Of a DNA stretch of 32,946 nt, positions 1-32,946 are shown piece after piece. Within the stretch, counting starts at the first letter, position 1, and each line of letters begins with the position of its first letter. The translations under genes and the position numbers were made by a program. The notes below the pieces were generated by a model, which was given only the letters and a program-made list of their open reading frames with translations, did not search any database and was not told the origin of the DNA. Location of the stretch: contig JAGARQ010000006.1 of assembly GCA_017622175.1 (NCBI GenBank), positions 1 through 32,946 of the forward strand, given 5' to 3'. This DNA comes from Bacilli bacterium. GTDB taxonomy: Bacteria > Bacillota_I > Bacilli_A > RF39 > UBA660.

Positions 1-80
1 CTACTTACAGTAGGTATCGCAACCATCATCAAAATCCCCATAATTGTAATAACTGCAAGTAACTCAATTAACGTAAATCC
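1..80 (-). repeat. Prepilin leader repeat, copy 1
   Basis: Positions 1-62 equal 767-828; three changes follow up to position 80. Encodes the leader and helix of the edge pilin. Confidence 0.92.
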
Positions 81-95
81 TTTATTATTAGACAT
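1..95 (-). CDS. Type IV prepilin-like protein, N-terminal fragment cut by the window edge
   Basis: Only the first 31 codons are visible, from the ATG at 93-95. They read MSNNKG, then FTLIELLAVITIMGILMMVA. This is a class III prepilin leader: a short basic peptide ending in Gly at -1, Phe at +1, Glu at +5, and a hydrophobic helix that normally anchors the pilin and packs in the filament core. The Shine-Dalgarno GAAAGGTAG overlaps the stop codon of the upstream pilin gene at 103-105, so the two are probably co-translated. The DNA of positions 1-62 is identical to 767-828 in that neighbour, which indicates a recent duplication or gene conversion. The C-terminal body, which would show the type of pilin, lies outside the window. 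Confidence 0.85.
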   Translation of the reverse strand, partial: MSNNKGFTLIELLAVITIMGILMMVAIPTVS

Positions 96-102
96 AACAA
101 AT

Positions 103-861
103 CTACCTTTCTATACATATAAGTGCTGTTGCAGGTAATGCTACCCTATCATATGATGCACCAGACATAACTAAGTCTCCTCTAACTATCTTCTCAGATT
201 CTATAACATTTGCACTACCATTTAAATTAATCCCATGAACATCATCAGAAATAACAGGAAAATATTCAACAACGTGTTCATAATAAGCTTCTGTTGCAAA
301 ATTCACAGCAGCACCGCCAACTTTTTGCATAATCAAATTAGCATCATATCCATTAATAAGGCCATCACCATTAACATCAGCGAGTCTTTTTTGTAATTCA
401 TTAAAATTAAGATTAGAACCAGCAACATAACCATTTATAGCAACTACATCACTTGAAAGAATAGAACCATCTAAATTTACATCGCCATACAAATATTTCT
501 TCGTACTTACTTCAACTTTAACATAACCCTTTATATCTCTACTTCCCCAAGAAGACTTTCCACCTTGTTCAAGTAATACTGGAACAGAATCACTCGTAGT
601 ATCAATTTCAATATAATATGTTCCCGTTGGTACAGCTGAGGAATTAAAACGTTTCCCCTCAACAGTCATACAAGAAAGATTATCACCCATCCACATAGTT
701 TGCGCACTATCAGCATACTTTTTCGCAGTATCAATAAAAGTATCTTTTCTTGAATTTTCAATTGTCCTACTTACAGTAGGTATCGCAACCATCATCAAAA
801 TCCCCATAATTGTAATAACTGCAAGTAATTCAATTAATGTAAAACCATTATTATTCTTCAT
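103..861 (-). CDS. Type IV prepilin-like protein with an inserted type I dockerin domain
   Basis: The product has 252 residues starting at the ATG at 859-861. That ATG has an AGGTGA Shine-Dalgarno five bases upstream, so the GTG nine bases further out is rejected. Residues 1-6 are the prepilin leader, with Gly6 before Phe7 and Glu at mature position 5, then a hydrophobic helix to about residue 30. Residues about 125-181 hold two 12-position calcium loops: D127-x-N129-x-D131-G ending at D138, and D162-x-N164-x-D166-G ending at D173, each followed by a short helix. This is the duplicated dockerin type I pattern. The downstream paralog at 944-1582 matches on both sides of this block (GGKSSWGSRD before it, YYPVISDxVHG after it) but lacks the block, so the dockerin looks like an insertion in a pilin body. 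In other bacteria type I dockerins bind cohesins; no cohesin is visible here. A fibre subunit that carries or docks a cohesin protein is inference. Confidence 0.85.
   Translation of the reverse strand: MKNNNGFTLIELLAVITIMGILMMVAIPTVSRTIENSRKDTFIDTAKKYADSAQTMWMGDNLSCMTVEGKRFNSSAVPTGTYYIEIDTTSDSVPVLLEQGGKSSWGSRDIKGYVKVEVSTKKYLYGDVNLDGSILSSDVVAINGYVAGSNLNFNELQKRLADVNGDGLINGYDANLIMQKVGGAAVNFATEAYYEHVVEYFPVISDDVHGINLNGSANVIESEKIVRGDLVMSGASYDRVALPATALICIER
767..846 (-). repeat. Prepilin leader repeat, copy 2
   Basis: Partner of 1-80. A third, DNA-diverged copy that gives the same peptide lies near 1482-1561. Confidence 0.92.
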
Positions 862-878
862 ATACTTCACCTATTATA

Positions 879-887
879 ATTATAGCA
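879..887 (-). promoter_or_regulatory. Extended -10 candidate of the dockerin-pilin gene
   Basis: TGCTATAAT on the minus strand between the upstream terminator and the gene; six bases separate its TATAAT from AGGTGA (867-872). Confidence 0.5.
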
Positions 888-908
888 AATAACTTTAAAA
901 TTAAAAAC

Positions 909-934
909 AAAAAAAAGAAGCATATGCTTCTTTT
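909..934 (-). terminator. Intrinsic terminator after the pilin gene 1582-944
   Basis: Perfect palindrome AAAAGAAGCAT / ATGCTTCTTTT, followed on the minus strand by further T residues. Could also work on the plus strand. Confidence 0.8.
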
Positions 935-943
935 ATAATCAAA

Positions 944-1582
944 TTAAACTTCTTTACAAACTCCAGCTCCTGATTTTAAATCTGCAATATAAGTCATTCC
1001 AGACATTTTAATATCTCCACGAACTAATTCTGGACCAGAAACTAAAGTAGATTCCTCAACTGTTGCTGCAGGTGAAGCACCATTAGATTTAACATTAACG
1101 CCGTGAACTCCATCTGAAATAACTGGATAATATGTAACAACACGTGTCATATTTGGTTCGGCATCAGTACCTAAATTTTTATCTTCAACTTTAATCTTAA
1201 TCCATCCTTTAACATCACGAGAACCCCAAGATGATTTTCCACCTTGTTCTAATAATACAGGATGAGAATCAATATTAGCTGAATCAACATTAATATAATA
1301 TGTACCAGTTGGAACTGCAGAAGATAAATAAGTTTTTGGAGTAGTCGCACTAGCTACATATTCTCCTGATTCTGAAGATGCATTACATCTTAAGTTATCA
1401 GCAGCCCACATGTTCTTAGCTCCGTTAACGTAATTCTTCATTGTATCAATGAATGTATCCTTTCTTGAATTTTCAATAGTTCTACTTACTGTTGGAATAG
1501 CAACCATCATTAAGATACCCATGATTGTAATAACTGCAAGTAACTCAATTAAAGTAAAACCTTTTGTATTTAATTTTTTCAT
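944..1582 (-). CDS. Type IV prepilin-like protein (paralog without dockerin)
   Basis: 212 residues. The leader MKKLNTKG precedes FTLIELL, with Glu at mature position 5 and one hydrophobic helix to about residue 31. Residues 8-47 (GFTLIELL to TFIDT) are identical in protein sequence to those of the dockerin-bearing neighbour although the DNA differs at many third positions. The globular part keeps the motifs PTGTYYI, VLLEQGGKSSWGSRD, YYPVISDGVHG and a LVRGDIKMSG segment near the end. Two cysteines remain, one after the helix (residue 66) and one near the C-terminus, and could form a disulfide. It has its own strong promoter at 1622-1650 and a terminator immediately after its stop at 909-934. 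It is therefore probably the most separately controlled pilin of the cluster and a candidate major subunit, which is inference. Confidence 0.85.
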   Translation of the reverse strand: MKKLNTKGFTLIELLAVITIMGILMMVAIPTVSRTIENSRKDTFIDTMKNYVNGAKNMWAADNLRCNASSESGEYVASATTPKTYLSSAVPTGTYYINVDSANIDSHPVLLEQGGKSSWGSRDVKGWIKIKVEDKNLGTDAEPNMTRVVTYYPVISDGVHGVNVKSNGASPAATVEESTLVSGPELVRGDIKMSGMTYIADLKSGAGVCKEV

Positions 1583-1621
1583 ATAAAATATTCACTCTCT
1601 TTCTATTTTTATTACACTCTA

Positions 1622-1650
1622 AGTATAGCATAACCATTTTTATTTTTCAA
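1622..1650 (-). promoter_or_regulatory. Strong SigA-type promoter of the pilin gene 1582-944
   Basis: TTGAAA (1645-1650), exactly 17 bases, then TATACT (1622-1627) with an upstream TGC. Start is predicted near 1615, giving a leader of about 33 bases. Confidence 0.78.
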
Positions 1651-1675
1651 TACTATTTTTTTAATTTTACATTTT

Positions 1676-2287
1676 TTATGCAGCATAGTAAACTTCATCC
1701 AAAACTTTACATCCTGTTATAGCTATAATATTCTGTGAACTAGGACTAGTTCTAGATTTATACAAAAGCGTATCTTTATTTTCCCATCCATTATCACTAC
1801 TACTAGTGTAAACCTTTACAAATGGTGACATATTTACACCTTCAGAAACATTATCTAAATATTTACTACCTTCTAGATTTGTATAATCTATTAAACTAAA
1901 TCCTCTAAAGTTATCACCATCTGCTTGGAACTTCTCAACTAACTGAACAAAATATTTATAACGCTTATTTATCTTTGCCATAACAACAAAAGAATTTTGC
2001 ATATCATAATGTCCTCCATAAGGAGCAGTATCAAATTCATTATCATGAAGATACTTTAAATTAACCATAACACAATGTTCATTTCCTTGTGGTTTAGTAA
2101 CCGTATCATCTCCTCTAAACATATATTCTGCAGTATTTTTAAACTTTTTAGCATCTTCTGCATATGCTGTCATTTTATTTTGTGTAGAAATACCAGAAAT
2201 ATTCGGAATAGTTACCGCTAACATAATTCCTAATATAATCATCGTAGCTAGTAACTCTACTAATGTATATCCTTTATTATTTAACAT
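1676..2287 (-). CDS. Type IV prepilin-like protein (pseudopilin type)
   Basis: 203 residues. The leader MLNNKG is followed by YTLVELL with Glu at mature position 5, and a hydrophobic helix to about residue 28. The body shares APYGGxYDxQxSFVV and a xRGxxLxxxxxLxG stretch with the next gene upstream, so these two form a paralog pair distinct from the pair at 103-1582. All four share a (M/F)x(R/M/A)(G/A)D(N/D) element soon after the helix. The Shine-Dalgarno GGTGG is five bases before the ATG, and only 16 bases separate it from the upstream pilin stop, so the two are one operon. No pilus ATPase, platform protein or prepilin peptidase is in the window, so the assembly machine must be encoded elsewhere. 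Confidence 0.82.
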   Translation of the reverse strand: MLNNKGYTLVELLATMIILGIMLAVTIPNISGISTQNKMTAYAEDAKKFKNTAEYMFRGDDTVTKPQGNEHCVMVNLKYLHDNEFDTAPYGGHYDMQNSFVVMAKINKRYKYFVQLVEKFQADGDNFRGFSLIDYTNLEGSKYLDNVSEGVNMSPFVKVYTSSSDNGWENKDTLLYKSRTSPSSQNIIAITGCKVLDEVYYAA

Positions 2288-2303
2288 CTAACCACCAAAC
2301 TTT

Positions 2304-2882
2304 CTAACTCGAAAAATATATTCCACTAATACCATTTGGACAAATACCAGATCTAACTGAACGTAAACTTGTAAGTAAAGTACCAGCTGTCATTCCACCA
2401 GGATATATTAAAGCACTAGAACCAACGTTTTCTACTTTACTATCTCTTGCACCATCAAGATAAAGATCATTAGAATTAACTAAATTAACTCCTCTATAAC
2501 TACCACCTTTAGTTTTTTCAACCAATACAACATAATATGTATATTCTTCATCATCATCCTTTGCATTACGACTCGCAACTACAAACGAAGCTTGTTTATC
2601 ATACATTCCTCCATAAGGAGCTTTCTCAAAAGCATTATTATCCATATAAGACAAAGTAATTACTACACAACCACCATTACGAGGAGGAATAGCAATTTTA
2701 TTATCACCACGCATTTTATTATCCGCATTAGAAGCCAGCCTTATAGCATCTTCAATATATGTTTTATTTTTTTGATCACTCAAAATATTCATAACAGTAG
2801 GTACAGCAGTTCCCATTAATATACCTAAAACAATAATTGCCCCTAAAAGTTCAATCATTGTAAAACCTTTATTATTTCGCAT
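2304..2882 (-). CDS. Type IV prepilin-like protein, first gene of the pilin operon
   Basis: 192 residues. The leader MRNNKG precedes FTMIELL with Glu at mature position 5. The helix runs to about residue 28 and contains the usual Pro (TAVP). The body has a MRGDN element after the helix, then APYGGxYDxQASFVV as in the downstream gene, and a Cys near the end (GICPNG) that could pair with the Cys in NGGCVVI. The Shine-Dalgarno AGGAGAG lies seven bases before the ATG, and an extended -10 promoter is at 2906-2914. Context suggests it leads an operon of minor and major pilin-like subunits. Whether the filament serves adhesion, DNA uptake or secretion cannot be told from this sequence. Confidence 0.82.
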   Translation of the reverse strand: MRNNKGFTMIELLGAIIVLGILMGTAVPTVMNILSDQKNKTYIEDAIRLASNADNKMRGDNKIAIPPRNGGCVVITLSYMDNNAFEKAPYGGMYDKQASFVVASRNAKDDDEEYTYYVVLVEKTKGGSYRGVNLVNSNDLYLDGARDSKVENVGSSALIYPGGMTAGTLLTSLRSVRSGICPNGISGIYFSS

Positions 2883-2905
2883 AAGAACACTCTCCTATCC
2901 TCTTC

Positions 2906-2914
2906 ATTATAACA
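2906..2914 (-). promoter_or_regulatory. Extended -10 promoter of the first two pilin genes
   Basis: TGTTATAAT on the minus strand in the gap before the pilin gene at 2882; the -35 is weak. Confidence 0.5.
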
Positions 2915-2935
2915 AATTTTTGGATAAGATAAACA

Positions 2936-4108
2936 TTAATTTAATACTTTTTTCATATTTTCTATCTCATTAACAGTCATTTCTGTATACAAATTATTAT
3001 CAAAAATATAATCATATCTAAATAAAGAAAAACCATTATACTTATCTAAATTTCTACTTAAAATAATCTCTCTCATAATAATATCATCATTTTCTAACCA
3101 TTCATTAGAACCACTCTTTGCCCATTTATCATAATTTCCATTTTTATAAAAAGCCAAAGCTACACGTAAAGCAATATTTTTATTTAACACAACACTTTCC
3201 CACTCCTTAATAACATCATTAAAAGCCTTTGTTTCATTATAAAAACCATAATATATTTGAGGCATAATAAAATCAACATACTCATCACTACTACACCATC
3301 TTTTAACATCCGCAAATACTTTATTATAATTATTCTCCATATTCCCATCAGGAGATACACCAAAAGAAACCTTATATTTTAAACAAGCATCATGTACTTT
3401 TTTTATCATTTCTGAAACTATATTTAAATTATATTCTTCTTTTTCAATATACAAATTATTATTAATATAGTTAATATAATCATTTCTATCTATTTCATTA
3501 TCAGGATAAAAATAATCATCAAATAAAATTCCATCAACGTTATAATTTTCTAATATTTCTAAGACTCCATTTACTATTAAATCAGTCACTTCTTCTTTAG
3601 ACGGATTAAAATATATTCCATTATTAATATATACAACATCACTATTTAAATATTTGTAACTAGGACTCAATTCACTTATATCACTACTATCAATAGTATT
3701 TCTAATTCTATATGGATTAATCCAAGCTATTAAAGAAATATCATTTTTCTTACATTCATCAATAAATAATTCCAATAAATCAAAACCAGGATCAATCCCC
3801 TCACTACTAGAAACATATCTACTCCATGGAAATAATTCTGATTTATATATAGAATCACTAAAACTTCTTACCTGTAATATTATTTCATTAAAACCAAGTC
3901 CCTTTATATTATTAACTATCATTAAAACATTATTATATGCATCACTCTTACTTTTACCTTTAAAATATTTACCAATTTCAATATAACTAAAAAATATACT
4001 TCTCTTTTCTAAGAATATTTCATTTTCTTCATTAACTTCACTTCTATTATTAAAAAGTATAAAACCAATTATAAAAACACAAATAATACATATAATTAAT
4101 CTTTTCAT
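2936..4108 (-). CDS. GHL10/YngK-type putative secreted glycoside hydrolase
   Basis: 390 residues from the ATG at 4106-4108, which has GGTGAT just upstream. A longer frame using a TTG at 4156 has no such signal and would overlap the previous gene. Residues 3-20 are a hydrophobic signal or anchor segment. The rest matches the glycosyl-hydrolase-like 10 family (YngK relatives), a TIM-barrel-type domain: ILQVRSFSD with an ELFPWS element, AWINPYRI, an acidic pair in ILFDDYFYP, FGVSPDG and MPQIYYGF, in family order. In relatives such proteins are thought to act on wall or exopolysaccharide glycans; the exact substrate is unknown. It follows the DUF421 gene closely and precedes the pilin operon promoter. 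Family assignment is firm; activity is inferred. Confidence 0.8.
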   Translation of the reverse strand: MKRLIICIICVFIIGFILFNNRSEVNEENEIFLEKRSIFFSYIEIGKYFKGKSKSDAYNNVLMIVNNIKGLGFNEIILQVRSFSDSIYKSELFPWSRYVSSSEGIDPGFDLLELFIDECKKNDISLIAWINPYRIRNTIDSSDISELSPSYKYLNSDVVYINNGIYFNPSKEEVTDLIVNGVLEILENYNVDGILFDDYFYPDNEIDRNDYINYINNNLYIEKEEYNLNIVSEMIKKVHDACLKYKVSFGVSPDGNMENNYNKVFADVKRWCSSDEYVDFIMPQIYYGFYNETKAFNDVIKEWESVVLNKNIALRVALAFYKNGNYDKWAKSGSNEWLENDDIIMREIILSRNLDKYNGFSLFRYDYIFDNNLYTEMTVNEIENMKKVLN

Positions 4109-4152
4109 TTTATCACCATAGATAAAATAACAAACAATTATCAAATAATTTG

Positions 4153-4788
4153 TCAATTATTCTTATTTCTTATAAAAAACAATTCTTCATTCCTATAAAA
4201 CCCATAAAATATATCTTTTAAAGAATATCCTTCTTTCTCCATAACTTCATCTAGCCATTCCCTATCTTTTCCTATTTGTAATAAAACCTCTTCATCAACT
4301 TTACCATCTAAAATAACAGGTAAAGGATATTCTTTATTATTATCTTTTCTAAATATTGACAGTCTACCACTAACTTCTAAAATTGCATAATCTACTTCTT
4401 CAATAGATTTAATCTCATTACTTCTAAGTTCCATTAATAAATCATCTAAATTATATCTTTGTTTTAACATCTCATTAAAATTAACTTTGCCCCTATTAAT
4501 AATAACTGATGGTTCACCATCAATAAAAACTCTAACCTTCTCATATTTAAAAGCAATCTTAGATAAAATTATCTGCATAAAAGAAAGTAAAAAAACAGGA
4601 AGAACAGTAACAAAAATATTATCATTATAATTTTCAATTCCCATTGCAATTATATTAGCAACTAATATTGAAACAACCAAATCACCTATTTTTAATTCAC
4701 TAACTTCCCTCTTCCCCATCATTCTATATATCACAATCATCACAATATAAAATAAAAGTGTCTTACTTAAAATTAAAATATATTTCAT
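4153..4788 (-). CDS. DUF421 (YetF/YcaP-type) membrane protein
   Basis: 211 residues from the ATG at 4786-4788, preceded by AGGTGA; the frame extends 11 codons further with no ribosome-binding signal. Three N-terminal hydrophobic segments (about 2-20, 35-50 and 58-77) contain the family motif RxMGKREVSELKIGDLVVSIL. A cytosolic domain follows with FIDGEPSVIINRGKVN, the LMELRSNEIKSIEEVDYAILE block and IFRK, all typical of DUF421. In Bacillus, YetF-like proteins occur in the spore or cell membrane, and their molecular role is poorly defined. The stop (TGA) lies 44 bases before the start of the next gene, so the pair is likely co-transcribed. Confidence 0.85.
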   Translation of the reverse strand: MKYILILSKTLLFYIVMIVIYRMMGKREVSELKIGDLVVSILVANIIAMGIENYNDNIFVTVLPVFLLSFMQIILSKIAFKYEKVRVFIDGEPSVIINRGKVNFNEMLKQRYNLDDLLMELRSNEIKSIEEVDYAILEVSGRLSIFRKDNNKEYPLPVILDGKVDEEVLLQIGKDREWLDEVMEKEGYSLKDIFYGFYRNEELFFIRNKNN

Positions 4789-4865
4789 AATATCACCTAA
4801 AAATATAATGATATAATTCATATTTTTTTATACAAAACATAAGTATTAATGAGGTGCATATCTAT

Positions 4866-5219
4866 ATGAAAAAATACTTATTCTCTATTTTAATAACTTT
4901 TATTTCAATTATAATTACTTTACTTATAACAACTACTCTTTATTATTTTAATATTATAAATCATACAACTTATAATATTTTAAAAATAATTTTATTTATC
5001 ATTTCTTTATTTATAAATAGTTTTATCCTTGGTAAAAAAACATCAAAAAAAGGATATCTTGAAGGTTTAAAATTATCATTACCAATTATTATATTATTTT
5101 TAATAATTTCACTTATTACAAATAATTTTAAACCTACTATTATAATCTATTATTTAATAATACTAATTACTTCCATATTTGGAAGTATGGTAGGAATAAG
5201 TACAAAAAAAGAATTGTAA
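4866..5219 (+). CDS. TIGR04086-like (YrzE-type) small membrane protein
   Basis: 117 residues, starting at the ATG at 4866 with GAGGTG nine bases upstream; a GTG four codons earlier lies within the Shine-Dalgarno itself and is unlikely. Four hydrophobic segments alternate with short basic loops. The loop GKKTSKKGYLEGLKL between the second and third, and the final GSMVGIS segment, match the pattern of the TIGR04086 four-helix family. The function is not known. It is one of only two plus-strand genes, divergent from the DUF421 gene and convergent with trmK, whose stop codon is directly adjacent. Confidence 0.7.
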   Translation: MKKYLFSILITFISIIITLLITTTLYYFNIINHTTYNILKIILFIISLFINSFILGKKTSKKGYLEGLKLSLPIIILFLIISLITNNFKPTIIIYYLIILITSIFGSMVGISTKKEL

Positions 5220-5239
5220 CTAATACAACTCTTTTTTTA
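5203..5239. terminator. Shared bidirectional intrinsic terminator between two abutting stop codons
   Basis: Oligo-A, then GAATTGTA, a loop ACTAA, then TACAACTC and oligo-T form one imperfect hairpin. It has U-tracts in both directions and contains the ends of both coding regions (5219 on plus, 5220 on minus). Confidence 0.7.
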
Positions 5240-5885
5240 TCATTTTAATTTCTAATTTAGTAATAAATCTTTTCCATCTAAAGTTTTTAGGTAAAACTTG
5301 AAGTAATATTTCACGAGACTTTAATTCTCTTTCAAAATATTCTTTAAATAATTTATCTTTCTTTTCTAAAAACTTTGGTCCAAAGAAATATTGTTTTCTA
5401 CTATATTTCTTTTTACCTTTAGTAAATTTTATTATTTGATAAATAAATTTCTTTTCTTTTACCATTACTTCTTCATCAATCATAAATCCAAATTTACATA
5501 AAAATCTCTTTACATCTTCTTGATAATTATTAGGACTAACAATAATAGTATCTATTTTCTTTAAAATACTCAAATTTTTCTTAAAGATTCCAATCATATT
5601 TCTTCCACCCATACCAGAAATAATAACTGTATCTACTTCATCACTATAAGTATCTAGACCATCCCCAAGTCTTACTTCTATTTGTTTCTCAAGTCCTTCT
5701 CTTTTTATGTTTTCTCTAGCATGCTTTAAAGGTCCTTCTAAAACATCAGAAGCAATTGCTTTTATTCCATCATTTCTTTTTACTAAATATATGCATAAAA
5801 AGGCATGATCACAACCTACATCTAAACAAAAAGAGTTAGCCGAAACTAAATCTCCTATTGTTTTTAATCTGTCATTTATTTTCAT
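5220..5885 (-). CDS. trmK: tRNA (adenine-22 N1)-methyltransferase TrmK
   Basis: 221 residues, about the usual length. It is a class I SAM-dependent methyltransferase that modifies A22 in the tRNA D-loop region. SAM-binding motif I is DVGCDHAFL at 22-30; GDGLD follows; GMGG sits at 91-94; and SPNN at 117-120 takes the place of the more common QPN. A basic C-terminal region (K/R-rich from about 150) fits tRNA contact. Its ATG shares one base with the rpoD stop (TAATG), so translation is probably coupled. trmK beside rpoD is a common Firmicutes arrangement. Confidence 0.9.
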   Translation of the reverse strand: MKINDRLKTIGDLVSANSFCLDVGCDHAFLCIYLVKRNDGIKAIASDVLEGPLKHARENIKREGLEKQIEVRLGDGLDTYSDEVDTVIISGMGGRNMIGIFKKNLSILKKIDTIIVSPNNYQEDVKRFLCKFGFMIDEEVMVKEKKFIYQIIKFTKGKKKYSRKQYFFGPKFLEKKDKLFKEYFERELKSREILLQVLPKNFRWKRFITKLEIKMIKKELY

Positions 5886-6976
5886 TAATCTGTTAAGAAA
5901 TCCTTTAGTTTTCTTGAACGAGATGGGTGTCTTAATTTTCTTAAAGCTTTAGCTTCAATTTGACGAATTCTTTCACGAGTAACTCCAAAGATTTGTCCTA
6001 CTTCTTCTAGAGTTCTACATTGACCATCATCTAAACCAAATCTAAGTCTTAATACTTTTTCTTCTCTTTCAGTTAATGTAGCAAGTACTCCACTTAACTC
6101 TTCTTTTAACATTTCAACTGTTGCATATTCTTCAGGGCCCATAGTTTTTTCATCTCTTAAGAAATCTCCTAAATGAGAATCATCTTCTTCACCAATTGGA
6201 GTTTCAAGTGATACCGGATCTTGACTAATCTTATAAACTTCACGAACCTTTTCAATTGAAATACCAAGTTTCTTAGCAATTTCTTCATCAGTAGGTTCAC
6301 GATTTAATTCTTGAGTTAATTGTCTTTGTACTCTTGCTAATTTATTAATTGTTTCAACCATATGTACTGGTACACGAATTGTTCTAGCTTGATCAGCAAT
6401 AGCTCTTGTAATAGCTTGTCTGATCCACCAAGTTGCATATGTAGAGAATTTATATCCTTTAGTTGGATCAAATTTATCTACAGCTTTCATTAATCCAATA
6501 TTTCCTTCTTGAATTAAATCTAAGAATAACATTCCACGTCCAACATATCTTTTAGCAATACTAACTACTAAACGAAGGTTAGATTCAGCAAGCATTCTTT
6601 TTGCTTCTTCATCACCTTGTTCTGCTCTTTTAGCATACTCAAATTCTTCATCTGAAGTAAGTAAGTTAATTCTACCAATTTCTTTAAGATACATACGAAC
6701 AGGATCATTAATTTTAACATCTTTTGATAAAGTTAAATCTTCAACAATAACATCACTAGTAATTTCTTCACCACTAGCATTATCACTACCATCTTCAGTA
6801 ACAATATCAATTTCTGCTTCAACTAATGCATTATAAAGTTCATCTAATGAATCACTATCAACATCTAAACCTTTTAATTCATCAGCTAATTGTTCATAAG
6901 TAACAAACCCTTGTTTTTTACCTAACGCTAGTAATTTATTCTTTCTTTCTTCTAATGTTTTAATTTCTCCAACCAT
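5885..6976 (-). CDS. rpoD: Primary sigma factor RpoD/SigA
   Basis: 363 residues, typical for a Gram-positive SigA. Order of parts: a short region 1.1-like N-terminus, a [11 protein letters not shown] region 1.2, region 2 with [16 protein letters not shown], the core-binding [18 protein letters not shown] and the -10 reading [19 protein letters not shown], region 3 around [13 protein letters not shown], and region 4 with RFGLDDGQ and the helix-turn-helix [25 protein letters not shown] for this gene is formed by the last codons of dnaG, whose stop is two bases upstream. It would read the TTGaca/TATAAT-type promoters listed here. Confidence 0.97.
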
Positions 6977-6978
6977 GT

Positions 6979-8703
6979 CTATTCTCCTATTCTAAGCTTT
7001 CTAATCTTTTCTACAATCTTAGCTTGTTCTAATGGATCTACTTCTTTCTTCATTAAATTTGTTAATCTTTTAATTTCTTGGTTAATACCGTATTCACGTA
7101 CCACTTTAAAGTATTCAAACAACTCTTCTTTAGTAGTCTTCTCATTATAATTACCAGCTAAAATACTATTTAGTAAGATCAGAATATTCTCTTTATCTTG
7201 AATATAAGTATAAAAATCTGCAACATTAATAATTCCATACTTTTTGTAATAATAGATTATCTCATTAGAAAGTATTCTTGTTTCCTCACTAGGAAATATC
7301 AATCTTTCTTTCTCCACTTGGCTTACTACCCAATCATTATTAAGCATAAAGTATAAAATTTGTTCTACCGCTTTACTATACTTGTCCTTTTTAACAACCT
7401 TATTAATTGGAATTTCTATATGCACATCAGGAATAACTTTCTCTTCCTTAAAGTCATTAAATCGCATTTCCAGTGTATTATACCCTATATCGAACTCTTT
7501 TGCAAGTCTTTTAAGTACAACTTCAACTCGAATTGGATCATCTATTTTAGCAGTTTCTTTTAAAACCGCATTAATATAATTTGCTTTTTCTTCATCACTT
7601 TTAAAATTAACATTTTCTTTTAACTTAGCAATTTTAAAATCACTAAAGTTAACTGCATTTTCAATTAAACCATTAAATCTATCTGCCCCATGTTTAATAA
7701 TAAATGTATCTGGATCATCATTATCAGGAAGCATTACTACTTTTACTTCAACACCTTGTTTTAATAACTCTTCACCAATTGAAGTAGCTGCTTTAACTCC
7801 AGGACCATCACCATCTAAACATAAAATTATATTATTAGAAAGTCTCTTAATTAAAGCAATTTGCTCTTTAGTTAAAGCTGTACCCATTAAAGCAACAGTA
7901 TTTTTAATACCAATAGTACTTGCTCTAATAACATCCATGAAACCTTCCATCACTATAACAGATTTCTTTAATCTACATTCTTCTCTCGCAATATGATAGT
8001 GATATAACATTTCACCTTTTTTAAATATATCAGTCTCTTTAGTATTTAAATATTTATTCTGACCATTATCTTTATAAATACGTCCACTAAATCCAACTAC
8101 ATTACCAGATACATCATATAAAGGAAACATAATACGATCATTATATATATCATGATCATCACTTGATAAACCTATTCTATTTAGAGTGGCTAAATCATAT
8201 TCTTTTTTCATTAACAACTTAGTTAAATCATCTCTAGCTTCAAGTGATAATCCAATTTCAAACTCTTTTATAATTTCATCTGTAATACTACGTCCAGCTA
8301 AATAACTCTTAGCCATCTTTCCAACACTACTAGATAAATTATTTTGAAAATACTTAACTGAAAACTTATAAGCATCATATAATTTATCAAATTTATTACT
8401 CTTTTGTTTTATTTGAATACCACTAACATTAACTCCAACTTTTTCTCCTAAATAACGAAGTGTTTCTTTAAAATCAATATGTTCATAATTCATTAAAAAT
8501 GTAAAAACATTACCAGTTGCATGACATGAAAAACAAGTATAAATTTGTTTTTCACGCGATACACACATCGAAGGATTAGAATCATCATGGAAAGGACATA
8601 CTCCAAAAAAATTCTTTCCTCTAGCAACAAGCGGTATTCTTTCACCTATGATGTCAACAATATCTGTCTTACGTCTAATCTCATTAGCAAGATCATTATT
8701 CAT
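6979..8703 (-). CDS. dnaG: DNA primase DnaG
   Basis: 574 residues from the ATG at 8701-8703, which best fits the GAGGGAG Shine-Dalgarno eight bases away; a GTG and an ATG just upstream are too close. The CHC2 zinc finger uses C36, H39, C57 and C60. The TOPRIM catalytic part has VMEGFMD (E253) and LDGDGPG (D297, D299). A C-terminal helicase-binding region follows, with lower conservation. It primes the replication fork. The gene order dnaG-rpoD is the classical macromolecular synthesis operon without rpsU. A candidate extended -10 promoter is at 8734-8742. Confidence 0.95.
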
Positions 8704-8733
8704 TAACATCACTCCCTCACAAATCTAGATTTT

Positions 8734-8742
8734 ATTATAGCA
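8734..8742 (-). promoter_or_regulatory. Extended -10 promoter candidate for dnaG-rpoD-trmK
   Basis: Minus-strand TGCTATAAT, with no good -35 box at 16-18 bases. A start near 8727 would leave a leader of about 24 bases containing GAGGGAG. Confidence 0.5.
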
Positions 8743-9291
8743 CTATTTTTTTACTTTTTCTACTCTTTCAACATAACTTGCTTTAGGAAGTGTCTCACTA
8801 AACCATTCACCAAAAGCATCCATTAAAGGTCGAGATTTAGGAAATTCAGATGAATCTACTACTTCACTAGATTTCCAACATTCTCTACGTTGTTCTACTA
8901 AAGTTCTAATGTCTCTATTTTTCTTTCTAGTAAAAGACATTAATCTAAATAATTCTTGGAAATTATCTTCATTAATTTCACTACGAATAGCATTTAATTG
9001 ATCATAGTAAATATCTAAATATATTCCTTTCTTATCAAGTTCCGCATCATCCGCATCATAAACAGAAGGTTTAAAATAACCAAATCTTTCTGCATATTTA
9101 CCTAATTTACTAGAAATAAACTTTCTTCTACGATTTCTTTTCTTTTCTAAAGCAACATAACTTCTCATAACATCAACTTCTTCTAAATTAACATTAAGAG
9201 TACTAGCAACCTTTCCAGCAGAATCAACCCTTCTTACCTCATATAAATCATATTCTAATTGTAACACTTCTTTTTCTTTACCATATTCCAT
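8743..9291 (-). CDS. Unknown protein, paralog of its upstream neighbour
   Basis: 182 residues, soluble, rich in charged residues, with no signal peptide or membrane segment. I do not recognise the family. It shares with the 182-residue product of 9294-9842 the motif (N/S)xDNFxxL(F/Y)(R/K)LxxFT near residue 110, a basic/aromatic helix after it, and an ending in which an acidic aromatic segment (EWFSETLP or EFFEEVFP) is followed by a Lys/Glu/Val-rich tail. This suggests an old duplication. GGAGGT for its ATG overlaps the previous stop (gap of two bases), so translation is coupled. It is the last gene of a three-gene unit upstream of dnaG; the composition gives no clear hint of function. Confidence 0.75.
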   Translation of the reverse strand: MEYGKEKEVLQLEYDLYEVRRVDSAGKVASTLNVNLEEVDVMRSYVALEKKRNRRRKFISSKLGKYAERFGYFKPSVYDADDAELDKKGIYLDIYYDQLNAIRSEINEDNFQELFRLMSFTRKKNRDIRTLVEQRRECWKSSEVVDSSEFPKSRPLMDAFGEWFSETLPKASYVERVEKVKK

Positions 9292-9293
9292 AA

Positions 9294-9842
9294 CTATACC
9301 TCCACTTTTTTATAAACTTTTTCTTTTCCAACAACAATAGGAAATACTTCTTCGAAAAACTCAGAAAACTCTCCTTGAGAATCTTCACCACTTCCATAAT
9401 AAGTAACCCCATCTACTGCAAATCTAATACCATCTCTAAGAGATTCCAAATAATGATAATTACTTGTAAAACTATTATACGTAAAAAAAGCCAACTTATA
9501 TATATCTGCAAAATTATCACTATTAACAGATTCCATCATCCTATCAAAGTATCCCTTATAACGTTCAGCTAAACAACTAATTCTCATAACTACTTTACTA
9601 TCTTCATCAAATTGTTCAACATTTTCTTGATCATAACCAGCTAAGTCTAAAAAGAAATTTTTAACTTTAGTAATTTGTTCATCTGTAAAATTATCTCTAA
9701 CAGCAACTCTTGAACTTCTAATAGTTTCTTCCATATCACTTATAAATACATCCAAAACAACTTTAGATGATATTTCTTTCTCAGGAAAACCATCAGCTTC
9801 AAACAACATGTATTCATCTTTAATCTTTTGAACTGAACTCAT
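9294..9842 (-). CDS. Unknown protein, paralog of its downstream neighbour
   Basis: 182 residues from the ATG at 9840-9842, with AAAGGATGA eight bases upstream. The frame extends to 9896, but the upstream starts lie inside the previous gene and lack a site. It is acidic and mostly helical in appearance, without membrane segments. It has SDNFADIYKLAFFT and ends in EFFEEVFPIVVGKEKVYKK, matching the downstream 182-residue protein in position and length. No catalytic motif is recognised. It sits between a putative transglutaminase-fold gene and its paralog with gaps of four and two bases, so the three products are probably made together. Confidence 0.72.
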   Translation of the reverse strand: MSSVQKIKDEYMLFEADGFPEKEISSKVVLDVFISDMEETIRSSRVAVRDNFTDEQITKVKNFFLDLAGYDQENVEQFDEDSKVVMRISCLAERYKGYFDRMMESVNSDNFADIYKLAFFTYNSFTSNYHYLESLRDGIRFAVDGVTYYGSGEDSQGEFSEFFEEVFPIVVGKEKVYKKVEV

Positions 9843-9846
9843 ACCA

Positions 9847-10464
9847 CTAATCATCCTTTCTTTTATACATAACAGGGTTGTTTGTTTTAAAACCACTTAT
9901 TTCATCATATAAATCTTGAAGTGATTTTCTAGTAGTTTCAAGTTCTTCTTGATTAATTTCTAAAGAATCATACCCGATTTCTTCTTTAAATCTATCAATA
10001 TGTTCTCTTAAAACCTTACCATATATATTATTATCTAAATTATTTTCTAAATCTTCAATCCAACAAACAAAAGATTCATTATAACCACGATTATTTAAAT
10101 ATATATCAATATTCTCATGAACTTCTTCATTACCTAAAACCTTACTAGATAATACTCCTTCCCGTTTATAATAACAGTCTTTATCCCACATTAATGTATC
10201 ACTTGTATCATAAACAGTATCATCAAGTTCTACCCATAAATGCTCATCGCCATCTAATACAGTCAAATTACCTTGAATAACTTTAGAATTGGGAATAGCC
10301 AAAGTTATTAAACATGCACACATATGACAATATGTCACAGTTTTTCTTCTATCTAACAATAAGAAAGATACTGGCATACCACAAAACCTAATATTATACA
10401 TAGCATCAATAGTACTTTTATCATAAGGAGCATAATCAACCAAAAATTCATATTTATCTGCCAT
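9847..10464 (-). CDS. Unknown protein, possible transglutaminase/cysteine-protease-like fold
   Basis: 205 residues. The central part suggests the C-H-D arrangement of transglutaminase-like enzymes: a cysteine cluster at 46-51 (YCHMCAC) opening a hydrophobic helix, then H75 in DGDEHLWVEL and D86 in VYDTSD. The HxWVE followed by VYD is what I would expect around the second and third catalytic residues. The C-terminal third is helical and acidic with a coiled-coil look (about 145-190). There is no signal peptide. GGGGGAA is the ribosome-binding site, and a good promoter lies at 10490-10518. The fold assignment is inference from these short motifs; no family was recognised. Confidence 0.6.
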   Translation of the reverse strand: MADKYEFLVDYAPYDKSTIDAMYNIRFCGMPVSFLLLDRRKTVTYCHMCACLITLAIPNSKVIQGNLTVLDGDEHLWVELDDTVYDTSDTLMWDKDCYYKREGVLSSKVLGNEEVHENIDIYLNNRGYNESFVCWIEDLENNLDNNIYGKVLREHIDRFKEEIGYDSLEINQEELETTRKSLQDLYDEISGFKTNNPVMYKRKDD

Positions 10465-10489
10465 ATCTATTCCCCCAAAAGTAGATTAT

Positions 10490-10518
10490 ATTATATCATT
10501 TTTTTCAATACCCGTAAA
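10490..10518 (-). promoter_or_regulatory. SigA-type promoter of the three-gene unit 10464-8743
   Basis: The -35 is TTTACG (10513-10518), the spacer is 17 bases, and the -10 is TATAAT (10490-10495) with an upstream TGA that extends it. Start is predicted near 10483. Confidence 0.65.
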
Positions 10519-10534
10519 CCTTATTTACAAAGAA

Positions 10535-10568
10535 AATAAAAAAACACTAGTAAAAATCTAGTGTTTTA
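10535..10568 (-). terminator. Intrinsic terminator after yqeH
   Basis: A perfect 10-bp stem AAAACACTAG / CTAGTGTTTT with a 7-base loop, followed on the minus strand by a T-rich run. It lies eight bases past the yqeH stop. Confidence 0.9.
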
Positions 10569-10575
10569 TAAATAT

Positions 10576-11586
10576 TTAAATTAAAGACTTTCTCATATAA
10601 GTTTCAACATCTTTATTTACATAAACATCTATTGTACCCTTATTAACAATCTTAACAAAGCCAAGACCAGTAATTGCTAAATCCTCATCATAACCAACTT
10701 GATATGTTACTTTATTTAAATCCTTAAGAATCTCATGATTATTAGAATTCAATAATCTCTTAATATTTAAATCATTAGATACAAATAAAGTAAAACTATT
10801 CTTCTCACCTTCAACATAATCAATTCTAATTAAATCTTCAATAACAATAGATTGATTACGACGAAGTTGGAATGTCTTTGGTTTAATTTCCTTTTTAGGA
10901 GAAATCTTCTTAGTCATCTTCTCATCAACATGATTTAGTATTGACCCATTTTGTACAAGTCCAGGCGTATCAAATAAAGTTAAATGATCATTAATTTCAA
11001 TTTTAACAGTATTTAGTGTTGTTGATGGAAGTGGTGACATAGTTAACTCTTGAGCATTATCAGAATAATTTTGAATTAACTTATTAATTAAACTACTCTT
11101 ACCTGCATTAGTATGACCAACAACATATACATTCTTTGAAGTTTGATAAAATTTAATTCTTCTAAGTAAATAATCAATATTATAGTTCTTATTAGCACTA
11201 ATAACTATTACTTCTTCAAAATGAATACCCATACTCTCTAAATAAGCAATTAATTTTTCTTCTTTAACAGAACGAGGTAAAGCATCTTTCTTATTTAAAA
11301 CTAAAATCATTTTATTAGGAATTAAATTTCTAATTTGTTCAAGATTCTTCTCTAAATTAATTAAATCAGTTATATATAAAACTAAATCTTTAGTTTCAGC
11401 TACACTCTTTAAAATATTAATATATTCTTCATTAGACTTAGTAACTACTTGATACTCACCATAATTCTTCATTCTAAAGCATCTTTGACATATATCATTC
11501 TCAATACTTGTCGTATAACCTTCTTGAAGTATATTTTCATCTTGTAGTAAAACACCACACCCCAAGCATTTCTTCTCACTACTCAT
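10576..11586 (-). CDS. yqeH: Circularly permuted ribosome-biogenesis GTPase YqeH
   Basis: 336 residues from the ATG at 11584-11586 (AAAGGAAG five bases upstream). A zinc finger uses C7, C10, C33 and C36. The GTPase motifs come in permuted order: G4 NKKD at 98-101, G5 SAN at 130-132, G1 GHTNAGKS at 157-164, G2 threonines at 189-190, G3 DTPG at 206-209. A C-terminal domain for RNA or ribosome contact follows. In Bacillus, YqeH is needed for 30S subunit assembly. It overlaps the end of yqeG by eight bases, so the two are coupled. Confidence 0.95.
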   Translation of the reverse strand: MSSEKKCLGCGVLLQDENILQEGYTTSIENDICQRCFRMKNYGEYQVVTKSNEEYINILKSVAETKDLVLYITDLINLEKNLEQIRNLIPNKMILVLNKKDALPRSVKEEKLIAYLESMGIHFEEVIVISANKNYNIDYLLRRIKFYQTSKNVYVVGHTNAGKSSLINKLIQNYSDNAQELTMSPLPSTTLNTVKIEINDHLTLFDTPGLVQNGSILNHVDEKMTKKISPKKEIKPKTFQLRRNQSIVIEDLIRIDYVEGEKNSFTLFVSNDLNIKRLLNSNNHEILKDLNKVTYQVGYDEDLAITGLGFVKIVNKGTIDVYVNKDVETYMRKSLI

Positions 11587-12097
11587 AATAACTTCCTTTC
11601 TTAAAAATTCCCTTTTTACCATAATTTTTAACAATAAAGTTTTCTATTTTTCTATTTAAACCAGTAATTTTTAAATCTTTAACTCCAAGTGGATCAACAA
11701 GTATAGTAGTAACACCATATAAATTACCAGATAAAATATCAGTAACCATTTGATCCCCTATCATAGCCATTTCACACTTCTTAAAACCACATCTTTTTCT
11801 AATTCTAATTAATCCTTTAGGAAGTGGTTTTAAACTAAATGATTCTCCTTCTATTTCTAAATCTTTAATATAAGGAAGAATTCTTTTTCTAGTATTATTA
11901 GAACTAATATAAATAGTAAAATCTTTTTTTAATTTTTTTAATAATTTCTTAGCTTCTTTAGGACATTCTTTTTCATCAATTAATCCCAAAGTATTATCTA
12001 AATCAAAGACTAAACATTTAATTCCATTTTTCTTTAATTTATCATAGTCTATATCAAATATATTCTTTTTATACATCGTTGGCTTATATAACGCCAT
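11579..12097 (-). CDS. yqeG: YqeG-family HAD phosphatase
   Basis: 172 residues from the ATG at 12095-12097, with AGGTGA five bases upstream; the GTG three codons earlier overlaps that site. HAD motif I DLDNT is at 32-36 (the second Asp is the acid/base), motif II SSNNT at 65-69, a Lys in SLKPLPKG at about 90-94, and motif IV GDQMVTD at 114-120 followed by SGN. It belongs to the HAD-IIIA, YqeG group; the physiological substrate is not settled. yqeG before yqeH is the standard Firmicutes order. Confidence 0.92.
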   Translation of the reverse strand: MALYKPTMYKKNIFDIDYDKLKKNGIKCLVFDLDNTLGLIDEKECPKEAKKLLKKLKKDFTIYISSNNTRKRILPYIKDLEIEGESFSLKPLPKGLIRIRKRCGFKKCEMAMIGDQMVTDILSGNLYGVTTILVDPLGVKDLKITGLNRKIENFIVKNYGKKGIFKKGSYYE

Positions 12098-12114
12098 AAA
12101 AATCACCTGTTTAC

Positions 12115-12144
12115 ATTATAACTCAATTTTTAATATAAGTCTAA
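12115..12144 (-). promoter_or_regulatory. Promoter of yqeG-yqeH
   Basis: TTAGAC (12139-12144), 18-base spacer, TATAAT (12115-12120). Only six bases separate the -10 from the AGGTGA at 12103-12108. Confidence 0.55.
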
Positions 12145-13556
12145 TTATTTACACGTTGTTTTACCATGGTAGTGTCCATAGTAATTTTTTCAAATGTATA
12201 TCCATTGTCTTTACCAAATCTAATAATATCTCTTAAGGCATCTCTTGTATAAGTCTTAATATCATGCATTAACACCATATTAATTCTATCTTTTCTTAAT
12301 GCATTAACTACATTATTCTTAATCTGAGTTGGTGTTGGTGCTGGACCACCAGCAGCATCACCACTAGAAATATTCCAATCATAATATTTATACCCTCTAT
12401 TAACAACTTCTTTTGTTAAAGTACTCATAATACCAACTGAATAGTTTCTACTAATAGTATTACTAGAACCGCCTGGGAATCTAATAATAGTTGCATCATA
12501 TCCTGTAATTCTTTTAACTCTCGCTTTAACACTATTTAAATCATTAAAATAACTATCAACTGATGCATATACAGTTGCATAATTATGACTCGCTGTATGA
12601 AGAGCAACAGTATGACCTTCATCATACATTCTCTTAATTAATTCATCTGGTCCCTTATTAGTAACAAAGAAAGTTGCTTCTACTCCTTCTTCTTTTAAAA
12701 TATCTAAAATCTTATCAGTAGTTCCCCATTGAGGACCATCATCAAATGTTAAATAAACAGTTCCTGCTTTATTTCTTTCAGAAACTCTAACAGTTCTAGA
12801 AATACTAGCAGTATTACCACTACTATCACTAACAGTATATATAACTTCATAACTACCAACACTATTAATATTAACTTTATTTGATACAACTATTTTATTA
12901 GAAATATCTCCTTCACAGTTATCATTAGCAACAGCACCACTATCATTATAACCTTCATTTAAAAATACATAATTGAATCTATCACCATTAAGACTAATAA
13001 CAGGAGATGTTTTATCCTCATAAACAATATCTCTTACAACTTTAGTTTTATTACCCGAACTGTCTTTAACACTATAAGTAACTTTCTTATCATCAGATTC
13101 AATAACTAACTTTTTAGAAATATCTCCATCATAATTATCTCTAACTTGTACTTCTTCTTTAACATATTTACTACCTGGACACAAATAAATCTTTTTAGTC
13201 GCATCAATAATAATATTAGGTTTTTCGTTATCAACTACTTCAATAGTTCTAACTACTTTTTTACCAAATAAACCAGGAACTTCATAAACAACTTCATAAG
13301 TACCTAATTTATCAGAATTAACCTTTCCTTTAACCTTTACCTCATTATTTATACTTTTTCCAAATCTAGAAGCATTATACCCCTTTTCCTTATATTTTTC
13401 TTTATAATTTAAAGTAATATTTCTATCTCCCTTAAGATCAATTTGTGCAAAGCATAAATAAATTCCCCATAAAACAAATAATACTAAGAAATTTAAAAAT
13501 AAAAATAATAAAAAAGTCTTATTAATTCTACGTTTAGTAACTACATTTACTTCCAT
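12141..13556 (-). CDS. Membrane-anchored polysaccharide deacetylase with Ig-like (DUF5011-type) repeats
   Basis: 471 residues from the ATG at 13554-13556; upstream GTG codons in frame are possible. Residues 14-36 form one membrane anchor. About 45-110, 115-180 and 185-258 are three beta-rich repeats, each ending with a pattern such as YEVxDSSGNxxxxxRxI, resembling bacterial Ig-like DUF5011 domains. The NodB deacetylase domain runs from about 266 to 465: TFDDGP (270-275; D272 and D273), metal ligands H320 and H324 in HTASH, RFPGG (359-363), DWNISSGD (393-400) and LMHD (H431). All catalytic residues are present. It probably removes acetyl groups from wall N-acetyl sugars outside the cell, like PgdA. 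Confidence 0.92.
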   Translation of the reverse strand: MEVNVVTKRRINKTFLLFLFLNFLVLFVLWGIYLCFAQIDLKGDRNITLNYKEKYKEKGYNASRFGKSINNEVKVKGKVNSDKLGTYEVVYEVPGLFGKKVVRTIEVVDNEKPNIIIDATKKIYLCPGSKYVKEEVQVRDNYDGDISKKLVIESDDKKVTYSVKDSSGNKTKVVRDIVYEDKTSPVISLNGDRFNYVFLNEGYNDSGAVANDNCEGDISNKIVVSNKVNINSVGSYEVIYTVSDSSGNTASISRTVRVSERNKAGTVYLTFDDGPQWGTTDKILDILKEEGVEATFFVTNKGPDELIKRMYDEGHTVALHTASHNYATVYASVDSYFNDLNSVKARVKRITGYDATIIRFPGGSSNTISRNYSVGIMSTLTKEVVNRGYKYYDWNISSGDAAGGPAPTPTQIKNNVVNALRKDRINMVLMHDIKTYTRDALRDIIRFGKDNGYTFEKITMDTTMVKQRVNN

Positions 13557-13581
13557 ATACACTACCACTCTCTTTATAAAA

Positions 13582-13609
13582 ATTATATCATTATTTTAAT
13601 ATTTGTCTA
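13582..13609 (-). promoter_or_regulatory. Promoter of the polysaccharide deacetylase gene
   Basis: TAGACA (13604-13609), 16-base spacer, extended TGATATAAT with the -10 at 13582-13587. The -35 lies a few bases before the stop of the sigma gene. Confidence 0.6.
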
Positions 13610-13613
13610 CTCG

Positions 13614-14303
13614 TTAATATTTCTTATTTTTAATAAATTCTCCTAAAATTTTATCAAGAGCCTTCTTCTCAATTCTAGAAACATAACTCCTAGAAATATT
13701 TAATTTCTTAGAAATAACTCTTTGTGTTTCACATGGTTTATTAAATAAACCATATCTTCTAATAATAATTTCTTTTTCTCTAGGACTCAAAACATCTAAA
13801 TATTTATTTAAAAGACTAATGTTTTCTTTTAACTCTAATCCATCTAAAAAATCAGGACTACTTGCTTTAATAACATCAATAATAGAAATTTCAGCTCCAT
13901 CTTTATCATAACCAATAACTTCATTCATAGAAATATCTTTACTATATTTATTATTACTTCTAAAAAACATCAATACTTCATTTTCAATACATTTAGCACA
14001 ATAAGTAGTAATCTTAACTCCCTTATCAGGAGAATAAGTATCTACTCCCTTTATTAATCCAATTGTCCCAATACTAATTAAATCATCGTTAGATATATAC
14101 TTACTTTCATACTTTTTTATAATATGTGCAACTAATCTTAAATTATGTTCAATAAGTTTATTTCTTGCATCACTATCCCCTAACATTTTCTTCTTTATAC
14201 ATTCTTCCTCTTCTTCACTACTTAAAGGTTCTAAAAAACTAGTTACAGAATAACTTCCAGTAAAACAAAATAAATTTCTAAAAAAATCAAATAAAAAAAA
14301 CAT
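13614..14303 (-). CDS. SigK/SigE-like alternative sigma factor
   Basis: 229 residues of the sigma-70 sporulation-type branch. The N-terminus (1-22) is hydrophobic and aromatic, then FLEPLSSEEE as in SigK proteins. Region 2 is ARNKLIEHNLRLVAHIIKKY (47-66), DLISIGTIGLIKGVDTY (74-90) and ITTYCAKCIENEVL (98-111). Region 4 is LSPREKEIIIRRYGL and the helix-turn-helix ISRSYVSRIEKKAL (203-216). The hydrophobic leader resembles the pro-sequence of SigK. AGGGGAGTGA precedes the ATG. It lies 34 bases behind the VanZ gene and is probably co-transcribed. No other sporulation regulator is visible, so whether it directs spore genes or another stage is open. Confidence 0.85.
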   Translation of the reverse strand: MFFLFDFFRNLFCFTGSYSVTSFLEPLSSEEEEECIKKKMLGDSDARNKLIEHNLRLVAHIIKKYESKYISNDDLISIGTIGLIKGVDTYSPDKGVKITTYCAKCIENEVLMFFRSNNKYSKDISMNEVIGYDKDGAEISIIDVIKASSPDFLDGLELKENISLLNKYLDVLSPREKEIIIRRYGLFNKPCETQRVISKKLNISRSYVSRIEKKALDKILGEFIKNKKY

Positions 14304-14337
14304 ATAATCACTCCCCTAAATTATATGTCTAAAAAAA

Positions 14338-14805
14338 TCAAATTTTGTCAGTAACTATCATTTTCTTTTTATTAATAAAATAATAAACAAAACATCCAAT
14401 ACTAGAACCAATTGTATCAAGTAAAACATCTTTAATTTGACCACTTCTACCAGGCACTAACATTTGATGTATCTCATCACTACAAGCATATAAAAAAGAT
14501 ATAAAAATTGCTAGCAATAAAACTTTATAATTAACAACCATAAATTCTTTTAAAAAACTAATAATTAATAATCCAAGTATTAAATATACAAATAAATGAG
14601 CTCCTTTTCTAACTGGAATAACTAAATAGTCAATCCATTTTTCTTTTTCATTATCATTAAGTTCTCTTCCCATAATAGTTTCAACTACTCTAATAATTAA
14701 TCCATCACTTTTACCAGTAGAAACCTTACCAGAATCATTTGAAAAAGAAAAAATTAAACCCATCCAGAAAATAATTAATATAAATTTAATAATCTTTTTT
14801 ATCAT
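14338..14805 (-). CDS. VanZ-family membrane protein
   Basis: 155 residues with four hydrophobic segments. Family motifs are in order: FSFSNDSG after the first helix, RKGAHLFVYLILGLL, YACSDEIHQMLVPGRSGQIKDVLLDTIGSSIG. VanZ relatives are small integral membrane proteins of unclear biochemical role; the founding member gives low-level teicoplanin resistance. The start at 14803-14805 has TGGTGA four bases upstream, and a good promoter is found at 14822-14850. It heads a unit with the SigK-like gene. Confidence 0.85.
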   Translation of the reverse strand: MIKKIIKFILIIFWMGLIFSFSNDSGKVSTGKSDGLIIRVVETIMGRELNDNEKEKWIDYLVIPVRKGAHLFVYLILGLLIISFLKEFMVVNYKVLLLAIFISFLYACSDEIHQMLVPGRSGQIKDVLLDTIGSSIGCFVYYFINKKKMIVTDKI

Positions 14806-14821
14806 ACTATCACCATAATAA

Positions 14822-14850
14822 AATATATCTAAAATTACTTATTTTTGCAA
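14822..14850 (-). promoter_or_regulatory. Promoter of the VanZ-sigma unit
   Basis: TTGCAA (14845-14850), 17-base spacer, TATATT (14822-14827), then six bases to TGGTGA (14810-14815). Confidence 0.65.
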
Positions 14851-14873
14851 GAAAAAAGAAGCCTAAGCTTCTA
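14851..14873 (-). terminator. Intrinsic terminator after the 43-residue gene
   Basis: Stem AGAAGC / GCTTCT with a four-base loop, then six T residues on the minus strand. The stop codon TAG lies at the foot of the stem. Confidence 0.75.
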
Positions 14874-15002
14874 TCTATTACAACATCCATTATTATCATT
14901 ACCTCTAAATAAAAATAAAATAATAAATATAATTAATACAATCCATAACCAAGAACCATTACCATTATTATTACCATAGTTACAACAACCACCATAATAC
15001 AT
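14871..15002 (-). CDS. 43-residue Gly/Asn/Cys-rich single-span membrane peptide (YjcZ-like)
   Basis: The ATG at 15000-15002 has an ideal AAAGGAGAA seven bases upstream, and the frame closes with TAG at 14871-14873, followed at once by a terminator. The product begins MYYGGCCNYGNNNGNGS, has one hydrophobic segment at about 18-32 (WLWIVLIIFIILFLF), and ends RGNDNNGCCNR. Two Cys-Cys pairs flank the membrane span. Small Gly/Tyr/Cys-rich peptides with one C-terminal helix, such as the YjcZ/tiny-TM family, are known in spore-forming Bacilli; the resemblance is in composition and layout and not a proven homology. The ribosome-binding site and tight terminator make it a convincing small gene. Confidence 0.75.
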   Translation of the reverse strand: MYYGGCCNYGNNNGNGSWLWIVLIIFIILFLFRGNDNNGCCNR

Positions 15003-15022
15003 AAGCATTCTCCTTTCAATAT

Positions 15023-15051
15023 ATTATATTAGAAATAAAAAAAAGAGTGAA
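15023..15051 (-). promoter_or_regulatory. Promoter candidate for the 43-residue gene
   Basis: TTCACT (15046-15051), 17 bases, TATAAT (15023-15028). The -35 lies inside the preceding terminator stem. Confidence 0.4.
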
Positions 15052-15063
15052 TTTCACTCTTTA
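15035..15063 (-). terminator. Intrinsic terminator after the murE-pilin unit
   Basis: Stem AAAGAGTGA / TCACTCTTT with a three-base centre, followed by a run of eight T on the minus strand. The TAA stop at 15061-15063 is part of it. Confidence 0.85.
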
Positions 15064-15525
15064 TTTTCTACAAACAACTTGAGCTTGAGGCTCATCACTA
15101 ACATAATATTCTCTTGAACTATTTAAGTTAACAAAGAAATTTTCAATTCTTACATTATGAATATCACTAACTTTATAACTAGCAATATCAACAGTACCAG
15201 AAAAAGGTTTTTCACCTTTTAATTCAATTTCTAAAGGTTCTGTTGCACAAATATCATATTTAGAATCATAATCACCTAAACAGATATCTCCATTACTAGT
15301 AATATAATAACATCCATCAGGAATATCTTCTCCTCCATTAATATATGAAAGAATAGTTCTATCAACTTCACTTCTAAAAGTAATAACATTATTCATTAAT
15401 ACTTCTTCATTTGAATGTTCTACTGCATTAATAATAGTAGGAACCATTGCTACTAAAATCATACATATAATTAATATAACTAAAAACATTTCTTTTGAGC
15501 CAACGCCACGATTATTTAACTTCAT
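15061..15525 (-). CDS. Divergent type IV pilin-like protein linked to murE
   Basis: 154 residues. The N-terminus MKLNNRG is followed by VGSKEMFLVILIICMILVAM. If cleavage follows Gly7, Glu falls at mature position 5 as in prepilins, but +1 is Val and the FTLI element is lost. One hydrophobic helix runs to about residue 33 and includes the usual Pro (MVPTI). Later, IPDGCYYITSNGDI resembles the PTGTYYI segment of the pilins at 103-1582. Four cysteines follow the helix. It starts ten bases after murE with GGGGTG as ribosome-binding site, so it is expressed with wall synthesis. It may be an atypical pseudopilin or simply a single-pass membrane protein. Confidence 0.65.
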   Translation of the reverse strand: MKLNNRGVGSKEMFLVILIICMILVAMVPTIINAVEHSNEEVLMNNVITFRSEVDRTILSYINGGEDIPDGCYYITSNGDICLGDYDSKYDICATEPLEIELKGEKPFSGTVDIASYKVSDIHNVRIENFFVNLNSSREYYVSDEPQAQVVCRK

Positions 15526-15535
15526 ATTTACACCC

Positions 15536-16981
15536 CTATTTACGTTCTTCCTTTATAGTTCTATTTACTACTGCTTGATATGCTTCTTCAACATCATTAA
15601 AGTAAATAGTTTCATTCTTTAACTTTTGATATGTTTCATTTCCTTTACCAAGTATTAAAACCATATCTTTTTCATTAGCCATATCTATAGCCTTTTGAAT
15701 AGCTTCACGTCTATCAATAACTACTTCATAATTATCTTTTGTATCTTTAAAATTCTTAATAATATCTTCACAAATATTAACAGGATCTTCACTTCTAGGA
15801 TCTTCATAAGTAAATATTGCATAAGTAGCATTATTTACAACAACATCTCCAACTTGTGGCCTTTTTAAATAATCTCTTTCTCCAGCTTGTCCAATAACAA
15901 CAATACTACGATTAATATCTAAAGTATGAACAAAATTAAGAAGTCTTGCTATCCCATTAGGAGTATGTGCATAATCAACCATTACATAATAAGGGCTCTT
16001 AGTATTTAATAGTTGTAATCTACCATCTATATATATACTATCAATATTTTTAAGTAAATCTTCTAATTTAAATCCAAGTTCTAAACAAGTAAGTAAAGCA
16101 GCAGCTAAATTATATACATTAAAATCTCCTAGTAATGGACTAACAAAACTAAATTCATTGCCTTTGTAATTAAAGGTAATATCAGTTTTATTAGGAAATA
16201 CCTTAAACTCTACTATTTGTAATGTATTATCTTTATCTAAACCATATGTATATACTTTACCATTACATACACTTCTAACTTGTTCATAGAATTTATCATC
16301 TTTATTTAAAACACAAATTCCATCTTTTTTAGTTTGTTTAAATAATTGTAATTTACATTCAACATAATTTTCAAAACTACCATGAATATTTAAATGCTCA
16401 CTAGTAATATTAGTATATACTGAAGCATCATATTCCATAGCTTGAAGTCTTCCTCTAAAGAATGCTTCACTACTTGCTTCAGTTGCAGCATACTTACAAT
16501 TAAATCTAACAAATTCATCTAAATAATCATAAAGTAAATGCGCATCAGGTGTAGTATTAGGATTATCTCCTTTAAAAGCAGCACAACTTCTACCATTAGT
16601 ACCAATATAACCACATAAGTCACTACCAATTAAATTTTGAATAATTGTTGCAACACTTGTTTTACCATCAGTACCAGTAACACCAATCATCTTTAACTTC
16701 TTATCTGGATAATCATATAATTTTTGACATAAATAAGGAAGTTCTCTATTAGTATCAGGAACCTTAATAATAGGTACACTCTTATCTCTAATATCCTTAC
16801 TTACAACAATTGCACTAGCACCATTTTCAATAGCATTATCAATAAAATCATGTCTATCAGCAGTAACACCCATAGTACATACAAATAAATCTCCAGGTTC
16901 TACTTCTTTAGAATTAATAGAAACCCTTTTAATAACTATATCTGTCCCTATACCAGGATACAAATCATTTAACTTTTTCAT
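15536..16981 (-). CDS. murE: UDP-MurNAc-tripeptide synthetase MurE
   Basis: 481 residues from the ATG at 16979-16981 (AGGTGA four bases upstream). Mur ligase order: an N-terminal UMP-MurNAc domain with SKEVEPGDLFV, the ATP loop GTDGKTS at 103-109, TSEHLNIHG at 193-201, the carbamylated-lysine site ENYVECK ending at K210, the central NxxN-type segment GDFNVYN at 285-291, and the C-terminal domain with DYAHTPNG and GERDYLKRP. It adds the third amino acid to the peptidoglycan stem in the cytosol. The specificity motif, DNPR in diaminopimelate-adding enzymes, reads EDPR at 393-396, so the amino acid added is uncertain. Confidence 0.93.
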   Translation of the reverse strand: MKKLNDLYPGIGTDIVIKRVSINSKEVEPGDLFVCTMGVTADRHDFIDNAIENGASAIVVSKDIRDKSVPIIKVPDTNRELPYLCQKLYDYPDKKLKMIGVTGTDGKTSVATIIQNLIGSDLCGYIGTNGRSCAAFKGDNPNTTPDAHLLYDYLDEFVRFNCKYAATEASSEAFFRGRLQAMEYDASVYTNITSEHLNIHGSFENYVECKLQLFKQTKKDGICVLNKDDKFYEQVRSVCNGKVYTYGLDKDNTLQIVEFKVFPNKTDITFNYKGNEFSFVSPLLGDFNVYNLAAALLTCLELGFKLEDLLKNIDSIYIDGRLQLLNTKSPYYVMVDYAHTPNGIARLLNFVHTLDINRSIVVIGQAGERDYLKRPQVGDVVVNNATYAIFTYEDPRSEDPVNICEDIIKNFKDTKDNYEVVIDRREAIQKAIDMANEKDMVLILGKGNETYQKLKNETIYFNDVEEAYQAVVNRTIKEERK

Positions 16982-16997
16982 TTTCTCACCTAACTTC

Positions 16998-17003
16998 ATT
17001 ATA
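16998..17003 (-). promoter_or_regulatory. -10 box of murE
   Basis: TATAAT preceded by TG; six bases separate it from AGGTGA (16986-16991). No convincing -35 box. Confidence 0.45.
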
Positions 17004-17035
17004 CAGTAAAGGTTTTATAAATAAAAGTTTTTTCC

Positions 17036-17064
17036 TTGATATAACACTTAATTTACGTTAAAAT
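17036..17064 (+). promoter_or_regulatory. Promoter of the arginase gene
   Basis: TTGATA (17036-17041), 17-base spacer, TAAAAT (17059-17064), then six bases to AGGTGA (17071-17076). Divergent from the murE promoter. Confidence 0.75.
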
Positions 17065-17081
17065 TAGTTAAGGTGATAAAA

Positions 17082-18209
17082 ATGAAAACATTAATTATAG
17101 GTGCCGGAAGTGACTTAGGAGTTCATATTGATGGAGCTCATATCGGCCCAGTCCAACTAGCAAGTGATTTACAAAGTTTTTATAAAGGAGATAAACTTTC
17201 ATTTATTCAAGATGAAAGTATCTTAAAAAGTAGAAACCTATCAGATCGTAGAAAAAATGAATATGATATTGATAAATTCAATACATCAGTATATAAAGCA
17301 ATAGTAGATAACTACAATAAAGAAGATATTTTTCCTATTCTTTTAGGAGGAGATCATTCAGTAGCTGTAGCATCAGCCCTAGCAAGTGCTAAAAAATATA
17401 CAGATATTGGTATTATATGGATAGATGCACATGGTGATTTCAATACATTTGATACAACAATAACAGGAAATATCCATGGACTACCATTAGCTGCAATAAC
17501 TGGTTATAAAAACCATGAACTAAGATACTTCCACGATGGCAATACGATTAATCCTCAGAATGCAGTCGTAGTTGGCGCTAGAAGTCTTGATCCAGCGGAA
17601 AAAGATAACCTAAGATATGCTGGAGTAACTGTATTTACAACAGAGGATATAAAAACACGTGGTGTTGATGCAGTAATGAATGAAGCATTTGAAATTGCAA
17701 CAAAAAGAACTAAAGGTGTTCACGTAAGTTTCGATCTTGATGTAATCGATCCATCTTTAGCACCTGGTGTATCAGTTCCTGAATTCGATGGACTCACAGT
17801 TGAAGAAGCAATGGCAATTAATAAAAATATCGTTAATCACTTTGATCATGTAGTATCATACGATTTAGTTGAATATAACCCACTAAGAGATATAGATAGA
17901 AAAACAGAACAAATCGCAATTAACTTAATTGCTCAAATAATAAAAAATGCTGAAAAAAAAGATAAATACGGAAAAATAGATTTAACACAACATCAAGCAG
18001 AACAATACAAAATAAAAATTGTTCCTCCAAAAGAAGAACAAACTGAAACAAATCCTGGATTTAAGATTGTGCCGCCAAGTGAACCAACACCAGAACCTAC
18101 ACCAACAGAAACTATTACACAACCACCAGTAGAAACCCCACAACCAACAGTTGAACCTACACAAGCAGAAACACCACAACCAACACTACCACAACTTGAT
18201 AGATTATAA
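17082..18209 (+). CDS. Arginase-family ureohydrolase with a Pro/Thr/Glu-rich C-terminal tail
   Basis: 375 residues from the ATG at 17082 (AGGTGA five bases upstream; the GTG at 17073 lies inside that site). Manganese ligands are all present: H92 in GGDHS, D115/H117/D119 in DAHGDFN, and D218/D220 in FDLDVIDP. H132 in NIHG and E264 in the LVEYNP segment fit arginase better than agmatinase. The reaction would be arginine to ornithine plus urea. The catalytic domain ends near 292. Residues 312-375 form a tail unusual for arginases: two KIVPP copies, then PTPEPTPTET-like repeats of Pro, Thr, Glu and Gln. No signal peptide is seen, so the tail is cytosolic if translated as read. Confidence 0.88.
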   Translation: MKTLIIGAGSDLGVHIDGAHIGPVQLASDLQSFYKGDKLSFIQDESILKSRNLSDRRKNEYDIDKFNTSVYKAIVDNYNKEDIFPILLGGDHSVAVASALASAKKYTDIGIIWIDAHGDFNTFDTTITGNIHGLPLAAITGYKNHELRYFHDGNTINPQNAVVVGARSLDPAEKDNLRYAGVTVFTTEDIKTRGVDAVMNEAFEIATKRTKGVHVSFDLDVIDPSLAPGVSVPEFDGLTVEEAMAINKNIVNHFDHVVSYDLVEYNPLRDIDRKTEQIAINLIAQIIKNAEKKDKYGKIDLTQHQAEQYKIKIVPPKEEQTETNPGFKIVPPSEPTPEPTPTETITQPPVETPQPTVEPTQAETPQPTLPQLDRL

Positions 18210-18213
18210 AAAC

Positions 18214-18244
18214 AAAAACAACTCAAAATACTTGGGTTGTTTTT
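18214..18244. terminator. Bidirectional terminator between arginase and a surface protein gene
   Basis: A 13-bp stem AAAAACAACTCAA / TTGGGTTGTTTTT (one G-U pair), five-base loop, and T-runs in either direction. Confidence 0.85.
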
Positions 18245-18944
18245 AAACTGGTATAGGAGTTGGATGCACTACACCACTTGAATTATCAACCGTACTATAA
18301 GTAAGTCCGATATCACCAAATTCTGCTTTAAAATCTCCATCTGCTAGATTACTATTATCAGTATATGAAATAGTAACTACAATCTTTTCATATAATCCTT
18401 TTCCTAAACTATGACCTGTAATACCACTTGTAGAACTCATAACTGATGTTGTTGTTCCAACATCAATACTAACATTAATATCATTACATGCAGCTTCTAA
18501 AAGTGAACTTGTAACCGAACTACTATCAATTGCTGTACAAACTTTACTAGAACTTCCTCCATCTACATTATTAAATTTTATTCCAGTTAAATAGGCATTA
18601 TATGCACCTGCGTTATAAGCATAAAATTCATACTTAACACTTTGACCAGGTCCAGTAAATGTTGCCGTTAAATCTTTTATAGTTGGAACATCTCCAGTAT
18701 TATCAATACTAGCACTTCCAGCTTTAGCATCACCTGTAACAGTTCCATTAACTTTATTAGTTAGAAAAGAGGAACCACTAGACGAAAATAAAACTTTAAA
18801 TGCACTAGAATCAGGTTTTACAATAGCATTCGAACTAATTGTAAGTTCAGATGAAAAAGCAGAAAAACCTATGCTCATCATACAAACACAAACTAATAAT
18901 AATACAAAATAAATTTTTCTTCTTTTTCTATATCTTGCTATCAT
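18243..18944 (-). CDS. Secreted TasA/camelysin-like surface protein, short copy of a recent duplication
   Basis: 233 residues. A basic start (MIARYRKRRK) and a hydrophobic stretch lead to GFSAFSSELTISSNAIVKPDSSAF, the signal pattern of SipW-type exported, TasA/camelysin-like proteins. The mature part is Ser/Thr/Gly-rich and beta-like, with FTGPGQSVKYEFYAYNAGAYNAYL, two conserved cysteines (VCTAID and AACND) and LADGDFKxEFGDIGLTYSTVD. Residues 1-218 are almost the same as those of the product of 22089-23012, with about eight changes. There the copy goes on for another 87 residues, while this one ends in NSSGVVHPTPIPV. No LPXTG or anchor is seen, so it is probably released or assembled into a matrix. 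Confidence 0.75.
   Translation of the reverse strand: MIARYRKRRKIYFVLLLVCVCMMSIGFSAFSSELTISSNAIVKPDSSAFKVLFSSSGSSFLTNKVNGTVTGDAKAGSASIDNTGDVPTIKDLTATFTGPGQSVKYEFYAYNAGAYNAYLTGIKFNNVDGGSSSKVCTAIDSSSVTSSLLEAACNDINVSIDVGTTTSVMSSTSGITGHSLGKGLYEKIVVTISYTDNSNLADGDFKAEFGDIGLTYSTVDNSSGVVHPTPIPV
18292..18944 (-). repeat. 653-bp direct repeat, copy A
   Basis: Matches 22360-23012 without any gap (constant offset of 4068), with scattered, mostly silent differences. It covers the shared part of two surface protein genes from the start codon on. Confidence 0.92.
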
Positions 18945-18973
18945 ATTTAACTCCTCTCTTTATTATTATATTT

Positions 18974-19858
18974 TTAACATAAAAGGCGTCCAGGACCATA
19001 AGTATATCCTGCAGCTATTTCCCTTTCAGGACGACTACCATCAATTATTACAGAATCATATAAAACTATTGAGTTACATTGGCTATAAGCTCCTATAGTA
19101 TTATATTCACTCTCAACCCATTCTTCCCATGTCATTCCAAGTTCTGCTGACAATTCATAAGAAACATTTTGATCACTATATGAGAAATTAATAACCCTAC
19201 TTTCATTATCAACAGTACTATAAACAAATTCAATATCTCCAAATTCAACTGTGAAAGGTCCATCAGCTAAAACTCCTTCATCAGAATGCTTAACTTCAAG
19301 ATAAACACTTTGATAAGCATCAACTTCTAATTTTTTATTCTTATAAAGTGTAGATGTATTTGCAAAAGCATCTTCAACATAAATTTCAATATAGATATTA
19401 TCACATGCTACACTTACTAAACTCGCAGAAGTATCTCCAACAGGTGTACATATTTTATTGGAGTCTTTTCCTTCTACATTCGAAAACTTAATTTCTTTTA
19501 AATAAGCATCAAATTTTCCAAAATTTGCAACCCAAAATTCATATGCAACATACTGACCATCACCAGTAAAATTAACACTTAAATCTTTTATATAAGTTTC
19601 ATTAACATAAACACTAGAACCACTTGCTCCTTCTGATGCATATGGTTCTACAAGACCAGATCCACCAGCACTAGCCATTATAGAAGAATCAATAAACCTA
19701 ACAGCAAAGTCACTACTATTTGGACTTACCGTTGCACTTGATGAAATATTTAATGTAGTTGAAAATGCCGCAAAACCAATTCCAAGTCCAAATGCTGCAA
19801 TCGCAAATAAAGTTATTAAAAACGCCTGTCTTCTTCTATAAATATTTGAGCTATACAT
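18974..19858 (-). CDS. Secreted TasA/camelysin-like surface protein with C-terminal W-W-YNT module
   Basis: 294 residues. A hydrophobic signal (about 11-27) leads to GFAAFSTTLNISSSATVSPN, the family signature. The central domain carries FTGDGQYVAYEFWVANFGKFDAYL, cysteines in KICTPV and VACDN, and LADGPFTVEFGDIEFVYSTVDN. After about residue 218 comes a separate module, INFSYSDQ to MTWEEWVESEYNTIGAY, also present in the long paralog (TSWADWLESGYNTDGFY). AGGAGG precedes the ATG. It follows the anchored paralog by 15 bases and precedes copy A by 29 bases, the same spacing as between 23042 and 23012. Function in adhesion or matrix is inference. Confidence 0.72.
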   Translation of the reverse strand: MYSSNIYRRRQAFLITLFAIAAFGLGIGFAAFSTTLNISSSATVSPNSSDFAVRFIDSSIMASAGGSGLVEPYASEGASGSSVYVNETYIKDLSVNFTGDGQYVAYEFWVANFGKFDAYLKEIKFSNVEGKDSNKICTPVGDTSASLVSVACDNIYIEIYVEDAFANTSTLYKNKKLEVDAYQSVYLEVKHSDEGVLADGPFTVEFGDIEFVYSTVDNESRVINFSYSDQNVSYELSAELGMTWEEWVESEYNTIGAYSQCNSIVLYDSVIIDGSRPEREIAAGYTYGPGRLLC

Positions 19859-19873
19859 AAAACCTCCTACACA

Positions 19874-20632
19874 TTATTTTTTATTCTTTTTACTACCAAC
19901 TTTATTAGTTAAGCCATTCTTCCCTTCCATCTCAGTTTTAGATAAGTATGTCAAAGTTAACGAACCAAACTCCACAACAAAATCTCCATCAACCAAAGTA
20001 CCATTTTTATCATACTTAATTGTAACAACAACTTTTTCACTACTGCCAGAACTTAAAATATGATCTTTAATCCCAGTAATAGATCCATCAGTAATTACAT
20101 TACTTCCCGCTTTAACAACCATACTAATTGATTCACAAGCACTACTTACTAAATATCTATTTGTATTTCTAGGATCAACCGCTCTACATTGTTTAAAGAA
20201 GTTACCACCATTAACATTAGCATAAGTAATAGTATCTAAATAAGCATCATATTTACTTGTATTATGTGAATAAAAAGTATAAGTTACTTCTTGCCCAGGT
20301 TTAGTAAATCTAACTTGTATATTAGCAATAGTATTTTTTTCATTTTTAACTACTTCCGCAGTACCAGTACTTTCACCACTATTTGAAACACCAGTAACTT
20401 CTGTCTTAGAAGTTTCTTCTGTAACATCTTTATCATCATCTATCTTATCAATATCTTTAATAGGAGAAAAAACAATATTAACATCACTATCATTAGGTTT
20501 AACTATTGGTTTATCCTTAATATTTGCTTCTCTAGACTTTGAAAACGCCCAAATACAAAACAATAAAACTAAAATTGCAATTATTAAAGCAATTATTTCA
20601 AACTTTTTAGACTTTCTTTCTTTTTCTTTCAT
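19874..20632 (-). CDS. Membrane-anchored member of the TasA-like surface protein family
   Basis: 252 residues from the ATG at 20630-20632. A Lys/Glu-rich N-terminus and one membrane helix (about 12-31) end in WAFSKSREAN, in place of the AAFS(S/T)xLxIS pattern of the others; still, VKPNDSDVNIVFS follows as in the family. An acidic linker (about 55-95) leads to the common domain: FTKPGQEVTYTFYSHNTSKYDAYL, cysteines in KQCRAVD and SACES, and LVDGDFVVEFGSLTLTYL. The tail is Lys-rich (KVGSKKNKK). The missing cleavage-type motif suggests it stays anchored and could be the base for the secreted paralogs; that is inference. Confidence 0.7.
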   Translation of the reverse strand: MKEKERKSKKFEIIALIIAILVLLFCIWAFSKSREANIKDKPIVKPNDSDVNIVFSPIKDIDKIDDDKDVTEETSKTEVTGVSNSGESTGTAEVVKNEKNTIANIQVRFTKPGQEVTYTFYSHNTSKYDAYLDTITYANVNGGNFFKQCRAVDPRNTNRYLVSSACESISMVVKAGSNVITDGSITGIKDHILSSGSSEKVVVTIKYDKNGTLVDGDFVVEFGSLTLTYLSKTEMEGKNGLTNKVGSKKNKK

Positions 20633-20667
20633 AAACAACCACCATTTTACTATTATAATCTAATTTA

Positions 20668-20676
20668 ATTATAACA
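20668..20676 (-). promoter_or_regulatory. Extended -10 candidate for the unit 20632-18243
   Basis: TGTTATAAT on the minus strand; a second TATAAT lies nearer the gene (20652-20657). The -35 box is weak. Confidence 0.4.
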
Positions 20677-20714
20677 TTATTTTATAAAATATTTAAACAA
20701 ATATAATTACTTTA

Positions 20715-20740
20715 CAAAAAAGGATAGTAAACTATCCTTC
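20715..20740 (-). terminator. Intrinsic terminator after the transglutaminase gene
   Basis: Stem AAGGATAG / CTATCCTT, loop of four, then six T on the minus strand. The TAG stop at 20732-20734 is in the stem. Confidence 0.85.
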
Positions 20741-21982
20741 TATATATATTCCATTATCTTTTTGTATTTCTGGATACCAATTAGGAAAATCGACACTATA
20801 AGTAGACATATACTCCTGTCTTAATCCATCATAATACCAGCTTGCACTCTCATCCTTAGCACTTGTCGCAACAGTAGAATCATAAAAATAGTACTTACCA
20901 TCCACCTCTACTACATTCCACATATGTGGACCAGTAGTATTACCAGTTATAGTATATGAATTAATCCCAATATTTTGAAATATTACCTGACTTGCTTTTG
21001 CAAATCCTGCACAAACTGCATTATTTTTCATAAATACATTATAAATAGATTGGTTCTTAGACATATAAGTAAACATCTTATCATAAGTATTATTTTCTCC
21101 AATCCATTCATATACATATCTAATCTTTTCTTTATCAGACATATCTTTAGTATCATCTTTTATATTATCAATTATTCTTTGAATCTTCATTTCTCCAATA
21201 GTTGCTGCTATAGGATTACTTACTGCAAATTGTAATTTTAATTTAAATCCTTTATCACTTCTATATGACCAACTATATCCAGCATAATTAATAAGTTCAG
21301 GATGATCAACTAAAATAGCATCATGTGCCCTTCCAATCAAATTACCACAATCATTGTAATCAACACATTGAAACTCATTAAAATCAATTTCTAAATTACT
21401 TTTATATTTTCTAGTATTATCAAGCATAAATCTATACATTTGTTTTTCTCTATCATTTAAAAATTCATTATAAATTCTTCCATCTGACATGTATATTTCA
21501 TTAACATAATGTAAATCATCTTTATTAATTAACTTATTACCATCAACTAAAATAGTAAAGTTAGAATAAACATATACAGAAAATATAGTAATTAATATTA
21601 GTAAAAATTTATTATTCTTAAAAAAAGTATGTTTACCTTCAGAAACATCATAACAATAAACACCACTTAAATATCCTAAATATGGATACATAATAAATGG
21701 TAAAACCACAGTAAATAAACTAGAAATTTTTCCTTTACCAAAAGCATCATTTACTAAGAAAGGTAAAAGTACACATAAAAGTGTCGCAATAAACATTCTA
21801 TCTGGTAAAAATATTAAACCAAGTGCCAGTAACATTAATAAAACTGGAGGAAATTCAATTATAGTTAAAAATAAATAAATATTATAAAAAGGAATTAACC
21901 CCTTAAAAAAACTATAACCAGCCTTCTTAATAAAACCAGGTATTGATATTAATAATGATATTAAACAAATTGCTACTAACAT
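20732..21982 (-). CDS. Multi-pass membrane protein with extracytoplasmic transglutaminase-like domain
   Basis: 416 residues from the ATG at 21980-21982 (AGGTGA five bases upstream). Residues 1-142 hold about five membrane segments, with KKAGYSFFKGLIPFYNIYLF near the start as in DUF5684-type membrane domains. The rest is presumably outside. The transglutaminase core has C324 in NAVCAGFAKA, H353 in GPHMWNVVEV and D368 in YYFYDST, the full Cys-His-Asp triad. Relatives act as transglutaminases or cysteine peptidases. It has its own terminator and lies between two groups of TasA-like surface genes, so these proteins are candidate substrates for cross-linking or cleavage; this is inference from position only. 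Confidence 0.82.
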   Translation of the reverse strand: MLVAICLISLLISIPGFIKKAGYSFFKGLIPFYNIYLFLTIIEFPPVLLMLLALGLIFLPDRMFIATLLCVLLPFLVNDAFGKGKISSLFTVVLPFIMYPYLGYLSGVYCYDVSEGKHTFFKNNKFLLILITIFSVYVYSNFTILVDGNKLINKDDLHYVNEIYMSDGRIYNEFLNDREKQMYRFMLDNTRKYKSNLEIDFNEFQCVDYNDCGNLIGRAHDAILVDHPELINYAGYSWSYRSDKGFKLKLQFAVSNPIAATIGEMKIQRIIDNIKDDTKDMSDKEKIRYVYEWIGENNTYDKMFTYMSKNQSIYNVFMKNNAVCAGFAKASQVIFQNIGINSYTITGNTTGPHMWNVVEVDGKYYFYDSTVATSAKDESASWYYDGLRQEYMSTYSVDFPNWYPEIQKDNGIYIEG

Positions 21983-22003
21983 ACACTTCACCTATCTTAT
22001 TAA

Positions 22004-22009
22004 AGTATA
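22004..22009 (-). promoter_or_regulatory. -10 candidate of the transglutaminase gene
   Basis: TATACT preceded by TG; predicted leader about 15 bases with AGGTGA at 21988-21993. No clear -35. Confidence 0.35.
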
Positions 22010-22023
22010 CAATAAATTAATAA

Positions 22024-22062
22024 ATAAAAAAAGATTGTATCTAATTTTTTAGATTACAATCT
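22024..22062 (-). terminator. Intrinsic terminator after copy B
   Basis: AGATTGT / ACAATCT and ATCTAA / TTAGAT pair in one long hairpin with a single bulged base, followed by seven T. Confidence 0.88.
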
Positions 22063-22088
22063 AATAATTAGTAACTATTAATAAAAAA

Positions 22089-23012
22089 TTATTCAGTAAA
22101 GAACTCGGAGCCATCATCAATTGTATCGCCAGCATATTGACCAGATACTTTTTTATCATCTCCTGTATATATATAACCGCCCGTTGCAAAACCCGAAGTC
22201 ATACCTGTACCTGTTTGCGGTAAATATTCATAAAATCCATCAGTATTATACCCAGACTCCAACCAGTCTGCCCACGAAGTATAATTCTCCTCTTTTGGTT
22301 CAGCATAATACTTTTTACCATCTACAGTAAATGAGATTAAATTTGCAGCAGCATCGACGGTACTATAAGTAAGTCCAATATCTCCAAATTCTACTTTAAA
22401 GTCACCATCCGCTAGATTACTATTATCAGTATATGAAATAGTAACTACAATCTTTTCATATAATCCTTTTCCTAAACTATGCCCCAAAATTACATTAGTC
22501 GAACTCATAACTGATGTGGTGGTTCCAACATCAACACTTACATTAATATCATTACAGGCAGCAGTTAATAAAGAACTTGTCACCGAACTACTATCAATTG
22601 CAGTACAAACTTTACTAGAACTTTCTCCATCTACATTATTAAATTTTATTCCAGTTAAATAGGCATTATATGCACCTGCATTATATGCATAAAATTCATA
22701 CTTAACGCTTTGACCCGGTCCAGTAAATGTTGCAGTTAAATCTTTTATAGTTGGAACATCTCCAGTATTATCAATACTAGCGCTTCCTGCTTTAGCATCC
22801 CCTGTAACGGTACCATTAACTTTATTAGTTAGAAAAGAGGAACCACTAGATGAAAATAAAACTTTAAATGCACTAGAATCAGGTTTTACAATAGCATTCG
22901 AACTAATTGTAAGTTCTGATGAAAAAGCCGAAAAACCTATACTCATCATACAAATACAAACTAATAATAAAACAAAATAAATTTTTCTTCTTTTTCTATA
23001 TCTTGCTATCAT
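22089..23012 (-). CDS. Secreted TasA/camelysin-like surface protein, long copy of a recent duplication
   Basis: 307 residues. Residues 1-218 almost equal the product of 18243-18944: same basic start, GFSAFSSELTISS signal, conserved cysteine pair and LADGDFKVEFGDIGLTYSTVD. Beyond it lies a module of about 85 residues, ISFTVDGKKYY, TSWADWLESGYNTDGFY, a Gly-rich region with GYIYTGDDKKVSG and an acidic end DDGSEFFTE. The same type of module ends the product of 18974-19858, so this copy appears to have the full ancestral form and 18243 the shortened one. It follows its upstream gene by 29 bases and has a strong terminator. Confidence 0.75.
   Translation of the reverse strand: MIARYRKRRKIYFVLLLVCICMMSIGFSAFSSELTISSNAIVKPDSSAFKVLFSSSGSSFLTNKVNGTVTGDAKAGSASIDNTGDVPTIKDLTATFTGPGQSVKYEFYAYNAGAYNAYLTGIKFNNVDGESSSKVCTAIDSSSVTSSLLTAACNDINVSVDVGTTTSVMSSTNVILGHSLGKGLYEKIVVTISYTDNSNLADGDFKVEFGDIGLTYSTVDAAANLISFTVDGKKYYAEPKEENYTSWADWLESGYNTDGFYEYLPQTGTGMTSGFATGGYIYTGDDKKVSGQYAGDTIDDGSEFFTE
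22360..23012 (-). repeat. 653-bp direct repeat, copy B
   Basis: Partner of 18292-18944. The match begins at the start codon and ends abruptly in the codon region for STVD. Confidence 0.92.
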
Positions 23013-23041
23013 ATAAACTCCTTTCTTATTTATAATAATAT

Positions 23042-23758
23042 TTAATCAATTGCACTTGAAAATAAAAAATTAACTCGAGGATATTCAATAGTAAAAGGTC
23101 CATCTGCTAAAGCAGCAGTATAATTATCAGTTTCAATATAAAGATAATTCATAACAATCTTAAAAAAGACAGACTCACCTTTTTTTAAAATATAACCATC
23201 GCCTAATACTTCATCAACAACTACAGTTCCTTCAGAATCATAAAACCCCATAGATCTCTTTATATAACTACAAGCATCATCAACTAGTTCTTGAGTTGTC
23301 CCTTGTAAAGCAGTACAAACTTTTTCACCAACAGATCCAGGATAACTCACTTTAGCATCATATAACCCCTCATTCTTTATAACAAAGTAGTATGTTGACT
23401 CACAAGTGCTTGGTCCAACAACATTTACAGAAAAATCAATTGAATGAGTTGAATTATCAATAGAAGCATTATCGCCATCTATTACAACAGGACAACTAGT
23501 ATGATAATGAATCTTTGATTCAGTCAAAGATCCATAATACTGTTCGTCATAAAATACCCCAGTAAAATTATCAGAAAAGTTGATATTACTATTAATACCA
23601 TAAATTCTAATTTTAAAATCATCACTATTAGGACTAACACTTGCACTAGACGAAATGTTTAAAGTACTAGAAAATGCAGCAAAACCTAAAGACATTCCTG
23701 TAATAGCTATTACTAATGCAATTATTGATAAAATTTTAATTTGTCTTTGTTTTTCCAT
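23042..23758 (-). CDS. Secreted TasA/camelysin-like surface protein, first gene of the upstream pair
   Basis: 238 residues from the ATG at 23756-23758 (TAGGAAGTG upstream; an ATG six codons earlier lacks a site). The hydrophobic signal at about 8-24 leads to GFAAFSSTLNISSSASVSPN. The domain keeps YYFVIKNEGLYDAKV, KVCTALQ, a DDAC segment and LADGPFTIEY, but the FTGxGQ segment is changed to VVGPSTCES and extra cysteines occur, so it is the most diverged secreted member. It ends without the W-W-YNT module. It heads a two-gene unit with copy B, and a good promoter is present at 23781-23809. Confidence 0.72.
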   Translation of the reverse strand: MEKQRQIKILSIIALVIAITGMSLGFAAFSSTLNISSSASVSPNSDDFKIRIYGINSNINFSDNFTGVFYDEQYYGSLTESKIHYHTSCPVVIDGDNASIDNSTHSIDFSVNVVGPSTCESTYYFVIKNEGLYDAKVSYPGSVGEKVCTALQGTTQELVDDACSYIKRSMGFYDSEGTVVVDEVLGDGYILKKGESVFFKIVMNYLYIETDNYTAALADGPFTIEYPRVNFLFSSAID

Positions 23759-23780
23759 AACTACACTTCCTATCATATTA

Positions 23781-23809
23781 AGTATAACATAATACTTATT
23801 TACTATAAA
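23781..23809 (-). promoter_or_regulatory. Promoter of the surface protein pair 23758-22089
   Basis: TTTATA (23804-23809), 17-base spacer, extended TGTTATACT with the -10 at 23781-23786. Confidence 0.65.
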
Positions 23810-23832
23810 CCTTTTAATACCCTACTTTACAC

Positions 23833-23862
23833 AATAAAAAAAGCAAGATTTCTCTTGCTTAT
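23833..23862 (-). terminator. Intrinsic terminator after ftsZ
   Basis: A perfect 8-bp stem AAGCAAGA / TCTTGCTT with loop of four and a T-run on the minus strand. Confidence 0.92.
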
Positions 23863-23871
23863 TGGATTTAA

Positions 23872-25002
23872 TTAATAATTTCTTTCTCTTAAGAATGGAG
23901 GTAAATCATAGATGTCTCCATCTCCATTATCTTCATCTTCATTTTCTAAGACTTCAGGATTAACTCCATAAGAGATATCTTCTCTAACTGGAGCAGTTCT
24001 TCTTGTTTGATTAACATTACTAAATACTGGTTCTTGAACTACTTGAGGTTTCTTTTTATCAAATCCTGTAGCAATTACAGTAACAATAACTTCATCACTT
24101 AAGTTTTCATTAATAACTGATCCGAAGATTGTATTAATATCTGTATTAGCAGCAGCTCTAACGACTTCAGCAGCTTGTTCAGCTTCGAATAATGTTAAGT
24201 TAACTCCACCTGTGATATTAATAATTGCATCTGTAGCACCTTCAATTGAGTTTTCAAGAAGCGCTGATGAAACAGCTTGTCTAGCAGCTTCAATAGCTCT
24301 ATCTTCACCCATACCGATACCGATACCAATTAATGCTCTTCCTGATTTTTCCATTACTGCTCTAACGTCAGCAAAGTCTAAGTTAACAAGTCCTACTACA
24401 GCGATTAAATCTGAAATGGATTGAACACCACGACGTAACACATTATCAACTTCTTTAAATGCTTCTAACATTGGAGTTGATTTATCAATAATTTCTCTTA
24501 ATCTATCATTTGGAATAACGATTAAAGTATCAACATGTTTCTTTAACTCATCAATTCCTGCTAATGCATTTTCCATTCTTCTCTTTCCTTCAAATGAGAA
24601 TGGTTTAGTAACAATAGCAACTGTTAATGCTCCAAGTGCTTGAGCGATTTCAGCAACAACTGGTGCAGCTCCCGTACCAGTTCCACCACCCATACCACAA
24701 GTGATGAAAATCATATCTGCTCCAGCTAAAGCATCTTCTATTTCTTTCTTAGATTCAATAGCAGCTTCTTTTCCAATTTCTGGTCTTCCACCTGCTCCTA
24801 ATCCTTCAGCAAGTGAAGCTCCTAATTGAATTTTAATATCTGCTTTTGATGTATTTAATACTTGTAAATCTGTATTAGCAGCGATAAATTCAACGCCTTT
24901 AACTCCAGATTCTACCATTCGGTTGATGGCATTACCACCACCACCACCTAGTCCAATAACTTTTATTTTTGCTAACTGATCCATTTCTAATCCGCCTAAC
25001 AT
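23872..25002 (-). CDS. ftsZ: Cell division GTPase FtsZ
   Basis: 376 residues. The N-terminus [29 protein letters not shown] leads into the tubulin-type GTPase; the nucleotide signature GGGTGTG is at 105-111, and LDFADV belongs to the synergy loop region. A linker of about 40 residues precedes the conserved C-terminal peptide [12 protein letters not shown], which binds FtsA and other partners. AGGAGG is seven bases before the ATG and 12 bases separate it from ftsA, so it is in the ftsA unit; a terminator closes the cluster. Confidence 0.98.
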
Positions 25003-25014
25003 ACCTCGTCCTCC

Positions 25015-26253
25015 TTAATTATCAAAAAAATGTCCAAACACTTTACTTATGATATTATCATTATTTGTTAGTTTTTGTCCTGTTGAAATTAAACTTTCAA
25101 TATCTTCTTTGTTTAGCATATTATAGCTTTTTCCTCTTAAAGATAGTTTATCATCAAAATATTTAACAATACCTAATGCACTGCTGTATTTATTGTGTCT
25201 AATTCCCATTGTCGAAATATTGCAGACTTTAGCTAAATTACCAAATTCTTCTTCAATTAAATACGAAAAACCAGCAATTTCACTTAAACCACCTGTTATA
25301 ATTATATAACGTATTTCTCTATTTGTTAAGTTTTTTATTTCATTTTTAGCAAACTTTAGTATTTCTCTAAGTCTTGCTTCAACAATTTTAGAGATTCCAA
25401 CTTGAGAAATAACCTTTTTCTCACAATTTTTATCTTTAACTTCAACTATATCATTATTATCTGCATAACTACTCATACTAACTGCAAAAGTCTCTTTTAA
25501 CTTTCTTGCATCATTATTATGAATCTTAAATACATATGAAATATCTTTATCTACATTATAACTACCTATAGGTATAATTGAATGTTTAATTTGAATACCT
25601 TTATTAAATACTGAAATATTAGTAGAAGTCTCTCCAATATTTATAATAGCACCTACTACATCATCATATCTATCATTCTTAATAGTATAATAATCACCCG
25701 TAGAACTAAATGCTATATCAACAGCTTCAACTCCACTTAATTTTAATACTTCAAGTATTCTATATAATCCTTCTTTAGGAAGTGTACTAATAACTACTCT
25801 AGTTTCTAATACTTCTCCCTTCATTCCTTTAGGATCTTTAATATTTTCTTGTTCATCTAATTTAAAACTAATTGGTGTTGCAGTAACAAGCTCATATTCA
25901 TCAAAGTTTTGTCCTCTTAAAGCATCATTAATCGCATTAGAAATATCTTCTCCAGATACACACTCTGTATATAAAACATCACTACTTCCAACTACAATAT
26001 CCATCTTACAATCAGTTGGAGGTACACATGCAACAACTTTAGTTATTTTAATACCTAACATATCAGAAACTTCTTTAATAGCTTCTTTAACACAAGCAAT
26101 CGCTGATTTCATCTCAACTACTTGCCCATTCTTTATACCAGAAGACGCAGTCGAAACAGATGCTAAAACATGATATTGATCATCATTTTTTTCTAAAACA
26201 ACAATCTTTATACTATTTGTACCAAGTTCAATTCCTGTATAAATATTCTTCAT
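25015..26253 (-). CDS. ftsA: Cell division protein FtsA
   Basis: 412 residues from the ATG at 26251-26253; an ATG three codons upstream abuts AGGAG and is too close. It is an actin-like ATPase that tethers FtsZ to the membrane. Phosphate-1 motif GIELGTNSIKIVV begins at residue 7; phosphate-2 is in IINIGETSTNISVF; the adenosine motif is IIITGGLSEIAGF. The 1C domain with VACVPPTDC lies between. The amphipathic C-terminal helix NIISKVFGHFF is the membrane-targeting element. It lies after three membrane glycosyltransferase-like genes. Confidence 0.95.
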   Translation of the reverse strand: MKNIYTGIELGTNSIKIVVLEKNDDQYHVLASVSTASSGIKNGQVVEMKSAIACVKEAIKEVSDMLGIKITKVVACVPPTDCKMDIVVGSSDVLYTECVSGEDISNAINDALRGQNFDEYELVTATPISFKLDEQENIKDPKGMKGEVLETRVVISTLPKEGLYRILEVLKLSGVEAVDIAFSSTGDYYTIKNDRYDDVVGAIINIGETSTNISVFNKGIQIKHSIIPIGSYNVDKDISYVFKIHNNDARKLKETFAVSMSSYADNNDIVEVKDKNCEKKVISQVGISKIVEARLREILKFAKNEIKNLTNREIRYIIITGGLSEIAGFSYLIEEEFGNLAKVCNISTMGIRHNKYSSALGIVKYFDDKLSLRGKSYNMLNKEDIESLISTGQKLTNNDNIISKVFGHFFDN

Positions 26254-26280
26254 CAAATGCATCTCCTATTCTTAAAGATA

Positions 26281-26286
26281 ATTATA
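26281..26286 (-). promoter_or_regulatory. -10 candidate of ftsA-ftsZ
   Basis: TATAAT on the minus strand, leader about 20 bases with AGGAGAT; the -35 is weak (TTTTCT at 17 bases). Confidence 0.4.
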
Positions 26287-26314
26287 CTATATTTTTAAAT
26301 TTTAGAAAAGTATT

Positions 26315-27655
26315 TTAATCTTTTTTATTATCTTTATCACTCTCAATAATATAAAACTCAAAATTATATATTTCATCTACTTTAGTACCATTATTCAAAA
26401 CATAATTTAAAGCAGTCTTATCAGTCTGTTTAGACCCTTTATAAGAAAACTTATTAATAACAAAAATCTTATCTTTATTATCTTCTAAAGCTTTATATAA
26501 CTTTTTAGACCCATTATATCCCCAGTTCCCTGTATTAATTAAATCAAAATAATTAATATCTATATCCATAACCATCTTATAATAATAACTTTGTTCAAAT
26601 AATAGTAACATTCCCTTATCTTTATATTCATTAAGTTTATTAACTACCTCATGAGTTTCTTTAATATGTTTATCTGATATAAATCTATACTGAAAATATT
26701 TAATATCATTAGGATAAATAAACTTAGATTCTCCTATAGAAATAAAAGTATTAACCAAAACTAAACCAATTAATGAACCATACATAAGTAAATCTAAATT
26801 AATTCTTTTTATCTTAATTTTACCAATAATTATAAATAATAATCCAAGTAAGAAAAACTTAAAATGAAAATAGTCAAACATAGGAATAGTAATACTAGAA
26901 AAAGCTAATATATAATAATTATTTATATTTTTCTTATCTTTAACAATTGTATAAATAATAAACCCAATACAAATAAAGAATAAAATAATAACAAATATAC
27001 TTCCAATATAATTTTCTTTTCCAAAATCAAACATACCAAGTATACATAAATCAAAAAACTCTTTATAACAATTACTTAAAAATATATAAATTATAAATAT
27101 AGAAACAGGAACAAATGCCCCTAATACTCTTTTAAAAAATTTCTTATAATCTTTAAATAAATAATAAATAGAAACTAAAGCTAAACAACCACCAACACTC
27201 TGTTTAGTAAGTACCGCAAGTCCTATAACAATTCCAATTAAATAATCATTACACTCCTTCTTTTCCATAAAAAGAAGTAATAAAAACAAGAAAAATACAA
27301 AGAAATTATAACTAGCATAAATCATATCATAATTAAAGAAAAATAATATTAATAAAATATTGGCATTCTTGCCAAATAGTTTTTCTAACAAAACATAAAC
27401 TAAAGTTATTAATAAACTTTGACATACATTAACAACTAATAAATTAGATCCAAATATATAAAATGGTAATGAAAATAAAAATGGAAAAAATGGTGTAATC
27501 ACCATATTAAAATCCTTATAAGGAACTAACCCATTATACATATTATGCATAAATCCATAATTCCATATTTCATCTAAATCAAATGGAATAAAATTTAAAA
27601 ATACTAAAGATAAAATAAATATAAAAACATATTTAAATACCCATTTATATTTCAT
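26315..27655 (-). CDS. GT-C-like multi-pass membrane protein, third of three tandem paralogs
   Basis: 446 residues from the ATG at 27653-27655 with AAGGAGTGA upstream; a 15-codon extension runs into the previous gene. About ten hydrophobic segments, then a soluble C-terminal domain of about 110 residues. After the first helix comes the acidic LDEIWNYGF and GLVPYKDFNMVITP, a pattern like the catalytic outer loop of GT-C (PMT/ArnT-type) glycosyltransferases. Shared with the two paralogs: LIGxxxGLxxxTKQSVG, FDLCxxGMFDF, and INTGNWGYNGSKKL in the soluble domain. A lipid-linked sugar donor and a wall or surface acceptor are inference. Confidence 0.7.
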   Translation of the reverse strand: MKYKWVFKYVFIFILSLVFLNFIPFDLDEIWNYGFMHNMYNGLVPYKDFNMVITPFFPFLFSLPFYIFGSNLLVVNVCQSLLITLVYVLLEKLFGKNANILLILFFFNYDMIYASYNFFVFFLFLLLLFMEKKECNDYLIGIVIGLAVLTKQSVGGCLALVSIYYLFKDYKKFFKRVLGAFVPVSIFIIYIFLSNCYKEFFDLCILGMFDFGKENYIGSIFVIILFFICIGFIIYTIVKDKKNINNYYILAFSSITIPMFDYFHFKFFLLGLLFIIIGKIKIKRINLDLLMYGSLIGLVLVNTFISIGESKFIYPNDIKYFQYRFISDKHIKETHEVVNKLNEYKDKGMLLLFEQSYYYKMVMDIDINYFDLINTGNWGYNGSKKLYKALEDNKDKIFVINKFSYKGSKQTDKTALNYVLNNGTKVDEIYNFEFYIIESDKDNKKD

Positions 27656-27659
27656 AAAA

Positions 27660-29009
27660 TCACTCCTTATAATAAACTTTAAAACCATACTTCTCATCAA
27701 TTAATTTATAATTATCCATTATATGTTTAGCAATATCTTTAGAAAATTGAGAAAACTCATTTTTACTATTATAATCAATCATCGATACTATAAATATTTG
27801 ATTATTCATATCTTTAATTTTATCAATCATACCCTTAGTACCATTATAACCATAATTACCATCATAAAGTAAACTAAAATACGAAAACTCTTTATCATTA
27901 GAAATAGTATGAAGCATCGAATAATATCCAATCACAATAGGATTATCAAAACTATTAACATACTCATTCATAATAAGTAAATTCTTATAAGTACCTTCTC
28001 TATGTAAAGTATATCTAAAATGATTAATATCCTTTGTTACGCATAAATCTAAACTAAGTGTCCAAAACATAAAACAAAGAAAAGAAAAAGTAATTGAAAC
28101 ACAAGTTCCTATTCTAACAATTTCTTTTTCATGCTTATTAATATAAGGTAAAAACATCATCATAAAACAAGTTAACCAAAAAGCAACATATACAACGTCA
28201 CATATAGGTATCAAAAATAAACTACCACATATTAAATAATATAAATTCTTATCATTCTTATGTTTAATTAAAAATATAATTGCTATTAAGAAAGTAATAA
28301 TAGAAATAATAGTCCATACTAATTTAATATGTCCTCCACCTACTCCATTATTGGATGCAAAATCAAAAATACCAAACAAACATAAATCAAAGAAATTATA
28401 TAAAGCACCATTTATAAGCAAATAAATTAAAAAGATAAAACACGGTACTAAAAATCCTACAAATCTTTTTAATATCTTTTTAAACTCTTTACGATAAATA
28501 ATCAAAGTTGGAATTATTAAAAAACATCCAATAGTTTGTTTAGTCATAACTGAAAGTCCTAAAATAAAACCAATTAAATAATCTTTATCAGAATACTTAT
28601 TTTCCATATAAATAAGTAATATTATAAAAAATAAAACTAAAGAATTATAAGTAGGAATTAAATTCATATAAGTAAAAAAAGAAACCACTAATAAAAGTAA
28701 TAAACTCTTTTTACCAAATAATTTATAAAGTAATATTACATCAAACGTAACAATTAATGCTTGAGAAATATTTATCATAATAAAATCATCATAAATATGT
28801 AAAAACAAAGACTGATACATTGCATATAAAGGCGTAACAATCATATTAAAATCTCTATATGGGACTTGTCCCATACTAATGGCTTTACTAAAGCCATAAC
28901 TATTAATAGGATCACCATAAGTATTAGCAAATCCCAATATCTCTATAGCAAAAAAAGATATTAAAAATATACTTAAAAATATCAAACTATTTTTTAAATA
29001 CTTTTTCAC
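27660..29009 (-). CDS. GT-C-like multi-pass membrane protein, second of three tandem paralogs
   Basis: 449 residues, starting with GTG at 29007-29009, seven bases after AAGGAG. The frame extends nine codons upstream into the previous gene without a site. N-terminal helix, then GDPINSYGFSKA and GQVPYRDFNMIVTP, helices with LIGFILGLSVMTKQTIG, a FDLCLFGIFDF loop, and the C-terminal soluble part with YDGNYGYNGTKGM. It ends KE followed by TGA, and these bases are the ribosome-binding site of the next gene. The acidic residue of the first loop is kept (GD). Assigned to the GT-C superfamily by pattern, not by a recognised named family. Confidence 0.7.
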   Translation of the reverse strand: MKKYLKNSLIFLSIFLISFFAIEILGFANTYGDPINSYGFSKAISMGQVPYRDFNMIVTPLYAMYQSLFLHIYDDFIMINISQALIVTFDVILLYKLFGKKSLLLLLVVSFFTYMNLIPTYNSLVLFFIILLIYMENKYSDKDYLIGFILGLSVMTKQTIGCFLIIPTLIIYRKEFKKILKRFVGFLVPCFIFLIYLLINGALYNFFDLCLFGIFDFASNNGVGGGHIKLVWTIISIITFLIAIIFLIKHKNDKNLYYLICGSLFLIPICDVVYVAFWLTCFMMMFLPYINKHEKEIVRIGTCVSITFSFLCFMFWTLSLDLCVTKDINHFRYTLHREGTYKNLLIMNEYVNSFDNPIVIGYYSMLHTISNDKEFSYFSLLYDGNYGYNGTKGMIDKIKDMNNQIFIVSMIDYNSKNEFSQFSKDIAKHIMDNYKLIDEKYGFKVYYKE

Positions 29010-29013
29010 TATA

Positions 29014-30387
29014 TCACTCCTTATAATAAATATCATGTACTCCTATACTTTTAATAAATTTATAATTATTTATAACATGTTCTGCAACTTCTTTATTAAA
29101 TTGTTGTCTTACACTATGTCTTTCATAAGCATCCATATTTAAAGCAACATAAACATCTTTTTCATTATCTAACTTATTAATTAATTTATTTGTACCATTA
29201 TATCCATGATTACCATAATTAAGTAAATCATAATGTGTAATATCATAATCTAAAACAATTTTAACTAAATAAGTATTTTCTGATAATAAAATAGTCTTTT
29301 CATTTTCTCTCATAAACTCAGTTATTTCAGTTATTTCTTTAACATTCTTCTTAGGCATAACAGTCCACTCATAATTATTAAAACTAATAATATTTGGTAA
29401 TGAAAAATCCCATATAAATAAAAACCAAATAATACTTATTGCAGTTGCAAATAAAGTGGCATTAAAGCCAACGTTCTCTGCTTTAATATTAATTTTATCA
29501 ATAAAAAGTAAAGCTAAAACAAAAGTAAAATAAGAAACATGATTATAATCAAAAAGTGGTACTGCAACAGATGAAAACATTAAAGTATATATAGTCTTCC
29601 ATCTAATATCCTTATCTTTTCTTTTAATAAAAAGATAACTTATTAAAAAAATAATTTCTAATATAAATAAATAGAAATAAAAATCAGTAAAATATCTACT
29701 TAAACCACCATTCTTACTAGCAAAATCAAACATACCAAATAAACACATATCAAAAAATGACACAAAACTACCAGTAAGAAGTAAATAAATTAAGAATATA
29801 AAACAAGGTATAAAGAATCCACCAATTCTTCTAAAAAACTTTCTATAATCTTTAAATAAATATACAAAACTAGGTAAACACATAAAAAATCCAACTGTTT
29901 GCTTTGACAACATCATTAAAGCTAAAACAACTCCAATTAAATAGTCAGATTTTTTGTTTTTTTCTAAATACATTAAAATAATAAATAATAAAATAAGTAA
30001 GAAATTATATCCCTGAAATAATACCGTTACACAAGGTATTGGAATTGGTAAAAACAAAACAATTAATGCAATCCAAGCATTCTTATCAAATAATTTAAAT
30101 AAGAAATAAAACATTACACATAAAAATGTTGCTTGAACTAAATTAAATAAAATTAAACTATGACCAAATAGCATAAATGGCACTGCATAAACAAATGCTC
30201 CTAATGGAGGAATAATCATATTAAAATCTCTATAAGGAACTTCTCCTCTACTAACAGCATAACTAAATCCATAGTTATATACTTGATCCCCAGAAAAATT
30301 CATATAAAAAAACTGTAAGCACAAAAAGAAAACTATAAATAAAACAACATATTTAATATTTTTCTTAAGTATTGCTTGCAGTTTCAT
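29014..30387 (-). CDS. GT-C-like multi-pass membrane protein, first of three tandem paralogs
   Basis: 457 residues. After the first helix, GDQVYNYGFSYA and GEVPYRDFNMIIPP; then several helices with LIGVVLALMMLSKQTVG, FRRIGGFFIPCFIFLIYLLL, FDMCLFGMFDF; and a C-terminal soluble part with LLNYGNHGYNGTNKL. The three paralogs keep the same order of motifs and are similar in length, so they arose by tandem duplication. It starts five bases after divIB, whose KE-stop codons supply AAGGAG. Tight spacing places it in the division cluster transcript. Confidence 0.72.
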   Translation of the reverse strand: MKLQAILKKNIKYVVLFIVFFLCLQFFYMNFSGDQVYNYGFSYAVSRGEVPYRDFNMIIPPLGAFVYAVPFMLFGHSLILFNLVQATFLCVMFYFLFKLFDKNAWIALIVLFLPIPIPCVTVLFQGYNFLLILLFIILMYLEKNKKSDYLIGVVLALMMLSKQTVGFFMCLPSFVYLFKDYRKFFRRIGGFFIPCFIFLIYLLLTGSFVSFFDMCLFGMFDFASKNGGLSRYFTDFYFYLFILEIIFLISYLFIKRKDKDIRWKTIYTLMFSSVAVPLFDYNHVSYFTFVLALLFIDKINIKAENVGFNATLFATAISIIWFLFIWDFSLPNIISFNNYEWTVMPKKNVKEITEITEFMRENEKTILLSENTYLVKIVLDYDITHYDLLNYGNHGYNGTNKLINKLDNEKDVYVALNMDAYERHSVRQQFNKEVAEHVINNYKFIKSIGVHDIYYKE

Positions 30388-30392
30388 ATTTC

Positions 30393-31082
30393 TTACTCCT
30401 TTATTTGGAAATGATTACCATTATCTAGATATAGTATACCATGTCTATCTTCTAATTGTTTTAAAACATCATTATAATAATTAATCATCTTAAATTTAGT
30501 TAAAGTAAGATAAACCATATTACCATCATCCATATAAAGGACAAATCTTTCTTTATCTAAATCATTAGGAACATATTCAATATCAGATATTTTTTGTAAT
30601 ATATCTACTTTAATATTTTTCATTCCTTTAATAAATTCTTTATATTCATCATCAGGTACATAATTCATAAGTCTTGGTACTCTAAATAAATAGTCACTTG
30701 TTACATTAAGAGTCTTACCATCAGAAAAGACTATTTTACCATTTTCATTTTCTTTAGAAAAAAGCGCCCTATTTTCTTCTACTTCAATAACTATTTTAAA
30801 AAACCATTTTCTCTTTATTTTAGCATCAACAATATAATTAGATTTTTCTAATTTCTTTTTAGCTTTCTTAGTACTAGTTAACCAAAACGAAGGATATTTC
30901 TTATATCCAGATAAACTAAGAATATAATCATCATTTAAATAACTATTACCCTTAACTATTAAATTTTTAACAGGAATTTTCAAACATAAATAAACGCCAA
31001 AAAATAGTCCAGAAGCGACTATTAATATTAATAATAAATTAAATACTTTCAATTTTCTCTTCTTAACTATTTTCTTTGCCAT
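30393..31082 (-). CDS. divIB: Cell division protein DivIB/FtsQ
   Basis: 229 residues, short for Gram-positive DivIB. A basic cytosolic tail (1-12), a membrane helix (about 13-33), then a POTRA domain with IPVKNLIVKGNSYLNDDYI and a beta domain with VEVEEN-like strands, DGNMVYLTLTKF and ILYLDNG. It stabilises the FtsL/DivIC complex at the septum. Position after murB and before ftsA fits the dcw order. The final codons AAG GAG TAA act as ribosome-binding site for the next gene. Confidence 0.88.
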   Translation of the reverse strand: MAKKIVKKRKLKVFNLLLILIVASGLFFGVYLCLKIPVKNLIVKGNSYLNDDYILSLSGYKKYPSFWLTSTKKAKKKLEKSNYIVDAKIKRKWFFKIVIEVEENRALFSKENENGKIVFSDGKTLNVTSDYLFRVPRLMNYVPDDEYKEFIKGMKNIKVDILQKISDIEYVPNDLDKERFVLYMDDGNMVYLTLTKFKMINYYNDVLKQLEDRHGILYLDNGNHFQIKE

Positions 31083-31090
31083 ATCCCTTA

Positions 31091-32002
31091 TTACTCCCAG
31101 TTAACAAATTCTTGTTCTATTTTCATATCTACATCATATTCTTCTAAAACCTTTTGATGTACAAGTTCTATTAATTTCTTAATATCACTACCCTTAGCCT
31201 TCTTATAATTAATAATAAAATTTGCATGCTTTTCACTAACCATGGCTCCGCCAATAGTTTTACCTTTAAGACCTAAGTCTTCAATTAATTTACCAGCAAA
31301 CATTCCTTCTGGATTTCTAAATACAGATCCTGCAGAAGGATATTCTAAAGGTTGTGATTCCATTCTTCTTTGACGTCTTTCTTTAATAACTTCATCTAGT
31401 GCATTCTTATCACCTTTAGTAAGTTTTAAAACTGCTTCTAAACAAATATATCCTGGATGAGTTTGTAAGAAAGAAGTTCTATAATGGAAATTCATTTCTT
31501 TATTTTCTAATGTAATAATCTTAAGTTCTGGAGTTAATACTTTAACCTCAGTAACAACATATCCCATATCACTCTTATAAGCCCCTGCATTCATAAATAC
31601 AGCTCCACCTACAGTACCAGGAATACCTGATGCAAATTCAAGTCCAGCAAGACCTTTTCTAGCAGTAAGTAAACTTAACTTCATTAAAGAATATCCTGCA
31701 CCAACTCTAACCTTATTTCTACCAAAGAACTCTAAATTATCAAGTTCACTAAGTCTAATAATAACGCCATCATAAACATCATCACTAAATAATACATTAG
31801 AACCAAGTCCTAACACTTTATGTTTAATATTTTGACTTTTTAATAACTTTAATAACTTAATTAAATGATCAACACTCTTAGGATAAACCATAACTTTAGC
31901 TTTACCACCAACTTTATAAGTTGTATGTTTACTAAGCGGAACATCCTTTTCACATTTACCAACATTAGCTTGTTCTACTAATTCATATAATTCATTTTTC
32001 AT
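31091..32002 (-). CDS. murB: UDP-N-acetylenolpyruvoylglucosamine reductase MurB
   Basis: 303 residues from the ATG at 32000-32002, with GGGTGAGA just upstream inside the murG end; the longer frame overlaps murG. FAD-binding motifs: TTYKVGGKA, VLGLGSNVLFSD, GLAGLEFASGIPGTVGGAVFMNAGAY. Catalytic YRTSF (R175), SAGSVFRNP with S226, and a Glu near the C-terminus (QEFVNWE). It is the type II form found in Firmicutes. It makes UDP-MurNAc in the cytosol with NADPH. Confidence 0.97.
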   Translation of the reverse strand: MKNELYELVEQANVGKCEKDVPLSKHTTYKVGGKAKVMVYPKSVDHLIKLLKLLKSQNIKHKVLGLGSNVLFSDDVYDGVIIRLSELDNLEFFGRNKVRVGAGYSLMKLSLLTARKGLAGLEFASGIPGTVGGAVFMNAGAYKSDMGYVVTEVKVLTPELKIITLENKEMNFHYRTSFLQTHPGYICLEAVLKLTKGDKNALDEVIKERRQRRMESQPLEYPSAGSVFRNPEGMFAGKLIEDLGLKGKTIGGAMVSEKHANFIINYKKAKGSDIKKLIELVHQKVLEEYDVDMKIEQEFVNWE

Positions 32003-32006
32003 AATC

Positions 32007-32946
32007 TCACCCGATTGTCTTTCTAATCTCATTGTATATTCTAGTTGCAGAGTCAACAACACCTAGTTTTTTACTAGCACAAGCCATTTTTTCATAAGCT
32101 TCATTGTCATCTAACAATTTATCAATTTCACTAATTAATCTATCTTTTTCGAATTCATCTTCTGTAACAATTGTACATGCTCCTAAATCTTCTAATTCCT
32201 TAGCATTCATATATTGATGATTATGAGTAACATATGGTGAAGGAACTAATATTGCAGGAAGCCCAATAGCAGTAATTTCAGCAATAGTAGATGCCCCTGC
32301 ACGAGATACAATTAAATCAGTATCCTTTAATACATTAATAAAATTATCTAAGAAAGGAACAATATGTACATTAGAAGGAGTATCAACATCCATATAATCA
32401 TCAATATATCCCTTACCAGTAACAACAACTACTTGATACTTTTTATTTTTAAATCCTGGAATTAACTCCTTTAATTTCTTTGTCATAGTAAGTGAGCCAA
32501 GTGATCCCATAACAATAATAACTAACTTTTTATCACTATCAAATCCCATACTCTTCTTAGTAACTTTCTTAACATCAATAATCTCTTCACTTCTAGGATT
32601 TCCAGTATAAACAACATTTTTATTTTTAAATAGTTTTAAACTATTAGGAAGTGAAACACATACACAACTAGCAAATCTAGCTAACATCTTATTAGAAAGT
32701 CCAGGTATAGAATTTTGTTCATGAATAACAGTCTTATATCCTAACTTATTAGCAGCAGTTAAAACAGGTAAAGTAATATACCCACCTACTCCAATAACCA
32801 CATCCGGATTAAATTTTTTTATTTCTTCTTTCGCATCATTAACTGCTTTATTATATTTTTTAAAAACACTAATATTTTTAAATAAATTCTTACGATTTAA
32901 ACCAACTACCTCAAGTCCAACATATGGAATACCTAATTTAGGTACA
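32007..32946 (-). CDS. murG: Lipid II synthase MurG (5' end outside the window)
   Basis: About 313 residues are visible; the first about 45, with the N-terminal GGTGGH loop, are missing. The visible frame opens with VPKLGIPYVGLEVVGLNRKN and runs through NPDVVIGVGGYITLP, HEQNSIPGLSNK, YTGNPRSEEI, MGSLGSLTMT, SRAGASTIAEITAIGLPAILVP and HNHQYMNAKELEDLGA, in MurG order. It adds GlcNAc to lipid I at the inner membrane face. Its stop (TGA) overlaps the murB ribosome-binding site. Confidence 0.96.
   Translation of the reverse strand, partial: VPKLGIPYVGLEVVGLNRKNLFKNISVFKKYNKAVNDAKEEIKKFNPDVVIGVGGYITLPVLTAANKLGYKTVIHEQNSIPGLSNKMLARFASCVCVSLPNSLKLFKNKNVVYTGNPRSEEIIDVKKVTKKSMGFDSDKKLVIIVMGSLGSLTMTKKLKELIPGFKNKKYQVVVVTGKGYIDDYMDVDTPSNVHIVPFLDNFINVLKDTDLIVSRAGASTIAEITAIGLPAILVPSPYVTHNHQYMNAKELEDLGACTIVTEDEFEKDRLISEIDKLLDDNEAYEKMACASKKLGVVDSATRIYNEIRKTIG

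Follow-up and report, generated by a model that had tools for sequence, protein, structure and literature searches.

The window analyzed here, a stretch of 32,946 nucleotides from a Bacilli bacterium, contains a run of six genes on the minus strand, flanked by ftsZ/ftsA on one side and by an arginase-family gene on the other. An ORF check of the window found, at the stated coordinates, all six open reading frames that had been named in the original prediction, namely five related proteins (A to E) and a transglutaminase-like protein (TG). The genes and other features of the locus are listed below.

18243..18944, minus strand: paralog A, predicted secreted SipW-type beta-sandwich protein of 233 aa, with single-copy orthologs in two genomes of the same genus (G001 and G002)
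18974..19858, minus strand: paralog B, predicted secreted protein of 294 aa with a C-terminal module of the GMTWEEWVxSxYN type
19874..20638, minus strand: paralog C, predicted membrane-anchored copy with Trp at P1 and a Lys-rich tail; the ATG start is probably at 20632
20668..20697, minus strand: promoter-like site with an extended -10 between TG and C, a possible separate start for C-B-A (weak)
20732..21991, minus strand: TG, multi-pass membrane protein with an N-terminal DUF5684-like region and a transglutaminase-like core (triad C327/H356/D371)
22089..23012, minus strand: paralog D, near-copy of A (93% aa identity over 227 aa) plus a C-terminal module
23042..23776, minus strand: paralog E, member of a divergent family subgroup; the start is probably at 23758
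23781..23809, minus strand: promoter-like site upstream of E, with no poly-G tract (weak, the number of such sites not being above that in shuffled sequences)
23841..23860, minus strand: terminator-like hairpin separating ftsZ from the E-D-TG-C-B-A run (weak, 3 found versus 1.8 in shuffled sequences)

Sequence comparison showed that the five paralogs are true homologs. In phmmer searches among the ORFs, A matched D at 8.7e-136, B at 4e-40, C at 9e-35 and E at 9.8e-14. The similarity of A and D was also evident in DNA (92% over 694 bp), beginning some 33 bp upstream of the start codon, and in the tree the two were sisters among orthologs that are single-copy (support 100/99 and 100/100). Thus, the duplication that produced A and D took place in this lineage. 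Homology, the ORFs, and the Pfam matches and invariant triad of TG described below confirmed the proposed arrangement of five paralogs around a protein with a Cys-His-Asp core. The features said to be shared by the five proteins (a GFxAFSxxLxIS motif, a cysteine pair and a final DGxF..F strand) were found across a wider family; C has no cleavable motif. The cysteine pair (C136 and C153 in A numbering) was invariant in 67 family sequences. None of the five paralogs had a significant match to a meaningful family in Pfam, NCBIfam, PHROG or PDB sequence searches; a phage origin was rejected, as there was no significant PHROG match.

The locus had been regarded as a system of its own, which was not borne out at the scale of the genome. 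A six-frame search of the 1.43-Mb assembly yielded 26 matches to D at E<0.001, and the family profile gave 29 matches on about 20 contigs, so that A to E are five of about 29 copies and a self-contained five-protein system had to be rejected. These counts come from six-frame searches of a 66-contig assembly, and the true copy number may differ from about 29 because four contigs (C63, C55, C49 and C44) break off within family genes and have identical stretches in common. Profile searches gave 14 and 16 family matches in G001 and G002, respectively, and 0 to 42 matches, mostly weak, in other genera of the same taxonomic family; zero matches were found in 23 genomes from other families of the class. 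Several copies, including B and D, carried the GMTWEEWVxSxYN-type module at the C-terminus, and six copies of 400-430 aa had a C-terminal domain of 170-190 aa ending in GVRPVIEI or similar. Tandem family arrays were present in relatives, one of which (L099) contained ten genes. No paper on this protein family was found in the literature searched, and no Pfam or NCBIfam model matched; it appears to be an undescribed surface-protein family of uncultured gut bacteria related to mycoplasmas.

Analysis of the export signal pointed to a SipW-type route. TasA is cleaved at TWA-AFND, with aromatic residues at P2 and P2' (PMC10269814). The family site, GFA-AFS, has the same layout (aromatic P2, Ala P1, Ala P1', Phe P2'), and its residues F27, A/S28, A29 and F30 were 81-99% conserved; the P1 residue was Ala in 81 and Ser in 12 of the members recognised by the motif. 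The original prediction had suggested a search for a SipW-type signal peptidase elsewhere in the genome. Four proteins of this genome exceeded the cut-off of TIGR02228 (archaeal/SipW-type signal peptidase). Linkage of such a gene to the family was absent from the window but present on contig C61, where one stands 70 bp downstream of a paralog, with a gene for a DUF5305 protein (PF17231, 2.7e-13) next in line. We also analyzed 47 named related loci from uncultured Bacilli, Erysipelotrichaceae-labelled MAGs and Candidatus Faecisoma merdavium (Mycoplasmatota): a family gene stood directly before a SipW-type peptidase gene in 24 of them, and peptidase-DUF5305 pairs numbered 25. The order family gene-SipW-DUF5305 looks like an ancestral operon, from which the locus in the window would be an offshoot; no paper mentioning DUF5305 together with SipW was found in the literature searched. 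Motif, peptidases and operon linkage together support the predicted SipW-type export, and the export class originally guessed from the motif alone is, judged by these genomic data, correct. An apt label would be SipW-dependent and TasA-like in export and possibly in assembly, with no claim of family membership.

Paralog C differed from the secreted members at the cleavage position, which was occupied by Trp, Trp and Phe in its three orthologs instead of Ala or Ser. Since this was the case in 3/3 orthologs, loss of the cleavage site in C is conserved, which fits the earlier proposal that one paralog stays anchored, presumably in uncleaved form. Orthologs of C were found in this genus only (tree clade 100/100), and only beside TG. 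The C and TG pair is consistent with a base-and-enzyme arrangement.

Poly-G phase variation in the promoter spacer occurs in Neisseria surface proteins. A genome pattern search revealed 15 sites of this kind (4 in G000, 6 in G001 and 5 in G002), in which runs of 8-11 G lie between TTGACA and TA(C/A)AAT with spacers of 14-20 bp. The pattern was found in none of six other genera and a reversed-pattern control gave 0; a homopolymer in the -35/-10 spacer thus occurs in members of the genus beyond chance. More than half of the sites (8/15) were directly before family genes, the chance of which is about 4e-12 if gene number is estimated at one per kb. In the genome of the window, paralogs on contigs C5 and C33 lie directly behind TTGACA-N-G9-TACAAT, and there was no poly-G promoter tract at the window's own locus, where the number of sites in the promoter scan was not above that in shuffled sequences. 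Further sites precede proteins with the same signal type (L137 and L141), and the remaining ones precede other ORFs with an N-terminal signal-like segment. Otherwise identical promoters were one G apart between species (G9 in L070, G8 in L143). These sites have the anatomy of a slipped-strand transcription switch, and switching may actually occur. As in Neisseria, the poly-G run is in the -35/-10 spacer; unlike there, the candidate switch sits before SipW-type proteins. The poly-G promoters did not figure in the original prediction.

Structure prediction with AlphaFold gave a confident beta-sandwich for A (pLDDT 91.3), which, together with the family-wide sequence homology, upholds the relatedness of the five proteins. 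Downstream of the cleavage site, conserved hydrophobic residues alternate along the segment (L34 97%, I36 94%, A40 93% and V42 99%), yet a model of D in its mature form showed residues 1-16 as coil, unpaired in the monomer. In TasA polymers, the N-terminal strand of one subunit completes the sheet of the subunit that follows (PMC9674648). By analogy, the conserved unpaired N-terminal segment is the main argument that the proteins may form fibres.

The family might itself belong to the TasA/camelysin family as a divergent branch, sharing as it does the export motif and the peptidase type, and two proteins from other genera (L164 and L166) could be a bridge. They matched the family profile at 3e-16 and 1e-28 and PF12389 (TasA/camelysin) weakly at 2.9e-4 and 8.3e-4, and L164 also matched NF046066 (TasA) at 6e-4, which is a hint of a tie to TasA/camelysin, not proof. 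However, all these bridge scores were below the curated cut-offs, and an hhalign comparison with TasA (approximate query sequence) and eight PF12389 hits gave 41% over 19 columns, which was not significant. Foldseek searches of solved structures with two models yielded no match at E<=0.001, with TasA not among the best 50. In addition, PF12389 had no match in the genome of the window, no TasA match was among the Pfam and NCBIfam matches listed for 67 family members, and a PDB profile search, Pfam M73 and NF046066 were negative or below threshold for the family. We regard the TasA branch as somewhat less probable than not, and the original assignment to a TasA homology or fold was left unsupported. 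Because there is no significant TasA/camelysin match, the fibre analogy rests on the export type, the operon and the unpaired N-terminal strand. Alternatively, the proteins might be secreted monomeric adhesins or decoys that are exported by SipW and never polymerise, with many copies and poly-G tracts providing antigenic or adhesin variation. The many copies, their divergent C-terminal modules, the tandem arrays, poly-G promoters before unrelated secreted proteins as well, and the fact that no fibre protein with a solved structure was matched significantly all agree with this explanation. On the other hand, four columns of the N-terminal segment are 93-99% conserved although the segment is unpaired, which would be difficult to account for if it had no partner, and the SipW operon linkage resembles the tasA and bsaA operons; we consider purely monomeric adhesins unlikely.

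A SipW-dependent fibre system with switchable subunits appeared to be the best reading, one that we hold to be somewhat probable. Within it, A to E belong to a large family, in uncultured gut Bacilli/Mycoplasmatota, of beta-sandwich proteins that would be secreted through SipW. The N-terminal signal would be cut at GFA-AFS by a signal peptidase of the SipW (ER/archaeal) type whose gene lies elsewhere in the genome, and the freed segment A-F-S-x-x-L-x-I-x-S-x-A-x-V-x-P, partnerless in the monomer, would insert into the next subunit; donor-strand exchange of the TasA kind might in this way link the subunits into fibres on the cell surface. Uncut C would stay in the membrane, most likely as fibre base or anchor, and TG would act outside the membrane on the C/A pair or the adjoining wall, either by cross-linking or by trimming. 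Copy number has grown to about 29; C-terminal modules have been acquired, some of the genes stand behind poly-G promoters, and the subset of subunits may change from cell to cell. If the fibres are real, TasA-type assembly would extend to a lineage for which the literature searched gave no matrix protein, and a candidate enzyme for covalent fixation would be added. The expanded, apparently phase-variable SipW-dependent family is a stronger and more testable finding than the enzyme link: it comes with a likely export route and a candidate switch, the poly-G promoters, that is open to direct test in existing metagenome reads.

With regard to the enzyme, TG exceeded the Pfam cut-offs of Transglut_core (3e-9), DUF553 (5e-6) and DUF5684 (1.6e-7), which places it in the transglutaminase-like superfamily (PF01841) with a DUF5684-like N-terminus, and C327, H356 and D371 were invariant in eight homologs. 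This superfamily also holds peptidases, and the bacterial relatives may be peptidases. TG orthologs in the genus were 74-78% identical, and the order ftsA-ftsZ-TG-C-A was kept in 3/3 genus genomes (that of the window, G001 and G002) and found nowhere else; the window's genome has B, D and E in addition, B being absent from the locus in G001 and G002. In the proposed survey of related genomes, TG was found beside these proteins within the genus; beyond it, TG homologs had no family gene alongside. One of them, in G003, is also no more than 3 kb from ftsZ, again with no paralog. Such homologs, and conservation in the genus of the whole gene order around ftsZ, are in line with TG being unrelated to the paralogs, an envelope or division-linked cysteine peptidase whose position is kept merely because the genomes are close. 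We see the chances of this explanation as evenly balanced. Against it, C, the sole anchored paralog type, was found only beside TG, and on contig C52 a second transglutaminase-like gene pair also comes immediately after a paralog, an arrangement not shared by G002. The family showed no Lys/Gln pair that is strongly conserved and could serve as TG substrate; the best columns outside the N-terminal segment reached 63% Lys and 75% Gln. The enzyme-substrate link of the original prediction thus stays unproven: adjacency is confined to the genus, and C/TG synteny, which covers three close genomes, proves no reaction. Cross-linking of the paralogs by TG is a guess, and a full scheme in which C is an uncleaved membrane-held base, TG covalently fixes the subunits and about thirty phase-variable subunit genes vary fibre composition from cell to cell seems quite improbable.

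The proposed fibre system may be compared with two known ones. Like TasA-SipW-TapA of Bacillus subtilis, it would have SipW-type export with aromatic P2 and P2' around an A-A cleavage point (PMC9674648, PMC10269814) and a beta-rich subunit whose N-terminal strand is free after cleavage; an accessory protein there is thought to anchor and nucleate, whereas the anchored copy here is one of the paralogs and has lost its cleavage site. Further differences are a family of tens of copies without sequence or fold homology to TasA at threshold, a DUF5305 protein in the family operon, a transglutaminase-like neighbour and poly-G promoters. BsaA of Clostridium perfringens (TIGR04090) is likewise a SipW-dependent secreted protein encoded in a sipW operon, and one family member matched TIGR04090 at an E value of 0.021 only. 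No accessory enzyme takes part in the formation of BsaA polymers (PMC7395162), and it is a two-component system, rather than poly-G tracts, that makes BsaA expression bimodal.

Six paralogs of the secreted beta-sandwich family in the window's own genome (G000), each of 400-430 aa, had in common a C-terminal domain ending in GVRPVIEI or a similar motif, which is possibly a binding domain; the one paralog tested (L025) had no Pfam match.

L025, L027-L030 and L032 (G000 loci): paralogs with the GVRPVIEI-type C-terminal domain

On contig C52 (L028), such a paralog was directly followed by transglutaminase-like proteins of 636 and 304 aa, and this enzyme pair was retained in another genome of the genus (G002, locus L076), in which the preceding family paralog was absent. 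Four other contigs of G000 (C63, C55, C49 and C44) ended within family genes, and the stretches in which C63 overlapped C55, and C49 overlapped C44, were identical or nearly so, a sign of repeats unresolved in this assembly. Ten family genes lay in tandem on a single strand in L099, a locus of a rabbit-gut Bacilli MAG.

Across three genomes of the genus, -35/-10 spacers containing poly-G runs (8-11) were observed upstream of genes for secreted proteins, and family genes lay downstream of 8 of the 15 sites.

G000:C5:17764-17793, poly-G spacer site
G000:C33:43577-43604, poly-G spacer site
G000:C50:15274-15304, poly-G spacer site
G000:C52:8070-8095, poly-G spacer site
Loci L135-L144, poly-G spacer sites

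A second SipW-type cluster (L087; G000:C13:1-16000) contained two SipW-type peptidases above the TIGR02228 cut-off and one more match that was weaker. Several of its proteins carried signals resembling the SipW type, such as YSRYVADTTGDVEVQFAKW and ITYSLFTSNSN; the three cluster proteins tested gave no Pfam matches.

Finally, the window encoded a small protein that was pilin-like at its N-terminus.

15061-15525, minus strand, small protein whose N-terminus (GVGSKEMFLVILIICMILVAMVPTI) resembles that of type IV pilins

This protein, which had no match in Pfam, adjoined murE and was kept in both other genomes of the genus (G001 and G002).
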